Assembly: GCA_030148605.1 (NCBI GenBank) | Contig: JASBTD010000063.1 | Coordinates: forward strand, 124,001-188,000 | DNA: 64,000 nucleotides | Source: Erythrobacter sp. | GTDB lineage: Bacteria > Pseudomonadota > Alphaproteobacteria > Sphingomonadales > Sphingomonadaceae | Reading direction: 5' to 3' | Part shown: positions 1-64,000 of the stretch, one piece after another | Layout of the letters: each line of letters opens with the position of its first letter | How positions within the stretch are numbered: position 1 is the stretch's first letter | Notes under the pieces: model-generated | Seen by the model: only the letters and a program-made list of their open reading frames with translations | The model's database searches: none | Told to the model about the DNA's origin: nothing | Made by a program: the position numbers and the translations under genes

Positions 1-277
1 GAGACAGGCCGCAAGCGCGCAGCGTATCGAAATCGCGCTCCAGCACACAGGTCGGCTTGAAATCAGGGCCAAGTTCGGCCTCCAGCTTGTTCCACATCGA
101 GGTGGCGGCAGCGACGGAGACCTGCTGGCCCACAATGGTGCGCAGAAGTGTCTTATAACCCGTATCGCGGATGCGCGGCTCGGGATAGCCGATGCGGTCA
201 AGCTGCTGCGCAACCCGCGGATCCCGGTTCGCGACGGCATCCAGCCCTTCGCGGATTGTCTTTGCGCTCAGGCTCAC
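1..277 (-). CDS. DNA-3-methyladenine glycosylase II, N-terminal part (gene runs off the window)
   Basis: I translated the minus strand by hand, because the ORF track misses this partial gene. The 92 visible residues begin VSLSAKTIREGLDAV and contain LLRTIVGQQVSVAAA, the helix typical of the AlkA/HhH-GPD base-excision glycosylases that remove alkylated purines from DNA. The GTG start at 277 is chosen because an in-frame TAG lies two codons upstream and an AGGGG ribosome site sits about 8 bases before it. The catalytic Asp and the helix-hairpin-helix lie outside the window. It is divergent from the ferredoxin gene, so bases 278-384 must hold both promoters. Family assignment is good; substrate range is unknown. 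Confidence 0.85.
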   Translation of the reverse strand, partial: MSLSAKTIREGLDAVANRDPRVAQQLDRIGYPEPRIRDTGYKTLLRTIVGQQVSVAAATSMWNKLEAELGPDFKPTCVLERDFDTLRACGLS

Positions 278-384
278 TAACTAATCCCCTAGCTTGCAAA
301 TCGGGCCGCACCTGCTTAGCAGCCCGTCCAAACCGACATTAGGGCGCTCAACCATGATTGCCCACCGCAAAAGGGAAAGCACAA

Positions 385-702
385 ATGCCGAAGCTGACAG
401 TCGTCAATCGCGATGGTGAAGAATCCACGATCGATGTCGAAGATGGTCTGACCGTGATGGAAGCCATCCGTGACAACGGCTTTGATGAGTTGCTCGCACT
501 GTGCGGCGGCTGCTGCTCTTGCGCGACCTGCCATGTGCATGTCGATCCGGCATTCGCTGGCAAGCTGCCGGCGATGAGCGAAGACGAAGATGACCTGCTG
601 GAAAGCTCGGACCATCGCAACGAGTCTTCGCGGCTGTCTTGCCAGATTGCCTTCACGGATGATCTTGACGGGCTCAAGGTTACTATTGCCCCTGAAGATT
701 GA
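385..702 (+). CDS. 2Fe-2S ferredoxin, adrenodoxin type
   Basis: A 105-residue electron carrier. The cluster ligands are visible as C-x5-C-x2-C ([10 protein letters not shown]) and a fourth Cys in RLSCQI near residue 89, the pattern of Fdx/adrenodoxin ferredoxins. An extra Cys pair sits inside the loop (GGCCS), which is unusual. The ATG at 385 is preferred over the track's TTG at 358 because the product then begins MPKLTVV, directly at the first beta strand, and GGGAAAG lies in front. It is followed 42 bases later by cysteine synthase. Possible partners include a P450 or the ferredoxin-type sulfite reductase at 34303-35937; neither link is shown by sequence. Confidence 0.9.
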
Positions 703-744
703 TCTTCATTGCGGGATGAGCAGCCTAGGCTTATCTCTCGTGCC

Positions 745-1758
745 ATGAATATTACTCAGCCTTTCGGCTCAACGCTCGAATTGATCGGCAACACGCCGCT
801 TGTCCTCTTGAAAGGGGCGAGCGAGGCAGCCGGTTGCGAAATCTATGGCAAGTGCGAATTCGCCAATCCCGGTTCTTCGGTAAAGGACCGCGCGGCGCTC
901 TACATGATCCGCGATGCCGAAGCGCGCGGAGAGTTGAAGCCTGGCGGAACGGTGATCGAAGGCACCGCTGGAAACACCGGCATTGGTCTTGCGCTGGTGG
1001 CCAATGCGCTTGGCTACAAGACGATCATCGTCATGCCTGACAACCAGTCCAAGGAAAAGATGGACACGCTGCGCGCATTGGGTGCGGAGCTGGTGCTGGT
1101 TCCGCCGACGAAATATGCTGACCCTGCGCATTTCCAGCACACGTCGCGCCGTATGGCCGAAGAGATGGAAGGCGCGATTTGGGCAGGCCAGTTCGACAAC
1201 ACGGCCAACCGCAAGGCGCATATCGAAGGCACCGCGCCAGAGCTGTGGGAGCAGCTCGGCGGTAGAATTGATGGCTTTACCTGCGCAGCTGGCACGGGCG
1301 GTACGATCGCCGGCGTTGGCATGGGGCTCAAGGCTTTCGACGAGAATGTGCGCATCGCGCTAACCGATCCGCATGGTGCGGCGCTGTACAATTACTTTGC
1401 CCATGGCGAGCTCAAGGCCGAGGGATCATCCGTGGCCGAGGGAATCGGGCAAGGTCGCATCACCGCCAATCTCGAAGGCGCGCCGATTGATGACCAGTTT
1501 CGCATCTCTGACGAAGAGGGGCTGCAATGGGTCGCGCAATTGCTCAAGGAAGAGGGGCTCTGCCTCGGCTTGTCCTCGGGCATCAATGTCGCTGGCGCAG
1601 TAGAGCTGGGCAAAAAACTCGTCGCCGAAGGCCGCAAGGATGTGCGGGTGGCAACGATCCTGTGCGACACCGGCTTCCGCTATCTTTCGACGCTTTACAA
1701 CGCCGATTGGCTGCGTTCGAAAGCTTTGCCGGTGTTCGACTGGCTCGAGCAAGCCTGA
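745..1758 (+). CDS. cysK: cysteine synthase A (O-acetylserine sulfhydrylase), PLP enzyme
   Basis: Makes cysteine from O-acetylserine and sulfide, the last step of sulfate assimilation. The 337-residue protein shows the PLP lysine in NPGSSVKDRAAL (Lys47), the phosphate/substrate loop TAGNTGIGLAL and the Gly-rich GTGGTIAG. The ATG at 745 gives MNITQPFGSTLELIGNTPL, the normal N-terminus; the TTG at 709 would add 12 unrelated residues. The C-terminus is longer than in enteric CysK. It sits alone, away from the cysI-cysH cluster, behind the ferredoxin. A cystathionine beta-synthase-like role cannot be excluded from sequence, but no CBS domains are present. Confidence 0.9.
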   Translation: MNITQPFGSTLELIGNTPLVLLKGASEAAGCEIYGKCEFANPGSSVKDRAALYMIRDAEARGELKPGGTVIEGTAGNTGIGLALVANALGYKTIIVMPDNQSKEKMDTLRALGAELVLVPPTKYADPAHFQHTSRRMAEEMEGAIWAGQFDNTANRKAHIEGTAPELWEQLGGRIDGFTCAAGTGGTIAGVGMGLKAFDENVRIALTDPHGAALYNYFAHGELKAEGSSVAEGIGQGRITANLEGAPIDDQFRISDEEGLQWVAQLLKEEGLCLGLSSGINVAGAVELGKKLVAEGRKDVRVATILCDTGFRYLSTLYNADWLRSKALPVFDWLEQA

Positions 1759-1792
1759 TTGACTGCGCGGCGGATTGGCTTAGCCTAGGTCC

Positions 1793-2164
1793 ATGGCGAC
1801 ACGCGATCTCCTGAAACTGCCACGTCTGAGCACCCGCGCCGAACCGCGTTCGGGCGAAGCCGCGCCGAGCGGCACGCGTCGCGAGACTGTCCAGCGCTTG
1901 CAGGTCGGATTGTCCGGCCTTGCCGCGATGATATTGCTGGTGGGGCTGGCCAATATCATTCAGGACCGCGCGCGGGTGACAGAAGAGATGGCAGTTCCTG
2001 AAGCTGCTCCGACGGTCGAGCCTGTGGCACCGCCCGTTCAGCGAGATCCTCTGGCAGATGCCGGTGTGGTGCCTGACTTGCCGGCCGAACCGTCACCCAG
2101 CGCGACGCAACCGACGGCAATCCTTCCCGAGCAAGGCAATCGTGACGAAACGCCAACGCGCTAG
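1793..2164 (+). CDS. hypothetical single-pass membrane protein with Pro/Glu-rich tail
   Basis: I do not recognise a family. The 123-residue protein has a basic N-terminal part, one hydrophobic segment at about residues 40-58 (GLSGLAAMILLVGLANII), then a tail rich in Pro, Glu and Ala that would lie outside the membrane. It overlaps the start of the next gene by 23 bases, so the two are probably co-translated. The pair sits between cysK and the dcw cluster. A role as membrane anchor or partner of the downstream protein is inference only. Confidence 0.6.
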   Translation: MATRDLLKLPRLSTRAEPRSGEAAPSGTRRETVQRLQVGLSGLAAMILLVGLANIIQDRARVTEEMAVPEAAPTVEPVAPPVQRDPLADAGVVPDLPAEPSPSATQPTAILPEQGNRDETPTR

Positions 2165-2936
2165 GTTCGGCATTGCCGCGCTGCTGCTCGCGCTTGCCAT
2201 CGCTGGCGCATGGTGGAGTTGGAAAGCCTCTGCTCCACCGGCAGATCGGCCCACAATCGGCCTGGTGACCAGCCTGCCGATCTATTGGCCGGAAGAAGCG
2301 AACTTGGCGATGGTGATTGACGGTTCTGGTGAGGTACCCTGGATCCGTGCGCATCTTGAAGAGCGTTACCAGCTTGTCCCGCTCGACAGCACCGCACCTG
2401 ATCAAACGCTGCCAGACGCAACCGATCCGTTGGCCGGGATCGACTTCATGTTGATCGTCCAGCCGCGCAGCATGGGATCGGCAGACAATGTTGCGATCGA
2501 CCAGTGGGTTCGCGATGGCGGGCACCTGCTCTATGCGCTCGATCCGATGCTGACAGGACGCTATGCGGTGCCTTGGGGCGATTCAGCTCATCCGATTGTG
2601 ACAGCATTGATCCCGCCAATTTTCACGCGCTGGGGATTGGGGGTTCAGTTTAGCGAAGCCCAGCCGTTTGAAATGCGCGAGGTTGCATATCCGGGTGGCC
2701 AATTGCCGGTGATGATGGCGGGCGAATTCCTGCTTTTGCAATCACCGGATGATGCAACGAATGAAGACATTGCCGCGCGCGGCGAGTGCGAGCTTCATGC
2801 TGAAGGGATTGTGGCGCGATGCAAAGTCGGAGCAGGCCAAGTCACAGCCATTGCCGACGCCGCGCTGTTCGAGTTTTCTGAGAGGAAGGGTAACATTGCC
2901 AAGCGGCTCGATGCGCTGGTGGATTATGCGTTCTAG
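2142..2936 (+). CDS. membrane-anchored GldG/DUF4350-like protein of unknown function
   Basis: The 264-residue protein starts VTKRQRARFG, with an N-terminal membrane segment (residues about 8-25), followed by a periplasmic domain. The stretch IGLVTSLPIYW, LIVQPRSMGSADN and WVRDGGHLLYALDP resembles the glutamine-amidotransferase-like fold of GldG/'ABC-type uncharacterised transport' auxiliary proteins, where a variable domain is tested for being a full gap ('DGGHLL'). No ABC ATPase or permease lies beside it. The GTG at 2142 is chosen because the track start would put 28 non-hydrophobic, Arg-rich residues before the membrane anchor. It ends just before the dcw leader. Function unknown. Confidence 0.55.
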   Translation: MTKRQRARFGIAALLLALAIAGAWWSWKASAPPADRPTIGLVTSLPIYWPEEANLAMVIDGSGEVPWIRAHLEERYQLVPLDSTAPDQTLPDATDPLAGIDFMLIVQPRSMGSADNVAIDQWVRDGGHLLYALDPMLTGRYAVPWGDSAHPIVTALIPPIFTRWGLGVQFSEAQPFEMREVAYPGGQLPVMMAGEFLLLQSPDDATNEDIAARGECELHAEGIVARCKVGAGQVTAIADAALFEFSERKGNIAKRLDALVDYAF

Positions 2937-3317
2937 CGGGCAATTCCCGCGAAATCGGGGAAATCGCGGGACAGATCGAGTCGCGGCGACTCGAAACCGG
3001 CGAATTGAGCGGGAAAACAGAGGATTGCCGTTGTTTTCTTTAGAAAACACATCTTGATGGGCAGAATCGTGAATTAGGAAAATATAACTATATCAATATC
3101 TTGCACGTTTATCCCGTAATTTCCCGCAAAAACCCCTTCCATCCCCATGTTCCCCGCGATATGACCGACTCCCATCGGACATGATGTTTCGTCCTGCGCT
3201 CCAGAATCTGAGAGCGCACTGCCTGCACTCGCGCGCTGGCGGTGTCGGCGAAGCTGTGTCTGAAGCAGGTGAGGGAAGGGGCCTTCACCGACGGGGTTTT
3301 AGGGTGGAGAGGGACAA
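2937..3317 (+). promoter_or_regulatory. dcw/mraZ upstream region: dyads, GANTC sites, MraZ-type boxes
   Basis: This 381-base gap holds no convincing gene; the 64-75 codon ORFs around 3181 look like chance frames. Visible structure: GCGGG-N5-CCCGC at 2936-2950; a 7-bp hairpin CGAGTCG-CGG-CGACTCG at 2977-2993; a TGTTTTCT-TT-AGAAAACA dyad at 3032-3049; five GANTC sites at 2978, 2988, 3064, 3167 and 3204; and a row of CCC triplets with exact 10-base spacing from 3113 to 3155. A GTG start with a GGAGAGGG ribosome site ends the leader. No clear -35/-10 pair can be fixed by eye. Confidence 0.75.
3112..3156 (-). promoter_or_regulatory. tandem MraZ-binding boxes (five GGG elements, 10-bp period)
   Basis: CCC triplets begin at 3113, 3123, 3133, 3143 and 3153, so on the minus strand there are five GGG elements one helical turn apart. 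E. coli MraZ is known to bind TGGGN direct repeats separated by 5 bases upstream of its own operon. The spacing here is the same, though the flanking bases vary (CGGGA, CGGGA, GGGGT, GGGGA). The position, 160-205 bases before mraZ, suits autoregulation of the whole dcw operon. The site is read by eye; binding is inference. Confidence 0.6.
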
Positions 3318-3809
3318 GTGTCTTTCGGAGGATACAGCGGACAGGCCTTTTCGCCAGCGGGCGACAAGAACCGCTTTGTCCTGCCTCCCTCCTTCCGCAA
3401 GGCAGTAAAAGAATCCTCCGGCGGCAAGACGCTGTGCCTCACCAAACATGATCGCTGGAATTGCCTGGTCGGCTTCGGCCTTTCACGCAAGGAAGAGTTC
3501 GAGCAACAGCTCGACCGCGAAGAGGAAATGGCCTTCAAATTCGGGCGCGATTTTGATCGCGAAACCCGCTCTTCGCAGCTGAACGGTTTTTCAGAGCTGT
3601 CGTTTGACGACAGCGGGCGCTTTGTCATGCCGGACTTCCTGCGTGATTTGGCTGACATCAAGGACGGGCTCTATTTCCAGGGCGGCGGTCGGTTCTTCAC
3701 GATCTGGAATCCGGAAGAGCTGGCGCGGATGGGCGATGATTGGGCAGCGGCCAAGGCGGCCTGCAAGGCGCTGGTCGCGGAAGCCCAGGCGAAAGGGGGC
3801 AAGAAATGA
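3318..3809 (+). CDS. mraZ: transcriptional regulator MraZ
   Basis: First gene of the dcw cluster. MraZ is a DNA-binding protein of the AbrB-like double-psi fold that forms a ring and controls its own operon. The 163-residue product has the two tandem MraZ repeats: residues about 10-65 ([15 protein letters not shown]) and about 90-150 ([18 protein letters not shown]). The first repeat's usual 'D-KGR' reads GDKNRF. GTG start at 3318 follows GGAGAGGGACAA. The stop overlaps the rsmH start as ATGA. Its likely operator is the box array at 3112-3156. Confidence 0.93.
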
Positions 3810-4768
3810 CCCCCGCGAACTCCCCTGCCAATGACGCCCCGCATATCCCCGTTCTCCTCGACGAAGTTATTGCTGCGCTCGATCCGCAGCCCGGCGATGT
3901 CATCGTCGATGCCACTTTCGGTGCGGGTGGCTACACCCGCGCGCTGCTTGACCGCGGCGCAACTGTCCATGCCTTCGACCGCGATCCTGATGCGATCGCG
4001 CAAGGCCGCGGATGGGCCGAGGCGCGTTCTACCCCTCCGCGCCTTGTGCTCCATCCGCGGCGCTTTTCCGAAATGGTGGCGGCGCTCAGCGATGCCGGCG
4101 TGGCTCAGGTTGACGGCGTGGCAATGGATATCGGCGTCTCGTCGATGCAGCTGGATCAGGCGGAGCGCGGCTTTGCGTTTTCAGCGGACGGCCCGCTCGA
4201 CATGCGCATGAGCCAGGAAGGCATGAGCGCGGCCGACTTTCTCAATACGGCAGAGGCCGACACAATCGCCGATGTGCTCTATGAATATGGCGAAGAGCGC
4301 CAGTCACGCAGGGTAGCCCGCGCGATAGTGGCTGCGCGCCCGCTTCACACCACCGGCGATCTGGCGCGGGTGGTGCGTAAATCCTTGGGCTACAAGCCCA
4401 CCGACAAGAAAGATCCCGCAACCCGTAGCTTCCAGGCCATCCGCATCCATGTGAACGGCGAACTTGACGAGCTGCACGAAGGCTTGAGCGCTGCCGAGCA
4501 AGTGCTGCGTGCTGGTGGCAAGCTGGCGGTCGTAAGCTTTCACAGCCTCGAAGACCGGATAGTAAAGCGTTTCCTGCGCGATGCCTCGGGCCGCAGCGGC
4601 GGATCACGTTATTTGCCTGAAACCGATCAGCAGCCAGCCATATTCACGCATATTTCCAAGGCGATCCGTCCTTCGGACGCTGAGATCGCGCGCAATCCGC
4701 GCGCGCGCTCATCCACTCTGCGCCATGCTGTGCGCAGCGAAGCCCCTGCACGAAAGGAAGCAGCATGA
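3806..4768 (+). CDS. rsmH: 16S rRNA (cytosine(1402)-N4)-methyltransferase
   Basis: Methylates N4 of C1402 in the decoding centre of 16S rRNA, using SAM. The 320-residue protein opens [20 protein letters not shown], the normal RsmH N-terminus ('HxPVLLxE'), followed by the SAM loop [14 protein letters not shown] and the late motif [13 protein letters not shown]. The start at 3806 gives the ATGA overlap with mraZ; the track start at 3740 lies inside mraZ and is rejected. The C-terminal tail is Arg-rich ([14 protein letters not shown]), as usual. The stop overlaps ftsL as ATGA. Confidence 0.95.
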
Positions 4769-5307
4769 TCGAGACCGGATCCCGTTTGCGCCAGATCGGC
4801 TGGGTGGCGTTGCTGGCGACATGTTGTGGCATCTTTCTCGCGCTCAGTTTTCAGGTGCACGCGGTCAAAAGCGAAGTCTTGCTGGCAGAGCGCCAGCTGA
4901 TCGCGCTGAAGCAGGAAACCATGATGCTGGAGACGGAGTTCCAGGCACGTGCGAACCAGCGTCAACTGGCCAACTGGAATGTCGTGGAATTCGGATATCA
5001 GGCACCGCGCGCTGATCAGTTCCTTGAGAATGAGCGGCAGCTGGCGAGCCTTGGCGCGCCGCGCGGACCGGCTGCGCCCAATCCGATCCGCATTGCGCGG
5101 GCTGAACTGCAAAGCGTAAACGGCGCATCGCCGGAACCTCGCGAGATGGTTTCGCCTGTATCAGGCCGCCCGGTTACCTTGGCGGTCCATGCGTCCGCGC
5201 CCGTCGGAGCCGGATTCGCTGAAGCTTTCGGCGAGTTGGTTGCTGAAGCTTCCCCGATCCGAAGCGCACAAGCGCGCACCTTGCTCAGCGCCGAGGCAGG
5301 TGAATGA
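4765..5307 (+). CDS. ftsL: FtsL-like cell division membrane protein
   Basis: Called from position and topology, as FtsL sequences diverge. The 180-residue protein has a short cytoplasmic N-terminus, one membrane segment at about residues 11-30 ([19 protein letters not shown]) and a heptad-like helix after it ([19 protein letters not shown]), the coiled coil that pairs with FtsB in the divisome. It is longer than classical FtsL (about 120 residues) owing to a low-complexity C-terminal part rich in Ala, Pro and Ser. It lies exactly between rsmH and ftsI with ATGA overlaps on both sides. Confidence 0.8.
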
Positions 5308-7058
5308 ACGCATTATCGGCCAATGCGGCCATAACAACCGGCAGAGGGCAACTTGTGACTTTCCGTCGCCAGTCGCTGGCGATGGCGCGTTGGCGCGTAT
5401 TGTGGGTTGCATTGATGTTTGCCGCAATCGCTGCTGCGGCAGTGTTGCGGATCGCCTATCTGGGTTTGGCCGACCATGGCCCGTCGCGCACTTCGCTTGA
5501 AGAGGCATTGCTGCCTTCACGCGGCGAGATCACCGATCGCAACGGCATTCCGCTCGCGCGTGCGTTTCCGGCCTATGCGCTGTGGTACAATCCGCGCGCT
5601 TTGGGAGATAGCGGCGCGCCGCTGGTCAAATCACCGCAGGAAGTCGCAGCGCGGCTGAAAGCGATCTTCCCTGAGATTGACGAGGTAGACGTTGCTGAAC
5701 GCCTGGCATCGGGAAAGCCGGGCTATTTGCGCCGCCGCGTGCTGCCCGAAGATGCCAACAAGGTGCAATCGATCGGTGAACTAGCGCTGGAAATGCCGCG
5801 CGAGAATGACCGCCACTACCCGCAGGGCCAGCTGGCGGCTCACGTGCTGGGCTATGTGAATTCGGATAGCCAGGGCAAGATCGGGATGGAGCAAGTCCTC
5901 GATCAGCAACTGCGCGATCACGCAACCCGCGGAACATCGGTGCCGTTGTCGATCGATATTCGCGTTCAGGGCGCGCTGGAAGACGAACTGCGCAAAGGCA
6001 TGCTGGCTGTGAACGCCATGGGCGCAGCCGGAATCGTGCTTGATGTCGATACCGGCGAAGTCATGGCGCTGGCTTCGCTACCGGAATTCGATCCCAATGC
6101 CGTGACCAGCGAAGACCTGGTCTTGCCGGAAGAGCGCAGCAAGCGCGGCGAGACCCCGCGCGCCTTCAACCGCGTAACCAACCAGGTTTATGAACTTGGC
6201 TCAACCTTCAAGCCGCTCAGCATTGCTGCAGCGATCGATGCCGGCGTGGTGCGCGATTTCGGCAAGCGCTGGAATGCCGAGCCGCTCGAAGTCGGGCGCT
6301 TCACGATCAAGGATCTGAAACCCAAGGGTGAAACGCTCAACGTTCCTGAAGCGTTGATCTATTCTTCCAACACTGTGACCGCGCGTGTGGCTGATGAACT
6401 GGGGCCGGAGCGCCTGCGCCGCACCATGATGGATTTGGGCATGCATGAGCGGCCCTATATCGAACTGCCAGCACGCGGCCATCCGATCTGGCCGGGGGAT
6501 GACTGGCGGCGCTTGCGCAATATGACAGTAAGCTACGGCCACGGCATCGCAGTGACTCCGTTGCACCTCGCCAGCGCCTATGCCGCAATGGTCAATGGCG
6601 GCATCTGGCGCCCGGCAACGCTGCACAAGCTCGACACAGCCGATATTCCGCGCGGTCGCCGCGTCTACAAGGCATCGACCTCTGCCCGCATGCGCCAGCT
6701 ACTGCGCATGATCACGCTTTATGGCACTGGCAAGAATGCCGATGCGCCGGGCTTTCGGGTTGGTGGCAAAACCGGTTCGGCTGAAAAGCCGGGCGCGGGC
6801 GGTTATCGCCGATCTTCGCTGGTTTCGACCTTTGCTGCGGCCTTCCCGATGGATCGCCCGCGCTATGTCGTGATTGCCATGCTGGATGAGCCGCACGGAA
6901 CCGTTGCCAGCTCGTTCCAGCGCACAGCGGGTTGGACCGCTGCGCCGATCGTCGGCAAGCTGGTGCCGCGCATCGGGCCGCTGCTCGGCGTCCAGCCTGA
7001 TACCAGCCGCGATGTCGATATGAGTGACCTTGGCCCGCTCGTGCCGGAGAAGCACTGA
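5304..7058 (+). CDS. ftsI: septal peptidoglycan transpeptidase FtsI (PBP3)
   Basis: Cross-links septal peptidoglycan and partners FtsW. The 584-residue class B PBP has a membrane anchor at about residues 31-53, a pedestal region, and a transpeptidase domain with all three signature motifs: STFK at 300-303 (acyl Ser300), SSN at 354-356 and KTG at 489-491. Target of beta-lactams. The start overlaps ftsL by ATGA and its stop overlaps murE by TGATG, so translation is probably coupled. Length is normal. Confidence 0.96.
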   Translation: MNALSANAAITTGRGQLVTFRRQSLAMARWRVLWVALMFAAIAAAAVLRIAYLGLADHGPSRTSLEEALLPSRGEITDRNGIPLARAFPAYALWYNPRALGDSGAPLVKSPQEVAARLKAIFPEIDEVDVAERLASGKPGYLRRRVLPEDANKVQSIGELALEMPRENDRHYPQGQLAAHVLGYVNSDSQGKIGMEQVLDQQLRDHATRGTSVPLSIDIRVQGALEDELRKGMLAVNAMGAAGIVLDVDTGEVMALASLPEFDPNAVTSEDLVLPEERSKRGETPRAFNRVTNQVYELGSTFKPLSIAAAIDAGVVRDFGKRWNAEPLEVGRFTIKDLKPKGETLNVPEALIYSSNTVTARVADELGPERLRRTMMDLGMHERPYIELPARGHPIWPGDDWRRLRNMTVSYGHGIAVTPLHLASAYAAMVNGGIWRPATLHKLDTADIPRGRRVYKASTSARMRQLLRMITLYGTGKNADAPGFRVGGKTGSAEKPGAGGYRRSSLVSTFAAAFPMDRPRYVVIAMLDEPHGTVASSFQRTAGWTAAPIVGKLVPRIGPLLGVQPDTSRDVDMSDLGPLVPEKH

Positions 7059-8530
7059 TGAAGCTGGGGGCACTGGCAGACAAGGCAGGATTTGCGCTGG
7101 CGGAGGGCCGCGAGGCCAATGTTACGGGCTTTGCGATCGATAGCCGCAAGGTCGCGCCGGGTACGGTCTTCGGGGCATTCCAGGGCGCGCGGGTCAATGG
7201 CGAGGATTTTATCCCGGCTGCTGTCGAAGCAGGCGCGGTTGCTGTGGTGGCACGGCCTGATGCGACCGTGGCCGGGGCTGTCCATATTGCGACTGAAGAA
7301 CCGCGCCGCGCCTTCGCGCATTTGGCGGCTGCGTTTTTCACGCCGGTCCCTCAGCATATCGTGGCCGTCACCGGCACCAATGGAAAAACTTCCTGTGTCG
7401 AGATGACGCGCCAGTTGTGGCGCATGTGCGGTGAGCGTGCGGCGAGCATTGGCACGCTGGGTGTCACGACACCCGATGAAAGCGTTTCAACCGGTTTGAC
7501 GACTCCCGATATCGTCACATTCCTAAGCAATATGAGTGGCTTGGCGCGCGAAGGCGTGAGCCATGTCGCCTATGAAGCTTCCAGCCACGGGCTTGACCAG
7601 TTCCGCAATGAAGGCGTCCCGGTCGCGGCTGGCGCGTTCACAAATTTCAGCCGTGACCATTTGGATTATCACGGCTCGATGGAAGCCTATTTCGCCGCCA
7701 AGATGCGGCTTTTCGATGATGTGCTTCAGCCCGGTGCGGCGGCCATAATCTGGCATGGCGAGGATGATAGCGAGTGGACTCGCCAGGCTATCGAGCACGC
7801 GCACAAACGGGCGCTGCGCGTGCTTACCGTGGGCGAGCAAGGCGAGTTTATCCGTCTGCTCGCTCGCACGCCGACACAATTGGGGCAGACGCTTGAGATC
7901 GAGCATGACGGCGCGCAGCGTTCGATCAAGCTGCCGCTGATTGGCGCGTATCAGGTGGCCAATGCCTTGACCGCATGCGCGCTGGCGATTGCGACCGGAA
8001 GCTCTGCCAGTCAGGTGCTTGACGCTGCGAACCGTTTGCAACCGGTGCGCGGGCGGCTGGAGCGTGCAGCCATCACAGCGAAAGGTGCGCCGGTCTATGT
8101 CGATTACGCGCATACCCCTGACGCCCTGGAAGCGGCGATCGCAGCGCTGCGCCCGCATGTTGAAGGGCGGTTGATCACTGTGTTCGGTGCAGGTGGCGAT
8201 CGTGACCAGGGCAAACGGTCGGAAATGGGCGTGGCGGCGGCCAAGGGCAGCGAGATTGTGATCGTGACCGATGACAATCCGCGCGGTGAGGATCCTGCTG
8301 CGATCCGCGCGGCGGTGCTCGAAGGCGCGCCGGATGCGATCGAAATCGGCGATCGCCGCGAAGCGATTGCCGAAGCTATCAGGCAAGCCGGTGCTCAGGA
8401 CATCGTTCTGGTCGCAGGCAAAGGCCACGAACAAGGACAGATAATCGGGTCGGGAGACACTATGCGGATCTTGCCGTTTGACGATGTTCAGGTTGCGCGC
8501 GAATGCGCGGGCGCAGAGGTGCAGTCATGA
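7058..8530 (+). CDS. murE: UDP-MurNAc-L-Ala-D-Glu:meso-DAP ligase MurE
   Basis: Adds the third residue of the peptidoglycan stem peptide in the cytoplasm. The 490-residue Mur ligase shows the N-terminal UDP-binding domain (AIDSRKVAPGTVF), the ATP loop GTNGKTS at 106-112, the middle-domain HLDYHG, and DNPR at 406-409. DNPR is the motif tied to meso-diaminopimelate instead of lysine, so the wall should be DAP type. This agrees with lysA at the right end of the window. Start overlaps ftsI as TGATG and the stop overlaps murF as ATGA. Confidence 0.96.
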   Translation: MKLGALADKAGFALAEGREANVTGFAIDSRKVAPGTVFGAFQGARVNGEDFIPAAVEAGAVAVVARPDATVAGAVHIATEEPRRAFAHLAAAFFTPVPQHIVAVTGTNGKTSCVEMTRQLWRMCGERAASIGTLGVTTPDESVSTGLTTPDIVTFLSNMSGLAREGVSHVAYEASSHGLDQFRNEGVPVAAGAFTNFSRDHLDYHGSMEAYFAAKMRLFDDVLQPGAAAIIWHGEDDSEWTRQAIEHAHKRALRVLTVGEQGEFIRLLARTPTQLGQTLEIEHDGAQRSIKLPLIGAYQVANALTACALAIATGSSASQVLDAANRLQPVRGRLERAAITAKGAPVYVDYAHTPDALEAAIAALRPHVEGRLITVFGAGGDRDQGKRSEMGVAAAKGSEIVIVTDDNPRGEDPAAIRAAVLEGAPDAIEIGDRREAIAEAIRQAGAQDIVLVAGKGHEQGQIIGSGDTMRILPFDDVQVARECAGAEVQS

Positions 8531-10014
8531 GCGCGCAATCAGCCTTGCGGGCGCTGCGCAGTTGGCCGATCGAGGCGCGCGACACGCTGCCGATGGCGCT
8601 GTGGAACGCAGCTGAGATTGCTGCGGCGACCGGTGGAACCGCCAGCCATGATTTTCAGGCCGCGGGCGTTGAGATGGACAGCCGCGATGTGAAGCGCGGG
8701 GATTTGTTCGTGGCGCTCAAAGGCGAAGCGATGGACGGACATCGCTTTATCCCGCAGGCTTTTGCCAATGGCGCTGTTGCAGCGATCGTCGATCGCCCGG
8801 TCGATTTCCCGCATGTGCTGGTTCAAGACACCACCGAAGCCTTGCACGCGCTCGCCCATGCTGCGCGCGAACGTGCGGCAGCGGTGCGGATCGCGATTAC
8901 CGGCTCGGTCGGCAAGACCGGTGTCAAGGAAGCGATATTCCAGGCGCTCGACCGCGCTAGCCGCGGAGCAGCGCACCGCAGCATCCGTAGCTATAACAAC
9001 CATGTCGGCGTGCCGCTCACTCTGGCGCGAATGCCCGCGCGCAGCAGGTTTGGTGTGTTCGAAATGGGGATGAACCACGCCGGCGAGATCGCACCACTGG
9101 CGGAGCATGTCCGCCCGCATGTCGCGCTGATCACAACCATTGCACCCGCGCATATCGAAAACCTTGGCAGCATGGAGGCGATTGCGGATGAGAAGGCGTC
9201 GATCTTCTCAGGCCTGATGCCGGGCGGCACAGCGGTGATACCGGCAGGCAGCCCCTATTGCGAGCAGATGCGCAGGATTGCCGAGAAATATGCTGCGAAG
9301 GTTATCACTTTCGGCGCGTCCAGCGATGCGGATGTGCGCTTGCTCGATGCCATCCCCAGCGCCAATGGCGGATCGCTGGTAACAGCCGATCTGGGTGATG
9401 CGCGGCTGTGCTATTCAGTCGCGGAACCGGGCGAGCACTGGATCACCAATTCGCTGGGCGTGATGGCGGCGGTGAAGGCCGCCGGCGGTGATCTGGGCGC
9501 GGCAGGCCTGGCGCTGGCCGAGATGGGCGGGCTGAAAGGGCGCGGCGCGCGCCACCAGCTGGCCGCCCAAGGTGGCAAGGCGCTGCTGATCGACGAAAGC
9601 TACAATGCCAATCCGGCTTCGATGCGCGCAACCTTGCGCCAATTGGGCCAGACCCCGGCGACACGCCGTGTGGCGGTACTCGGCAGCATGAAGGAACTGG
9701 GCGATTTCAGCGACAAGTTCCATGCTCAGCTGGTTGAGCCTCTGTCAGAGGCGAAGATCGACTATGTGGTGCTGGTTGGCGATGAAATGCGCGCCCTTGC
9801 GCGGGAATTGGGGAAACCCTCTCACACCTCGCTTGGCAATATCGGCGGCTTCGCGCATTGCGATAGTCCAGCCGAGGCGATTGCGGCACTAAACGAGTAT
9901 GGCATTGCCAATGGCGATGCGATCCTTGTCAAAGGTTCCAATTCGATTGGTCTCGGCGCGCTGGTTTCACACTTTACGGGTCTTGGCGCTTCGAAAGACA
10001 AAGACGAGACCTAG
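8527..10014 (+). CDS. murF: UDP-MurNAc-tripeptide:D-Ala-D-Ala ligase MurF
   Basis: Adds D-Ala-D-Ala to complete the UDP-MurNAc-pentapeptide. The 495-residue protein shows the N-terminal MDSRDVKRGDLFVALKGE block, an ATP loop ITGSVGKTGVKEAI, the middle-domain GMNHAGEI, and DESYNANPASM near residue 357, all diagnostic for MurF. Compared with the common GSxGKT-T, the loop has GKTG, a conservative change. The ATG at 8527 is preferred because it makes the ATGA overlap with murE; the track GTG at 8503 lies within murE. The roughly 30 residues before WNAAEIAAATGG are an unconserved N-terminal extension. Confidence 0.95.
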   Translation: MSAQSALRALRSWPIEARDTLPMALWNAAEIAAATGGTASHDFQAAGVEMDSRDVKRGDLFVALKGEAMDGHRFIPQAFANGAVAAIVDRPVDFPHVLVQDTTEALHALAHAARERAAAVRIAITGSVGKTGVKEAIFQALDRASRGAAHRSIRSYNNHVGVPLTLARMPARSRFGVFEMGMNHAGEIAPLAEHVRPHVALITTIAPAHIENLGSMEAIADEKASIFSGLMPGGTAVIPAGSPYCEQMRRIAEKYAAKVITFGASSDADVRLLDAIPSANGGSLVTADLGDARLCYSVAEPGEHWITNSLGVMAAVKAAGGDLGAAGLALAEMGGLKGRGARHQLAAQGGKALLIDESYNANPASMRATLRQLGQTPATRRVAVLGSMKELGDFSDKFHAQLVEPLSEAKIDYVVLVGDEMRALARELGKPSHTSLGNIGGFAHCDSPAEAIAALNEYGIANGDAILVKGSNSIGLGALVSHFTGLGASKDKDET

Positions 10015-10023
10015 GATTATCGC

Positions 10024-11094
10024 ATGCTCTACCTGATTGCCGAATGGCTGGGTTTCGAAGGCGTACTCAACCTCATACGCTACCAGACCTTTCGCGCGGG
10101 CGCGACGCTGATCACGGCGCTGTTCTTCGGCTTGCTGATCGGCCCGCGCTTCATCAACATGTTGCGCGTGCGCCAGGGCAAGGGGCAGCCAATCCGCGAG
10201 GATGGGCCGCAATCGCACCTCGCGAAACGCGGCACGCCGACCATGGGCGGGTTGATGATCCTCGTCTCGCTCGGCTTTTCGCTGCTCTTGTGGATGGACC
10301 TGCAAAACCCGCTGGTCTGGGCCTGCCTTGCGGTAACGCTGGGCTTCGGCCTGATCGGCTTTCTTGACGATTATGATAAAGTGACCAAGGCAAGCCATCG
10401 CGGCGTGTCCGGCAAGGTGCGCTTGCTGCTGGAGTTCATCGTTGCAGGCGTGGCGAGCTACATCATCGTGAGCCAGGTCAGCACCAATCTCTACGTCCCT
10501 TTCCTCAGCAACGTTTATATCCCGCTGGGGCCGTTCTATTTCGTCTTTGCCGCAGTCCTGATCGTGGGTTTCGGCAATGCGGTAAACCTGACTGACGGGC
10601 TTGACGGCCTTGCCATCATGCCGGTGATTATCGCTGCGGGCACCTTTGCGATCATCGCTTATCTGGCCGGTCGCGTCGATTATTCGGCCTATCTTGGCAT
10701 TCCGCACGTGCCGGGTGCTGGCGAGCTGGCGATCTTCTGCGCGGCGATCATGGGGGCAGGGCTTGCTTTCCTGTGGTTCAACGCACCGCCAGCGGCCGTG
10801 TTCATGGGTGACACCGGCTCGCTCGCACTTGGTGGCGCACTGGGCGCGATTGCCGTTGCCAGCCATCACGAGATTGTGCTGCTGATCGTGGGCGGGTTGT
10901 TCGTGGTCGAGACCGCGAGTGTCATCATTCAGGTGTTCTGGTTCAAGCGCACCGGCAAACGCGTGTTCCGCATGGCCCCGATCCACCACCATTTCGAACA
11001 GCTGGGGTGGAGCGAAAGCAAAGTGGTGATCCGTTTCTGGATCATCGCAATTGTGCTCGCGATGGCGGGTCTCGCAACCCTCAAGGTAAGGTGA
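10024..11094 (+). CDS. mraY: phospho-MurNAc-pentapeptide translocase MraY
   Basis: Inner-membrane enzyme that moves phospho-MurNAc-pentapeptide onto undecaprenyl phosphate, giving lipid I. At 356 residues it has the expected many-pass hydrophobic pattern and the family motifs: GTPTMGGL near residue 75, the Asp pair in GFLDDYDKV (substrate/Mg site), [10 protein letters not shown], and [16 protein letters not shown] in the late cytoplasmic loop is also typical. It lies 9 bases after murF and 7 bases before murD. Confidence 0.97.
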
Positions 11095-11101
11095 GCCGCC
11101 T

Positions 11102-12436
11102 GTGATAACCGCGACAGCCTTTTCCGGAAAAAGCTACGCGGTGCTCGGCCTTGCGCGCTCCGGCGCGGCGACGGTCGAGGCCTTGCTGGCGAGCGGCGCG
11201 CGCGTAGTCGCTTGGGACCGGCAGGATGTGGCGCGCGCACCGTTCGAGGGACGTTGCGAACTCGTCGACCCTTTGGATATGGACCTCACCGGATTTGACG
11301 GCTTGGTGGTGTCGCCCGGCGTGCCGCTCAACACCCACCCGATTAAACCGCATGCGGAGAATTTCGGCGTGCCGGTGATTGGCGATATCGAGCTGTTTGC
11401 GCAGGCCCGGGCAGAGCTGCCGCCGCACAAGGTGGTTGGCATCACCGGCACCAATGGAAAGAGCACTACGACCGCACTGGTGCACCATATCCTGAAAACT
11501 GCGGGCGTGCCGACCACGATGGGTGGCAATATCGGCTTGCCGATCCTTGCGCAGAACCCTTTGCCAGAAGGCGGCGTCTATGTGCTCGAACTGTCGAGCT
11601 ATCAGATCGACCTGACCTATTCGCTCGATTGCGATGTTGCGGTTTTGCTCAATATCACGCCTGACCATCTGGATCGGTATGAGAGTTATATGGCTTACGC
11701 TGCGTCGAAACTCCGACTGCTGGAGATGCAGTCTGGCAAGCATCTGAGTTTTGTTGGCGAGATTCTACCAGAGGGACTGGTCATCAATTGTGAGACCAAC
11801 CCAATTCCAAAGATTGATCAATCGCGCCAGTCAAATTGGCCTTCACTCGCCGGCCCACACAATGCAGAGAACGCTTCTGCCGCAATTCAGATGTGCATCG
11901 AGCTTGACCTGACACCCAATGAGATTGAACAGGGTTTGTGCACTTTCACTGGCCTGCCGCACCGGATGGAGCTCGTTACGCAGCACGAAGGCGTACTCTA
12001 TATCAATGACAGCAAGGCGACCAATCCGGACAGCACCGCCCCGGCGCTGGCTGCCTTTCCGCCAGCAGAAGACGGTCGCCCGCGCATTTACTGGATTGTT
12101 GGCGGATTGCCCAAGGAAGACGGGCTGGGGCCGTGCGAACAGCATTTGGGCAATATCGCAGCCGCCTATACCATCGGCGAGGCAGGCCCGCGCTTTGCCG
12201 AACTGCTTGAGCCGCATGTCCATGTCGAACGCGCTGAGTTACTCGACGATGCTGTCCGGCGCGCCAAGGCGGCGGCGCGCGAAGGCGATGTGATCCTGCT
12301 TTCGCCCGCCTGCGCCAGCTTTGACCAGTTCCGTGACTATGAAGCGCGTGGCGCGCATTTCCGCCAAGTTGTCGGCGCACTGACCGGCGCAAACGACGAT
12401 ATCCAACAAGCGCTCCAAGCGGGAGAATCCGCATGA
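11102..12436 (+). CDS. murD: UDP-MurNAc-L-alanine:D-glutamate ligase MurD
   Basis: Adds D-Glu to UDP-MurNAc-L-Ala. The 444-residue ligase has the N-terminal Rossmann region (YAVLGLARSGAATVEALL), the ATP loop ITGTNGKSTTTALV, NITPDHLDRY, the C-terminal NDSKATNPDSTAPAL and LSPACASFDQF. GTG start at 11102. Codon use changes inside the gene: from about 11680 to 11960 third positions are much less GC-rich than before and after, while the protein stays a continuous MurD. That is compatible with replacement of a tract by homologous recombination. The stop overlaps ftsW as ATGA. Confidence 0.95.
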   Translation: MITATAFSGKSYAVLGLARSGAATVEALLASGARVVAWDRQDVARAPFEGRCELVDPLDMDLTGFDGLVVSPGVPLNTHPIKPHAENFGVPVIGDIELFAQARAELPPHKVVGITGTNGKSTTTALVHHILKTAGVPTTMGGNIGLPILAQNPLPEGGVYVLELSSYQIDLTYSLDCDVAVLLNITPDHLDRYESYMAYAASKLRLLEMQSGKHLSFVGEILPEGLVINCETNPIPKIDQSRQSNWPSLAGPHNAENASAAIQMCIELDLTPNEIEQGLCTFTGLPHRMELVTQHEGVLYINDSKATNPDSTAPALAAFPPAEDGRPRIYWIVGGLPKEDGLGPCEQHLGNIAAAYTIGEAGPRFAELLEPHVHVERAELLDDAVRRAKAAAREGDVILLSPACASFDQFRDYEARGAHFRQVVGALTGANDDIQQALQAGESA

Positions 12437-13662
12437 GCAGCGCAAAACCCTATATCCCGCACCAGCGCAGCCGCAATGCAGGCAGCGGGCCCAATTTCCG
12501 CATCAATTGGCGCGACGGGCTGCGCATCTGGTGGCGCGAAGTCGACAAGATGCTGCTGGCCCTGATCCTGGCGCTGATGGCCGTGGGCACTGCCGCCGTC
12601 GCAGCAGCGTCTCCTGCCAGCGCAGCGCGGCTTTCCACTGCCGACGTCCAGCTCAGCGAATTCTACTTCTTCAAGCAGCATATCGTCTGGCAGACATTGG
12701 GCCTGGGCGTAATGCTGGGCATTTCGATCCTTTCGCGCGAGCGGGCGCGGCAGCTGGGGATTGTGCTTGCCTCTGTCATGCTCATCCTGCTCGCGCTGGT
12801 GCCGCTGATCGGCTTCGAAGTGAACGGGGCGAAGCGCTGGATCGATTTCGGTTTCTCGCTTCAGCCTTCCGAATTCCTGAAACCTGCTTTCGCAGTGTTG
12901 CTGGCCTGGATTTTGAGCCTGCGGTTGCGCGATCCCGATCTGCCGGTGCTGGCATTTGCAACCGCCATTCTGGGCCTGGTTGCCATGCTCATGATGTTGC
13001 AGCCCAATCTGGGCGGGACATTGCTGTTCGCCGGGATCTGGTTTGTGCTGGTGCTGCTGTCAGGCGTGAGTGTTCAGCGCTTGAGCATGCTGGTGGGTGC
13101 CGGCATCGCCGGGCTGACCGCCGCCTATTTCCTCTATGACAATGCGCGCCACCGGATCGACTCCTTTCTGGGCGGCGGCACCGCCTTCGATCAGGTTGAC
13201 CTGGCAGAGCGAACCTTGCTGGCAGGCGGCTGGACCGGCAGCGGATTATGGCTGGGCATTCGCAAGATGAACCTGCCGGAAGCGCATACAGACTATATCT
13301 TCTCCGTCATCGGTGAGGAATTCGGGCTGATCGCCTGCGCGCTGGTGGTAGCGCTTTATCTCGCCATTGTGCTAAGGGTCCTCATGCGGTTGGTGGATGA
13401 GGAAAACCTGTTTGCAGTATTGGCCGGTTCGGGCCTGGTCGCAGCGATTGGCGGGCAGGCCTTCATCAATATTCTTGTCAATCTCCAGATGTTCCCTTCG
13501 AAAGGCATGACTTTGCCGCTGATCAGCTATGGCGGGTCGTCGACCATCGCGATGGGCATCACCGTTGGCCTGTTGCTGGCGATCACCCGGCGCAACCCCT
13601 TCCTCAAGCGCGAGACACCCGGGCTCAAGGCTCTGCTTGAACGCAAGGAGGATCCCGCATGA
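12433..13662 (+). CDS. ftsW: septal peptidoglycan glycosyltransferase FtsW (SEDS family)
   Basis: Polymerises lipid II at the septum together with FtsI. The 409-residue SEDS protein has about ten hydrophobic segments after a 36-residue cytoplasmic N-terminus. Family marks visible are NGAKRWIDFGFSLQPSEFLKP, LQPNLGGTLL (with the Asp replaced by Asn: QPN instead of the common QPD), EEFGLIA, and PLISYGGSS in the last third. QPN at this site is a departure from many FtsW sequences and worth an alignment. Overlaps murD and murG by 4 bases each. Confidence 0.95.
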   Translation: MSSAKPYIPHQRSRNAGSGPNFRINWRDGLRIWWREVDKMLLALILALMAVGTAAVAAASPASAARLSTADVQLSEFYFFKQHIVWQTLGLGVMLGISILSRERARQLGIVLASVMLILLALVPLIGFEVNGAKRWIDFGFSLQPSEFLKPAFAVLLAWILSLRLRDPDLPVLAFATAILGLVAMLMMLQPNLGGTLLFAGIWFVLVLLSGVSVQRLSMLVGAGIAGLTAAYFLYDNARHRIDSFLGGGTAFDQVDLAERTLLAGGWTGSGLWLGIRKMNLPEAHTDYIFSVIGEEFGLIACALVVALYLAIVLRVLMRLVDEENLFAVLAGSGLVAAIGGQAFINILVNLQMFPSKGMTLPLISYGGSSTIAMGITVGLLLAITRRNPFLKRETPGLKALLERKEDPA

Positions 13663-14954
13663 GCGGCGATGTGCGCACCGGATCAAGCCGGCATTTCGTG
13701 CTGGCCGCGGGCGGAACCGGCGGGCATTTGATCCCGGCTTTCGCCTTGGCGCGCGAGCTGGACAGCCGTGGGCATCATGTTGCGCTGATTACTGACGAGC
13801 GCGGCGCGGCGATTCCGGGCAAACCCGATTTCCTTACCACCCATGTCATCCCTGCGGGGCGTTTCGGGAAGAATCCGCTGCGCTGGATTGGCGGGATCAA
13901 GGCTGTGCTCGAAGGGCGCCGGATGGCGCTGCGCCTGTTTGACAGCTTTTCGCCCACCGCAGTGGTCGGCTTTGGCGGCTATCCGGCACTGCCCGCGATG
14001 CTGGCTGCGACATCGGCAGACATTCCCAGCGTTATCCATGAACAGAACGCTGTGCTAGGCCGGGTCAACCGGTTGCTGGCGGGGCGGGTGGATGCGATCG
14101 CTACCGCTTATCTCGAGGTTGCGCGGCTCAAGCACAAACATATCGACAAGGTCCATCTGGTTGGCAATCCGGTGCGACCGGAAGTGCTCGCTTTGCGCGA
14201 TGAGGATTATCCGCCGTTCACCGATGACAGTCTGTTCAAGGTTCTTGTGACCGGCGGCAGCCAGGGCGCGCGGGTGCTATCCGAAGTTGTGCCTGATGGG
14301 CTGGCGATGTTGCCACCCGCGCTGCGCCAGCGCTTGCAAGTGACGCAGCAATGCCGCGCGGAAGACCTTGAGCGTGTGCGTGATCGCTATCGCACGCATG
14401 ACATCCCGGCAGAGCTCGGCACCTATTTCGAGGACATGGAAGCGCGGCTGGCCGATTGTCACCTTTTCATCGGGCGCGCGGGCGCATCGACAATTGCCGA
14501 GCTGACGGCGGTGGGCCGCCCGGCAATCCTGATTCCGCTGCCGATCGCGACTGATGACCACCAGGCTGCCAACACACGCGAAATGGTCAAGGCAGGTGGC
14601 GCGCGCATGATCCGCCAGCCGGACTTTACGGTGAAGGAAGTGACGGGACTGGAAGATAGCGACAACCGCGATCGGGTGGCGCAGTCTGATGCCTTGCAGA
14701 AACTGTCGAAAGATATCTCGCTGCAAATCCAGGCCATGGCCAAGGCACCGCAAACGCTAGCCAACGCTGCCCATGCCGCATGGAATTGCGGCAGGCCCAA
14801 GGCGGCAAAGGAATTGGCGGATCTCGTGGAAAGCTTTGGCGGGATCGATCTGATGGATGTGATCCGCGTTGGCGGCGATGCGCATGAAGCGGCGGCAGAA
14901 CGCGCGCCATCCTCGCCGCACGCAACCCGCGATATCGATCCGGAGCAACGCTAA
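13659..14954 (+). CDS. murG: lipid II synthase MurG (GlcNAc transferase)
   Basis: Membrane-associated GT28 enzyme that adds GlcNAc to lipid I on the cytoplasmic face. The 431-residue protein starts with the diagnostic LAAGGTGGHLIPAFALA and has HEQNAVLGRVNRLLAG and, in the C-terminal domain, TGGSQGARVLSEV and IGRAGASTIAEL, followed by the UDP-GlcNAc loop PLPIATDDHQ. Common MurG is about 350-390 residues; here an insert around residue 330 and about 50 extra C-terminal residues (ending in a low-complexity Ala/Pro/His stretch) account for the difference. The murC ATG follows its TAA with no gap. Confidence 0.95.
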   Translation: MSGDVRTGSSRHFVLAAGGTGGHLIPAFALARELDSRGHHVALITDERGAAIPGKPDFLTTHVIPAGRFGKNPLRWIGGIKAVLEGRRMALRLFDSFSPTAVVGFGGYPALPAMLAATSADIPSVIHEQNAVLGRVNRLLAGRVDAIATAYLEVARLKHKHIDKVHLVGNPVRPEVLALRDEDYPPFTDDSLFKVLVTGGSQGARVLSEVVPDGLAMLPPALRQRLQVTQQCRAEDLERVRDRYRTHDIPAELGTYFEDMEARLADCHLFIGRAGASTIAELTAVGRPAILIPLPIATDDHQAANTREMVKAGGARMIRQPDFTVKEVTGLEDSDNRDRVAQSDALQKLSKDISLQIQAMAKAPQTLANAAHAAWNCGRPKAAKELADLVESFGGIDLMDVIRVGGDAHEAAAERAPSSPHATRDIDPEQR

Positions 14955-16394
14955 ATGAAAGGTGTGGGGACTGACATTGGCGTGATCCATTTCGTCGGCA
15001 TTGGCGGGATCGGCATGTCCGGCATTGCCGAAGTCATGCACAACCTCGGTTATCAGGTGCAGGGCTCAGACTTGAACGAAGGGCCCAGCGTCGAGCGGCT
15101 GCGCGCGCGCGGCATGAAGATCACAATCGGCCATGCGCGCGAGAATGTGGAAGGCGTGGCGGTGGTCGTTACCTCAACTGCTGTCCGCCGCACGAACCCT
15201 GAAGTCGCCGCTGCCCTGGAAGCGCGCATCCCCGTGGTGCGCCGCGCGGAAATGCTGGCAGAGCTGATGCGATTGAAGTCGACTGTCGCGGTCGCCGGTA
15301 CGCATGGCAAGACCACCACCACCAGCATGATCGCAGCCTTGCTGGACAACGGCGGGATCGATCCGACAGTGATCAATGGCGGGATCATCGAGCAATATGG
15401 CTCGAACGCGCGGATGGGCGATAGTGACTGGATGGTGGTCGAAGCCGATGAAAGCGACGGCAGCTTCCTCAGGCTTGATGGCACGATCGCCGTCGTCACC
15501 AATATCGACCCCGAGCATCTGGATCACTACGGCGATTTTGACGGCGTGAAGCGCGCCTTTGTCGAGTTCATTCACAATGTGCCATTCTATGGCGCGGCAA
15601 TCCTCTGCATCGATCACCCCGAAGTGCAGGCGGTGATCGGCCAGGTGCGTGATCGCAAGGTCGTGACCTATGGTTTCTCGCTCCAGGCGGACATTTGCGG
15701 GGTCAATATTCGGCCGGATGCAGGCGGAAACCTGTTCGACGTGATCGTGCGCCAGCGCGGTGAAGAGGATCGCCGTATCGAAGGCGTGCGGCTGCCGATG
15801 CCGGGCAGGCACAATGTCCAGAATGCGCTCGCGGCGATTGCAGTCGCGATCGAGATGGGCTGCCCGGATGACGTGATCCGCGAAGGTTTCGGCGCGTTCG
15901 GCGGTGTGCGTCGGCGCTTTACCAAGGTTGGCGAGATATTGTGCGACGGCGGCACTGCTGCCGTGATTGACGATTACGCGCACCACCCGGTCGAAATCCA
16001 GGCCGTGCTTGGCGCGGCGCGCGAAGCCGTGGGCGGTGAGAATGGCGGGCGGGTGATCGCTGTCGCTCAGCCGCATCGCTATACCCGGCTGCGTGATTTG
16101 ATGGACGAATTCCAGAGCTGCTTCAACGATGCCGATCGGGTCTATGTCACGCCGGTCTATACCGCCGGTGAAGACCCTATCGACGGGGTCAATGCAGAGG
16201 CTTTGGTTGCGGGATTGAAGTCACGCGGGCACCGCGCGGCTGCGACAGTCGCGGACCATGGCGAGCTCGCGTCTGTCCTTTCTGGCAGCCTTTCGGCAGG
16301 CGACATTGTCGTGTGCCTTGGCGCAGGCGACATCACCAAATGGGCGGCCGGGCTTGCTGATGCGGTCAACGCGTTAAGTGGTAAAACCGCATGA
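14955..16394 (+). CDS. murC: UDP-MurNAc:L-alanine ligase MurC
   Basis: First Mur ligase, attaching L-Ala to UDP-MurNAc. The 479-residue protein carries [17 protein letters not shown] at the N-terminus, the ATP loop [35 protein letters not shown], and [14 protein letters not shown] plus AQPHRYTR in the C-terminal domain. Everything expected is present and length is normal. Its stop overlaps the murB start as ATGA. Confidence 0.97.
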
Positions 16395-17299
16395 ACCGGG
16401 CCAACCTCCCTGCTGTGCGCGGCAAGCTGACGCCGGATGCGCCGCTCGCCAAGCTGGTGTGGTTCAAGAGCGGCGGCGCCGCCGATTGGCTGTTCGAGCC
16501 TGCCGATCTTGAGGATTTGCAGAGCTTTCTCAGGGCGCTGGATGCCAGCGCGCCGGTGATGCCGCTGGGACTAGGGTCAAACCTGATTGTGCGCGATGGC
16601 GGTGTGCCGGGTGTTGTCGTGCGGCTGGGCAAGGCATTTTCAGGCGTGAAAGTGCTCGAAGGCAACCGGCTTGAATGCGGCGGCGGGGCGAGCGGCATTC
16701 TCGTTTCATCCACTGCGCGTGATGCCGGGATTGCAGGGCTGGAATTCCTGCGCGGCATTCCCGGCACGGTTGGCGGCTTCGTGAAGATGAATGGCGGAGC
16801 CTATGGCCGCGAAGTGTCATCGATCCTGATCGATTGCGATGTTGTGATGCCCGATGGCGAGCTGAAGACGCTGCGCGCGTCGGAACTGAACTATACCTAT
16901 CGTCACTCGGATTTGCCCGACGGGGCAGTCGTCGTCGCGGCGCGATTTGAAGGCACACCGGGCGATCCGGCCGCAATCGGTGCGGAGATGGACCGGATTG
17001 CCGCCGCGCGCGAAGCCTCTCAGCCGCTGCGCACCAAGACAGGTGGCTCGACCTTCAAGAACCCGCCAGAGCATCTTGCACGCGGGCGCAAGGCGTGGGA
17101 GCTGGTCGATGCGGCGGGCTGTCGCGGGCTAATGATGGGCGGCGCTCAGGTCTCTGAAAAGCATACCAATTTCCTGATCAATACCGGCGATGCGACCAGC
17201 AGCGATATCGAAGGGCTGGGCGAGGAAGTGCGCCGCCGCGTGCGCGAGAATTCCGGCGTGGAGCTGGAATGGGAAATCCAGCGGGTAGGGCGGCAATGA
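16391..17299 (+). CDS. murB: UDP-N-acetylenolpyruvoylglucosamine reductase MurB
   Basis: FAD enzyme that reduces the enolpyruvyl group to give UDP-MurNAc, using NADPH. The 302-residue protein is type II Mur[29 protein letters not shown] (FAD binding), [18 protein letters not shown], and [10 protein letters not shown] with the catalytic Ser. The closing helix has [17 protein letters not shown], with the catalytic Glu in SEKH. It overlaps ddl by ATGA. Confidence 0.96.
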
Positions 17300-18282
17300 G
17301 CGGCTTGCCCAAACTCCACGTCGCGGTGCTGATGGGCGGCTGGGCGAACGAGCGCGAGGTCTCGCTGATGAGCGGTAACGGCGTAGCTGATGCGCTGGAA
17401 AGCCGCGGACATCGCGTGACCCGGATCGATATGGATCGCCAGGTTGCCGCGCGTATAGCAGAGGCAAATCCTGACGTGGTTTTCAACGCGCTGCACGGCG
17501 TGCCGGGTGAAGATGGCAGCGTGCAGGGAATGCTCGATCTGATGGGTGTGCCTTATACCCATTCAGGCCTGGCGACTTCTGTGATCGCCATCGACAAGCA
17601 GCTTACCAAGCAAGCGCTGGTGCCGCATGGTATCCCCATGCCCGGCGGGCGGATCGTCAAAAGCGCAGACTTGTTCGAAAAAGACCCCTTGCCGCGCCCC
17701 TATGTGCTCAAGCCCGTCAATGAGGGCTCTTCCGTCGGCGTGGCGATTGTTACCGAAGGCGGCAATTACGGCAATCCGATCGGGCGCGATACACCCGGCC
17801 CATGGCAGCAATTCGCCGAATTGCTCGCAGAGCCGTTCATCAAAGGGCGCGAACTGACCGCGGCGGTGATCGACACGGCTGACGGCCCGCGTGCGCTGGG
17901 CGTGACCGAGTTGATTATCGACACCGGCTTTTACGATTACGAGCACAAATATACTGACGGCAAGACGACCCACGTCTGCCCCGCGCAGATCCCGCCAGAG
18001 ATTACCGCGCTGTGCGAAGACTATGCGCTCCGGGCGCACAAACTGCTTGGCTGCGAAGGCACAAGCCGCACCGATTTCCGCTGGGACGATGCACTTGGCG
18101 AAGAGGGATTGTTTGTGCTGGAAACGAATACCCAGCCCGGCATGACCCCGCTTAGCCTGGTGCCCGAACAAGCGCGGCATGCGGGTATGGAATACGCCGA
18201 TCTGGTAGAAGCCATCGTGTCAGAGGCGCTGCGCCGCTACGCGCCTGAAAAGCTGTCTGGAGGCACCGATGGCCACGATTAA
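17296..18282 (+). CDS. ddl: D-alanine:D-alanine ligase
   Basis: ATP-grasp enzyme that makes the D-Ala-D-Ala used by MurF. The 328-residue protein shows VAVLMGGWANEREVSLMSG at the N-terminus, NALHGVPGEDGSVQG, the lysine-bearing VLKPVNEGSSVGV, and the Mg-binding LETNTQPGMTPLSL. Start at 17296 gives ATGA with murB; the track ATG at 17269 is inside murB. Its last 14 bases overlap ftsQ. As is normal in alphaproteobacteria, it lies between murB and ftsQ. Confidence 0.96.
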   Translation: MSGLPKLHVAVLMGGWANEREVSLMSGNGVADALESRGHRVTRIDMDRQVAARIAEANPDVVFNALHGVPGEDGSVQGMLDLMGVPYTHSGLATSVIAIDKQLTKQALVPHGIPMPGGRIVKSADLFEKDPLPRPYVLKPVNEGSSVGVAIVTEGGNYGNPIGRDTPGPWQQFAELLAEPFIKGRELTAAVIDTADGPRALGVTELIIDTGFYDYEHKYTDGKTTHVCPAQIPPEITALCEDYALRAHKLLGCEGTSRTDFRWDDALGEEGLFVLETNTQPGMTPLSLVPEQARHAGMEYADLVEAIVSEALRRYAPEKLSGGTDGHD

Positions 18283-19189
18283 GCGCTCTGCCAAAGGGGT
18301 GCGGCGTGCGGCCAAGGCGAACGCACGCGCGAACACCGCGCGCAAGGCCAGGAAAAAGACCGGCGGCTTTATCGACTGGCTGATGAGCTTGCTGCCCTTC
18401 ACGGAAGAGCAGCTGCAGAAGATATTCCTTGGCATCATCATTGCGGCGGCGCTCGCGCTTGCGTGGTTTATCGCAACGCTTGCCGGAGTGCCCGCGCTGC
18501 TTCAGGCGCAAGTGACGCAGATGGCTTCGAAAGCCGGGTTCGAAGTGCAGCATGTGCGCGTGTCCGGCCTCGAACGGATGAACCAGGACCGCGTTTACGA
18601 GCGTGTGCTGGGTGAACGCGACAGGCCGATGCCGCAAGTCGATTTGGAAGCGATCCGCGAAGATTTGCTGCAGCTGCCGTGGGTCAAGGATGCGCGCGTT
18701 TCGCGCCAGCTTCCGGGAACTCTGGCGATCGATATCGTCGAGCGCGAGCCGCATGCCGTGCTGCAGAAGCCGGATCATCTGATGCTGGTCGATGTCGAAG
18801 GCAACGAACTTGAGCCTGTTAGTCGCCGCGATATCGGCGAACGCCTGATCATCTCCGGCCCCGGCGCGGCGCGACAGGTTGGCGCGCTTGACCACCTGCT
18901 GGAAGTAGCCCCTGCGCTGCGTCCGCAAGTGCGCGGCGCGGAATGGGTGGGCAATCGCCGCTGGAACCTGACTTTCAAGACCGGGCAAGTGCTCGCCTTG
19001 CCGCAGGGTGAGGATGAAGCCGGAGCGGCATTGGTCTCATTCGCAAGGCTCGACGGGCAGAACCGCTTGCTGGGCGGCGAAGTGACGACTTTCGACATGC
19101 GTGCGCCGCCGCGGATCTACATGCGCATTCCCGGGCGCGCTGATGAAGTCCTCAACAGCAATTCAGATGAGCAGGAAAGCACCCCCTGA
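18269..19189 (+). CDS. ftsQ: cell division protein FtsQ
   Basis: Bitopic divisome protein linking early and late components. The 306-residue protein has a very basic cytoplasmic N-terminus (about 35 residues, many Lys/Arg), a membrane segment at about residues 52-75 (IFLGIIIAAALALAWFIATL), then a periplasmic POTRA domain (about 85-155: VQHVRVSGLERMNQDRVYE to LPGTLAIDIVEREP) and a FtsQ beta domain. The ATG at 18269 overlaps ddl by 14 bases, so coupled translation is likely. Its stop overlaps the ftsA ATG by one base. Confidence 0.94.
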   Translation: MATIKRSAKGVRRAAKANARANTARKARKKTGGFIDWLMSLLPFTEEQLQKIFLGIIIAAALALAWFIATLAGVPALLQAQVTQMASKAGFEVQHVRVSGLERMNQDRVYERVLGERDRPMPQVDLEAIREDLLQLPWVKDARVSRQLPGTLAIDIVEREPHAVLQKPDHLMLVDVEGNELEPVSRRDIGERLIISGPGAARQVGALDHLLEVAPALRPQVRGAEWVGNRRWNLTFKTGQVLALPQGEDEAGAALVSFARLDGQNRLLGGEVTTFDMRAPPRIYMRIPGRADEVLNSNSDEQESTP

Positions 19190-20469
19190 TGGCTTCGCCG
19201 CGTTTCAACCGCTATTTCGGAGCCGTCAACACAGGCTCTTTCCGCATCTCTGCCATGATCATGGGACAGGCAGAGGATGGCGAGTTGCAAGTGCTTGGCT
19301 CTGGCCACCGCGCTTCGAACGGGATCAAGCGCGGCTATGTCACGGATATGGCTGCGGCGACCTACGCCATCCGCGATGCGGTTGAGCGGGCGGAAAAGAA
19401 CGCCGGCACCAGCGTGCAAAGCGTGTGGGTCGGCTGCGCCGGGGCAGGGCTCGCGAGCCAGGTTTCCAAGGTCGAGATCGACATCGGCGGCCGACGGATC
19501 GAAGAAGAAGATATCGAGCATCTGCTGATCGCCGCGCGCGACACGATCCAGCCAGACGGGCGCATGGTTTTGCACGCGCAGCCAGCGCATTACACGCTTG
19601 ATGGTGCGCATGGCGTAGCCAATCCCAAGGGCTTGCATGCAGAGCGGCTGGGCGTTGATATCCATGTCATGCTCGCCGACGGCGCGCCGGTCCGTAACCT
19701 TACCGAAGCCGTCCAAAACGCGCATCTGGACGTGGAAGCCATTGTCGCAGCGCCGCTTGCGGCTGGCTATGCCTGCCTGACAGAGGAGGAGCGCGAGCTT
19801 GGCGTCGCCATGGTAGAGATTGGCGGTGAAGTGACCAATGTTGCGGTGTACGCCGGCGGAATGCTGCTGGGCCTCAAAGCACTGCCGTTTGGTTCAGGCG
19901 ATATTACAGACGCCATCGCTTCGGCATTCGGGATTAGGCGTTTTCAGGCCGAACGGCTCAAATGCGTGTCCGGCTCTGCCATTGCCAGCCCGACCGACCA
20001 TCGCGAGATGATTCCGGTCAACGGCCCCGGAGATGACCAGGCCGGGCCCGTCGCGCGCGGGGCGGATGACAAGAACCGGATTGCACGGGCAGAGCTGGTT
20101 TCGATTGTTACGCAGCATTTGTCAGGCCTTACTGACGAAATTGGCCGCGCGCTCAAAGCCATGGGATTTAGCGGAATGCGCGGTGGGCAAGTTGTGATGA
20201 CCGGCGGCGGGGCGGAGCTGGCGGGCCTCGCTGAATTCGCGCAAGGCGCGTTGGGCATGCCGGTGCGGATCGGTCGCCCGCCGTCGCTTACAGGCTTGCC
20301 TGAAGCGCATGCCACGCCCGGCTTTGCGACACTGGCGGGGCTATGCCTCTATGCGGCAGATGACCCGATCGATATCCGCGCGATTGGCGCAAACAGCGCG
20401 CCGATTTCCCGTCTTGGTGGCACTTTGGGGATTGGCAAGCTGTGGCGCGCGCTGCGAGAAAACTTCTGA
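19189..20469 (+). CDS. ftsA: cell division protein FtsA (actin-like FtsZ anchor)
   Basis: Actin-fold ATPase that tethers FtsZ to the membrane. The 426-residue protein has the FtsA-specific 1C region, the second phosphate-type motif VEIGGEVTNVAVY, and VMTGGGAELAGLAEFA. The last residues, IGKLWRALRENF, form an amphipathic helix of the kind that binds membrane. The first phosphate motif reads GAVNTGSFRIS, where actin-like proteins usually have D/E-I-G-T/S; here Asn replaces the acid and Thr the Ile. The gene is followed by a 136-base gap with a terminator-like hairpin before ftsZ. Confidence 0.94.
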   Translation: MASPRFNRYFGAVNTGSFRISAMIMGQAEDGELQVLGSGHRASNGIKRGYVTDMAAATYAIRDAVERAEKNAGTSVQSVWVGCAGAGLASQVSKVEIDIGGRRIEEEDIEHLLIAARDTIQPDGRMVLHAQPAHYTLDGAHGVANPKGLHAERLGVDIHVMLADGAPVRNLTEAVQNAHLDVEAIVAAPLAAGYACLTEEERELGVAMVEIGGEVTNVAVYAGGMLLGLKALPFGSGDITDAIASAFGIRRFQAERLKCVSGSAIASPTDHREMIPVNGPGDDQAGPVARGADDKNRIARAELVSIVTQHLSGLTDEIGRALKAMGFSGMRGGQVVMTGGGAELAGLAEFAQGALGMPVRIGRPPSLTGLPEAHATPGFATLAGLCLYAADDPIDIRAIGANSAPISRLGGTLGIGKLWRALRENF

Positions 20470-20495
20470 TGCAGCGAATATGCGGAGAACTCGCT

Positions 20496-20523
20496 CCCTT
20501 AACCGCTGTGGATAAGGGTTTTT
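20496..20523 (+). terminator. terminator-like hairpin between ftsA and ftsZ, containing a DnaA box
   Basis: CCCTTA at 20496-20501 pairs with TAAGGG at 20513-20518, and CC/GG pairs extend it inward past one A-A mismatch. The stem is followed directly by TTTTT. This has the form of an intrinsic terminator and could uncouple ftsZ from the upstream operon. Its 3' half contains TGTGGATAA (20507-20515), a perfect match to the bacterial DnaA-box consensus in inverse orientation. TTAACC at 20499-20504 resembles a CtrA half site. All three readings are by eye; which of them works in the cell is open. Confidence 0.55.
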
Positions 20524-20605
20524 GCGCTATAACCGGCGTAGTGCGTTTGTGGCAAAAACAGGCGAATAGTTAACGAGGGTGCTCCTGCGCCCGGAGGACA
20601 AGACC

Positions 20606-22306
20606 ATGAGTATCAATATCGGACCAGCTTCCAGCGACGATCTGCGCCCCCGCATTACCGTGGTCGGTATCGGCGGCGCGGGCGGCAATGCGATCGCCAA
20701 TATGATCGATGCTGAAATCGAAGGGGTCGATTTCATTGTTGCCAACACCGATGCGCAGGCGCTGTCGATGTCCGCGGCGGCGACCAAGATCCAGCTTGGC
20801 CCGGAAATTACCGGCGGTCTTGGTGCGGGTGCCCGGCCCGAAGTTGGCAAGGCTGCAGCCGAGGAAACAGTCCAGGAAATTGAAGACGCGCTGGAAGGCG
20901 TCAACATGGTCTTCATTGCGGCTGGTATGGGCGGCGGCACCGGCACGGGCGCTGCACCAGTGATTGCCGAGGCAGCGCGTCGCAAAGGCGTGTTGACAGT
21001 TGGTGTAGTGACCAAGCCGTTCCTGTTTGAAGGCACCCGTCGCATGCGTGCGGCGGAATCGGGGATCGACGAACTGCAAAAGCACGTCGATACTCTGATC
21101 GTCATTCCCAACCAGAACCTGTTCCTGATCGCCAAGGCTGAGACGACCTTCAAGGAAGCCTTCATGCTGGCTGACGAAGTGCTGCAGCAGGGCGTGCGTT
21201 CGATCACGGACCTGATGGTGATGCCGGGCCTGATCAACCTCGACTTTGCCGACGTGCGCTCTGTCATGAGCGAAATGGGCAAGGCCATGATGGGCACAGG
21301 CGAAGGCGAAGGCGAGAGCCGGGCGCTGGAAGCGGCCGAACGCGCGATCGCCAATCCGCTGCTCGATGGCGTGAGCATGCAAGGCGCCAAAGGCGTGATT
21401 ATCTCCATCATCGGCGGCGAAGACATGAAGCTGCTCGAAGTCGATGAAGCTGCGAACCACATCCGCGAGCTGGTGGATGAAGACGCGAACATCATCTGGG
21501 GTTCGGCCTTCAATCCCGATCTCGAAGGGAAAATCCGTGTTTCGGTCGTAGCGACCGGAATTGACCAGCACGCCGTCCAGCGCGCGCCGGAAAGTTCGCC
21601 GGTATCGTTCTCCGCTGCCCGCCCGCCCAAGCGCCCGGTGCTGGAACTGCCCGAGGAAGAGCCAACGGCGGGAGCAGCGGAGGAAGCTCCGTTCGATCTG
21701 GGTATTGAATCTGCCAGCGAGCCAGAACCTGAATCCTCGATCGACGCCGAATATGAGGAAGAGGCGGCCGCAGAGCCGTTCGACCTAACCGGCATGCAAG
21801 TCGGCGAAGATATGGGCGAGACCGAAGAGGATGACGATGTTGATGATATCGTCGATCCGCTGGCCGGGCTGCGGAATGAGGAAAACGATCCTTATGCTGA
21901 CGTGACTGGCGATCCTGAGGAAGCTGAAGCTGGCGAAGATGATGCGCTGGAATTGACCTCTGAAGTCGATGCTCCATTAGCAGGGGAATCGTCGCCGATC
22001 GAGTCATCAGAGGCTGCACGCGAAGCGGAAGACACGCAATCCGGCGGTCGCAGGCGTTCCATCCTTGGCGGCGGCGGCGACGCTGGTGGTGATGGCGGTG
22101 CAGGCGGTGGGTCCGGAGGTGGCGGTGCAGGCGGTGGGGCTGCAGCGGGCGGCGCGGCTGGCGGAAGCACGTTGTTCGAACGCATGGCCAGCCTGTCACG
22201 CGGCGCTTCGACTTCGGACGATGAAGACGAAGATGATGATGAGGACGGCGATTCGGGCTCGTCTCTCAGCATTCCGCGCTTCCTCGGGCGTCAGAATAAC
22301 CAATAA
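20606..22306 (+). CDS. ftsZ: cell division protein FtsZ with very long disordered linker
   Basis: Tubulin-like GTPase forming the Z-ring. Residues about 15-320 are the GTPase core, with [10 protein letters not shown], the tubulin signature GGGTGTG at 109-115 and the T7 loop [10 protein letters not shown] at 211-220. Then comes a linker of about 230 residues: acidic Glu/Asp-rich to about 480, a 33-residue Gly/Ala-rich run (488-520), [13 protein letters not shown], and a second acidic block. The C-terminal peptide SIPRFLGRQ (555-563) should bind FtsA. Total 566 residues, against about 380 in enteric bacteria. Start at 20606 follows GGAGGACAAGACC; the track GTG is nine codons upstream of it. Confidence 0.96.
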
Positions 22307-22392
22307 CGGGGGCGCTCTGGCGCTCCGTTGCTTGGCGGTTCATTTAAGGCTGGCTAACGGGTTTGTGTGACCCTTAGCCTGCCGGCCCTGAT

Positions 22393-23763
22393 ATGATCCG
22401 ATTGCACCATTATTCCAGATTGAGCATCTGCGCGCTTTTTACAGGTGTGTTGCTGCCTGTCTCCGTGCTCGCGCAAAACAGCACCAGCGCAACGTCACGC
22501 GAAATTGTGCAGCAAACTCCCTCGGCGGAAGTGGAGCAGTTGCGTGCCGCGCTCCAGCGTCTGGCGCGTGAACCGCGCAGTGTTGGCGCGCTGGTCGATG
22601 CTGGCGATGCTTCTCTGGGGGTGGGTGACCTTGATGCCGCGATGGGCTTTTTCGGGCGTGCACTGGAACTGGAACCAGCCAATGCGCAGGCCAAGCTGGG
22701 CATGGCATCCGTCAATCTGCGCGCGCGTCGACCGCTAGAGGCCTTGCGCATGTTTGCCGAGGCAGAGCGGGCCGGTGCCTCGATTGATGCGATTCTGGGC
22801 GACTTTGCTCTGGCGCAAGACCTCGTTGGCAACAATCAGCTGGCGCAGGAAAGCTATCGCGCAGCGCTGGCACGCGATCCGGATGATGAACTTTCGCGTC
22901 GGCTCGCGATCAGCCTGGCGATCAGCGGAGACCGTGCCGGGTTCGAAGCGGCTTTGCTCCCGCTTTTGCAGCGACAGGACTTGGCGGCGTATCGCACGCG
23001 CGCTTTCGGCCTGGCGATTCTGGGCGACACTGACCAGGCTACATCGCTCGCCAACAGCTTGATGCCGGCAGACCTTGCGAGCCGGATGACCCCTTATCTT
23101 GCGTTCATGCCGCGACTGACAAAGTCACAACAGGCCGCGGCGGCCAACCTCGGCATATTCCCGCGCGCCGCCGAGATTGGCCGTGATGATCCGCGTATCG
23201 CGCGTTTCGCCAGCACTGGGGAGCTTCCGCCGGTTGTGAATGCCGACAAGCGACTCGAACCGCGGGGCACTCCGTTGGGACAGCGCGACAATTCACGGCC
23301 TGCACAGCCAACGCCGCAGCAGACCAGCCGATTGGCCGAAATCAGCCGGGCGCAGGAGCAAGCTACGCCAAGCCTGCTCGATGCGTTCAGCGAGCTGGCT
23401 GACCCTGTGGCTGCGGCAGAAGCGCGGGATGGTGCGGTAGACATCACACAGATCGAAATTCCGCGCGAAGCAAGGGAGCCTGATCCGCCGCAACACCCCG
23501 CGCGGCACTGGGTGCAAATGGCGACCGGGCGTGATCGCAGCGCGCTGCTCTTTGACTGGCGACGGATGGTGCGTCGCGCTCCGGAATTGCTGGGCGATCG
23601 CAGTGCCTATGTCACCCGATGGGGGCAGGCGAGCCGATTGCTTACAGGTCCCTTTGACTCGCGTGACGATGCGCGGGAACTCGTCCGTTCGCTGCGTGCG
23701 CAAGGGTTCGATAGCTTCACTTACTCAAGCCCGGAAGGTGAAGAAATAGAGGAATTACAGTAG
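22393..23763 (+). CDS. exported TPR protein with C-terminal SPOR domain
   Basis: A 456-residue secreted protein. It has a signal peptide (cleavage probably after VLAQ, about residue 28), tetratricopeptide-like repeats at about 50-200 (AMGFFGRALELEPANAQAKLG and following), a Pro/Gln-rich middle, and a SPOR domain at about 375-450 (HWVQMATGRDRSALLFDWRR to LRAQGFDSFTY). SPOR domains bind glycan strands stripped of stem peptides, mostly at the septum. Its place directly behind ftsZ (where many alphaproteobacteria have lpxC) fits a role in division, but that is inference. Confidence 0.82.
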   Translation: MIRLHHYSRLSICALFTGVLLPVSVLAQNSTSATSREIVQQTPSAEVEQLRAALQRLAREPRSVGALVDAGDASLGVGDLDAAMGFFGRALELEPANAQAKLGMASVNLRARRPLEALRMFAEAERAGASIDAILGDFALAQDLVGNNQLAQESYRAALARDPDDELSRRLAISLAISGDRAGFEAALLPLLQRQDLAAYRTRAFGLAILGDTDQATSLANSLMPADLASRMTPYLAFMPRLTKSQQAAAANLGIFPRAAEIGRDDPRIARFASTGELPPVVNADKRLEPRGTPLGQRDNSRPAQPTPQQTSRLAEISRAQEQATPSLLDAFSELADPVAAAEARDGAVDITQIEIPREAREPDPPQHPARHWVQMATGRDRSALLFDWRRMVRRAPELLGDRSAYVTRWGQASRLLTGPFDSRDDARELVRSLRAQGFDSFTYSSPEGEEIEELQ

Positions 23764-23905
23764 TTTAGATTCTGTCACCGGCATTCTTTGCACAGGCTTT
23801 GAACAAGCCAGTGCGGTTCTCCCCAAGCGCGCGCCTTGCCACCATTGCCTTTGCCCACCTGTCCAAGGCAATCAGCGCATCAATGACAAAACAGGTTGCC
23901 CCCTC

Positions 23906-24412
23906 ATGAGACCCCGCGAAGTCGAATATACCGCGTCGGATGATGCCGCTCCGGTTGAAATGCTCGCTGCCTTGTTCGAAGCGCGCGGCTGGCTGTTCGA
24001 AATTACCGCTGATGACGAGATGACCGGCGAAGTGCAGGGCAGCTGGGCGAAATACAAGATCAAGGCGATCTGGCGCGGCGAAGACAATGTCCTGCAATTG
24101 CTGTGCTTGCCTGATATCCGCGTTTCAGATGACAAGCGCCGCCAGGCCTATGAACTGCTTGCTCTGGTAAACGAGCAGATGTGGCTCGGGCATTTCGATA
24201 TCTGGTCGAACGGCAGCGTGTTGCTCTATCGTCATGGTGCATTGCTGGGTGACGAAGGCTTGCTCAGCCTCGATCAGGCGCAAGCACTCGTCGAAACCGC
24301 GATCGACGAATGCGACCGCTTCTATCCCGCGTTCCAATTCGTGTTGTGGGGCGACAAGAGCCCGCGCCGCGCATTGGAAAGCGCGCTTGTCGATGCGGCG
24401 GGGGAAGCTTAA
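23906..24412 (+). CDS. YbjN domain-containing protein
   Basis: A 168-residue cytoplasmic protein of the YbjN family, whose fold resembles type III secretion chaperones; a biochemical role is not established. The text MLAALFEARGWLFEITADDEM, LPDIRVSDDKRRQAYELLALVNEQMWLGHFDIW and ETAIDECDRFYPAFQFVLWG is the family's usual pattern. In alphaproteobacteria this gene is often next to proC, as here (34 bases apart). No signal peptide. Confidence 0.85.
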   Translation: MRPREVEYTASDDAAPVEMLAALFEARGWLFEITADDEMTGEVQGSWAKYKIKAIWRGEDNVLQLLCLPDIRVSDDKRRQAYELLALVNEQMWLGHFDIWSNGSVLLYRHGALLGDEGLLSLDQAQALVETAIDECDRFYPAFQFVLWGDKSPRRALESALVDAAGEA

Positions 24413-24446
24413 GCGCTCTTGCACCTGCGGTTGCGAGAAAGAGCAA

Positions 24447-25259
24447 ATGGCTGAGATCAACAAGCTCCTGATTATTGGTTGCGGCAATATGGGCGGCGCC
24501 ATGCTGGCTGGCTGGCTTGCGGCTGGTGTTGATCCGGCGCGCCTTGCTGTGCTCGATCCGGCGCTGGAGAGTGTGCCAGAAGGCGTTGCGCTCTATCGCC
24601 AGGCACCGGAACAGAGCGATCACGACGCAGTGATGTTGGGGTTCAAGCCGCAACAGCTTGGTGCGCTTGGCCCTGGCCTGCAGATGCTGACAGGCGATCG
24701 GGTGACAGTCTATTCGCTGCTCGCAGGAATCGAGCTGGCGACTTTGCAGCACGCCTTTCCGGATGCGGCTGCGCATGTCAGGGTAATGCCCAATCTGGCC
24801 GCGCGGATCGGCAAGTCACCGGTGATTCTGGCGCAGGCGGGGCTGGATGAAGCTGGCCGCGAGGCCGCGCTGGCGTTTTTCGACCATTTGGGCACCGCAT
24901 TGTGGCTGGAAGACGAAGCACAGTTCAATCTGGTAACGGCACTGGCTGGCTCAGGGCCAGGCTTCGTGTATCGCTTTATCGACGCGCTTTCCGGAGCTGC
25001 GCAAGAGCTGGGTCTGGGGCAGGAAATGGCCGACCAATTGGCGTTGGCGACGGTTGAAGGGGCAAGCATTCTGGCCGCCGGTTCAGACATATCACCCGCT
25101 GAATTGGCGGATCGGGTGGCCAGTCCGGGCGGGATGACACGCGAAGGGCTTGATATGCTTGATCAAGATAACGCGTTGAAATCCCTGTTGGTTCAGACGC
25201 TCAAGGCCACTGCGGATAAAGGCGCCGAACTGGCTGGAGCGGCGCGAAAACAGCCTTAA
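24447..25259 (+). CDS. proC: pyrroline-5-carboxylate reductase
   Basis: Last step of proline synthesis, NAD(P)H-dependent. The 270-residue protein starts MAEINKLLIIGCGNMGGAMLAGWL, a clean Rossmann dinucleotide motif, and carries LAGSGPGFVYRFIDAL (about residue 165) and the C-terminal VASPGGMTREGLDML, the ProC signature. The start at 24447 is chosen because everything before it in the track ORF is a shadow of the YbjN gene. Proline genes are split: proB is at 30434, proA is not in the window. Confidence 0.94.
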   Translation: MAEINKLLIIGCGNMGGAMLAGWLAAGVDPARLAVLDPALESVPEGVALYRQAPEQSDHDAVMLGFKPQQLGALGPGLQMLTGDRVTVYSLLAGIELATLQHAFPDAAAHVRVMPNLAARIGKSPVILAQAGLDEAGREAALAFFDHLGTALWLEDEAQFNLVTALAGSGPGFVYRFIDALSGAAQELGLGQEMADQLALATVEGASILAAGSDISPAELADRVASPGGMTREGLDMLDQDNALKSLLVQTLKATADKGAELAGAARKQP

Positions 25260-25370
25260 TCAGTTGCACGCTTTGCAATCCGGTTTTGCTTGAAAATCGC
25301 TCTCAATAACCCGATATTTACATGCGATGGCGCTGAATCTGCGCCCGCTTATATTGGAGTAGAACCTACA

Positions 25371-26108
25371 ATGGCTGATTGGAACGAAACCCAGCGTGTG
25401 CAGCAGGAGCAGAACTTCGCTGGCGCTTCGGTGCCGCGCTCGACCACTGTTTTCGATGCAGGCCTGCGCAAGCACATGCTTTCGATCTACAATTACATGA
25501 CCTCGGGCATCCTGCTCACGGGTATCGTCGCATTGCTGACCGCGCAATCTGGGCTGGTTTACAGCCTGCTGAGCGGTCCGATGTTCTGGCTGATCGCGCT
25601 TTCGCCTTTGGCGATCGTGTTTGCAATGAGCTTTGGCGCAAACCGTTTCAGCAAGGGCACGCTGCAGATCATGTTCTGGGGCTTTGCCACGCTGATGGGC
25701 CTGTCAATGTCGTCGATCTTCCTGGTATTTACCGGTGGTTCGATCGCCGCGACATTCTTCGCAACCTCAGCGGCTTTCGCCGGGTTGAGCCTGTTCGGCT
25801 ATACCACGAAGAAAGACCTGTCGGGCATGGGCAGCTTCCTGATCATGGGTGTGGTCGGCCTGATCGTCGCCATGCTGCTCAATCTGTGGCTGCAGTCGCC
25901 GGCGCTGATGTGGGCAGTAAGCTTCCTCGGCGTGCTGATCTTTGCCGGTCTAACCGCTTATGACACGCAGCGTTTGAAGCGCGAGTATATGCACCTGCGC
26001 GGCACCGAGTTTGCCGGCAAGGCAGTGATCCTCGGTGCTCTGAGCTTGTATCTGGACTTCATCAACATGTTCCAGTTCCTGCTGCAGTTCATGGGCTCAC
26101 GCGAATAG
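25371..26108 (+). CDS. Bax inhibitor-1/YccA family membrane protein
   Basis: A 245-residue integral membrane protein with seven hydrophobic segments. It has the BI-1 family marks: FDAGLRKHMLSIYNYM before the first segment, FAGLTAYDTQRLKREY, and a last segment after ALSLYLDFINMFQFLL. In bacteria these proteins are linked to ion leak and to the FtsH protease (YccA); the function here is unknown. The ATG at 25371 gives the normal MADWNETQ N-terminus; the track start adds 27 unrelated residues. A strong terminator follows at 26149. Confidence 0.9.
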   Translation: MADWNETQRVQQEQNFAGASVPRSTTVFDAGLRKHMLSIYNYMTSGILLTGIVALLTAQSGLVYSLLSGPMFWLIALSPLAIVFAMSFGANRFSKGTLQIMFWGFATLMGLSMSSIFLVFTGGSIAATFFATSAAFAGLSLFGYTTKKDLSGMGSFLIMGVVGLIVAMLLNLWLQSPALMWAVSFLGVLIFAGLTAYDTQRLKREYMHLRGTEFAGKAVILGALSLYLDFINMFQFLLQFMGSRE

Positions 26109-26148
26109 GTGCACATCGCCTAGTCGCAGAAACGACTCTGTTCACCGA

Positions 26149-26185
26149 TGCCCGGGCCGCGAAATGTGGCTCGGGCATTTTCTTT
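26149..26185 (+). terminator. intrinsic terminator after the BI-1 family gene
   Basis: TGCCCGGGCC (26149-26158) pairs with GGCTCGGGCA (26168-26177): ten pairs with one G-T wobble and a 9-base loop, then TTTTCTTT. It lies 40 bases after the BI-1 family stop and separates it from the lipoprotein gene. Confidence 0.85.
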
Positions 26186-26292
26186 ATCTGGTTTAGAGTT
26201 TACTCCGCAAAATTAACCCTCGGGGTTCAGCCGGTGTTAGGGACGTACTGGCTAGCCATGGGAAGGGACCAAATGAAGAAGGCTGGGTAATC

Positions 26293-27012
26293 ATGGGTCG
26301 AGGAATTTCTGCAAAGTTGAAGATCGCGGCTGTCGCCGCAATGTCCGCCACATTGGCAGCTTGCGGAGCAAGCGCGCCGCCGCCACCACCGATCGTGGCT
26401 GCGCCCCCGCCACCGCCACCCAAGATCGTTATCCCGCCACGCCCGACGCCGCCCGCCGGTGCCTTTGCCACCATGGCAATCCCCCGCCTCACAGCTGAGG
26501 GTTATCGCCAAACGGTCAATACCGGGATCAGCGATCACCAGAAGCTGTGGAATGTGCGTTCGGGCCTCAATGTCGCAGCGCTCAACTGCCTGCGCCCCGA
26601 GCACGCCGGTCTGGTCGACAATTACAAGACTATCCTGAAACGGCATTCGCGCCAGTTGGCATCCACCAATCGCGCACTGGCCAGCGAATATCGCCAGAAG
26701 CATGGTCGTTCATTCCGCGACCATCAGGACGCCTATATGACGCGGGTCTACAACTATTTCGCGCTTCCGCCGGTGCTACCGGAGTTCTGCAATGTCGCGC
26801 TTGATGTGAGCCATGAGATTGCAGCGCTTCCCGCCGGCCAATTGGATTCCTATTCTCCGACTGCGCTCGCCAAGCTGGAGCAGGTGTTCGAGAATTTCTT
26901 CAGCGCCTATGAGAAATACCGGGTCGACCTGGCGGCCTGGGATGCGCGCTATGGAACACCGGGCGGATCGACGCTGGAGGCCAGCTACGGCCCGCAAGCC
27001 AGCAGCAACTGA
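26293..27012 (+). CDS. lipoprotein with proline-rich N-terminal spacer
   Basis: I do not recognise a family. The 239-residue product has a lipoprotein signal (AAMSATLAAC, lipidated Cys at about residue 24), followed by two poly-Pro runs (PPPPP and PPPPPP) to about residue 55. Such a stiff spacer could carry the rest across part of the periplasm. The C-terminal 180 residues are probably helical, rich in Tyr, His and Arg, with two Cys (LNCLRPE, FCNVAL) that could form a disulfide. Its own terminator follows, before the riboswitch. Probably outer-membrane attached; function unknown. Confidence 0.75.
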   Translation: MGRGISAKLKIAAVAAMSATLAACGASAPPPPPIVAAPPPPPPKIVIPPRPTPPAGAFATMAIPRLTAEGYRQTVNTGISDHQKLWNVRSGLNVAALNCLRPEHAGLVDNYKTILKRHSRQLASTNRALASEYRQKHGRSFRDHQDAYMTRVYNYFALPPVLPEFCNVALDVSHEIAALPAGQLDSYSPTALAKLEQVFENFFSAYEKYRVDLAAWDARYGTPGGSTLEASYGPQASSN

Positions 27013-27033
27013 TCTTTCCCTATTCCTGCCAGA

Positions 27034-27066
27034 GGGGCGCGGCGCAATCTTGCGCGGCGCCCTTTT
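27034..27066 (+). terminator. intrinsic terminator after the lipoprotein gene
   Basis: GGGCGCGGCGCAA (27035-27047) can pair with TTGCGCGGCGCCC (27050-27062) with a single mismatch and a very short loop, followed by TTTT. It ends the lipoprotein transcript just before the cobalamin riboswitch. Confidence 0.75.
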
Positions 27067-27084
27067 GCTATCTAGAGCCCATCC

Positions 27085-27243
27085 AGCGCATCGGTAACGG
27101 GAATGCGGTGCGAGTGAGCGATCACTCAATTCCGCGGCTGTCCCTGCAACTGTAAGCGGCGAGCGACTGGTTCGACATACCACTGGAGCAATCCGGGAAG
27201 GTGAGCCAGCCGCCCAGACCCGCAAGCCAGGAGACCGACCGGA
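27085..27243 (+). promoter_or_regulatory. cobalamin riboswitch upstream of btuB
   Basis: The aptamer is recognisable from its conserved blocks in order: GGGAATGCGGTGCGA, CCGCGGCTGTCCCTGC with AACTGTAAGC, the variable arm with CCACTGG, CCGGGAAGGTGAGCC, and the closing CGCAAGCCAGGAGACC (B12 box, 27221-27236). Cobalamin riboswitches switch off their gene when adenosylcobalamin or a related form is bound. The gene 127 bases downstream is a BtuB-type receptor, the classic target. The likely expression platform is the hairpin at 27301-27349. Confidence 0.95.
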
Positions 27244-27300
27244 GCGCGTCGCTCTTTGCCTGGCTCAGGGATTGGCCCGGCGCGGAAAAGCTTTCGTTTT

Positions 27301-27349
27301 GAGCGACATCTGTGGGCTTTGTGAGATGCTCTCGCAAGGCCCGTCGCTT
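27301..27349 (+). promoter_or_regulatory. leader hairpin between riboswitch and btuB (possible expression platform)
   Basis: An inner stem of 12 pairs (27314-27325 with 27331-27342; two G-T wobbles, 5-base loop) is continued after an internal loop by GAGCGAC (27301-27307) with GTCGCTT (27343-27349). No T-run follows, so it is not a plain terminator, and the ribosome site ACGGGAG at 27354-27360 lies just outside it. It may compete with an upstream sequence, but the partner is not clear by eye. Confidence 0.45.
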
Positions 27350-27369
27350 CGGAACGGGAGTATCGATTG

Positions 27370-29319
27370 ATGAATTCACGAAGTTTGTTGTGCGGCGTGG
27401 CTTTGGCTGCGCTGGCGTGGGGCGCGCCGGTTTTGGCGCAGGATGCTGGTGCTCGGCAGGATGCGCCGGACAGGATCGAGATCGCTGACTACAAACGCAC
27501 CGATATCCTGGTGAGTGGCAGCCGCTCGGACAATGATCCCTATCCAGAGGAATACACCGGATCTGTCACGATCCTTGAGGCGGATCAGTTGTCCCGCCGC
27601 CAGGTGCGTGACGTTGCAGACGTGTTGCGCGATGTGCCGGGCGTGGCGGTTGCAGGCATTCCGGGGCAGACCCAGCTGCGTGTGCGTGGCAGCGAAGCCA
27701 ATCATGTGCTGGTGCTGGTCGACGGGATCGAAGTCTCCGATCCCTTTGCCGGCGAGTTCGATGTCGGGACTCTGCAGGCCGAGATCGGCAGCCGGGTGGA
27801 GGTTTTGCGCGGGCCGCAATCCGCACTCTACGGGTCGGATGCGATCGGCGGCGTGGTTGCCTATGACAGCGGGCGTTTCGATGGCGCGTCTGCATGGTTT
27901 GAGGCGGGTTCCAACAGCACCTTCAATGGCTCGGCACGTGTGGGCAAGACCGGCCAGCGATGGAATGCCTCGCTGTCTGGCGTCATCGTCAGCACCAATG
28001 GCGAACCCAACGCCAGAGGGGGCTCGCGTGATATCGGGCGCGACAGCTACACGCTTTCAGGCAAGGTCAGTGTCGAACCATCATACGGATTCGAACTGCG
28101 TGCCTCCGCGCGCTTTGTGCAGACCGAAGGCGAGTTCAACGACAGCGATTTCGATACGACCAGTCCGACCTTCGGCTTCATCATCGATTCGCCGGGCACC
28201 ACCTTCGAAAATGAGGCGATTTATGCACTGGTCGGCGCGCGCGTCTCGACCATGGATGGCAAGTGGACGCACGACCTTTCCGGGCAGATTGCAGACATCG
28301 CGCGCGATACATTTGGTGCGTTTGGCCGCACTTCGGGCAGCGATGGCGATCGGCTCAAGGCGTCGTATGTCTCATCGCTCAGCTTTGGCGCCAACGGTAT
28401 CGATCAGGCATTGACCTTCGCCGCCGATTGGGAACGCGAGCGGTTTCGCAATGACGATCCGTTCGATTTCGCATTCACCGGGCGCCGCATAATCGAGAAT
28501 GTCGGGCTGTCAGGCGAATATCGCTTTGCCGGCGAGTGGTTCGATTTTTCCGCAGCAGTCCGGCATGACATCAATGATCGCTTCGCTGATGAAACGACTT
28601 TTCGCTTCGGCGCCGGTATCGATGCAAGCCATGATACGCGCCTGAGAGCTGCTTATGGCACCGGCATCAAGAATCCGGGATTTTTCGAGCTGTTCGGCTT
28701 TTTCGACGGGCGCTTTATCGGCAATGAGGAACTCACACCGGAAAGGTCCGAAAGCTGGGAAATCGGGATTGACCAGCGCTTGGCGGATGATGCCATCATG
28801 CTTTCCGCGACCTATTTTGACAGCCGCTTGAAGGACGAAATCTTCACGACCTTTCCTGCACCAGACTTTGTTGCGACGCCTGCCAACCGGGCCACGCTGT
28901 CAAAACAGCACGGAGTCGAAATAAGTGCAAAGGCGCAGCTGGGGCGGCATTTTACACTCGATGCGGCCTATGCCTGGCTCAATGCAGAGGAAGACGGGGT
29001 GGAGGAAGTCCGCCGCCCGGGCAATATCGCCTCGGCGGCGCTTAACTGGACCGCGCCGAACGATGCAGCCGCGATGACGCTGGTCTTGCGGCACAATGGC
29101 GCGACCGATGATGTTGCCTTCACCGATCCCAGCTTCATTCCGGTTACGGAACGTTTGGACAGCTACACTCTGGTCAATTTCAACGCGGAAGCTCGCATAT
29201 CGGAGCGTATTCGCCTGTTCGGCCGTGTCGAGAACCTGTTCGACGAAACATATGAGCAGGTTTTCAGCTTTGTTTCGCCGGGGCGCAGCTTCGCAGCGGG
29301 TTTGCGCGCCGATTTCTAA
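27370..29319 (+). CDS. btuB: TonB-dependent cobalamin receptor, BtuB type
   Basis: Outer-membrane receptor for vitamin B12. The 649-residue protein has a signal peptide (LCGVALAALAWGAPVLAQ), a TonB-box-like TDILVSGSR at about residue 42, a plug domain (VRDVADVLRDVPGVAV, QLRVRGSEANHVLVLVDGIEV, EVLRGPQSALYGSDAIGG) and a beta barrel ending in Phe (AAGLRADF), as outer-membrane proteins do. Substrate is assigned from the cobalamin riboswitch in front and from BtuB-like size. The ATG at 27370 is chosen over the adjacent TTG because ACGGGAG lies at proper distance. No btuFCD transporter is in the window. Confidence 0.9.
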   Translation: MNSRSLLCGVALAALAWGAPVLAQDAGARQDAPDRIEIADYKRTDILVSGSRSDNDPYPEEYTGSVTILEADQLSRRQVRDVADVLRDVPGVAVAGIPGQTQLRVRGSEANHVLVLVDGIEVSDPFAGEFDVGTLQAEIGSRVEVLRGPQSALYGSDAIGGVVAYDSGRFDGASAWFEAGSNSTFNGSARVGKTGQRWNASLSGVIVSTNGEPNARGGSRDIGRDSYTLSGKVSVEPSYGFELRASARFVQTEGEFNDSDFDTTSPTFGFIIDSPGTTFENEAIYALVGARVSTMDGKWTHDLSGQIADIARDTFGAFGRTSGSDGDRLKASYVSSLSFGANGIDQALTFAADWERERFRNDDPFDFAFTGRRIIENVGLSGEYRFAGEWFDFSAAVRHDINDRFADETTFRFGAGIDASHDTRLRAAYGTGIKNPGFFELFGFFDGRFIGNEELTPERSESWEIGIDQRLADDAIMLSATYFDSRLKDEIFTTFPAPDFVATPANRATLSKQHGVEISAKAQLGRHFTLDAAYAWLNAEEDGVEEVRRPGNIASAALNWTAPNDAAAMTLVLRHNGATDDVAFTDPSFIPVTERLDSYTLVNFNAEARISERIRLFGRVENLFDETYEQVFSFVSPGRSFAAGLRADF

Positions 29320-29349
29320 AACACTCGCTTTTTTCGGGGAAATGCATAG

Positions 29350-30429
<1,080 letters not shown>

Positions 30430-30433
30430 TGCG

Positions 30434-31558
30434 ATGAGCTTCACTTCGATTTCCGAGCTTGCGTCATGTCGCCGCCTGGTCGTGAAGATCGGCAGCGCGC
30501 TGCTCGTCAAGAATGGAGAGGCCAACACGCATTGGCTCGAAACGCTCGCGCAAGACCTCGCCAAGCTGCGCGAACAAGGCATTGAAATCATTGTCGTAAG
30601 CTCAGGTGCGATTGCATTGGGCGCGGCGCGGCTGGGCCTTGCAGGGGGCGGGCGAAAGAGCCTGGCAGATGCGCAGGCGGCGGCCTCTGTCGGGCAGATT
30701 GCGCTGGCTGGCCTGTGGGCAGAAAAGCTAGCCGCGCATGGCATGACAGCGGCGCAGATGCTGCTGTCACTGAGCGATCTGGAAGACAGGCGGCGCTATC
30801 TCAATGCTTCGGCAACTCTGGCGCGCTTGCTGGAAGCTGGCGCTGTGCCGGTGATCAATGAGAATGACAGCGTCGCGACCGAAGAAATCCGTTTTGGCGA
30901 CAATGACCGGCTGGCCGCGCGGGCAGCGCAGGCAGCTGGTGCTGATGCTGTGCTGCTGCTGTCCGATGTCGACGGGCTTTATGATCGCGACCCGGCAGAG
31001 CGCGGCGCCAGCCTGATCGAGCGGGTCGAAGGGATCACGCCGGAAATATTGGCGATGGCGGGCGAAGGATCGTCATCGGGCATGGGCTCTGGCGGGATGA
31101 CCTCCAAATTGCAGGCCGCGCAGATCGCAGAACGCGCCGGGATCACGCTTGCGATCATCAACGGCAAGCAGGAATCGCCCATCACCCATGCAGTGGCGAG
31201 CAATCGCGGCACGATTTTCTCTCCGCAACGAAGCGACGGCGCGCGCAAGGCGTGGCTGGGCGGCCGGATTGTGTCTTCGGGCAGGCTGACAGTCGACGAA
31301 GGATGCGCCAAGGCAATGATCGAAGGCGGAGCCAGCGTGCTCGCCGTTGGGGTCACTGCGGTCGATGGCAATTTCCAGCGCGGCGACCTGGTCGAGATTT
31401 GCGGGCCGGATGGCGCTCCGCTGGCCAAGGGCCTGTCTGAATATGATGCGGTCAGCTGTCGCCGGATTGCGGGCCTGCGCGAAGATCACCAGGCCAAGAT
31501 CCTGGGCTATGCGCCGCGCGCGGCGGTGGTGCACCGCGATCACATGGTGATGCTGTGA
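30434..31558 (+). CDS. proB: glutamate 5-kinase
   Basis: First step of proline synthesis, phosphorylating glutamate. The 374-residue enzyme has an amino-acid-kinase domain (RRLVVKIGSALLVKNG, VVSSGAIALGAARLGL, NENDSVATEEIRFGDND, LLSDVDGLYDRDP, and GSGGMTSKLQAA) and a C-terminal PUA domain (about 275-365, starting GRIVSSGRLTVDEGC). Both domains are complete. Four bases separate it from obgE, and its stop overlaps the next gene's GTG. Confidence 0.95.
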   Translation: MSFTSISELASCRRLVVKIGSALLVKNGEANTHWLETLAQDLAKLREQGIEIIVVSSGAIALGAARLGLAGGGRKSLADAQAAASVGQIALAGLWAEKLAAHGMTAAQMLLSLSDLEDRRRYLNASATLARLLEAGAVPVINENDSVATEEIRFGDNDRLAARAAQAAGADAVLLLSDVDGLYDRDPAERGASLIERVEGITPEILAMAGEGSSSGMGSGGMTSKLQAAQIAERAGITLAIINGKQESPITHAVASNRGTIFSPQRSDGARKAWLGGRIVSSGRLTVDEGCAKAMIEGGASVLAVGVTAVDGNFQRGDLVEICGPDGAPLAKGLSEYDAVSCRRIAGLREDHQAKILGYAPRAAVVHRDHMVML

Positions 31559-32481
31559 GCGGTGAAAGGCCGCTCGCGCTGACTGGCGGCACCGGCTTTG
31601 TGGGGCAAGCGGTGCTGGATGAAATGGCCCGCCGCAACATTCCCGCGCAAGCGCTGGCGCGCCGCGCAAGCGATCATGGGCATCCGCGTGTCGAATGGGT
31701 GATGGGCGATCTGGCCAATGCACGTGCGCTTGACCATCTGTGCGCGGGTGCAAGCGCGGTGATCCATATTGCCGGACTCACCAACACGCCCGATCCGGGC
31801 GAATTTCATACCGCCAATGTCACGGGCACTGCGAATGTGATTGCAGCTGCCAAGCGAGACGGTGTGAAGCGATTTGTCTTCGTCTCCTCGCTCAGCGCCC
31901 GCGAACCGGCCTTGTCTGCCTATGGTGCGTCCAAGGCCGAGGCCGAGAAGCTGGTCGAACAAAGCGGGCTCGACTGGACCATAGTGCGCCCGCCCGCGGT
32001 TTACGGCCCGCGCGACACAGACATGTTCGAATTGTTCCGCACAGCCAAACTCGGCGTGGTGCCGTTGCCGCCCGGTGGCGCAACCTCGATCATCCATGTC
32101 GACGATCTGGCCGGGTTGCTGGTCGATCTGGTCGATGCCCAGCCAGCGCTCGTCCGCAAGAAGGTCTTCGAGCCTGACGATGGCCGCGAAGGCGGCTGGA
32201 GCCACAAGGAAATGGCCAAGGCGATCGGGGAAGCGGTGGGCGAACGTGTGTTTGCCCCGCATTTGCCGCGAATTGTGCTGCGAAGCGCCGCGACTATCGA
32301 CAGGCTGGTGCGCGGCGCCAATGCCAAGCTGACGCAGGATCGCGTTGGCTATATGTGCCATCCAAACTGGGTCGCGCGGTCTGATCGCAAGGTGCCTGAC
32401 ACCATCTGGCAACCGCATATCGACGGGGAAAGCGGCTTTGCAGCGACCGCGCAATGGTACCGCAAGCAGGGCTGGCTCTAA
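31555..32481 (+). CDS. NAD(P)-dependent epimerase/dehydratase (extended SDR)
   Basis: A 308-residue Rossmann protein with the SDR dinucleotide motif LTGGTGFVGQAVL at the N-terminus, VIHIAGLTN, the FVSSLSAREP block, and the catalytic YGASKAEAEKL (Tyr-x3-Lys, about residue 122). The substrate is not evident; relatives act on nucleotide sugars, steroids or quinone-complex assembly (NDUFA9-like). GTG start overlaps the proB stop, so it is co-translated. The C-terminal part (GYMCHPNWVARSDRKVPD) resembles proteins annotated as complex I assembly epimerases, but this is weak. Confidence 0.8.
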   Translation: MSGERPLALTGGTGFVGQAVLDEMARRNIPAQALARRASDHGHPRVEWVMGDLANARALDHLCAGASAVIHIAGLTNTPDPGEFHTANVTGTANVIAAAKRDGVKRFVFVSSLSAREPALSAYGASKAEAEKLVEQSGLDWTIVRPPAVYGPRDTDMFELFRTAKLGVVPLPPGGATSIIHVDDLAGLLVDLVDAQPALVRKKVFEPDDGREGGWSHKEMAKAIGEAVGERVFAPHLPRIVLRSAATIDRLVRGANAKLTQDRVGYMCHPNWVARSDRKVPDTIWQPHIDGESGFAATAQWYRKQGWL

Positions 32482-32531
32482 GCCCTATTTGGATATCGCG
32501 CCGATTCCTCATACTATTCCAATGGGTTCGC

Positions 32532-32569
32532 GAATCACGCTGGCGGAATGTTCCGCCGATTGAATCACG
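32532..32569 (+). repeat. GAATCACG direct repeats around a 7-bp hairpin, upstream of a lipoprotein gene
   Basis: GAATCACG occurs at 32532-32539 and 32562-32569. Between them GGCGGAA-TG-TTCCGCC (32542-32557) forms a perfect stem. Both repeats contain GAATC, a GANTC (CcrM-type) methylation site. It lies 13 to 50 bases before the ATG, so it is part of the leader or promoter of the small lipoprotein. Confidence 0.6.
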
Positions 32570-32581
32570 AAGGGGATATTC

Positions 32582-33007
32582 ATGAAGAAGTTTATTGCAT
32601 TGGCCGCGGTTGCGGCGCTTGGTGCTTGCGCGGCGCAGGAAGAAGCACCGGCTGAAGAAGCTACGGAGGAAGTTGCCGAGGCCGGGCCGATCGCAGCTGA
32701 CGGCCTGCCGACACCCGGCACGTACAAGGTGACATTGGCCAATGGCGATGTGATCATGGAAGAGGTTCGCGAAGACGGAACCTACACCGCCACCATGGCT
32801 GACGGCACCACCGAAAGCGGCACCTGGTCGCAACCATCGCCTGACAAATATTGCACGACTTCGGAAGGCGAAGATTCCGAAGAAAACTGCAATGACGAGA
32901 AGATCGACGAAAACGGAGTGTGGGTTTCGACCGATTCCGAAAGCGGCGACACCGCAGTGGTCGAGCGCGTAGTTGAAGAGCAAGCCGAGGCTGAAGCGGC
33001 TGAATAA
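32582..33007 (+). CDS. small acidic lipoprotein
   Basis: A 141-residue lipoprotein: signal MKKFIALAAVAALGAC with the lipidated Cys at residue 16, then a Glu/Ala-rich spacer (about 18-37), a compact domain with TPGTYKVTLANGDVIMEEV and DGTYTATMADGTTESGTW, which look like beta hairpins, two Cys (YCTTSEG, ENCNDE) and a Glu/Ala-rich tail. The whole protein is strongly acidic. Similar proteins are annotated as hypothetical in related genomes; I cannot give a function. A monocistronic unit is suggested by hairpins before and after it. Confidence 0.75.
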   Translation: MKKFIALAAVAALGACAAQEEAPAEEATEEVAEAGPIAADGLPTPGTYKVTLANGDVIMEEVREDGTYTATMADGTTESGTWSQPSPDKYCTTSEGEDSEENCNDEKIDENGVWVSTDSESGDTAVVERVVEEQAEAEAAE

Positions 33008-33013
33008 GTTCGT

Positions 33014-33039
33014 GCGGGGCGTCTTTTGTGGCGCCCCGC
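33014..33039. terminator. GC-rich hairpin between convergent genes
   Basis: GCGGGGCG (33014-33021) pairs perfectly with CGCCCCGC (33032-33039); the loop contains TCTTTTGTGG. No T-run follows on either strand, so termination is uncertain. It lies between the stops of the lipoprotein and cysH, which face each other. Confidence 0.5.
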
Positions 33040-33043
33040 TAAC

Positions 33044-33853
33044 TCACAGGAACGGCTCGTAACCGGGCGGTAGCTCGCCATCCTCGGTCAGCGGCGTATG
33101 GATGCCGCATTCAGTCTTGTCCCAGCCTTTCCAGCGGCCAGAGCGCGGGTCTTCACCTGGCGCGACCTTGTGCGTGCAAGGGCTGCATCCGATGGAGGGA
33201 AAACCCTGCGCCACAAGGGGGTGCTGCGGCAGGTCGTGCATCACGAAATAGGCGGCGATCTGGCTCGCGTCCCAATCGATCAGCGGGTTGATCTTCAAGC
33301 GGCCTTGCGCATCGGACGTATCGATTTCGAACCGCGGCAGGTTCGCACGGGTTGAAGACTGGAATGCCTTGCGACCTGTAAAACTCGCATCGAACTCTGC
33401 CAGCGCCTTGGCGAGCGGTTTCACCTTGCGGATTTCGCAGCAACCATCGGGATCGTAAGACCAGCGCAGGCCGGATTCGTCCTTCGTCTCAAGCTCGGTG
33501 AGATCGGGGTAAAGGTTGATCAAGTTCTTGAGACCGATCCGTTCGGCCAGATCGTCACGATATGCCAGCGTTTCAGGGAAATGCTTGCCGGTTTCGAGGA
33601 ACAGCACCGGCACATTTGGATCAATGCTGCCGATCAGATGGAGCAAGACCGCGCTTTCCGCGCCGAAACTGGATACGGCAGCGATATCACCCGCAAGCCC
33701 GTCTTTGATCACGGCTTCCAGCATTTCCTCGGTCGATGATCCGCGAAACATGCGGTTGAGGCGCACGGCATCGTGCTCGGTGAAACGCGGACCGGTGTCG
33801 ATCCGGTCAATCTCGCGGCCATCCGCACGCAGGTGTTGTGCCGGCTTATTCAT
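33044..33853 (-). CDS. cysH: assimilatory APS/PAPS reductase (iron-sulfur type)
   Basis: Reduces adenylylated sulfate to sulfite. The 269-residue protein has AAVSSFGAESAVLLHLI (PP-loop-like site) and both Cys pairs, CC in DGCCEIRKVKP and C-x2-C in IGCSPCTHKV, that hold a 4Fe-4S cluster and mark the APS-reductase group rather than E. coli-type PAPS reductase. The nucleophilic Cys is in ECGIH near the C-terminus. Start at 33853 (MNKPAQHL) overlaps the DUF934 stop by 8 bases; the longer track ORF runs inside that gene. Last gene of the sulfur operon. Confidence 0.93.
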   Translation of the reverse strand: MNKPAQHLRADGREIDRIDTGPRFTEHDAVRLNRMFRGSSTEEMLEAVIKDGLAGDIAAVSSFGAESAVLLHLIGSIDPNVPVLFLETGKHFPETLAYRDDLAERIGLKNLINLYPDLTELETKDESGLRWSYDPDGCCEIRKVKPLAKALAEFDASFTGRKAFQSSTRANLPRFEIDTSDAQGRLKINPLIDWDASQIAAYFVMHDLPQHPLVAQGFPSIGCSPCTHKVAPGEDPRSGRWKGWDKTECGIHTPLTEDGELPPGYEPFL

Positions 33854-34313
33854 GGCGCAGCTCGGGGATCGGGCGGCGCGCATCTGCCGCATGCTGATAG
33901 ACATTGTCCCAGCGCGCGAAGGCGGCCTGTGCGTCCTCTTCGTCAAGCGCTGCTTCAGGCGCGAACGCATCGAACCCGCAGCGGCGCAGATAGGCGAGCT
34001 GGTCAATCCCGATATCGCCCACGGCGCGCAGTTCGCCGGTGTAGCCCGCTTCGCGCAGCACCCGGGCTGAGGAATAGCCGCGCCCGTCGCCGAACACAGG
34101 GAAGTTCACTTCCACCAGTTGCAAGCGATCGAGAAAGGGCAGCAAGTCACGCGCATCATCGCCCGGTTCGATCCTGACGGCGACCGCGTTGGTCTGCTCT
34201 AGGAAGCTGTCGACCGTTACCTGAGCGTGGTCAGCCACTTCATCGTCGCGAAAGCGGAACTGAACGTCATCGGGGCTGGTGCCGAAATCGGTTTCGGAAA
34301 CTTCATTCGCCAT
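33846..34313 (-). CDS. DUF934 family protein of the sulfite-reduction operon
   Basis: A 155-residue protein of the DUF934 family, recognisable from VEVNFPVFGDGRGYSSARVLRE and GDIGIDQLAYLRRCGFDAF. Its function is not established; the family almost always sits between or beside cysI and cysH, as here, so it is thought to help sulfite reduction or electron supply. It overlaps cysI by 11 bases upstream and cysH by 8 bases downstream. No signal peptide and a single Cys (RRCGF). Confidence 0.88.
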   Translation of the reverse strand: MANEVSETDFGTSPDDVQFRFRDDEVADHAQVTVDSFLEQTNAVAVRIEPGDDARDLLPFLDRLQLVEVNFPVFGDGRGYSSARVLREAGYTGELRAVGDIGIDQLAYLRRCGFDAFAPEAALDEEDAQAAFARWDNVYQHAADARRPIPELRHE

Positions 34314-35937
34314 AAAGCGCCTCCTTGAATGGCTCCATGCCGATGCGGCGATAGGTATCGAGGAAGCGTTCGCCTTCCTCGCGCTGATCGAGATAGATGT
34401 CGGTCACTGTCTCGACCGCGTTGACGATGCCTTCCTCGTCAAACCCGCGACCGGTGATCTTCGCCAGAGCGGTGTCTTCAGCTTCGCTTCCGCCGAGCAG
34501 CAGCTGGTAATTCTCGACGCCTTTCTTATCGACGCCCAGAATGCCGATGTGCCCTGCATGGTGATGCCCGCAGGCATTGATGCAGCCGGAAATCTTGAGC
34601 TTCAATTCGCCCAGTTCCTGCGTGCGGCCTTTCTTTGCAAACCGCTCTGAAATCTGCTGCGCGATCGGGATCGAGCGCGCATTGGCCAGGCTGCAATAGT
34701 CGAGGCCGGGGCAAGCAATGATGTCTTCAATCGTGTCGAGATTTGGCGAGCCAAGCCCCGCGGCATCCAGCCTGGTCCAAAGCGCATGCAAATCAGCGAT
34801 CTTTACATGCGGCAACACGATGTTCTGCGTGTGCGTGACGCGGCTTTCATCGAAGCTGTATTCCTTCGATAGCTCTGCCATCAGATGCATTTGCTCGGTT
34901 GAAGCATCGCCCGGAATGCCGCCAACCGGCTTCAGGCTGATCACGGCGCTGACATAGCCCGGAGCCTTGTGCGGATGGGTGTTGGTATCAACCCACAGCG
35001 CGAAGTCCGGGTCGGAACGATCGATTTCCGTCGGCAAGCCCGTTTCGAACGCAGGGTCCGCAAAGTAGGGCTTGATCCGCTCCAGCTCTGCCAGCGGGGG
35101 TTCCACTCCCTGCTCAAGCAAGTGTGTGAACTCTTCCTCGACCTGGCGCGTATATTCCTCAGCGCCCAGCTCGTGCACCAGGATCTTGATCCGCGCCTTG
35201 TACTTGGTGTCGCGCCGGCCATAGCGGTTGTAGACGCGCAGGCACGCCTCGGCATAGGTGACCAGCTGATCAAGCGGCACGAATTCGCGTATGCAGGGCG
35301 CAATCATGGGCGTGCGGCCCATGCCGCCGCCAACATAGAATGCAGCGCCGATCTCGCCATTCCGCTCGACAATCTGGATGCCGATATCGTGCAGCTTCAT
35401 CGCTGCGCGGTCTTTCTCTGCTGCGATCACCGCGATCTTGAACTTGCGCGGCAGGAAGCTGAATTCGGGATGGAAGCTCGACCACTGGCGCAGCAATTCA
35501 GCATAAGGCCGCGGGTCAATGAGCTCATCCGCCGCCACGCCGGCAAAATGATCCGAGCTGATATTGCGGATGCAGTTGCCGCTGGTCTGGATCGCATGCA
35601 TCTCTACCTTGGCCAGATCGGCAAGCAGGTCAGGCGCTTCTTCCAACTTGATCCAGTTGTACTGGATGTTCTGACGCGTGGTGAAATGGCCGTAGCCACG
35701 GTCATATTTCTCCGCGATATCCGCCAGCGCATGCATCTGCGCCGAATTGAGCGTGCCATAGGGGATCGCAACGCGCAGCATATAGGCATGGAGCTGCAGA
35801 TAGAGCCCGTTCATCAGGCGCAGCGGGCGGAATTGCTCTTCCGAAAGCTTGCCTTCCAATCGCCGACGGGTCTGGTCGCGGAATTCCTCGACGCGGGTGT
35901 CGACCATCGCCTGGTCATATGAATCGTATTTGTACAT
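34303..35937 (-). CDS. cysI: sulfite reductase hemoprotein (nitrite/sulfite reductase family)
   Basis: Six-electron reduction of sulfite to sulfide using siroheme and a 4Fe-4S cluster. The 544-residue protein has two ferredoxin-like halves (FTTRQNIQYNW in the first) and the cluster/siroheme ligands C-x5-C in CPGLDYCSLA and C-x3-C in SGCINACGHHH. No CysJ flavoprotein is nearby, so electrons may come from a ferredoxin; a nitrite-reducing role is less likely given the cys neighbours. The ATG at 35937 overlaps the DUF2849 stop as TGATG; the track start is four codons upstream of it. Confidence 0.92.
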   Translation of the reverse strand: MYKYDSYDQAMVDTRVEEFRDQTRRRLEGKLSEEQFRPLRLMNGLYLQLHAYMLRVAIPYGTLNSAQMHALADIAEKYDRGYGHFTTRQNIQYNWIKLEEAPDLLADLAKVEMHAIQTSGNCIRNISSDHFAGVAADELIDPRPYAELLRQWSSFHPEFSFLPRKFKIAVIAAEKDRAAMKLHDIGIQIVERNGEIGAAFYVGGGMGRTPMIAPCIREFVPLDQLVTYAEACLRVYNRYGRRDTKYKARIKILVHELGAEEYTRQVEEEFTHLLEQGVEPPLAELERIKPYFADPAFETGLPTEIDRSDPDFALWVDTNTHPHKAPGYVSAVISLKPVGGIPGDASTEQMHLMAELSKEYSFDESRVTHTQNIVLPHVKIADLHALWTRLDAAGLGSPNLDTIEDIIACPGLDYCSLANARSIPIAQQISERFAKKGRTQELGELKLKISGCINACGHHHAGHIGILGVDKKGVENYQLLLGGSEAEDTALAKITGRGFDEEGIVNAVETVTDIYLDQREEGERFLDTYRRIGMEPFKEALYGE

Positions 35938-36233
35938 CAGATCACCCAATCCATCGCTTCGGGGTCTTTGGGTTTGAGCGTCAGGTCTGGCCGCACAGTC
36001 GGGCCGAGCGCGCGGACGCGGTCCTTGATATGCGCGGGGCGCACGCCCTTGTCGTCTCGCTCGGCGTCAAGTGAATAGGCCGAATTCACGCGGCGCGCGG
36101 ATTGCTCGCGCGCGATTATCTCGTCTGCGCGATCACCCACATCGACGGCTTCATCGACATAGAGCGACCAGCCCGTGCCATCCCACCAGACGACTGCGCC
36201 TGACTTGAGATCATTGCCGGTAAGGATTTTCAT
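35937..36233 (-). CDS. DUF2849 family protein
   Basis: A 98-residue protein of the DUF2849 family (MKILTGNDLKSGAVVWWDG, then LYVDEAVDVGDRADEI). The family is alphaproteobacterial and is found between cobA/cysG and cysI, exactly as here. No catalytic motif is visible and its role is unknown; a chaperone or siroheme-delivery part is only a guess from position. It overlaps cobA by 4 bases and cysI by one. Confidence 0.88.
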   Translation of the reverse strand: MKILTGNDLKSGAVVWWDGTGWSLYVDEAVDVGDRADEIIAREQSARRVNSAYSLDAERDDKGVRPAHIKDRVRALGPTVRPDLTLKPKDPEAMDWVI

Positions 36234-36988
36234 CGTGCGGACTCCTTGGCGATCCGGGCAAGCGATGCATCATCGCGCGCGGTGACTTCGCCGATCACGA
36301 TAAGCGCCGGGCTTTTGACAGCGTGCAGCTCGACCAGTTCGGGCAGACCGGCGAGCAGCCCGCGGATCACCCGCATTTCCGGGCGCGCAGCATTCTCGAT
36401 CACGGCAACGGGCATTTCCGGTGCCAGCCCGTCTTCCATCAGCTTTTCCGCGATTTGCGGCGCTGTTTTCACGCCCATGTAGATCACCAGCGTGCGGCCC
36501 TTGCCGGCCAGCCCGGTCCAATCCTGATCGGATAGGCCTTTGCATTGCCCGGCAACGAAGCTGACGATGCTGGACGCGTCGCGGTGGGTTAGGGCGATCT
36601 GCGCGGCTGCGGCGGCGCCATTGGCGGCGCTGATGCCCGGAATGATTTCGACCGGCACACCTGCGGCGCGCGCATCTTCCGCCTCTTCTCCGCCGCGCCC
36701 GAAGATCAGCGGGTCGCCGCCTTTAAGGCGCACAACGTCGCGCCCGTTTAGCGCTTCGCGGATCAGCAATGCGTTGATCTCGCCCTGCGGCAAAGTGTGT
36801 TTCGAACGCTGCTTAGCGACGGATATCAGCTCTGCATCGTCGCGTGCGAGCGCGAGGATGGCCGGATCAACCAGCCCGTCGTGAACGATGATTTCCGCGG
36901 TCTGGATCAGCCGGGCAGCGCGCAGGGTCAACAGGTCGGGGTCACCTGGCCCTGCGCCAACGAGATATATGGTTCCGGGGTTTGCCAT
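36230..36988 (-). CDS. cobA: uroporphyrinogen-III C-methyltransferase
   Basis: Makes precorrin-2 from uroporphyrinogen III with two SAM, the first step towards siroheme (needed by the CysI next to it) and cobalamin. The 252-residue enzyme has VGAGPGDPDLLTLRA at the N-terminus, the LKGGDPLIFGRGGEEAE loop, IPGISAANGAAA and YMGVKTAPQI. It is a single-domain protein; the Met8-type dehydrogenase/ferrochelatase partner is at 62340-63137. First gene of the minus-strand cys operon; a possible promoter lies at 37056-37083. Confidence 0.94.
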   Translation of the reverse strand: MANPGTIYLVGAGPGDPDLLTLRAARLIQTAEIIVHDGLVDPAILALARDDAELISVAKQRSKHTLPQGEINALLIREALNGRDVVRLKGGDPLIFGRGGEEAEDARAAGVPVEIIPGISAANGAAAAAQIALTHRDASSIVSFVAGQCKGLSDQDWTGLAGKGRTLVIYMGVKTAPQIAEKLMEDGLAPEMPVAVIENAARPEMRVIRGLLAGLPELVELHAVKSPALIVIGEVTARDDASLARIAKESAR

Positions 36989-37055
36989 GCAGGCGAAATG
37001 GTCGATTGACCGCGCGCTCGCCAGCGAGAATGGATTTTATCCCGCGTAGCAAAGC

Positions 37056-37083
37056 TATTTACACCAGTGATAACTTACCGCAA
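37056..37083 (-). promoter_or_regulatory. possible promoter of the cobA-cysH operon
   Basis: Reading the minus strand, TTGCGG is followed after 16 bases by TAAATA, a weak match to the sigma-70 type -35 and -10 elements, about 70 bases before the cobA ATG. It is the most AT-rich stretch in the gap between mscS and cobA. Reading by eye only; no regulator site is assigned. Confidence 0.35.
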
Positions 37084-37085
37084 GA

Positions 37086-38153
37086 TTATGATTTGGAACG
37101 TGAATCTTCCCGCGCATGCAGCGCTTCGATCAGCTGGTCGAACTGTTTGCTGGTGCGGATATGCAAATCGCGCTGCGGGAACGGGATTTCGATGTCATGC
37201 TCCAGGAACAGTTTCCACATGCGCTTCAGCACGTCGGAGCGCACATTTCCCATCCCCTCTTCCGGGTCATCGATCCAGAATCGGATCTCGAAATCGACTG
37301 AACTGTCACCAAAGCCGACCATGAATGCGCGCGGTTCGGGCGTGTTGAGAACGCGCGGTGTGTCTTTGGCAGCTTGCAGCAACAGCTCTTCAACCAGATC
37401 CATGTCCATTTCATAGGACACTCCGACAGGAACCTTCACCCGCACATCGCGCGAGCTGTAAGACCAGTTGACCACCTGATTGATCATCAGGTTTTCGTTC
37501 GGGATCAGATATTCGGTGCGGTCGCGGGTCACGACAGAGATAGCGCGGATCCCGATCTTGCGAATCTGGCCAAAGCTTTCCTGCCCGGCCTGGTCAGTCA
37601 CGGAAATCACGTCACCCGGTTTGATGGATTTGTCCATCAACAGGATGATCCCCGCAATCAGGTTACCGAATGTCTTCTGCAGGCCGAAACCGATGGCGAG
37701 ACCGAAGGCGCCGGAAAACACCGCCAGAGCCGTGAGATCGATCCCCAGCATGTCGATCCCGATGAAGAAGGCCGCTGCCCAGATGAAGATCGCGGAGATT
37801 TTCTGCGACAGCAGCCGCTGCGTATCATCCAGCCGGGTCGCGCGTTTGAGCAATGACGCGGCAAAGCGCGTGATTGTCCAGGCGACCAGGATCACCAGCA
37901 GGATCACTGACAGCGCAATCAAGCCATCCAGCAGCGAAAAGCGCGTTTCACCGAATGTCAGCGCCCAGGCATCCAGCGTGTCGATAACGCTGGCGGCGGT
38001 TTCGCTTTGCGAAGAGACGGTTTCCTTGAAGCCCTCGGTCGCGGCCAAGGCATCTTGTGCCTTGGGCGGGGCTTCTTCGGCCAGGCTCCACGCCTGCCCG
38101 GGCGGAGCGGGCGTTTCAGATGGCGCGGGAACAGGCGGGGTCGAAGTTGTCAT
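37086..38153 (-). CDS. MscS family mechanosensitive channel
   Basis: A 355-residue inner-membrane channel that releases solutes under osmotic downshock. It has a long Pro/Glu-rich N-terminus (about 75 residues, unusual for small MscS), three hydrophobic segments from about 78 to 180, the pore-helix region ALAVFSGAFGLAIGFGLQKTFGN (Gly/Ala packing) near residue 160, and the MscS beta domain (IKPGDVISVTDQAG, VVTRDRTEYLIPNENLM). The ATG at 38153 makes an ATGA overlap with the upstream PLP enzyme gene; the nine extra residues of the track ORF are rejected. Confidence 0.9.
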   Translation of the reverse strand: MTTSTPPVPAPSETPAPPGQAWSLAEEAPPKAQDALAATEGFKETVSSQSETAASVIDTLDAWALTFGETRFSLLDGLIALSVILLVILVAWTITRFAASLLKRATRLDDTQRLLSQKISAIFIWAAAFFIGIDMLGIDLTALAVFSGAFGLAIGFGLQKTFGNLIAGIILLMDKSIKPGDVISVTDQAGQESFGQIRKIGIRAISVVTRDRTEYLIPNENLMINQVVNWSYSSRDVRVKVPVGVSYEMDMDLVEELLLQAAKDTPRVLNTPEPRAFMVGFGDSSVDFEIRFWIDDPEEGMGNVRSDVLKRMWKLFLEHDIEIPFPQRDLHIRTSKQFDQLIEALHAREDSRSKS

Positions 38154-39358
38154 AGCTCTTTCATCGCAGCAAAGCCGCATTCGAGATCGGCGACAAGATC
38201 TTTCGGATCTTCAAGGCCGATCGATAGTCTAACGCCCAGCCTGTCTTCCGGGTCCCAACCCGCGCGCGGCCATTCGGTGGCGGCGCGGATCGATGCCGGG
38301 TCAAACGGCAGTGCGAGGCTTTCATATCCGCCCCAGCTGTAACCGATGCCGAACAGTTCAAGTGCATCGACAAAGCGCGCACGTGCCGCCTCGTCGCCAC
38401 CTTTCAATACGAAGCTGAAAAGGCCGCAAGCGCCGGTGAAGTCGCGTTGCCACAGTCCATAGCTGCCATCGCCGGGCAGCATGGGGCAAAGCACATGGGC
38501 GACTTCAGGACGGGTCTTGAGCCATTGTGCGATCTCAACCGCGCTTGCGGTCGATTGTTCCAGACGCAGGCCCATGGTTCTGAGGCCGCGCAAGGCCAGC
38601 GAGGCATCATCGGGAGAGACGACCTGGCCCAATTGCTGGCTGGTAAGCCTGAGCGCGCGATACCAGCGCTCGCCCGCGCTCGCAGAACCCATCATCATGT
38701 CCGAATGGCCGCTGACATGTTTTGTCAGGCTGGTCACACTGATATCGCAGCCATGCTCAAGCGCGGGGAAACCCAGCGACGTTGCCCAGGTGTTGTCGAT
38801 CAGGCTGACTGCACCTTGCTCGCGCGCAAAGGCGGCCATGGCGGGCACATCGCACACTTCCATCGTCAGGCTGCCGGGGCTTTCCAGCCACACCGCACGG
38901 GTCTTGTCGCAAAAGGCAGCGCGATAGGCCTCCAGGTCGAGCGGATCGAAGAAGCGGTGCTCAATGCCCCATTTCTTCAGCAAGCCGCGCGCGATATTGC
39001 GGCTGGGTTCGTAGGAATTGTCGCTCACCAGAAGGACGTCATCCGGGCGCAGAACCGCCATCAATGCGCCTGCAATCGCGGCAACCCCGCTGGGGTAAAG
39101 CACTGTGCCATGCGCGCCCGGCTCAAGCCCGGTCAGCGCCTCTGCCAGTGCCCATTGCGTGGGAGCGCCGCGCCGTCCGTAATAGAATGTGCCGTCATTA
39201 TTATCGCCGAGCGCGGCCTTGCGATCGGCTTCGCTCTCGTAAAGATGCGTGCTCGCGCGCCAGACGGGCGGGTTGACCACCGGTCCGGTCCAGCGCTTGT
39301 CCCGCCCGGCTTCGACCAGCCTGGTCGCGGTTCTATGCGGCGGGCGCTGTTTGCTCAT
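38150..39358 (-). CDS. cystathionine beta-lyase/gamma-family PLP enzyme
   Basis: A 402-residue Cys/Met-metabolism PLP enzyme. Visible are YGRRGAPTQWALAEAL, LYPSGVAAIAGALM, LIDNTWATSLGFPALEHGCDISV and the PLP lysine in SLTKHVSGHSD (about residue 214). Sequence of this type is commonly annotated as cystathionine beta-lyase (MetC), splitting cystathionine to homocysteine; a gamma-lyase or desulfhydrase activity is possible. It sits between sseA and mscS with 4-base overlaps on both sides, which ties it to sulfur metabolism. Confidence 0.85.
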   Translation of the reverse strand: MSKQRPPHRTATRLVEAGRDKRWTGPVVNPPVWRASTHLYESEADRKAALGDNNDGTFYYGRRGAPTQWALAEALTGLEPGAHGTVLYPSGVAAIAGALMAVLRPDDVLLVSDNSYEPSRNIARGLLKKWGIEHRFFDPLDLEAYRAAFCDKTRAVWLESPGSLTMEVCDVPAMAAFAREQGAVSLIDNTWATSLGFPALEHGCDISVTSLTKHVSGHSDMMMGSASAGERWYRALRLTSQQLGQVVSPDDASLALRGLRTMGLRLEQSTASAVEIAQWLKTRPEVAHVLCPMLPGDGSYGLWQRDFTGACGLFSFVLKGGDEAARARFVDALELFGIGYSWGGYESLALPFDPASIRAATEWPRAGWDPEDRLGVRLSIGLEDPKDLVADLECGFAAMKEL

Positions 39359-40197
39359 AGCGAGACCGTGGCCTTGGGCGTGCGCGGATCGCTGCCCCAG
39401 TCGAGCCAGCTGCCATCGTAAAGCGCGGTGTCATCCCGGCCCAAAAGGTGGAGCGCGAACAACAGTACGCAGGCGGTCACCCCGCTGCCGCAAGTGGTGA
39501 CGATCGGGCGATCGTTATCCAGCCCGGCATCGCCAAATATTTCGCTTAGCTCTTCAAGCGGTTTGAAGGTGCCGTCTTCATTGAACAGCGTTGCGAAGGG
39601 CAGGTTGCACGAACCGGGGATATGCCCGGTCGGCTGCCCGTGCACTGTGTCGACCGTTGTCCCGGTAAAGCGGCCTTTGTCGCGCGCATCGAGCACCTGC
39701 GCGTCACAGCTTTCGATATTCGCGAGCATGTCAGACTTGAAGCGCATCCGGTCTGGCGCGGGGAGCGAGAAGCTCTGCGCGCGCGCCGGTTGTGCGCCGC
39801 CGCTTTCGAGCTCGCGGCCTTCAGCTTTCCATTTGCCCAAGCCGCCATCAAGGATCGCGACATCGCCAAGCCCGTGCGCACGGCACAGGAACCATGCGCG
39901 CGCTGCGGTCTTCACTGCGGAATCGTCATAGAACACGATCCGGCTTTCGGGGCTGGCGCCGCAACGCGCAAGTTCCATCGCCAACTGCTCGGGGCGCGGA
40001 AAGGCTTGCGGCACATCAGACGTGTCATCAACCAGCCCGGCGAGGTTGAAAAAGCGTGCGCCCGGGATGTACGCGGCTGCGAATTCTTCCGCTGCATCTC
40101 GCCCCGCTGCGGGCAAGTGCAGGCTGGCATCCAGCACGACCAGATCCTCGCTGCCGAGCTGGTCTGCAAGCCATTGTGTGGAAACGAGACTGTCCAT
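39355..40197 (-). CDS. sseA: 3-mercaptopyruvate sulfurtransferase (rhodanese)
   Basis: Moves sulfur from 3-mercaptopyruvate to thiols or cyanide. The 280-residue protein has two rhodanese domains; the C-terminal one carries the active-site loop CGSGVTAC (catalytic Cys about 234), with CGSG typical of mercaptopyruvate enzymes instead of CRxxxR of thiosulfate rhodaneses. Start MDSLVSTQWLADQL at 40197 is normal; the track ORF adds 33 Arg-rich residues from the leader. Its stop overlaps the PLP lyase as ATGA. Confidence 0.92.
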   Translation of the reverse strand: MDSLVSTQWLADQLGSEDLVVLDASLHLPAAGRDAAEEFAAAYIPGARFFNLAGLVDDTSDVPQAFPRPEQLAMELARCGASPESRIVFYDDSAVKTAARAWFLCRAHGLGDVAILDGGLGKWKAEGRELESGGAQPARAQSFSLPAPDRMRFKSDMLANIESCDAQVLDARDKGRFTGTTVDTVHGQPTGHIPGSCNLPFATLFNEDGTFKPLEELSEIFGDAGLDNDRPIVTTCGSGVTACVLLFALHLLGRDDTALYDGSWLDWGSDPRTPKATVSL

Positions 40198-40246
40198 TGA
40201 TGGGAGGAGTAGCGCTGCGCGAAGCGTCCGTCGAGAGGCTGTGCCT

Positions 40247-41410
40247 TTAATCCAGCGCTTTGGCCAAGGCTCCTTCGTAGCCGCTGGGCGGGCCATTGAG
40301 CGGCAGCGGGTGGACGCGCGCGCCGACAGAGCCCGTTCCCAAACCGATCAGGAAGGTACGCAGCAGAGGCTCGACCTGCGGGTTATCCACACGAAGCCGC
40401 GCAAGCGGAACGCAAAGCGGCACTTGCCCCTGCTGGAACAGTTCGATTTCGGAAATTGGCAAGCGCAATTCCCCGCTCACAACCGCGCTTTGGTGCGGGC
40501 CGACACGTTCGACAGTAGCAATAGGGGGCAATTGTGCCGCAATGGTCGCAACCTGTTGCTCGACCGGCAGGTTGCGCCGCGCGCTCACCATGTCGGCTGA
40601 CACCGCAAGGTCGCGCACTGCGCGGTCTGAGCGATTGGCAATCGTGACCCGGAAATTGAGTGTGAGCGCCATCATGCTGCGCGTGAGCCGCTCCACCTCA
40701 AGCGTTGCGACGATGCGCGCTTTCTCAGCTGCAGGTGACGCGCCGGGGCCTATGCCGCCCTGATCCACAATCGGAGGCTCGATTTGCGGCGCTGGTCGAT
40801 TGGCGCGCCGCCGCGCCATGGCCCAGCCGCCCAGAATGCCCAGCAGCAACGCAAGCAAGAGGCCAGCTGCCCAGGGCCACCATTGCGGCAAGGAAAGGCT
40901 GCCCTTCTCTGCGCTCGCTGCATCTGCAATGTCAGGCGTTGCAGGCGCGATCGGTTCAGGCTTGAATTGCGGCAAACCGTCTAGCGCTGACGGGGATTCG
41001 GCTGGACCGGCTGGTTGCTGTGCGGGCTGGGTGGTCGCCGGGTCAGGGGCTGCCTGCGCCGGTGCAGGCGAAGGCGTGCTGCGGGCCGCAGGTGTAGCCG
41101 ATGTTGGCGACGGGGTTGGAGTCGGAGACCGGGAGGCGGGCGATTCCTGCCCGGTTGGCACCGCTGCGTTGCCGGTCGGGCTGGGAATTGGGCTGGGGCG
41201 GGGTGTCGGGCTCGGGGTAGGGCTATCCGTCGGAATAACGCGCGGTGCGATCGGGACCGGCCCGGCATCATCCGCAGGCCCTTCGACTGTGGGTGTCGGC
41301 GTAGGGTTGGGCGGGAGCGTGAAATCCTGCACGCGTTGCTGCGCGGCAAGCGGTGATGCGATCAACGCAGCGGCAAGGGCAATCGAAGAGGTGCAAATAC
41401 GGGTCATCAT
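40247..41410 (-). CDS. exported/membrane protein with Thr/Pro/Ser-rich linker, unknown function
   Basis: I recognise no family. The 387-residue protein has a signal peptide (SIALAAALIASPLAAQQ), about 140 residues dominated by Pro, Thr, Ser and Ala (repeated TPTPSPT-like units), a single membrane segment (PWAAGLLLALLLGILGGWAMA), an RRR stop signal, and a C-terminal domain of about 150 residues (TLNFRVTIANRSDRAVRDLAV) that looks like beta-sandwich sequence. So the linker would face the periplasm and the domain the cytoplasm. The ATG pair at 41410/41407 has no clear ribosome site. It precedes sseA by 49 bases and is divergent from queF. Confidence 0.65.
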   Translation of the reverse strand: MMTRICTSSIALAAALIASPLAAQQRVQDFTLPPNPTPTPTVEGPADDAGPVPIAPRVIPTDSPTPSPTPRPSPIPSPTGNAAVPTGQESPASRSPTPTPSPTSATPAARSTPSPAPAQAAPDPATTQPAQQPAGPAESPSALDGLPQFKPEPIAPATPDIADAASAEKGSLSLPQWWPWAAGLLLALLLGILGGWAMARRRANRPAPQIEPPIVDQGGIGPGASPAAEKARIVATLEVERLTRSMMALTLNFRVTIANRSDRAVRDLAVSADMVSARRNLPVEQQVATIAAQLPPIATVERVGPHQSAVVSGELRLPISEIELFQQGQVPLCVPLARLRVDNPQVEPLLRTFLIGLGTGSVGARVHPLPLNGPPSGYEGALAKALD

Positions 41411-41515
41411 GCGCAGCAGGTGATGTGAAGCGGGAGGCGCGCTGAATAGTGAGTGAACCCGCGCGCGTATAGCCAATCTCTTGCGCTCGGCGTCACTTCG
41501 CGGCAACAGCGCTGC

Positions 41516-41974
41516 ATGAGCGACACACCAAACCCGCAATTCCTTGGCAAGCAGACCGATCTGCCAGCCTCGCCCGAGCAGGCGCAGCTCGATTACGTGC
41601 CCAATCCGCGCGCCGGCGCGCTGTATCTGGTGCGTTTTGCTGCGCCGGAGTTCACTTCGCTATGCCCCGTCACAGGCCAGCCGGATTTTGCGCATCTCGT
41701 GATCGACTATGCGCCTGACAAGTCAATCGTCGAATCGAAAAGCCTGAAGCTGTTTCTCGGATCGTTTCGCAATCACAACGGCTTTCACGAGGATGTGACG
41801 GTTGGCATCGGCCAGCGGCTGGCAGCGGAAATGAAGCCCAAATGGCTGCGCATCGGCGGATATTGGTATCCGCGCGGCGGCATCCCGATTGATGTGTTCT
41901 GGCAGACGGGGTCTGCGCCTGAAGGGCTATGGGTGCCGGATCAGGGTGTCGCCAGCTACCGCGGGCGGGGGTAA
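41516..41974 (+). CDS. queF: NADPH-dependent 7-cyano-7-deazaguanine (preQ0) reductase
   Basis: Reduces preQ0 to preQ1 in queuosine synthesis. The 152-residue protein is the short, unimodular QueF: the nucleophilic Cys in [13 protein letters not shown] (about residue 50), the family motif [15 protein letters not shown] (about 72-86) and the acid in GFHEDV. The ATG at 41516 is chosen because the 21 upstream residues of the track ORF are unlike QueF. No preQ1 riboswitch is visible in front, and other queuosine genes are not in the window. Confidence 0.93.
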
Positions 41975-42029
41975 GGAGCCTTTTCTCATTGTCGCGGCAG
42001 CCAGAGGGCGACTGCCCGACCGCAGCAAT

Positions 42030-42045
42030 GCGACCTTCAGGTCGC
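42030..42045. repeat. small hairpin in the queF/tRNA-Thr gap
   Basis: GCGACC and GGTCGC pair perfectly around TTCA. It lies in the 134-base gap between the stop of queF and the 3' end of the tRNA on the other strand, and may end one or both transcripts, though no T-run follows. Nothing else is seen in this gap. Confidence 0.4.
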
Positions 42046-42108
42046 GTGAGCGAGGAAAGCCAAGTGAGCGGACGCGAACGCCGGCGCTTGAGGCCAACTA
42101 AATGAAAA

Positions 42109-42184
<76 letters not shown>

Positions 42185-42211
42185 ACGGGCTTCAGGGAGA
42201 GGCCCTTTGGT

Positions 42212-43096
42212 TCAAAGCGCGCCAAATGTCCAGCCCTCAGTTGCCGCAATTTCAGGGGTAAGGCCCTTGGGTTGCCAATAGCGCGCGTCTTGCCCGATTT
42301 TGCGCAGCCACGCGGCGGTCACCAGAGCGTCAGACGAGTGGTCATCAATCGGCCCGTCACCCCGCACCGGAGGTGATCCCAGCTGGGCCAGTGCCTGATT
42401 CAGCTCTTCGTAGCTGCGCAGCTTCGTCTTTGCCCCGCTCACGCCGCCACCGCGCGCAGCGATGCTGGTGTACATCTCCAGCACCACGGGGCCGCTGCCT
42501 GGCAAGGGATCGATCGGCCAGACCGAGACATGGCCTTTGAGGCGATGCAGCATCCGCATGCCGGTGAGGCTGGACTTGCCGACCTGCGCCGCGCCGACCA
42601 GGTTGAAATTGCTTACCGGGCGCACGCCTTGCTGCCGCTGCGCCTGTTCCGCACGGCGAAACCGGCCTTCGCGCGTGGCGGCATCGGACAAATGAAAGCG
42701 GTCGCCGACATGTTCCTTCGAATGGCGGAAATAGCGAGAGGCCTGCTCGTGGCATACAAAGCTGCCGCATTCGAGATGAGGGTCATCGGCGCAGATTTCG
42801 TCGATCAGCGCCCACAACGACCGGGCGTTCCGCGGGCTCTGCTCCCAACCCGGAAAAAACGCGCCTGCATCGGCGAAAGGCAGCGACACGCCAAGGTCCA
42901 TACCCACCAGCGTATCGCGCGGAATTTCGTCGCGTAGCAGTTCCAGCACTTCGATCCGTGCCCAGCCGCGCTTTGGCGGCTCGACCAGCACCGGCGGGCC
43001 GCCTGTCGCATCGGCCAGCGAAAGCGCGATACCTTTTTGGCGCTCGCCCTTGGCACCGGACCAGTCGATGGCCAGGAAATGGGAGAACTGTCTCAC
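42212..43096 (-). CDS. DUF429-like protein (RNase H-like fold), unknown function
   Basis: The 294-residue protein starts with FLAIDWSGAKGERQKGIAL and has VGMDLGVSLPFADAG and, late, DDHSSDALVTAAWL. This pattern, an Asp in the first strand, a second Asp after VGMDL and a DA(L)xxA helix, fits DUF429-type predicted nucleases with an RNase H-like fold. Activity is not shown. The GTG at 43096 puts the first beta strand near the N-terminus; the track TTG start would read through a REP hairpin. Gene order: downstream of rarA on the same strand, before tRNA-Thr. Confidence 0.65.
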   Translation of the reverse strand: MRQFSHFLAIDWSGAKGERQKGIALSLADATGGPPVLVEPPKRGWARIEVLELLRDEIPRDTLVGMDLGVSLPFADAGAFFPGWEQSPRNARSLWALIDEICADDPHLECGSFVCHEQASRYFRHSKEHVGDRFHLSDAATREGRFRRAEQAQRQQGVRPVSNFNLVGAAQVGKSSLTGMRMLHRLKGHVSVWPIDPLPGSGPVVLEMYTSIAARGGGVSGAKTKLRSYEELNQALAQLGSPPVRGDGPIDDHSSDALVTAAWLRKIGQDARYWQPKGLTPEIAATEGWTFGAL

Positions 43097-43104
43097 GAGT
43101 GTGA

Positions 43105-43173
43105 GCTCCCGCGAAGGCGGGAGCCTTCCTCCACCAAGCGCCAAATGGCAGGAGACCCCCGCTTTCGCGGGGG
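43105..43173. repeat. paired REP-like palindromes (copy 1)
   Basis: Hairpin a is GCTCCCGC-GAAG-GCGGGAGC (43105-43124); hairpin b is CCCCCGC-TTTC-GCGGGGG (43156-43173). They lie 48 bases apart centre to centre, in opposite sense (GAAG against TTTC), joined by about 30 bases with CTCCACCAA. A second element of the same plan is at 48345-48417. The unit sits between the rarA stop and the DUF429 start. Confidence 0.75.
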
Positions 43174-43174
43174 A

Positions 43175-44500
43175 TCACACATGTTTGCGCTCCTGCCGCA
43201 AGTGGTCCCAATAGGCGATCCGTTCGCGCACCTTGCGCTCAAACCCGCGCTCTACGGGTGCGTAATAGGTCTGCGGCTCCATTTCCTCTGGCCAGTAATT
43301 CGCGCCTGAAAAGCCTTCATCCGCGTCGTGATCATAGGCATAGCCTTTGCCATATCCCACCTCCTTCATCAGCTGCGTCGGCGCATTGAGGATGTTCTGC
43401 GGCGGCATCAGGCTGCCGGTTTCCTTCGCGCTTTTCCAGGCGGCTTTCTGCGCAGCATAGGCGGCGTTCGATTTGGGCGCGGTCGCACAATACAGGCAGG
43501 CCTGCACAATCGCGAGCTCGCCTTCGGGTGAGCCGAGGAAGTCGTAAGCGTCCTTGGCGGCAAGGCATTGCGTGAGCGCTTGCGGGTCTGCCAGGCCGAT
43601 GTCCTCGCTGGCGAAGCGCACCAGCCGGCGCAGCACGTAAAGCGGCTCTTCACCCGCCACCAGCATCCGCGCCAAATAATAGAGCGCGGCCTGCGGATCG
43701 CTGCCGCGCAGGCTTTTGTGCAGGGCGCTGATGAGGTTGTAATGCCCCTCACGGTCCTTGTCATAGACCGCCATGCGTCGCTGAAGAAACTTGCCGAGGC
43801 CTGCCGGATCAAGCGGCGCATCGATCTGCGCATTGTAGAGTGTCTCGGCCTGGTTGAGCAGGAATCGCCCGTCACCATCCGCACTCGCGATCAGCGCGTC
43901 GCGCGCGTCAGCATCAAGTGGCAGCGAGCCTTCAAGCGCTTCTGCGCGTTCCAGCAGCCTGCCAAGCGCTGCATGGTCGATCCGTTCAAGGATCAGCACC
44001 TGCGCGCGGCTAAGCAGTGCAGCGTTGAGCTCGAAGCTGGGGTTTTCCGTGGTCGCGCCGACCAGCGTGACAGTGCCGCGCTCGACAAAGGGCAGAAAGC
44101 CGTCCTGCTGCGCGCGATTGAAACGGTGGATCTCATCCACGAACAGCAGGGTCTTCTGACCTGCGCTGGCCATCTTGTCCGCTTCGGCAAAGGCTTTCTT
44201 GAGGTCTGCCACGCCAGAGAAGACCGCGCTCACTGCAACAAACCGCATACCCACGGCGTCGGCCAGCAGGCGCGCGATGCTGGTCTTGCCCGTTCCCGGC
44301 GGCCCCCACAGGATCATGCTCGACAGGTTGTCCGCAGCCACCATGCGCCCGATCGCGCCGTCCGGCCCGGTCAGGTGCTCTTGCCCGAAAACCTCGGCAA
44401 GCGTGCGCGGGCGCAAGCGGTCCGCCAGCGGCGCGTCATCGCGCGGTTCATCCGGCCCGGAAGAGGGCGGGTGAGGGTCATCAGCAAACAGATCAGCCAT
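43175..44500 (-). CDS. rarA: replication-associated recombination protein RarA (MgsA)
   Basis: AAA+ ATPase acting at stalled forks, related to clamp loaders. The 441-residue protein has RPRTLAEVFGQEHLTG, Walker A ILWGPPGTGKTSIARLL, Walker B LLFVDEIHRFNRAQQD, sensor 1 VGATTENPSFELN, and the C-terminal tetramer domain (MPPQNILNAPTQLMKEVGYGKGY). MADLFADD at 44500 is the usual N-terminus; the 17 codons before it are leader. It is divergent from the PadR regulator. Confidence 0.94.
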   Translation of the reverse strand: MADLFADDPHPPSSGPDEPRDDAPLADRLRPRTLAEVFGQEHLTGPDGAIGRMVAADNLSSMILWGPPGTGKTSIARLLADAVGMRFVAVSAVFSGVADLKKAFAEADKMASAGQKTLLFVDEIHRFNRAQQDGFLPFVERGTVTLVGATTENPSFELNAALLSRAQVLILERIDHAALGRLLERAEALEGSLPLDADARDALIASADGDGRFLLNQAETLYNAQIDAPLDPAGLGKFLQRRMAVYDKDREGHYNLISALHKSLRGSDPQAALYYLARMLVAGEEPLYVLRRLVRFASEDIGLADPQALTQCLAAKDAYDFLGSPEGELAIVQACLYCATAPKSNAAYAAQKAAWKSAKETGSLMPPQNILNAPTQLMKEVGYGKGYAYDHDADEGFSGANYWPEEMEPQTYYAPVERGFERKVRERIAYWDHLRQERKHV

Positions 44501-44567
44501 TGGTCGAGTGTCATAAGCTGTTCGTCGCTCAATGCCACACTGCTCTTGCAAAGTGCGTTCTACGATA

Positions 44568-44589
44568 TATCTTAGAGCTATCGAAGATA
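44568..44589. promoter_or_regulatory. inverted repeat in the rarA/padR divergent promoter (possible PadR operator)
   Basis: TATCTT (44568-44573) and AAGATA (44584-44589) form an inverted repeat with a 10-base spacer, 20 bases before the PadR-type gene. PadR repressors often bind such dyads in their own promoters. It is in the AT-rich part of the gap. By-eye assignment. Confidence 0.45.
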
Positions 44590-44608
44590 GTCGGAAGAGA
44601 GTTATACA

Positions 44609-45262
44609 ATGACCTGGAACAGATCACGCGGCGGTTGGAACAATCTGGGGCCAATGATTGCCATGGCAATGGCTTCGGCCGCCAATGAATGGGAAGACGA
44701 ATTTGGAGGTGCACGCCGCCGCCGGTCGCGCGATTGGCAGGATGGCGCGCGCAGTCGCAAGCGCCGTGGCCGCATGTTCGGCTCGGGCGAGTTGCGCCTG
44801 GCGCTGCTGGCACTGATCAATGAAGAGCCGCGCCACGGCTATGAGCTGATCAAGGCGATCGAGGACATGACCGGCGGTGCCTATGCACCAAGCCCGGGTG
44901 CGGTCTATCCGACACTGCAAATGCTCGAGGAAGAAGGCCAGATCAAACAGGCCAAGCCCAAAGGCAAGAGCAAATCGGACGATGAAGAAGGCACCGGCAA
45001 GAAGCCGTTCGAAGTGACCAAGTCAGGCGCGGCAGAGCTGGAAGATCGCGCGGACGAAGTCGACGAATTGATGGAGCGCCTGAACGAGCATGGCTACCGT
45101 GCGGAAAAGGTGAAGGAGCGCTCGCCTGACCTGTTTCGTGCGATGGGTAACCTTGCCTCCGTGCTGAAAAACCGCGCCAAGGCAGGCAAGCTTGACAAGG
45201 ATACGGTCGACCAGATCGTTGATATTATTGACGAAGTCGCCAAGCGTATCGAGCGTCTGTAA
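44609..45262 (+). CDS. PadR family transcriptional regulator
   Basis: A 217-residue regulator. The winged helix is at about residues 57-125: GELRLALLALINEEPRHGYELIKAIEDM and GAVYPTLQMLEEEGQI are the PadR signature. It is preceded by a 50-residue basic N-terminus (GGARRRRSRDWQDGARSRKRR) and followed by a helical dimer part (ELEDRADEVDELMERLNEHGY). An inserted KPKGKSKSDDEEGTGKK loop sits in the wing. The regulated genes are not evident; autoregulation through 44568-44589 is plausible. GC-rich codons as in its neighbours. Confidence 0.88.
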   Translation: MTWNRSRGGWNNLGPMIAMAMASAANEWEDEFGGARRRRSRDWQDGARSRKRRGRMFGSGELRLALLALINEEPRHGYELIKAIEDMTGGAYAPSPGAVYPTLQMLEEEGQIKQAKPKGKSKSDDEEGTGKKPFEVTKSGAAELEDRADEVDELMERLNEHGYRAEKVKERSPDLFRAMGNLASVLKNRAKAGKLDKDTVDQIVDIIDEVAKRIERL

Positions 45263-45317
45263 ATGCAGCAGCCCAAAGGTTTAATGCATTTGCGCTGACC
45301 AGCTGAATCTGGCTAAT

Positions 45318-45363
45318 CTCCCCTCCATTGAGCCGGCTCCATGCCGGACGGGAGGGGAGTTTT
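45318..45363 (+). promoter_or_regulatory. leader hairpin enclosing the ribosome binding site of the next gene
   Basis: CTCCCCTCC (45318-45326) pairs perfectly with GGAGGGGAG (45351-45359), and CCGGC/GCCGG forms a second stem inside. The 3' arm contains the Shine-Dalgarno GGAGG, and TTTT follows directly, 3 bases before the ATG at 45367. So the same RNA fold looks like an attenuator and would also hide the ribosome site. Seen directly; role inferred. Confidence 0.6.
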
Positions 45364-45366
45364 CAC

Positions 45367-45819
45367 ATGAATGAAGCAACCAAAGCGCCCTGGCACCTGT
45401 GGGTGCTGGGTATTGTCAGCCTGATCTGGTTTGCTGGCGGGGCAAATGATTACGTCCAGACCAAAACGGGCAATATGGAATATCTTGGCATGGCGGCGGA
45501 AAATTCCGGCGTTCCGCTGGATGTCATGCTAGAGTATTTCGCGGCCTATCCCATGTGGGCCACCGTCGCTTGGGCGATGGGCGTATGGGGTGCTGTGGCG
45601 GGGTCACTGCTGCTGCTGTTTCGCAGCCGGTTCGCCTTTCACTTCTATATCATTTCAGTGATCGGTCTGGCGCTGTCGATGGTTTACACGCTGACATCGA
45701 ACATGCCCGATGCCATGAACACCACCTTCACATGGGTGTTTACTGCAGTGATCTGGTTGTCCCTGATCGGAATGGCTTACTATGCGCGCCGCATGACAGC
45801 GGCTGGTGTGTTACGCTGA
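45367..45819 (+). CDS. small four-helix membrane protein
   Basis: A 150-residue integral membrane protein with four hydrophobic segments (about 9-28, 55-85, 88-107 and 118-140). I do not recognise a characterised family; similar sphingomonad proteins carry vague names such as sugar transporter, which nothing here supports. The ATG at 45367 is used because the strong GGAGGGGAG lies in front. The stop overlaps the end of the convergent glycosyltransferase by 9 bases. Confidence 0.75.
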   Translation: MNEATKAPWHLWVLGIVSLIWFAGGANDYVQTKTGNMEYLGMAAENSGVPLDVMLEYFAAYPMWATVAWAMGVWGAVAGSLLLLFRSRFAFHFYIISVIGLALSMVYTLTSNMPDAMNTTFTWVFTAVIWLSLIGMAYYARRMTAAGVLR

Positions 45820-47013
45820 CTCGATCGCAGCCTTTATCTTCGCTTGGTCTTGCGCACGAAGCTCTTCGCGCTGCTCGACCAAGCGGACGTAAACGTCTGC
45901 CACCACCTGGTTGATCGCGTCCCAGTCATACTGGCGTGCCTTGCGCTCGCCCGCTTCGCCATGCGCGCGGCGCAGATCGTGGTCGGTGCAATAGGGTGCG
46001 ATCGCTTCGGCATAGGCTGCCGCATCGCCGGGGGGCACAAGCTGCCCGGTCTCGCCGGGATCCACCAGTGAGGACGCGCCGGTTGCGCCAGCTGCGACGA
46101 CGGGCAGGCCGCTCGCCATCGCCTCCAGCGTGACATTGCCGAACGTCTCTGTGATCGATGGATTGAAGAAGATATCGCCGCTCGCCAACGCCTGACCCAG
46201 ATCAGCCCCGGTCTTGAAGCCCGCGAAGATACCGCCGGGCAGTGCCTGTTCGAACCAGCCGCGCGCCGGCCCGTCACCGATCACCAGCACCTTGTGCGGT
46301 ACTTGCCGCTTCCTGAGCTCGATGATGGTGTCTGCAAAGATGTCGAGCCCTTTTTCCATCACCAGACGGCCGAGAAACACGACTGCTACGTCGTCATCTT
46401 CCAGTCCCAATGAGCGGCGCCATTCCAGGTCACGCTTCGATGGATCGAAGATCGTCCGGTCCACTCCGCGCGACCAGATGGTGATATCGTCATGCATGTC
46501 CTGCTCTAGCAGCGTATCGACCATGCTTTGCGACGGCGCGACCAAGGCGTCGCAGCGGTTGTAGAGTCGCCGCAGGATGCCTTCGATTACCGGCTCCAGA
46601 AAGGCGAGACCATAATAACGCGGATAGGTTTCAAACCGTGTGTGGACGGAAGCCAGCACCGGCAGATCATAGTCCTGCGCCCAGCGCAGTGCCGCGTGCC
46701 CGGTGGGGTCAGGCGAAGAAATATGCACGACATTGGGCTCGAACTTCACGAGGTCCTGCTTGACCCGCCGCGAAAGGCCCAGCGGCAGGCGATATTCACC
46801 GCGCCCCTTTACCGGCATGCGGACATTGGGCACGCCGACAAGGTCTCCGGTCGGCTCGAAATCGGGCTCAGCCACCTTTGGCGCATAGACGCGCACAGAG
46901 GCACCCTGCCGCAGCAGGTATTCAACCAGGCGGTTCAAGGCCTGGTTCGCACCGTCGCGGGTATAGTTGTAATTCCCGCTGAACAGCGCAATGCGAAGGT
47001 CACTCGTTTGCAT
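45811..47013 (-). CDS. GT4 family glycosyltransferase
   Basis: A 400-residue GT-B enzyme. It has RIALFSGNYNYTRDGANQAL (donor-site start), VVHISSPDPTGHAALRWA, SVHTRFETYPRYYGL, and in the C-terminal half FLGRLVMEKGLDIFADTI and the nucleotide-sugar motif NPSITETFGNVTLEAMASGLP (E-x7-E). This resembles mannosyl- or sulfoquinovosyl-type transferases that act on lipids (MgtA/SqdX-like). The acceptor is unknown. It stands alone, convergent with the small membrane protein and divergent from serC. Confidence 0.87.
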   Translation of the reverse strand: MQTSDLRIALFSGNYNYTRDGANQALNRLVEYLLRQGASVRVYAPKVAEPDFEPTGDLVGVPNVRMPVKGRGEYRLPLGLSRRVKQDLVKFEPNVVHISSPDPTGHAALRWAQDYDLPVLASVHTRFETYPRYYGLAFLEPVIEGILRRLYNRCDALVAPSQSMVDTLLEQDMHDDITIWSRGVDRTIFDPSKRDLEWRRSLGLEDDDVAVVFLGRLVMEKGLDIFADTIIELRKRQVPHKVLVIGDGPARGWFEQALPGGIFAGFKTGADLGQALASGDIFFNPSITETFGNVTLEAMASGLPVVAAGATGASSLVDPGETGQLVPPGDAAAYAEAIAPYCTDHDLRRAHGEAGERKARQYDWDAINQVVADVYVRLVEQREELRAQDQAKIKAAIESA

Positions 47014-47164
47014 CAGATGCAGCGCATAGAGAAGCTGCGCGCGATTGGCGAGAGGGCGCGTGTGATTATGCCGATGCAGCTGGCTACAACCGGCGGGCGC
47101 ATTGTCGACGAATTCCTATTCCTGATTGACTCCTTGGCGCGCGCCACTAATGCGGCCAGCGGGC

Positions 47165-47207
47165 CACGCGGTCCCAACGCCGCGCGTGCTCTCTGTAAGG
47201 AGAGTCT
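47165..47207 (+). promoter_or_regulatory. serC leader with two hairpins (candidate serC RNA motif)
   Basis: Directly before serC there is CACGCGG (47165-47171) able to pair with CCGCGCGTG (47180-47188, 2-base bulge), followed at once by CTCTC-TGTAAG-GAGAG (47189-47204), whose 3' arm contains the ribosome site GGAG. A conserved two-hairpin 'serC' RNA is known in front of alphaproteobacterial serC-serA operons. The match here is by position and shape; no covariance model was run. Confidence 0.5.
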
Positions 47208-47210
47208 TAA

Positions 47211-48338
47211 ATGACTGAACATCAAGTACCCGCGCGGAAACCCGTGCGTCCATATTTCTCTTCCGGTCCTTGCGCGAAGCCGCCGGGCTGGTCCCCAGAC
47301 AAACTCGGCACAGATTCGCTTGGGCGCTCGCACCGCTCCAAGATCGGCAAGGCGCGCCTCGGCTATTGCATCGATTTGCTGCGCGAAGTGCTGCAAGTCC
47401 CCGAGACACATCGCATTGGCATCGTGCCCGGTTCGGACACCGGCGCTGTTGAAATGGCGATGTGGACGATGCTGGGCGCACGCCCGGTCACAACGCTGGC
47501 ATGGGAAAGCTTTGGCGCAGGCTGGGTAACAGACGCGGTCAAGCAGTTGAAGATCGACCCCACGGTTATGGAAGCGCCCTATGGTGAACTGCCGGACCTT
47601 GGTGCGGTCGATTGGTCGAACGATGTAATATTCACCTGGAATGGCACCACTTCAGGGGTGCGTGTGCCCGATGGGGAGTGGATCGCCGCGGATCGCGAAG
47701 GTCTGTGCATCGCCGATGCCACGAGCGCTGTGTTCGCGCAGGACATCGCTTGGGACAAAGTCGATGTGCTGACTTTCAGCTGGCAAAAAGTGCTTGGCGG
47801 CGAAGGCGCGCATGGCGTGCTGATCCTGGGCCCGCGCGCGGTCGAACGGCTGGAAAGCTATACCCCCGCATGGCCGCTGCCGAAGGTGTTCCGCCTGACG
47901 AAAGGCGGCCAGCTGATCGAAGGCATTTTCAAGGGCGAAACCATCAATACGCCCAGCATGCTGGCGGTTGAAGACGCGATCTTCGCGCTCGAATGGGCAA
48001 AGTCGGTTGGCGGGCTCGAAGGCATGAAAGCGCGCGCCAATGCCAATGCGGCTGCGCTTGACGCGATCGTAGGGGAGCGCGAATGGCTCGGCCATCTGGC
48101 GGCTGATCCGGCGACCCGGTCAAACACCAGCGTATGCCTGACGGTTGAAGGTGCGGATGCGGACTTCATCAAGAAGTTTGCCGGCCTGCTTGAAGCGGAA
48201 GATGCCGCCTATGACATCGCGGGTTATCGCGATGCCCCGGCTGGCCTGCGCATCTGGTGCGGCGCAACCGTCGACACGGCTGACATCGAAGCGCTTGGCC
48301 CCTGGCTCGATTGGGCCTGGGAAAGCCTCAAGGCCTAG
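47211..48338 (+). CDS. serC: phosphoserine aminotransferase
   Basis: PLP enzyme converting 3-phosphohydroxypyruvate to phosphoserine. The 375-residue protein is of the group common in alphaproteobacteria: [67 protein letters not shown] and the PLP lysine in [15 protein letters not shown] (about residue 195). It starts the serine operon; serA follows after a 95-base gap filled by a REP-like pair. Its ribosome site is in the leader hairpin. Confidence 0.95.
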
Positions 48339-48344
48339 CTTGAT

Positions 48345-48417
48345 TCCCCGCGAAGGCGGGGATCTCCATCAAACCAAGAATTTCATTGCTGAAAGAGGTC
48401 CCCGCCTGCGCGGGGAC
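48345..48417. repeat. paired REP-like palindromes (copy 2), between serC and serA
   Basis: Hairpin a is TCCCCGC-GAAG-GCGGGGA (48345-48362) and hairpin b GTCCCCGC-CTGC-GCGGGGAC (48398-48417), 52 bases apart centre to centre, joined by a linker with CTCCATCAA. Same plan as 43105-43173. The second hairpin lies 17 bases before the serA ATG and could influence serA expression or mRNA stability. Confidence 0.75.
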
Positions 48418-48433
48418 GCGCAGAGGACTGAAA

Positions 48434-50017
48434 ATGACCAAACCCAAAGTACTCATTTCCGACAAGATGGACCCCAACGCAGCGCGCATTTTCGAAGAGC
48501 GCGGCTGCGACGTTGATGTGATCACCGGCGAAACGCCTGAAGAACTGAAAGCGCGCATCGGCGAATATGATGGCCTTGCTATCCGCAGCTCGACCACTGT
48601 TACCCGGGAAATCCTTGATGCGGCGACCAATCTGAAAGTGATTGGCCGCGCCGGGATCGGCGTTGACAATGTCGATATTCCTTACGCTAGCGGCAAGGGC
48701 GTGGTGGTGATGAACACGCCGTTCGGCAATTCGATCACTACCGCAGAGCATGCGATTGCGATGATCATGGCGCTGGCGCGGCAGATCCCCGATGCCAACA
48801 CCCGCACCAAGGCGGGCGAATGGCCGAAGAAGGATTTCATGGGCGTTGAAGTGACCGGCAAGACGCTGGGCCTGATCGGCGCGGGCAATATCGGCTCGAT
48901 CGTCGCCAGCCGTGCCCAAGGGCTGAAGATGAAAGTGATCGCGTACGATCCCTTCCTGACGGAAGATCGCGCGGTTGAGCTGGGCATTGAAAAGGTTGAT
49001 CTGGACACGCTGCTGCACCGCGCCGATTTCGTCAGCCTGCACACGCCGCTGACAGACCAGACGCGCAATATCCTGAGCCGTGAGCGGCTGGAGAATGCCA
49101 AGCCGGGTATCCGCATCGTCAATTGCGCACGCGGCGGTTTGATCGACGAAGTCGCGCTGAAGGATTGCCTCGAAAGCGGGCAGGTAGCTGGCGCCGCGCT
49201 TGACGTATTTGCCGAAGAACCGGCGAAGGAAAACCCGCTGTTCGATGCGCCGAACTTCATCTGCACACCGCACCTTGGTGCTTCGACCACGGAAGCGCAG
49301 GTCAATGTGGCGCTGCAGGTTGCCGAACAAATGGCCGATTATCTGGTCAATGGCGGGGTTACCAACGCGCTCAACATGCCTTCGCTCAGCGCGGAGGAAG
49401 CGCCCAAGCTCAAGCCCTATATGGGCCTTGCTGAAAATCTGGGCAGCCTGGTGGGCCAGTTGGCGCACGGCAATCTGGAGAAGATCAGCATCGAGCGCGA
49501 GGGCGCGGCAGCGCAGCTCAATGGCAAGCCGATCACCGGCGCTGTGCTGGCCGGCTTCATGCGCCGCTATTCGGACAGCGTGAACATGGTCAACGCGCCT
49601 TACCTTGCGAAAGAGCGCGGGCTGGATGTGCGCGAAATCCGCCATGATCGCGAAGGCGCTTACAACACGCTGATCCGTGTGACGGTGGAAACAAGCCAGG
49701 GCCCGCGTTCGGTTGCCGGTACGCTGTTCGGCAATGATGCTCCGCGTCTGGTCGAGATCTTCGGGATCGGGATCGAAGCCGAGCTGAGCGGCCATATGCT
49801 TTACGTCGTGAATGACGATAAGCCCGGCTTCATCGGCCGCATCGGTACGCTGCTTGGCAGCCATGGCATCAACATCGGCACGTTCAACCTTGGCCGGCGC
49901 GACGCAGGCGGCGAAGCGGTGTTGCTGCTGAGCCTTGATAGCGCCATGCCAGATGATGTGGTTGCCCAGGCAGCAGAGATCGAAGGCGTGAAAATGGTCA
50001 AGGCGCTGGAATTCTGA
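48434..50017 (+). CDS. serA: D-3-phosphoglycerate dehydrogenase, long form
   Basis: First enzyme of serine synthesis. The 527-residue protein is the long form: substrate domain with SSTTVTREIL and GRAGIGVDNVDI, NAD-binding GKTLGLIGAGNIGSIVA, catalytic NCARGGLIDEVAL and TPHLGAST (His with EE-x-A-EN), an intervening domain (about 320-450), and a C-terminal ACT domain (about 455-527, DDKPGFIGRIGTLLG). The ACT domain suggests serine feedback. The start MTKPKVLISDKM at 48434 has GAGGA in front; the track's extra residues read through the REP hairpin. Confidence 0.96.
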   Translation: MTKPKVLISDKMDPNAARIFEERGCDVDVITGETPEELKARIGEYDGLAIRSSTTVTREILDAATNLKVIGRAGIGVDNVDIPYASGKGVVVMNTPFGNSITTAEHAIAMIMALARQIPDANTRTKAGEWPKKDFMGVEVTGKTLGLIGAGNIGSIVASRAQGLKMKVIAYDPFLTEDRAVELGIEKVDLDTLLHRADFVSLHTPLTDQTRNILSRERLENAKPGIRIVNCARGGLIDEVALKDCLESGQVAGAALDVFAEEPAKENPLFDAPNFICTPHLGASTTEAQVNVALQVAEQMADYLVNGGVTNALNMPSLSAEEAPKLKPYMGLAENLGSLVGQLAHGNLEKISIEREGAAAQLNGKPITGAVLAGFMRRYSDSVNMVNAPYLAKERGLDVREIRHDREGAYNTLIRVTVETSQGPRSVAGTLFGNDAPRLVEIFGIGIEAELSGHMLYVVNDDKPGFIGRIGTLLGSHGINIGTFNLGRRDAGGEAVLLLSLDSAMPDDVVAQAAEIEGVKMVKALEF

Positions 50018-50045
50018 TCCAGGATCGGGCAAGCGCTGGCACGCA

Positions 50046-51152
50046 ATGACTGACGCTGACGATCTGTTGCCTGAAGGGCTCGAAGACCGGTTGCCGCGCG
50101 ACGCGGAAGCGATCACCCGCGCCATGCGTGCATGCCTGGATGTGCTTTCGGGCCATGGCTACGATCGCGTCCGCCCGCCGCTGGTCGAATTCGAGAAGTC
50201 CTTGGCGGGGCGGATGGACGGCGTGCAGCCGCGCCGCATGTTCCGTTTTGTCGATCCGGCAAGCTTGCGCACGCTTGCCTTGCGCAGCGATATCACCCCG
50301 CAGATCGGGCGTATTGCTGCGACCAGCATGGCGGATGCCCCGCGCCCGCTGCGGCTCGCCTATTGCGGCGAGACAGCGGTGATCAAGGCGGACCAGCTCG
50401 ACCCCGCGCGCGAGCGCACCCAACTTGGTGCAGAGCTGATCGGGGCAGACACGGTTGCCGCGGCAAGCGAGATTGTGGCGCTGGCGGTTGAGGCGTTGTC
50501 AGCAGCGGGCCTGACCGGCATTTCCGTCGATTTCACACTGCCTGACCTGGTCGACACGCTGGCAGACAAGGCCATGCCTTTGGCCGAGGATGCGCGCGAC
50601 GCGGTGCGGCGCGAGCTTGATACGAAGGATGCAGGCGGGCTCAAGGCGGCGGGTGGAGAGGCCTATCTGCCGCTGCTTTATGCCACCGGGCCGTTCGAGG
50701 AAGCGCTGGAAAAGCTGTGCGCGATCGATGCGGGCGGTGCGCTGGCGAGCCGGATATCGGGCCTCAAGCAGATTGCCGCGCGGATCGGATCATCGGCGCG
50801 GGTCACGCTTGACCCGACCGAACGCCACGGCTTCGAATACCAGAGCTGGTTCGGCTTCACGCTCTATGCAGAGGGCGTGCGCGGCGCGCTGGGTCGCGGC
50901 GGCACCTATCTGATCAAGGGCAGCGAAGAAGCCGCGACCGGTTTCTCGCTCTATGTAGACCAGCTGATCGGCGCGATGGGTGCTGAACCTGAGGCAAGGA
51001 CCGTGTACCTGCCGCTTGGCCATGACGAAGCGGTGGCGGCACAGCTGCGCGGCGCGGGGTGGCGCACTATCGCGCAGATCGGTGATAGCGAAGATCCGGC
51101 CGCGCTGGGCTGCACGCATCGGCTGGAAGGCGTTCAAACACTCCGGCTATAG
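50046..51152 (+). CDS. hisZ: ATP phosphoribosyltransferase regulatory subunit HisZ
   Basis: HisRS-like protein lacking aminoacylation; forms a complex with short-form HisG for the first step of histidine synthesis. The 368-residue sequence has LLPEGLEDRLPRDAEAITRAM, VRPPLVEFEKSL, FRFVDPASLRTLALRSDITPQI and QLGAELIGADTVAAASEI, like class II HisRS but without an anticodon domain; the late GYEYHTGLVF-like motif appears as HGFEYQSWFGFTLY. It implies a short HisG elsewhere. In many proteobacteria hisZ is directly followed by purA; here about 8.5 kb lie between. Confidence 0.93.
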   Translation: MTDADDLLPEGLEDRLPRDAEAITRAMRACLDVLSGHGYDRVRPPLVEFEKSLAGRMDGVQPRRMFRFVDPASLRTLALRSDITPQIGRIAATSMADAPRPLRLAYCGETAVIKADQLDPARERTQLGAELIGADTVAAASEIVALAVEALSAAGLTGISVDFTLPDLVDTLADKAMPLAEDARDAVRRELDTKDAGGLKAAGGEAYLPLLYATGPFEEALEKLCAIDAGGALASRISGLKQIAARIGSSARVTLDPTERHGFEYQSWFGFTLYAEGVRGALGRGGTYLIKGSEEAATGFSLYVDQLIGAMGAEPEARTVYLPLGHDEAVAAQLRGAGWRTIAQIGDSEDPAALGCTHRLEGVQTLRL

Positions 51153-51165
51153 AAGGACATTCGCC

Positions 51166-51555
51166 ATGGCGGACAAGGCAACACCGATCACAATCGATCC
51201 CGATCCGCTGGCTCCCTATGCGATCTGTCCCGGCTGGAGAGTGGGCGACCTGATTTTCCTTTCAGGGCAAGCCGCGATTTCACCAGACGGCGCGATCGTG
51301 GGAGAGGGTGACTTCGATGCTCAGCTGGCGCAAACCTTTGCCAATATCGAGAATGTGCTGGCGGCTGCAGGCAGCGATCTTTCGAAGGTCGTGAAAGTCA
51401 CGATCTACCTGAAAGACATGGCAAATTTCCCCAAGATCGTCGAGGCGCGGCGCAGATACTTCACGCCGCCATTTCCAGCCGACACAATCGTGGAAGTATC
51501 GTCGCTGGCATTGCCGGAATTGCTGGTTGAGATCGACGTTATAGCGACGGCCTGA
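51166..51555 (+). CDS. RidA/YjgF-YER057c-UK114 family protein lacking the usual Arg
   Basis: A 129-residue trimer-forming family member with GDLIFLSGQAAISPDG, QLAQTFANIENVLAAAGSDLSKVVKVTIYLKDM and VEVSSLALPELLVEID. RidA proper hydrolyses reactive enamine/imine intermediates with an Arg in the P-A-R-S/T segment; here that segment reads PADTIVEV, so Asp stands where Arg is expected. It therefore belongs to a Rid group without proven deaminase activity. It begins 13 bases after hisZ, with AGAAGGA in front of the ATG. Confidence 0.87.
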   Translation: MADKATPITIDPDPLAPYAICPGWRVGDLIFLSGQAAISPDGAIVGEGDFDAQLAQTFANIENVLAAAGSDLSKVVKVTIYLKDMANFPKIVEARRRYFTPPFPADTIVEVSSLALPELLVEIDVIATA

Positions 51556-51611
51556 CGCGCCACGGTCGAGCGAGCGCAATTGCGACTTCGCCAGACCTGC
51601 CAATCAAGCTC

Positions 51612-52259
51612 CTAGGTTTCCTCGCCCTTTTTCAGCTCTTCCAGCAATTCCTCAAGCTGCTTTTCGATGATCGCACTGCTGTCTCCGCCGCCATAGGTGA
51701 GAATTCCGCTGGAAAATGTCGTGCCAAACGTATCGGCGAGCGATTTGGTTTGCAGCAGGCCTGAAGCGAATTCGCGGGTGGTTAGCGAGCTCAGCGGGTG
51801 GATGAATGTGCCCCACACCAGATCCTGCGCGATCGCATAACGGGCATCCAGCGCCGAATCGAAATCGGCCTGCAATAGCCGCAACAGCGCCTCGGGCGGG
51901 AGCGTATCGGCCATGGCAATGGCGGTGAGGATGCGCATCCGGTCATTGGCGATGTCTGTCACCACCAGCAGCGACGTTTCCTCCACAGTCAGCTGCCAGT
52001 TATTGCCGTTGCGCTCTGCGTCCGGATCGAGCGCGTCGATCACTTCGGCCATCCGTGCGAGCGCTTCAAGCCCTGCCGGATTTTGCTCGTCTGCGTCGGG
52101 GTCAAGGGCAGGCTCGCCTTCAGCGCTTTGCTCCAGGTCAGAGAAATCATCGATCGCACCTTCACCGCTGTCCGCTTGAGCGGTTTCCTGCGCCAGCGCT
52201 GGCGTGGCTGACACGAGTAATGCTGCTGCCAGCAGCGCTGCAGATAGGTTGTGAGACAT
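51612..52259 (-). CDS. exported protein of unknown function
   Basis: A 215-residue secreted protein. Signal peptide MSHNLSAALLAAALLVSATPALAQ with an Ala-x-Ala cut site, an acidic low-complexity stretch (about 25-60), then a folded region with LTVEETSLLVVTDIANDRMRI and LPPEALLRLLQADFDSALDARYAIAQ, which recalls YbjN or type III chaperone-like folds. A C-terminal Glu/Lys/Leu helix follows (EKQLEELLEELKKGEE). No function can be given. Start at 52259 is set by the signal peptide. It is convergent with the RidA-family gene. Confidence 0.7.
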   Translation of the reverse strand: MSHNLSAALLAAALLVSATPALAQETAQADSGEGAIDDFSDLEQSAEGEPALDPDADEQNPAGLEALARMAEVIDALDPDAERNGNNWQLTVEETSLLVVTDIANDRMRILTAIAMADTLPPEALLRLLQADFDSALDARYAIAQDLVWGTFIHPLSSLTTREFASGLLQTKSLADTFGTTFSSGILTYGGGDSSAIIEKQLEELLEELKKGEET

Positions 52260-52337
52260 GCTTCCCCCCTTTTGCCTGGTACCGAACCTTTCGCTCAGGT
52301 TCGCAGGCGACCGCCAGGTGGTTACTTCCAATCGGCT

Positions 52338-52835
52338 TTAGCTGCGCGAACGCACGCGGGGGCTGAGCCATTCGCCCGCCTGCATCACCTTCTCCATGCC
52401 CAATTGCGCCGCCACGCTGCGGCTGAGCGTGGCGAGGTCAATCTCGGCCAGGCTCTTGCGGTATGCCTCTTCCGCGCGCCAGAAGCCCGCGGCGATATTG
52501 CACGGCAGCTTGCAATCGGCGGGCTTTGATCCGCACGGGCCGTTCTGGCGGATTTCGCTGCAGCGGAACATCGGCTCGTCACCATCCACCGCCAGCAATA
52601 TGTCGAGCAGGGTAATCTCGGCTGGCGCGCGGCCAAGCGTGTAGTAACCGCTGCGACCGCGCCCGCCGGTAACGATCCCCGCGCGCGCCAGCGCCTGCAT
52701 CTGCTTCGCCATATATGGCTCGGGCAGCTCGTGAAACTCCGCCAGCGTGGAGAGGGACAGCCCGCGGTCGGGCCATAGCGGGGCCAGCAGCGCGCAAGCA
52801 TGGCCTGCCCATTCGACGCCCTTATTGATCCGCAT
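52338..52835 (-). CDS. Rrf2 family iron-sulfur transcriptional regulator
   Basis: A 165-residue regulator with the Rrf2 winged helix (LSTLAEFHELPEPYMAKQMQALARAGIVTGGRGRSGYYTL) and four Cys in the sensing loop: Cys92, Cys101, Cys108 and Cys112 (FRCSEIRQNGPCGS...DCKLPC). In this family (IscR, NsrR, RirA) three of these bind a 2Fe-2S or 4Fe-4S cluster that senses iron, NO or redox state. It is divergent from the membrane/AhpD-like fusion across 80 bases with a clear dyad, so that gene is the likely target. Which signal it senses cannot be told. Confidence 0.9.
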   Translation of the reverse strand: MRINKGVEWAGHACALLAPLWPDRGLSLSTLAEFHELPEPYMAKQMQALARAGIVTGGRGRSGYYTLGRAPAEITLLDILLAVDGDEPMFRCSEIRQNGPCGSKPADCKLPCNIAAGFWRAEEAYRKSLAEIDLATLSRSVAAQLGMEKVMQAGEWLSPRVRSRS

Positions 52836-52880
52836 GACTGATCTGCATGACGATATACCTCTTGCCTGCCTCGTTTTATT

Positions 52881-52912
52881 CGGATATCTATTATCCAGAT
52901 ATAGGAGATCCG
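52881..52912. promoter_or_regulatory. dyad between Rrf2 regulator and its divergent target
   Basis: ATATCT (52884-52889) and AGATAT (52897-52902) form a perfect inverted repeat with a 7-base spacer. CGGAT (52881-52885) and ATCCG (52908-52912) form a second, wider one enclosing the ribosome site AGGAG. The size and AT-rich core suit an Rrf2 operator. Binding is inference. Confidence 0.5.
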
Positions 52913-52915
52913 AGT

Positions 52916-53842
52916 ATGTTTGGCAAACCTGACGCAGCAGACCGGCTGGTGCAAGTTATCCTGGCGCTGGCGGCGGCTTTTGCACTGTTCAACGGCGTTT
53001 TCATGCTCACCGATCCGTTTGGCTGGTATGATTTCGTCGATACGGTGAAGGCGTCAGGGCCGCCCAATGGCCATTTCATCCAGGATATCGGGATTGCGTT
53101 CCTCGTCTCCGGCCTTGTGCTGGGATATGCCGCGTTCAATCCGGTGATGCGCTGGGGCGCTGCGGTGGTTGGCAATCTGTTTCCAACGTTTCACGGCATC
53201 CTGCATATCTATGAAGTTGTGACCGGCATTTGCAGCCCGGACATCTTCTGGCGCGATGCGCCGGGTGTGCTGGGCCCCGCCATCGCGGTCTGGATCGTGC
53301 TGGGCATCCAGATAGGCCGCCAGCGGATCAGTTTTGCACCTCTGCCAAAGCCTGTGTTCCTGAAGTTCGCTCGCGATGCGCTGGGTGATACTTCAGCCTA
53401 TCTTGACGAGATTTCGCGCACCGGCGGTTTTGCTACCGAGGCTTTGCAACACGCCATGGCGCTGACCGGGCATCGCTATCACGCGCCAGCCGATGCGGTG
53501 ATCATGGCGGCGATGGGCGCGGTGCGAACCGAAGACTGCGGGCCGTGCGTCGAAGTGATGCGCAGCTACGCATTGCGCGAAGGCATGGACGAAGCGCGGA
53601 TCCAGCAAGCGCTCGAAGGAAGGCCGCAGACCGCCGAAGATGAACTCGCGTTCGATTTCGGCGCTGCGATTGCTGCGGGCGACATCGCACGATCTGCCGA
53701 ACTGGGTGATGACGTAGAGGCGGTATTTGGCAAGAATGCGCGCACGGAAATGGCGCTTTCGGCGGCCAGCAACCGGCTCTACCCCGCGATCAAACGCGGG
53801 CTGGGGCTGGCATCAGCCTGCGCGATCCCGCGGGCGGGGTAG
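52916..53842 (+). CDS. membrane protein fused to an AhpD/carboxymuconolactone-decarboxylase-like domain with CxxC
   Basis: A 308-residue two-part protein. Residues 1-140 hold four hydrophobic segments (about 13-32, 55-75, 81-100, 118-135) with HGILHIYE in the third, resembling small DoxX/DUF-type membrane units. Residues 150-300 are an all-helical domain with EDCGPCVEVMRSYALREGM, where Cys208-Gly-Pro-Cys211 matches the active-site CxxC of AhpD-type alkylhydroperoxidase proteins. So it may be a membrane-bound thiol redox protein. ATG at 52916 follows AGGAG. Divergent from the Rrf2 gene. I know no named family with this architecture. Confidence 0.7.
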   Translation: MFGKPDAADRLVQVILALAAAFALFNGVFMLTDPFGWYDFVDTVKASGPPNGHFIQDIGIAFLVSGLVLGYAAFNPVMRWGAAVVGNLFPTFHGILHIYEVVTGICSPDIFWRDAPGVLGPAIAVWIVLGIQIGRQRISFAPLPKPVFLKFARDALGDTSAYLDEISRTGGFATEALQHAMALTGHRYHAPADAVIMAAMGAVRTEDCGPCVEVMRSYALREGMDEARIQQALEGRPQTAEDELAFDFGAAIAAGDIARSAELGDDVEAVFGKNARTEMALSAASNRLYPAIKRGLGLASACAIPRAG

Positions 53843-53854
53843 TGAAGTGAAAAC

Positions 53855-53879
53855 GTCTGCAAGTTGGTGGTTAGCAGAC
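53855..53879. repeat. intergenic palindromic repeat, copy A
   Basis: GTCTGC (53855-53860) pairs with GCAGAC (53874-53879) around AAGTTGGTGGTTA, followed by ATT. Related copies lie at 58259-58283 and 59317-59341. It is in the 85-base gap before the AraC gene. Confidence 0.65.
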
Positions 53880-53927
53880 ATTGCGACCGCCCTTCCATAA
53901 GCGGCACCTCCAAGCTAACCTCAGTCG

Positions 53928-54941
53928 GTGCCCCAATCTTCTTCCATCTATTCGCGCAAGGCTATCGAAAAGGCTCCTCAGCATTTGGATCGGGCCGAGC
54001 TGTGTGCGATCTGCAAGCTCGACATGGACGAACCTGCGGACCTTGCGAGCATGGTGGCAGAAGAAGACTATGTTAGGCTGCTTGAGACCATTGCGCATGC
54101 CGAGGAGGGACGTCCGAGAGCCCACATCAATCTAGGTGCGTCGATGCGCTGCGAAGACCTAGGGGCGGTTGGCCTTGCCTGGAAAAGCTCTCCCACGCTT
54201 ATGGATGGCTGGGATCGCGCGGAACGCTATGTCGGCGTTGTTGCTGGAGTCAGGGCGCTTGAGATCACCCGCAATGAGCAGACCACCGAAATCCGGTTTG
54301 TCCGATTGACCGACGAAGCTTCCATGGGTGCCCGGCTATCGAACGAAGCGACCTTCGCTTCCTTCACCGCAATATGCCGCGAAGCTTCGGGGCGGCATTT
54401 CAAACCAGACCGAGCGATTTGCGCTCATGAATTCATCGGAGACAAGGCGTTCCTGGAGGACTATCTCGGATGCGCGGTTGAGGATCGCGCGGGTATCAAC
54501 GCAATTGTCATTTCCAACGCTGAGCTGGCTCTGCCCAATGCCGTCGGTGACGATGCTATCTCGCGCTTCTTCGATCAGCGCGTCGAAGAAATGCTTAAGG
54601 AGATGCATTCCGTTGTTCCGATAGCGTTCCAGGTCAAATCGGAGATCGGAAAGAACCTGAGCGGCGGCATTCCCAAACTATCAGATGTCGCCAAGGCTCT
54701 CGGAATGAGCGCTCGAACGCTGCAACGCAAATTGGGCGATGAAGGTGCCGTGTTCCAGGAACTAGTAGATCAGGCCCGGCGTGAACTGTCCGAACGGCTG
54801 CTCCGAACGACGCAATACCCCTTGGTCGAGATTGCCTTCCTCACCGGCTTTGCCGAGCAAAGTGGTTTCACAAGAGCCTTCAAACGCTGGGCGGGCGAAA
54901 CACCGCGCTCGTTCCGATTGAGTGCAACATCGGGCCAGTGA
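53928..54941 (+). CDS. AraC family transcriptional regulator (OruR/GadX-like, Arabinose_bd type)
   Basis: A 337-residue regulator. An N-terminal ligand-type domain (about 20-215; LDRAELCAICKLDM, IAHAEEGRPRAHINLGASMRCEDLGAVGLAWKSSPTL) is of the OruR/ToxR-activated AraC subgroup. The C-terminal double HTH (about 245-335) has LSDVAKALGMSARTLQRKLGDEGAVFQELVDQARRELSERLL and IAFLTGFAEQSGFTRAFKRWAGETPRSFR. GTG start at 53928. It stands upstream of the NmrA-DUF1772-CPBP run on the same strand, 93 bases away, and probably controls it. Ligand unknown. Confidence 0.88.
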   Translation: MPQSSSIYSRKAIEKAPQHLDRAELCAICKLDMDEPADLASMVAEEDYVRLLETIAHAEEGRPRAHINLGASMRCEDLGAVGLAWKSSPTLMDGWDRAERYVGVVAGVRALEITRNEQTTEIRFVRLTDEASMGARLSNEATFASFTAICREASGRHFKPDRAICAHEFIGDKAFLEDYLGCAVEDRAGINAIVISNAELALPNAVGDDAISRFFDQRVEEMLKEMHSVVPIAFQVKSEIGKNLSGGIPKLSDVAKALGMSARTLQRKLGDEGAVFQELVDQARRELSERLLRTTQYPLVEIAFLTGFAEQSGFTRAFKRWAGETPRSFRLSATSGQ

Positions 54942-55034
54942 CGCGATCTGCACAAAGCTTGTCATCCTAGGGCAAGAGCACAGGCCAGCTTCCGACCTAT
55001 TCCATGCTTGTCTCCAACGAGAAGGAACAAGCCC

Positions 55035-55880
55035 ATGACTAACCAAAGCGAAGACAAGACGATCACGCTTGTGATCGGCGGAACCGGCAAGACTGGCAAA
55101 AGAGTGGCCGAACGGCTGACCGCCAAAGGCGAGAAAGTCCGCATCGGATCGCGCTCATCCATTCCCGCATTCGACTGGGACCGGGAAGCTGGCTGGGACG
55201 CCACACTCAAAGGTGTGAAGAGCATCTACATCACCTACTCACCCGATCTCGCGATGCCCGGCGCGACCGACGCCATCAGCGCGCTCGTCTGGCGCGCTAG
55301 TCTGCAAGCGGTCCAGCGTCTGGTCCTGTTGTCGGGCCGAGGAGAGGCAGAAGCACAAGCCTGCGAGCAAATCGTGAAGGATAGCGGCCTCGAATGGACC
55401 ATCGTGCGCGCCAGCTGGTTCAACCAGAACTTCTCCGAAGGTGCCTTCATCGACATGGTGCTCGGCGGAGCCATTACTCTGCCCGCAGGCGATACACCGG
55501 AGCCGTTTGTCGATGTCGATGACGTTGCCGATGTCGCGGTCGCAGCACTTACCGAAGACGGGCACAATGGCGAAATCTATGAAGTCACCGGCCCCCGGCT
55601 GATGACCATGGCGGATATTGCACACGACCTTTCAATCGCGACTGGTCGCAAGATCGCTTTCATCGACGTTCCTCATGAAGCCTTCATCGAAGGGCTGACC
55701 AGCTCCGGCGCGCCAAAGGATGTCGTCTGGATGCTCGACTACCTGTTCTCAACCGTCCTGGATGGCCGCAATGCTCATCTGACTGACGGAGTCGAGCGTG
55801 CACTTGGCCGCTCTGCCAAGGACTTTGCCGAATATGCGCGCGATGTTGCGGCAACGGGCGTGTGGAGGGTTGCGGCATGA
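55035..55880 (+). CDS. NmrA-like NAD(P)-binding protein (atypical SDR)
   Basis: A 281-residue Rossmann protein: ITLVIGGTGKTGKRVAERL is the dinucleotide loop, and there is VDVDDVADVAVAAL and an NmrA-type SGLEWTIVRASWFNQNFSE. The SDR catalytic Tyr-x3-Lys is missing, as is normal for NmrA/HSCARG-like members that bind NADP as sensors or reduce quinones. ATG at 55035 follows AGAAGGAAC. Its stop overlaps the DUF1772 gene by ATGA. AraC, NmrA and DUF1772 genes often travel together. Confidence 0.85.
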   Translation: MTNQSEDKTITLVIGGTGKTGKRVAERLTAKGEKVRIGSRSSIPAFDWDREAGWDATLKGVKSIYITYSPDLAMPGATDAISALVWRASLQAVQRLVLLSGRGEAEAQACEQIVKDSGLEWTIVRASWFNQNFSEGAFIDMVLGGAITLPAGDTPEPFVDVDDVADVAVAALTEDGHNGEIYEVTGPRLMTMADIAHDLSIATGRKIAFIDVPHEAFIEGLTSSGAPKDVVWMLDYLFSTVLDGRNAHLTDGVERALGRSAKDFAEYARDVAATGVWRVAA

Positions 55881-56380
55881 CCTATGACTGGCCACTCTAC
55901 TTCTGCCTGTTCCTCGCGCTCTGGAGCGCTGTAGTGGGAGGCGTCTTTTCCGCGTTTTCCGAGTTCATCATGTCGGCACTGCTCAAGACCGAAGCAGCGG
56001 GAGGAATCGAAGCCATGCAACACATCAATCGCGATGTAATCAGGACGCAATTTGTGGCTGGTATCCTGTCGATCACTCTACTCTCGGTTCTTTTCGCACT
56101 CTACAGCCTCGCCGTCTTTGAAGGAGCAGGACTGGTAACGCTAATACTGGCGGCTTCAGTCTATGTTCCAAGCGTTTTTCTGACTACGATTTTCGGCAAT
56201 GTGCCGATGAACAACAGGCTCGACAGCCTCGATCACAGCAACGCTGCGGCCCATGCCTACTGGCTCGAATACTGCCGCAAGTGGACTCGGCTTAACCATG
56301 TTCGGTCCCTCGGTAGCGTGTTGACCGCTGGTCTCTACATGACCGCCGCCATCGCACTTATTACCAGCGGACAGGTCTAG
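55877..56380 (+). CDS. DUF1772 (anthrone oxygenase-like) membrane protein
   Basis: A 167-residue membrane protein with four hydrophobic segments and the family's FGNVPMNNRLDSLD (about residue 112) followed by WTRLNHVRSLGS. Relatives include fungal anthrone oxygenases, but bacterial members are uncharacterised. The start at 55877 gives ATGA with the NmrA gene; the track ORF adds five codons. Probably one transcript with its two neighbours. Confidence 0.85.
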   Translation: MTYDWPLYFCLFLALWSAVVGGVFSAFSEFIMSALLKTEAAGGIEAMQHINRDVIRTQFVAGILSITLLSVLFALYSLAVFEGAGLVTLILAASVYVPSVFLTTIFGNVPMNNRLDSLDHSNAAAHAYWLEYCRKWTRLNHVRSLGSVLTAGLYMTAAIALITSGQV

Positions 56381-56460
56381 CCATGAAGCCTACGATACGG
56401 CTGCTCTGACCATTCCAGTTCGAGCTCGCCGGTCTTCACGCCATCAGAAGGAAGTCTCGC

Positions 56461-57183
56461 ATGGTTACACAGCCAGCCGATGATACCCGGGATGCAGACA
56501 AGTGCCCATCCCCGAACGCCCGTTGGGCCGCCTTGCGCGACTTGCTGGTGTTGGTTGCGGTGTTGGTCATCGTCAAGCAATCGCTGCTTCCCGTCACACA
56601 GCTCTATGCTGGCCCTGCCTCAACATTGAGCGCCATGATTGTGGCCACTTTCCTTCTGCGCCGCAGGGGCCGAAGCTGGAGTGATCTTGGCTTTCGATGG
56701 CCTGACAGCTGGCTCAAGACGCTGGGCCTGACGGTGCTATCCATGGCCTTCTTTGTTGTCTGCACTCAGGTCATGGCGCTGGTCGCCGACAGGTTGTTTG
56801 AAGACATCGGGACAAGCGATCGCTTCTCTCACATTGAAGGCAATCTGACTGCGTATCTGATGATCATGCTGCTGGTATGGACGCATGGCTCTTTCTTCGA
56901 GGAGCTCTTGTTTCGAGCTTTCATCATCAGCAACACAAGCGAGGCATTGAACGGCGGCCTGCGTGCTGATCTTCTGGCGCTGCTCATTTCCTCCGCCTTC
57001 TTCGGCTATCGTCACGCCTATTATCAGGGGTGGCATGGTGCGCTCATCACCGGCGCGGGCGGCTTTGCCTTCGGCGTCTTCTATCTGTGGTTCGGGCGAC
57101 GAAACATCATGCCGCTGATCCTGGCACATGGAGCGTTCAACACACTGGGCCAGACCTTCCGTTTTCTGGGCATAGAGGATTGA
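56461..57183 (+). CDS. CPBP family intramembrane metalloprotease
   Basis: A 240-residue membrane protein with about six hydrophobic segments and all CPBP/ABI (Rce1-like) motifs: EELLFRAF (EExxxR, about residue 148), FFGYRHAYYQ (FxxxH, about 180) and LAHGAFNT (HxxxN, about 222). Family members cleave prenylated or other membrane substrates, or serve in bacteriocin self-protection; the substrate here is unknown. It begins 80 bases after DUF1772 on the same strand, ribosome site AAGGAAG. Confidence 0.88.
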   Translation: MVTQPADDTRDADKCPSPNARWAALRDLLVLVAVLVIVKQSLLPVTQLYAGPASTLSAMIVATFLLRRRGRSWSDLGFRWPDSWLKTLGLTVLSMAFFVVCTQVMALVADRLFEDIGTSDRFSHIEGNLTAYLMIMLLVWTHGSFFEELLFRAFIISNTSEALNGGLRADLLALLISSAFFGYRHAYYQGWHGALITGAGGFAFGVFYLWFGRRNIMPLILAHGAFNTLGQTFRFLGIED

Positions 57184-57335
57184 TCGCCGCCCTGCACCAG
57201 CGATCCGATCAAAAGCGGCAATGCTTCTCCAAAGCCTGATTGGCGCGAAGTGACAAACCTTTGGCGCTTGTCGGCAAGAGCGCCAGTTTCGGCAGGGTTA
57301 GTGATGGATGGGTCAAGTCAATCGGAGACCAGGAA

Positions 57336-58250
57336 ATGCAACGACAGCAATCCGCAGAAATCGACAGTCCAGCCGCTCCAGCCAGCAATGACGATGGTCA
57401 AGCGATGGCACCCGCCGCTGGAGAGCCTTTCACAGTCGGAACCGGCTTCAAGGCGCTCAGTTTAAAGCATGCCATGTTCGGCGGTCTGATGGATCCGTTG
57501 GTGATGGTCGATCACTACACGATGACCGAGCCCACGTTCGGCGCCCATGCGCACGCGGGCATGTCTGCTGTGACGGTTCTGTTCGAGGATAGCAAAGGCG
57601 CTTTCAACAACCGCGATTCGCTGGGCAATGACATCGATCTGCAACCGGGCGACCTCTATTGGTTGAACGCGGGCAGCGGAGCAGTTCACGATGAGAAGCC
57701 GGTTCCCGGCGCAGTGGCACATGGTCTCCAGATGTTTGTCAATCTGCCCGCCAGATTGAAGCATCGCACACCCGAAACGCTCCACGTCACCGCCGATACG
57801 ATGCCATTGATTGAGAGCTCAGGCGCAAGAGTTCGCGTCGTTCTGGGCCAAAGCAACGGCCTAATCGGGGCCAGTTCACCAGCGCTGCCGATGACAATTC
57901 TCGATGCGAAGATCGAACCGAGCGGCCATTTTGAGCATCAGGTCGCTGCGGGTCATTCGCAATGGATCTACGCAGTCAAAGGCAGCATCGAACTGTCGGA
58001 CGGCACCGCATTTGTGACTGTTAAGGCGGGCGAAGCCTTGGCGGCCAGAGCGATGCCGGATTCTGCCATCCTGACGATGCGGGCCCACACCGACAGCCAT
58101 GCTGTGATCGTCACCGGTGAACCGATCAACGAAGCCTTCGTTCAACGCGGTCCTTTTGTGATGAGCACCGAGGCCGAGATTGCAGAAATTGAAGCAGCCT
58201 ATCGTGAAGGACGCTTGGGAAAGCTAGATAGCCGACAAAAGCCGAGTTGA
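57336..58250 (+). CDS. pirin family protein
   Basis: A 304-residue bicupin. Metal ligands of the N-terminal cupin are visible: His-x-His in FGAHAHAGMSAVTV (about residues 74-76) and His-x-Glu in GAVHDEKP (about 120-122). Bacterial pirins bind Fe or Ni, and some are quercetinases; others modulate enzymes. The C-terminal cupin (EPSGHFEHQVAAGHSQWIYAVKG) is complete. The ATG at 57336 with CCAGGAA in front is preferred; the track TTG at 57240 would add 32 residues. The 152-base gap before it holds an imperfect TGGCGCT hairpin near 57267-57290 and nothing else that I can see. Confidence 0.87.
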   Translation: MQRQQSAEIDSPAAPASNDDGQAMAPAAGEPFTVGTGFKALSLKHAMFGGLMDPLVMVDHYTMTEPTFGAHAHAGMSAVTVLFEDSKGAFNNRDSLGNDIDLQPGDLYWLNAGSGAVHDEKPVPGAVAHGLQMFVNLPARLKHRTPETLHVTADTMPLIESSGARVRVVLGQSNGLIGASSPALPMTILDAKIEPSGHFEHQVAAGHSQWIYAVKGSIELSDGTAFVTVKAGEALAARAMPDSAILTMRAHTDSHAVIVTGEPINEAFVQRGPFVMSTEAEIAEIEAAYREGRLGKLDSRQKPS

Positions 58251-58258
58251 TACCTCTT

Positions 58259-58283
58259 GTCCGCAACTGGGTCGTTAGCGGAC
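58259..58283. repeat. intergenic palindromic repeat, copy B
   Basis: GTCCGC (58259-58264) and GCGGAC (58278-58283) pair around AACTGGGTCGTTA. It is 9 bases after the pirin stop. The shared loop GGGTCGTTA ties it to copy C. Confidence 0.7.
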
Positions 58284-58434
58284 TGACTGCTTTTTCGGAT
58301 TCCAAATTAGAAACGGTCGGTCCGCTCCCGGCCCAGGTTCTGTCATCTATCCAATGTCAACAATTGGGGTGGCACCGGTCTTTACATGTAGACCGTTTCA
58401 TTGAAAATAGAGTGGCCTGTGGGAGAATGATCTT

Positions 58435-59316
58435 GTGTCTATCCTTTTTGCAGTCGGCCTCGCCTCTTCAGTTCCTCTGATCGACGTTCACCGTCACGCT
58501 GGCTGGCCTGACAGCGATGGCGATGCAGTGCAACGCGGTCAGTTGGAGGAGCTTGAGGCAAACGGGGTCAAAGTGGCCGTTGTGGCCGTCACGAACAAGG
58601 CAGACGTCGAGCGCTGGCAGCGCGAAGGAATCATAGTCGGCACTTGGATTGTCTGCCCGCGCAACCAAGCTGAGCCTCGCTATCACTGTTTCCCGGATAA
58701 CGAGGGTTGGGCGGACCCCATCTGGCTGGAGGAGGAACTCGCGGCCGGGAGAATTCAGGCCATCCACGAGCTTACCCCTAGCTATTCAGGCATCTCTCCT
58801 GCCAATCCGCGTCTTGAGCAGTTTTGGGCGCTAGCGGATGCCTATGACATACCCGTGGGTGTCCACACGCAAAGAGGTCCTCCTCCGGGAGCACGGAACA
58901 GTATCCGATCCAATCCTGACTGCTGCCCCAATTACGATCCGGAGATGGGTAATCCGGCGCTCCTTCGACCCATTCTTACGAGATACCCGGACCTTCGCAT
59001 CTGGCTGCAACACATTGGCGCGGGACGGGGAGACCATCAGGCGTTCTGGCCGGAAACACTGGCTCTCCTGAACGACTATCCTAATGTGTATGTAGATCTG
59101 TCGATTACGAACGGAGCCATGCCAATCGAAGAATACGGGGCGACGCTGCGACGGCTGATCGATGCGGGCTTCGGTGATAGGATTATGTTTGGAAGCGACA
59201 ATCTGCCAATCGGACCCATCCTCCAACGGCTCGAAGGCTTCGCCTGGCTAGATGAGGATCAGAAGCAGGCGATCTTGCACGGCAACGCCACACGGTTCTT
59301 TCGATTGACTGACTAA
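58435..59316 (+). CDS. amidohydrolase family protein (TIM-barrel, amidohydrolase 2 type)
   Basis: A 293-residue metal-dependent hydrolase or decarboxylase. It has the His-x-His of strand 1 in LIDVHRHAG (19-21), VGVHTQRG (His, about 142), IWLQHIGAG (His, about 192) and the strand-8 Asp in MFGSDNLP (about 249). The substrate is unknown. GTG at 58435 is taken because an in-frame TAG lies nine codons before and GGGAG sits nine bases upstream. The first 14 residues are hydrophobic, possibly a remnant of a signal sequence. Confidence 0.8.
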   Translation: MSILFAVGLASSVPLIDVHRHAGWPDSDGDAVQRGQLEELEANGVKVAVVAVTNKADVERWQREGIIVGTWIVCPRNQAEPRYHCFPDNEGWADPIWLEEELAAGRIQAIHELTPSYSGISPANPRLEQFWALADAYDIPVGVHTQRGPPPGARNSIRSNPDCCPNYDPEMGNPALLRPILTRYPDLRIWLQHIGAGRGDHQAFWPETLALLNDYPNVYVDLSITNGAMPIEEYGATLRRLIDAGFGDRIMFGSDNLPIGPILQRLEGFAWLDEDQKQAILHGNATRFFRLTD

Positions 59317-59341
59317 GTCCGTAATTGGGTCGTTAGCCGAC
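59317..59341. repeat. intergenic palindromic repeat, copy C (imperfect)
   Basis: GTCCGT-AATTGGGTCGTTA-GCCGAC: same length and loop as copy B, but the arms pair only partly. It begins at the stop codon of the amidohydrolase gene and is followed by ATTTTCCG, as copy A is followed by ATTGCG. Confidence 0.65.
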
Positions 59342-59696
59342 ATTTTCCGAACTTTGTGTCGCGAGAATTGCCCGTCCAACATAACGCTCAAGACTTTCCT
59401 ACAGCGCGCGTTCCATGCCAGATAGGCCAGATGCCGAAGATTTTCCCACAAGCCTCTGTATTCACGCCTGAATATTGCGAAAACCAAGCGAGCATTTTTC
59501 CACTCATGGACTGTGTTCCATGTGTTCCATCCTGTAGGAATAGGGGAGTGGGTGAAGGGGCGCTTGACTCTCCCCCTCACGCTCCACTAACCCGCGCGGC
59601 GCATTCGGAGCCGATTGGGCTCCTTCATCCACATCCCGTAGTCGAGTCCTGTCGAAGGACTGCGAGGATCACCTTGGCAGGTGAGGACGCACAAAT
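59342..59696 (+). promoter_or_regulatory. purA upstream region, no gene seen
   Basis: This gap holds no supported gene. It has a tandem 9-mer TGTGTTCCA twice (59512-59529), a GGAGCC-GATTG-GGCTCC hairpin (59607-59623) and an AGTCCT-GTCGA-AGGACT hairpin (59645-59661) 36 bases before the purA ATG. The last two are probably in the purA leader. No purine riboswitch shape is recognised. Confidence 0.55.
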
Positions 59697-60986
59697 ATGG
59701 CCAACGTAACCGTGATCGGCGCACAATGGGGCGACGAAGGCAAAGGCAAGATCGTGGACTGGCTCGCCAGCCGCGCCGATGCCGTGGTCCGCTTTCAGGG
59801 CGGGCATAACGCTGGCCACACGCTGGTGGTCGATGGCACGACCTACAAGCTCAGCCTGCTGCCTTCGGGCATCGTTTCCGGCACGCTGTCGATGATCGGC
59901 AATGGTGTGGTGCTTGACCCTTGGGCGCTGCGCGATGAAGTGACCAAGCTCGAAGGGCAGGGCGTCACCATCAATGATGACAATCTTGCGATTGCAGACA
60001 ATTGCCCGTTGATCCTGCCGATTCACCGCGACCTGGATGGTTTGCGTGAGGCAGCGGCCGGGACCGGCAAGATCGGCACCACAGGGCGCGGGATTGGCCC
60101 GGCCTATGAGGACAAGGTCGGTCGCCGCGCGATCCGTGTGTGCGACCTGGCGCATCTCGATGATCTGGAACCGCAGCTTGACCGGCTGTGCGCGCATCAT
60201 GACGCGCTGCGCGCCGGGTTTGGCGAACCGCCGGTCGATCGCGAGCGCTTGCTGGGCGACTTGCGCGAGATCGCGCCTTTCGTGCTCAAGTTTGCGCAGC
60301 CGGTGTGGAAGCGCCTGAAGAAAGTGCGCAAGGCAGGGGCGAAGATCCTGTTTGAAGGCGCGCAGGGCGTGCTGCTCGATATCGACCACGGCACCTACCC
60401 CTTCGTCACCAGCTCGAACACGGTCAGCGGCACGGCTGCATCGGGTTCAGGGCTGGGGCCCAACTCGACCGGCTTCGTGCTGGGAATCGTCAAGGCCTAC
60501 ACGACCCGCGTTGGCTCTGGCCCGTTCCCGACCGAGCTGGATGACGAGGTGGGCCAGCGCTTGGGTGAACGCGGGCACGAGTTCGGCACGGTCACCGGGC
60601 GCCAGCGCCGCTGCGGTTGGTTCGATGCGGTGCTGGTCCGCCAAAGCTGCGCCATCAGCGGGGTGACCGGGATCGCGCTGACCAAGGTGGACGTGCTCGA
60701 CGGGCTGGAGACGATCAAGATCTGCACCGGCTATCGCCTCAAGAACAACGTGCTCGATTACTTCCCCAGTCATGCGGGCGACCAGGCCGCCGTCGAACCG
60801 ATCTATGAAGAGATGGAAGGCTGGAGCGAAAGCACCGCGGGTGCGCGCAGCTGGGCCGATCTGCCTGCGAATGCGATCAAGTATATCCAGCGGGTGCAGG
60901 AACTGATCGAGACACCGGTGGCGCTGGTTTCGACTAGCCCTGAACGCGACGACACGATCCTAGTGCGCGATCCGTTCATCGACTGA
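59697..60986 (+). CDS. purA: adenylosuccinate synthetase
   Basis: Joins IMP and aspartate with GTP, the first step from IMP to AMP. The 429-residue protein has the P-loop-like [19 protein letters not shown] at the N-terminus, [28 protein letters not shown], the signature [20 protein letters not shown], and [11 protein letters not shown]. Length and all motifs are normal. Probably once adjacent to hisZ; now it has its own leader. Confidence 0.97.
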
Positions 60987-61365
60987 TTGGGCCAGGCGCG
61001 CAGCCAGTTCTCAATCGGCATGTAGGTATTCAACCTGATTGAAGTGCTCGATTCGCGGATTTACCTCCTGATTCTGCAACGTTCTCTCCGGTTGTCTTGC
61101 CCCCAAATAAAGGCATTCAGCGAGGGCTTTGCCGCAGTTCGGTCCTTCCGGTCTGAAAGGCGCCCCCGATCCCCGTTTCTCTGCCTGGTGATAGGCCCGC
61201 GCAGAGAAGCGGGGATATTGCTGAGTCAAATTCGGCTGAACAGTTCGTATGAGCAGATGCCATTACTCGGATAACTAAACTGCAAATCTTCCATCCCGGC
61301 ATTTCATTCCTGACTTGAACTACACTTGTTTTATTTCTGTTCTGTAACTCGAATAGGAGATTCGA
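60987..61365 (+). promoter_or_regulatory. gap between purA and the HTH gene with two notable hairpins
   Basis: No gene is supported in these 379 bases. The main structure is a 16-pair stem at 61169-61216 (arms starting ATCCCCG and ending CGGGGAT, one G-T pair, 16-base loop). Further down the sequence becomes AT-rich (61290-61345), which suits a promoter, and a TCGAAT-AGGAG-ATTCGA hairpin (61349-61365) displays the ribosome site directly before the ATG at 61366. Confidence 0.6.
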
Positions 61366-62343
61366 ATGAGCAAGTCGCGGGATTTCAGCTATCATGGCTC
61401 CGGGAATGCTGCTGGATTTTCTGTCGGTGTTTCAGTCTATGCGGACAGGCCCGGCATGCTCAGCCAGATATGCGAAGACCTGACGAGTGCGGGATTCAGC
61501 CTGGTCCAAAGTAGCGATCTTGATGCCTTGCTTGACGGGGAGGCTGCGCGGCTTGGTGACGTGGTCATCATCGATTGCTTGGAAGCGCCTCCTGCACGTT
61601 TGGCAGCACTTATGCAGCTCGACATGCGGGTTGTCAGTGCCGGGGCACAGCTCATCGTTTCGACAAGCCTTGATGCGCTTGACGAGGTGTTTGCTTGTTT
61701 CGATCAATCGGCTCCGCAATTCCTTGTGTCGCCCAGCCGGGCCGAACGCGTGGTTGCGATTGGCCAGGCCTTTGCCCTGACGGCCGGTGCAAAGGTGCAC
61801 GAGCTTTCGGAGGAAGACCGTGCCGCCTTGATCCAGCTCTCTCAGCAGGTTGAGCTGATCGCACGGCGAATCGAGGGCCTGTCGGATCATGGCGAGGAGG
61901 ATGATGGGAAGGATCGGTATCTACGCGACACAAAGCCTGCGTTCCGGGGGTTTTCGGAAGGTTCAAGCGAAGAGTCGCTTGTCGAGCCCGGATTGCCCGA
62001 TGCCAGGCTAGTGCGGGAGATCATTCACCGCCGTCGTGCGAGGTCGCGATATTTCGATAGCACGCTATTTTCCGATCTGGCGTGGGACATGCTGCTTGAT
62101 CTGACTGCAGCGGAAACCGAGCATAAGCGGGTTTCCGTCACGTCGCTCTGTATCGCTTCGGGCGTGCCTGCAACAACGGCATTGCGCTGGATCAGGCAGA
62201 TGACTGAGCTCGGATTGTTCGAGCGGGTTGAAGATACGCAGGACCGCCGCAGGGTGTTTATCTCACTTACGGCGAAGTCGCGCCGTGCGATGGCGCGCTA
62301 TTTTGCAGAGCTGGATGAAAGGAGTCCCGCTTTCGCGGCCTAG
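61366..62343 (+). CDS. winged-helix (MarR-like) regulator with receiver-like N-terminal domain
   Basis: A 325-residue probable transcription factor. Residues about 20-140 look like a degenerate response-regulator receiver: RPGMLSQICEDLTSAGFSLV, GDVVIIDCLEAPP (an Asp at the end of strand 3), AQLIVSTSLDALDEVFACF. After a helix (about 150-175) and a loose acidic linker comes a winged helix (about 235-315) with VSVTSLCIASGVPATTALRWIRQMTELGLFERVED and RRRVFISLTAKSRRAM. Target genes unknown. Its TAG and that of the convergent siroheme gene share the palindrome CTAG. Confidence 0.78.
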   Translation: MSKSRDFSYHGSGNAAGFSVGVSVYADRPGMLSQICEDLTSAGFSLVQSSDLDALLDGEAARLGDVVIIDCLEAPPARLAALMQLDMRVVSAGAQLIVSTSLDALDEVFACFDQSAPQFLVSPSRAERVVAIGQAFALTAGAKVHELSEEDRAALIQLSQQVELIARRIEGLSDHGEEDDGKDRYLRDTKPAFRGFSEGSSEESLVEPGLPDARLVREIIHRRRARSRYFDSTLFSDLAWDMLLDLTAAETEHKRVSVTSLCIASGVPATTALRWIRQMTELGLFERVEDTQDRRRVFISLTAKSRRAMARYFAELDERSPAFAA

Positions 62344-63137
62344 AATTCAGGCTTGAGAATGATGGTAAGGCCGGAGGCGGAGTGATCATTGCCTGAAAAC
62401 ACTTCGCCGTAGGGAAGGCGCACTGCATCGGCGCGCGCCCGAGCCAAGATGGCTGCAGGAATTTCGCCGTCGCACAGGATTACCTCTGCCTCGCCCAGCA
62501 AGCGGGCCTGACGCAAGGTGAGATCATCGGGATCCGTGCTTGTAAGAATGAGTGTTTCAATGCGCGATTTCTCGGCTTGGGTAGCGCCTTCGAGCCAGTC
62601 GCTGACATTATCGTGCGACGACTGTTCGAAAGGATCGAGCGCACCACCTTCGCGCAGGGCATCGTCAAGCACGCGGCGACGATCCGCACCTGCCGGAAAC
62701 TTGGCGCGCAGTTTCTCGCGTGCCGCGAACAGCGCATTTGCCAGCTTGCCCAAGGATTGCGGGAGCAAGCGTTCCAGTCGCAGCCGCACATGCTTGGCCA
62801 ATCCTGCAGACGCTCCGCCAGTTCCGATCGCGATCAGTACCGGATCACGGTCAAGAATGCTGGGGGTGGTGAAATCGCACAGCTCGGGCATGTCGACGAC
62901 ATTCACCAGCATCCCGGCGCAGCGCAGGTTGATCGCGGCATTCTCGCAGGCGCGACTGTCTTCATAAGCGACAAACGCCAGCCGCACGCCTTCATCTATC
63001 GCGCGCTGCATGTCGTGCTCCACGATGCCGCCCGCGCGCTCGACCAGCCGTTTCTTGGGTTCAGCCGCTTCGCCATCGCCCAGCACCAGCACTTTCTGGC
63101 CCTTGATGCGGTGAAACAGTGGCAGCGAATTCATCAT
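62340..63137 (-). CDS. Met8-type precorrin-2 dehydrogenase/sirohydrochlorin ferrochelatase with vestigial methyltransferase tail
   Basis: The 265-residue protein matches the N-terminal (CysG-B) half of siroheme synthase: QKVLVLGDGEAAEPKKRLVERAG (NAD site), NVVDMPELCDFTTPSIL and GTGGASAGLAKHVRLRLERLLP. It would oxidise precorrin-2 and insert iron to give siroheme for CysI. Residues from about 200 continue as TLILTSTDPDDLTLRQARLLGEA, clearly like the start of a CobA domain, but stop after some 60 residues without the GGDP loop. So the methyltransferase part is a remnant, and CobA at 36230 would do that step. Confidence 0.85.
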   Translation of the reverse strand: MMNSLPLFHRIKGQKVLVLGDGEAAEPKKRLVERAGGIVEHDMQRAIDEGVRLAFVAYEDSRACENAAINLRCAGMLVNVVDMPELCDFTTPSILDRDPVLIAIGTGGASAGLAKHVRLRLERLLPQSLGKLANALFAAREKLRAKFPAGADRRRVLDDALREGGALDPFEQSSHDNVSDWLEGATQAEKSRIETLILTSTDPDDLTLRQARLLGEAEVILCDGEIPAAILARARADAVRLPYGEVFSGNDHSASGLTIILKPEF

Positions 63138-63155
63138 GGCAGGCGCCGGTCCACG

Positions 63156-64000
63156 CTAAAGCCAATCGGGGACGCGCTCTGCATCCATGATCGCAGCTGC
63201 CGCGATCCGGTCAGCCACCACGGCATAGCGGTCACCATCGACCAGCGTCTCGGCAACAAAACCGCGCGAATTGTACGAGCTCGCCATGGTCGCCCCGTAT
63301 GCGCCTGCGGTGCGGAACACGGCGAGATCGCCCGCTACCAGTGCATCGCATTCACGGTCGCGCGCGAAAGTGTCACCTGTCTCGCAGATCGGGCCGACGA
63401 TATTCGCGGTCATTCGCTCGCCAGTCGGTTTGATCGCTTCAAAGTCATGCCATGCGCCATAGAGCGCCGGGCGTGCTAGATCGTTCATTGCTGCATCGAC
63501 GATCACGAAGGGCGGGCCGTTGCCGCCGCGCTTTACCCGCACCACGCGGGTCAGCAAGATCCCGGCGTTGCCCGCGATAACCCGGCCAGGTTCAAAGGTG
63601 AGGTGTACGCCCCAGTCGCGTGTCACCCGGGCGACCATTGCGCCGTATTCCGCCGGGGAGGGCGGATTTTCGCCATCCTTGTAAGGCACGCCCAGGCCAC
63701 CACCCAGATCGACATGCGTGATCGTGTGACCCGCTGCGCGCAGATCTGTCACCAGTTGCCCCACCTTGCCAAAGGCGGTTTCCAGCGGTTCCAGATCGAG
63801 CAACTGGCTGCCGATATGCACCGCGACGCCGCGCAGGTTTAGCCCGTCGAGCGCTGCCAATTCGTCGAACACTTCGCGCGCATGAACCAGCGGAATGCCG
63901 AACTTGTTCTCGGCCTTGCCGGTCGAGATCTTTTCATGCGTCTTGGCATCGACATCGGGGTTGATGCGCAAACAGGCCGGGGCTTGTTCGCCGCGCGCCG
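63156..64000 (-). CDS. lysA: diaminopimelate decarboxylase, partial (N-terminus beyond the window)
   Basis: PLP enzyme making L-lysine from meso-DAP. The C-terminal 281 residues are visible: RINPDVDAKTHEKISTGKAENKFG, VAVHIGSQLLDLEP, VDLGGGLGVPY (PLP phosphate loop), FEPGRVIAGNAG and GPICETGDTFA, with GAYGATMASSYN near the end. The PLP lysine lies outside. The frame stays open to base 64000. It ends 18 bases before the siroheme gene on the same strand, so the two may be co-transcribed. Confidence 0.95.
   Translation of the reverse strand, partial: ARGEQAPACLRINPDVDAKTHEKISTGKAENKFGIPLVHAREVFDELAALDGLNLRGVAVHIGSQLLDLEPLETAFGKVGQLVTDLRAAGHTITHVDLGGGLGVPYKDGENPPSPAEYGAMVARVTRDWGVHLTFEPGRVIAGNAGILLTRVVRVKRGGNGPPFVIVDAAMNDLARPALYGAWHDFEAIKPTGERMTANIVGPICETGDTFARDRECDALVAGDLAVFRTAGAYGATMASSYNSRGFVAETLVDGDRYAVVADRIAAAAIMDAERVPDWL

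Follow-up and report, generated by a model that had tools for sequence, protein, structure and literature searches.

A putative RsrR-type Rrf2 regulator facing a membrane-CMD fusion gene in Erythrobacter sp.: a probable self-contained redox unit

RsrR of Streptomyces venezuelae is an Rrf2-family regulator with a [2Fe-2S] cluster, held by two Cys residues from one subunit and by His and Glu from the other (PMC11138216), and its Trp9 shifts with the redox state (PMC11138216; PMC8204329). The oxidised form binds DNA tightly and the reduced form weakly, while binding of the apo form is undetectable. RsrR is thought to repress both its own gene and the divergent gene, and the rsrR sites of S. venezuelae are CGGATA-CCCGA-TGTCCG and CGGATA-GTCTG-TGTCCG (EMSA primer JM0141, PMC5015018). 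The ECF41 sigma factors control the so-called COE genes from the promoter TGTCACA-N16-CGTC; when these systems were characterised, their inducing signal was not known (PMC3426412).

The window analysed here, a stretch of 64,000 nucleotides from Erythrobacter sp., contains two divergent genes separated by a gap of 80 bp, one for an Rrf2 regulator of 165 residues (52338-52835, minus strand) and the other for a membrane-CMD fusion protein of 308 residues (52916-53842, plus strand). Both genes had been described in an initial annotation, as a four-Cys Rrf2 protein divergent from a membrane/CGPC fusion, and both are indeed present. The Rrf2 domain PF02082 was recognised in the regulator at 83.8 bits (cut-off, 30). 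Four loop cysteines (C92, C101, C108 and C112), together with E8, W9 and H12, are invariant in 17 relatives, while a fifth cysteine, C14, is not invariant among them. The best solved relative was RsrR (6hsd, E=1.6e-35), followed by the next Rrf2 structure at 1.9e-8. Residues E8, W9, H12, C92 and C112 are aligned with E8, W9, H12, C90 and C110 of RsrR, of which we take the Cys residues at positions 90 and 110 to be those of the cluster. Based on the domain, the RsrR match and the invariant residues, the window regulator is classified as an RsrR-type Rrf2 protein and is predicted to be a redox-sensing repressor, with a [2Fe-2S] cluster as judged from the ligand positions. The IscR identity was rejected (24.2 bits against a cut-off of 207.6), as were RirA and CymR, for which the scores were far under the model cut-offs.

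The intergenic region includes a predicted promoter of the fusion gene (52862-52890, plus strand), read from the sequence as a -35 element TTGCCT (52862-52867), a 17-bp spacer and a -10 element TATCTA (52885-52890). Relatives such as L016 and L030 have a better -35 element, TTGACA, at the same place. The main operator, ATTCGGATATCTATTATCCAGAT (52878-52900; core GGATATCTATTATCC, 52882-52896), covers the predicted -10 box, a location that would fit a repressor. It reads CGGATA-TCTAT-TATCCA, the RsrR-type repeat CGGATA-N5-TRTCCG with one departure; an 11-3-11 operator of RsrR sequence is thus located between the divergent genes, and its match to the S. venezuelae sites provides independent evidence. 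A second, degenerate copy, ATCCAGATATAGGAGATCCGAGT (52893-52915), is located 15 bp downstream from the main operator, with a half-site in common and 3 mismatches, and clear overlapping tandem sites 15 bp apart were detected in L109, L111, L118 and L119. The pattern GGAYA-N5-TRTCC gave 30 matches within 29 intergenic regions of related loci (2,676 bp) and no match in the 226 kb that make up the rest of these loci, a contrast that represents conservation and not independent prediction because the pattern was drawn from the same regions. At least one exact match was present in 23 of the 29 regions, and others of these regions had near misses (for instance, GGATATTTATTGTCT). After comparison with a longer consensus throughout the genome, the window site alone had one mismatch while all others had three; a broad regulon was rejected on account of this single good operator. 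Another perfect palindrome, GGATAT-N3-ATATCC, was noted at C23:12689-12711 of the genome (L133, AAGCGGATATCGAATATCCGCAT).

The initial annotation had proposed a redox or NO defence unit. The redox part agrees with the RsrR type of the regulator, while NO defence is not supported, because a regulator of this type is concerned with redox poise and its score of 24.4 bits is far short of the NsrR model (cut-off, 182). For a unit of NO or nitrosative stress, in which an NsrR regulator would control a fusion removing NO, nitrosothiols or NO-damaged lipids, one may point to the Rrf2 family, the Fe-S-type cysteines and the ability of thiol proteins to denitrosate. Residue 8 is, however, Glu as in RsrR and not the Asp8 cluster ligand of S. 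coelicolor NsrR, the operator is that of RsrR, and the RsrR regulon is without NO-detoxification genes. The NsrR identity was therefore rejected, and this explanation of the unit is very improbable.

The fusion gene most likely starts at ATG 52916 rather than at the first in-frame ATG (52847), because AGGAG is present at 52903-52907 and the alignment of relatives supports this start. Four predicted TM helices are followed by a CMD/AhpD-fold domain at about residues 145-303. The AlphaFold2 model (28 sequences) showed helices throughout, with pLDDT of 87.9 and pTM of 0.73; its helices at about 7-32, 49-74, 76-102 and 120-134 appear to fit the four-TM part, the helix 76-102 being under a simple hydropathy cut-off. 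The AhpD fold of the C-terminal domain, on which the initial annotation had staked its reading in advance, was recovered in a Foldseek comparison with solved structures, the CMD proteins 3lvy, Bmp8, 2gmy and 3c1l being matched with probability 0.94-1.00 (3lvy, probability 1.00 and TM-score by target 0.64-0.67). Since the E-values were not significant for the whole fusion and most other matches were chance ones to helical proteins, the fold was assigned from the Foldseek probabilities and from the C-terminal profile, which matched 2ijc/PA0269, Atu0492 and 7xw1 at E=0.002-0.01 with CxxC aligned on CxxC. On the Pfam CMD model PF02627 (cut-off, 23 bits), the fusion scored 14 bits and a separate CMD relative in L039 scored 22.4 bits. 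When the fusion sequence was compared directly with the sequences of solved structures, it gave only chance matches (viral polymerases and a photosystem chain), and a search of plasmids gave just partial matches, to the membrane part.

The fusion carries an AhpD-type thiol pair, C208-G209-P210-C211 (53537-53548, plus strand), directly after the invariant D207, and C208, G209 and C211 are invariant in 28 fusions as well as in the separate CMD relatives of L039 and L044. The relay His located four residues past the second Cys (CxxC-x3-H), as in PA0269 and Atu0492, is M215 in the window and is not conserved. Because defining AhpD features, the relay His among them, were looked for and not found, the fusion is not classed as AhpD. 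Conserved residues were also identified in the membrane part (H53, D57, H93, H97, E100 and C106), and an extra invariant Cys302 is located near the C-terminal end. The basic linker RQR...K directly past the last helix suggests that the CMD domain is cytoplasmic.

In line with the proposal of the initial annotation that lipid peroxides are detoxified at the membrane, the fusion could be a membrane peroxidase, acting like AhpD as a reductant in the removal of hydroperoxides of lipids or other organic compounds. In favour of this are its CMD/AhpD fold and its CxxC pair, placed at the membrane, and the role in oxidative-stress defence suggested for the ECF41-linked CMDs (PMC3426412). This explanation is unlikely given the missing His and the lack of any peroxidase partner gene conserved beside the fusion; if the regulator is RsrR-like, moreover, the oxidised form represses, which disfavours induction by oxidants. 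Lipid peroxide reduction by the fusion is thus possible but unsupported. Another possibility is detoxification of electrophiles or halogenated/aromatic compounds, in which the membrane part would gather a substrate that is small and lipophilic, such as a quinone or a halogenated aromatic, for attack by the CMD domain. In its favour, the CMD-fold debrominase Bmp8 was one of the top matches by fold (probability 0.99), and GST, NmrA and MBL genes adjoin relatives of the membrane part. The similarity of CMD folds is, however, so broad that it does not give the substrate, and neither the window nor the relatives of the fusion show a conserved catabolic cluster next to it, leaving this proposal doubtful as well.

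The family survey of 401 genomes, in which neighbour genes were found by searching all reading frames, yielded 30 full-length fusions in 28 genomes. Conserved Rrf2-fusion pairs, a search for which the initial annotation had suggested, were readily detected: 17 of the 30 fusions, at 43-71% fusion identity, are divergent from a close RsrR-type gene and have the operator in common, so that the pairing is more than chance. The other 13 have neither an adjoining RsrR-type gene nor an operator upstream (in one case, G305, the fusion is at a contig edge and the neighbour lies beyond), indicating that the fusion can work under other control; among those read, one or two are located behind a CoA-transferase-like gene and one behind ispG. 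These 13 cases might be taken to indicate that the two genes are mere neighbours, with the Rrf2 protein regulating itself only and the fusion being constitutive. Since the divergent pairing is kept in 17 genomes over this range of identity, with conservation also of the operator that overlaps the -10 box of the fusion, we give hardly any credence to such an arrangement, and the Rrf2 regulator probably controls the divergent fusion. On the fusion tree, the linkage to the regulator changed at least 4 times. Two genomes, G337 (L066, L067) and G398 (L069, L070), carry two fusions each; in both genomes, one copy adjoins an RsrR-type gene and the other does not.

The partner of the regulator is also variable. 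A total of 33 strong RsrR-type genes were identified, 17 facing the fusion, 12 facing a protein of about 205 residues, 2 beside DUF1499/DoxX and 2 others. Within the genus of the window itself, 4 of 10 sampled species carry the 205-residue partner in place of the fusion, and the partner was switched several times on the regulator tree. As the operator was kept during this switching, partner exchange is a property of this regulator group; and as the same regulator type faces unrelated membrane proteins elsewhere, the signal of the regulator need not be the substrate of the enzyme.

The 205-residue protein has several predicted membrane helices, and its residues H9, H23, H27, H102 and H149 are invariant. 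It faces RsrR-type genes in 12 genomes, including sister species of the window, with operators either single or double overlapping: L108 (5790-6404, minus strand), L109 (7098-7712, plus strand), L110, L111, L112, L114, L115, L116, L118, L119, L120 and L122. The His pattern resembles that of a heme protein and is suggestive of cytochrome b/SdhC, but no Pfam, solved-chain or fold match was obtained for this protein. The RsrR-type genes beside DoxX-type genes are those of L117 (5999-7496, also with DUF1499), L121, L167 (4799-5880) and L168. In several further families of this class, RsrR-type genes share an operon with a gene for a soluble CxxC CMD protein, and in some cases the same operator directly precedes them; CMD proteins under regulators of the RsrR type are thus a recurring arrangement. 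Such operons of RsrR-type Rrf2 and CMD (PF02627) were observed in L170 (5129-5608), L171 (5100-5555), L172 (4937-5413), L173 (5059-5523) and L175 (5047-5544).

Downstream from the fusion, a separate group is located at 53928-56380, consisting of an AraC-type regulator, an NmrA-like protein (55029-55880) and an anthrone-oxygenase-like membrane protein (55862-56380). The NmrA-like gene was considered as an RsrR target by analogy with S. venezuelae and was rejected, because it belongs to this AraC-NmrA-anthrone-oxygenase group, is not conserved beside the fusion, and has no operator of its own, the window being without a second one apart from the degenerate copy described above.

In the sample of 367 genomes of the class, no single-frame fusion was detected outside the family. 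There, the membrane and CMD parts are encoded by separate adjacent or overlapping genes (L039, L161-L165 and L176), and the next gene past the split pair is a SigJ/ECF41-type sigma factor in L039, L161, L162, L163 and L165. A CMD gene is followed by such a sigma gene in L166, and a lone membrane gene precedes one in L047, L050 and the Methylobacterium plasmid L143. The promoter TGTCACA-N16-CGTC was found in the 200 bp preceding the membrane or CMD gene in all 10 ECF41-type loci (L039, L050, L143, L161-L166 and L176), which had been picked because they bear the module, against 3 occurrences elsewhere in 191 kb of the same loci. For L047, L048 and L105, in which a lone membrane gene is located behind an NmrA gene, no ECF41 promoter was detected upstream of the membrane gene. 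This promoter is likewise absent from all the fusions, from the window and from its whole genome, in which no sigma gene scored above the SigJ cut-off. Since the ECF41 gene and promoter were both looked for and not found, the unit is not classed as an ECF41 system. By sequence, it appears to be an ECF41-associated membrane-plus-CMD module that was fused and rewired to RsrR-type control; because the fusion is narrowly distributed, ECF41 control presumably came first and RsrR control later.

The four-helix membrane proteins form a family (L039-L053, L105-L107 and L143) with sub-threshold similarity to DUF4345 and the motif HF..DIG ... H...H..E...GIC, and are not recognised by Pfam or NCBIfam at the cut-offs. 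The family recurs in NmrA, CMD, GST and ECF41 loci of Alphaproteobacteria, with NmrA-like, soluble CMD and glutathione transferase genes repeatedly found beside the single membrane genes. Its plasmid-borne members are annotated merely as hypothetical proteins.

Taken together, we consider it fairly likely that the locus is a self-contained redox unit, composed of a repressor of the RsrR group and a membrane CMD thiol protein that is the fused form of an ECF41-type module. The regulator would be a dimer in which [2Fe-2S] clusters are bound by a pair of Cys residues from one subunit together with Glu8 and His12 from its partner. As the operator overlaps the -10 box of the fusion gene, we propose that the regulator represses both the fusion and itself; the oxidised form would repress, and reduction or loss of the cluster would lead to release and derepression. 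Simple induction by oxidants is then not the obvious expectation, because repression should come from the oxidised cluster if the regulator behaves as RsrR does. The CGPC pair, on the predicted cytoplasmic side, most likely cycles between dithiol and disulphide, and may exchange electrons with a site in the four-helix part formed by the conserved His, Asp and Glu residues. This site (H53, D57, H93, H97, E100 and C106) would lie towards the outer face and may bind metal, heme or quinone. The fusion would thus correspond to the two-gene membrane-plus-CMD module kept under ECF41 sigma factors in other Alphaproteobacteria. A wider proposal is put forward tentatively, as one that may well fail: Alphaproteobacterial [2Fe-2S] regulators of the RsrR type, all acting at local operators of their own, would control interchangeable membrane or CMD redox proteins, including the ECF41 membrane-CMD module once it had been fused and passed from ECF41 to such a regulator. 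In this scheme, the fusion would act in the membrane as a thiol oxidoreductase that connects the site near the outer face with cytoplasmic dithiols, and the inducer would be reductive, not oxidative, imbalance.

In the literature searched, which included few subscription journals, no paper joins Rrf2/RsrR with CMD proteins in this way, and no description was found of RsrR-type targets outside Streptomyces. The earlier statement that no such system had been described thus holds, within that literature, for the fused RsrR-controlled form; it does not hold for the unfused membrane and CMD pairs of ECF41-COE loci, which are partly described. The unit is a new combination of known parts, namely a fused membrane-CMD module under RsrR-type control, and the RsrR-fusion pair provides a functional setting for the four-helix family. 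Since this membrane-CMD module occurs with each of the two regulators, one of which has known [2Fe-2S] sensor chemistry, a testable guess can be made at the ECF41 signal.

Among the known systems, RsrR (Sven6563) with its divergent nmrA in S. venezuelae (PMC5015018; PDB 6HSD, 6Y42) resembles the window locus in Trp9 and the Glu8, His12 and Cys positions of the regulator, and in the CGGATA-N5-TRTCCG operator, the divergent genes and the two close sites between them. The window regulator has an extra invariant Cys101, and its neighbour is the membrane-CMD fusion while that of RsrR is an NmrA-type protein. Furthermore, 117-630 sites were mapped for RsrR in S. venezuelae (PMC5015018), whereas the window regulator apparently has one good site in its genome, representing an apparently one-site version that is simpler to study than the original with its 630 sites. 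The ECF41/COE loci with TGTCACA-N16-CGTC contain unfused relatives of both domains, the CMD partners carrying CxxC (PMC3426412); in the window, by contrast, the two domains are fused, neither an ECF41 gene nor its promoter is present, and an RsrR-type repressor is predicted to be in control. None of the COE classes that this study names corresponds to the four-helix partner (PMC3426412). The AhpD/CMD proteins PA0269 (2o4d), Atu0492 (2gmy), SMU.961 (3lvy) and Bmp8 (6ohi) have the C-terminal fold and CxxC in common with the fusion, which differs from them in adding a four-helix membrane part and the invariant Cys302, without the relay His.
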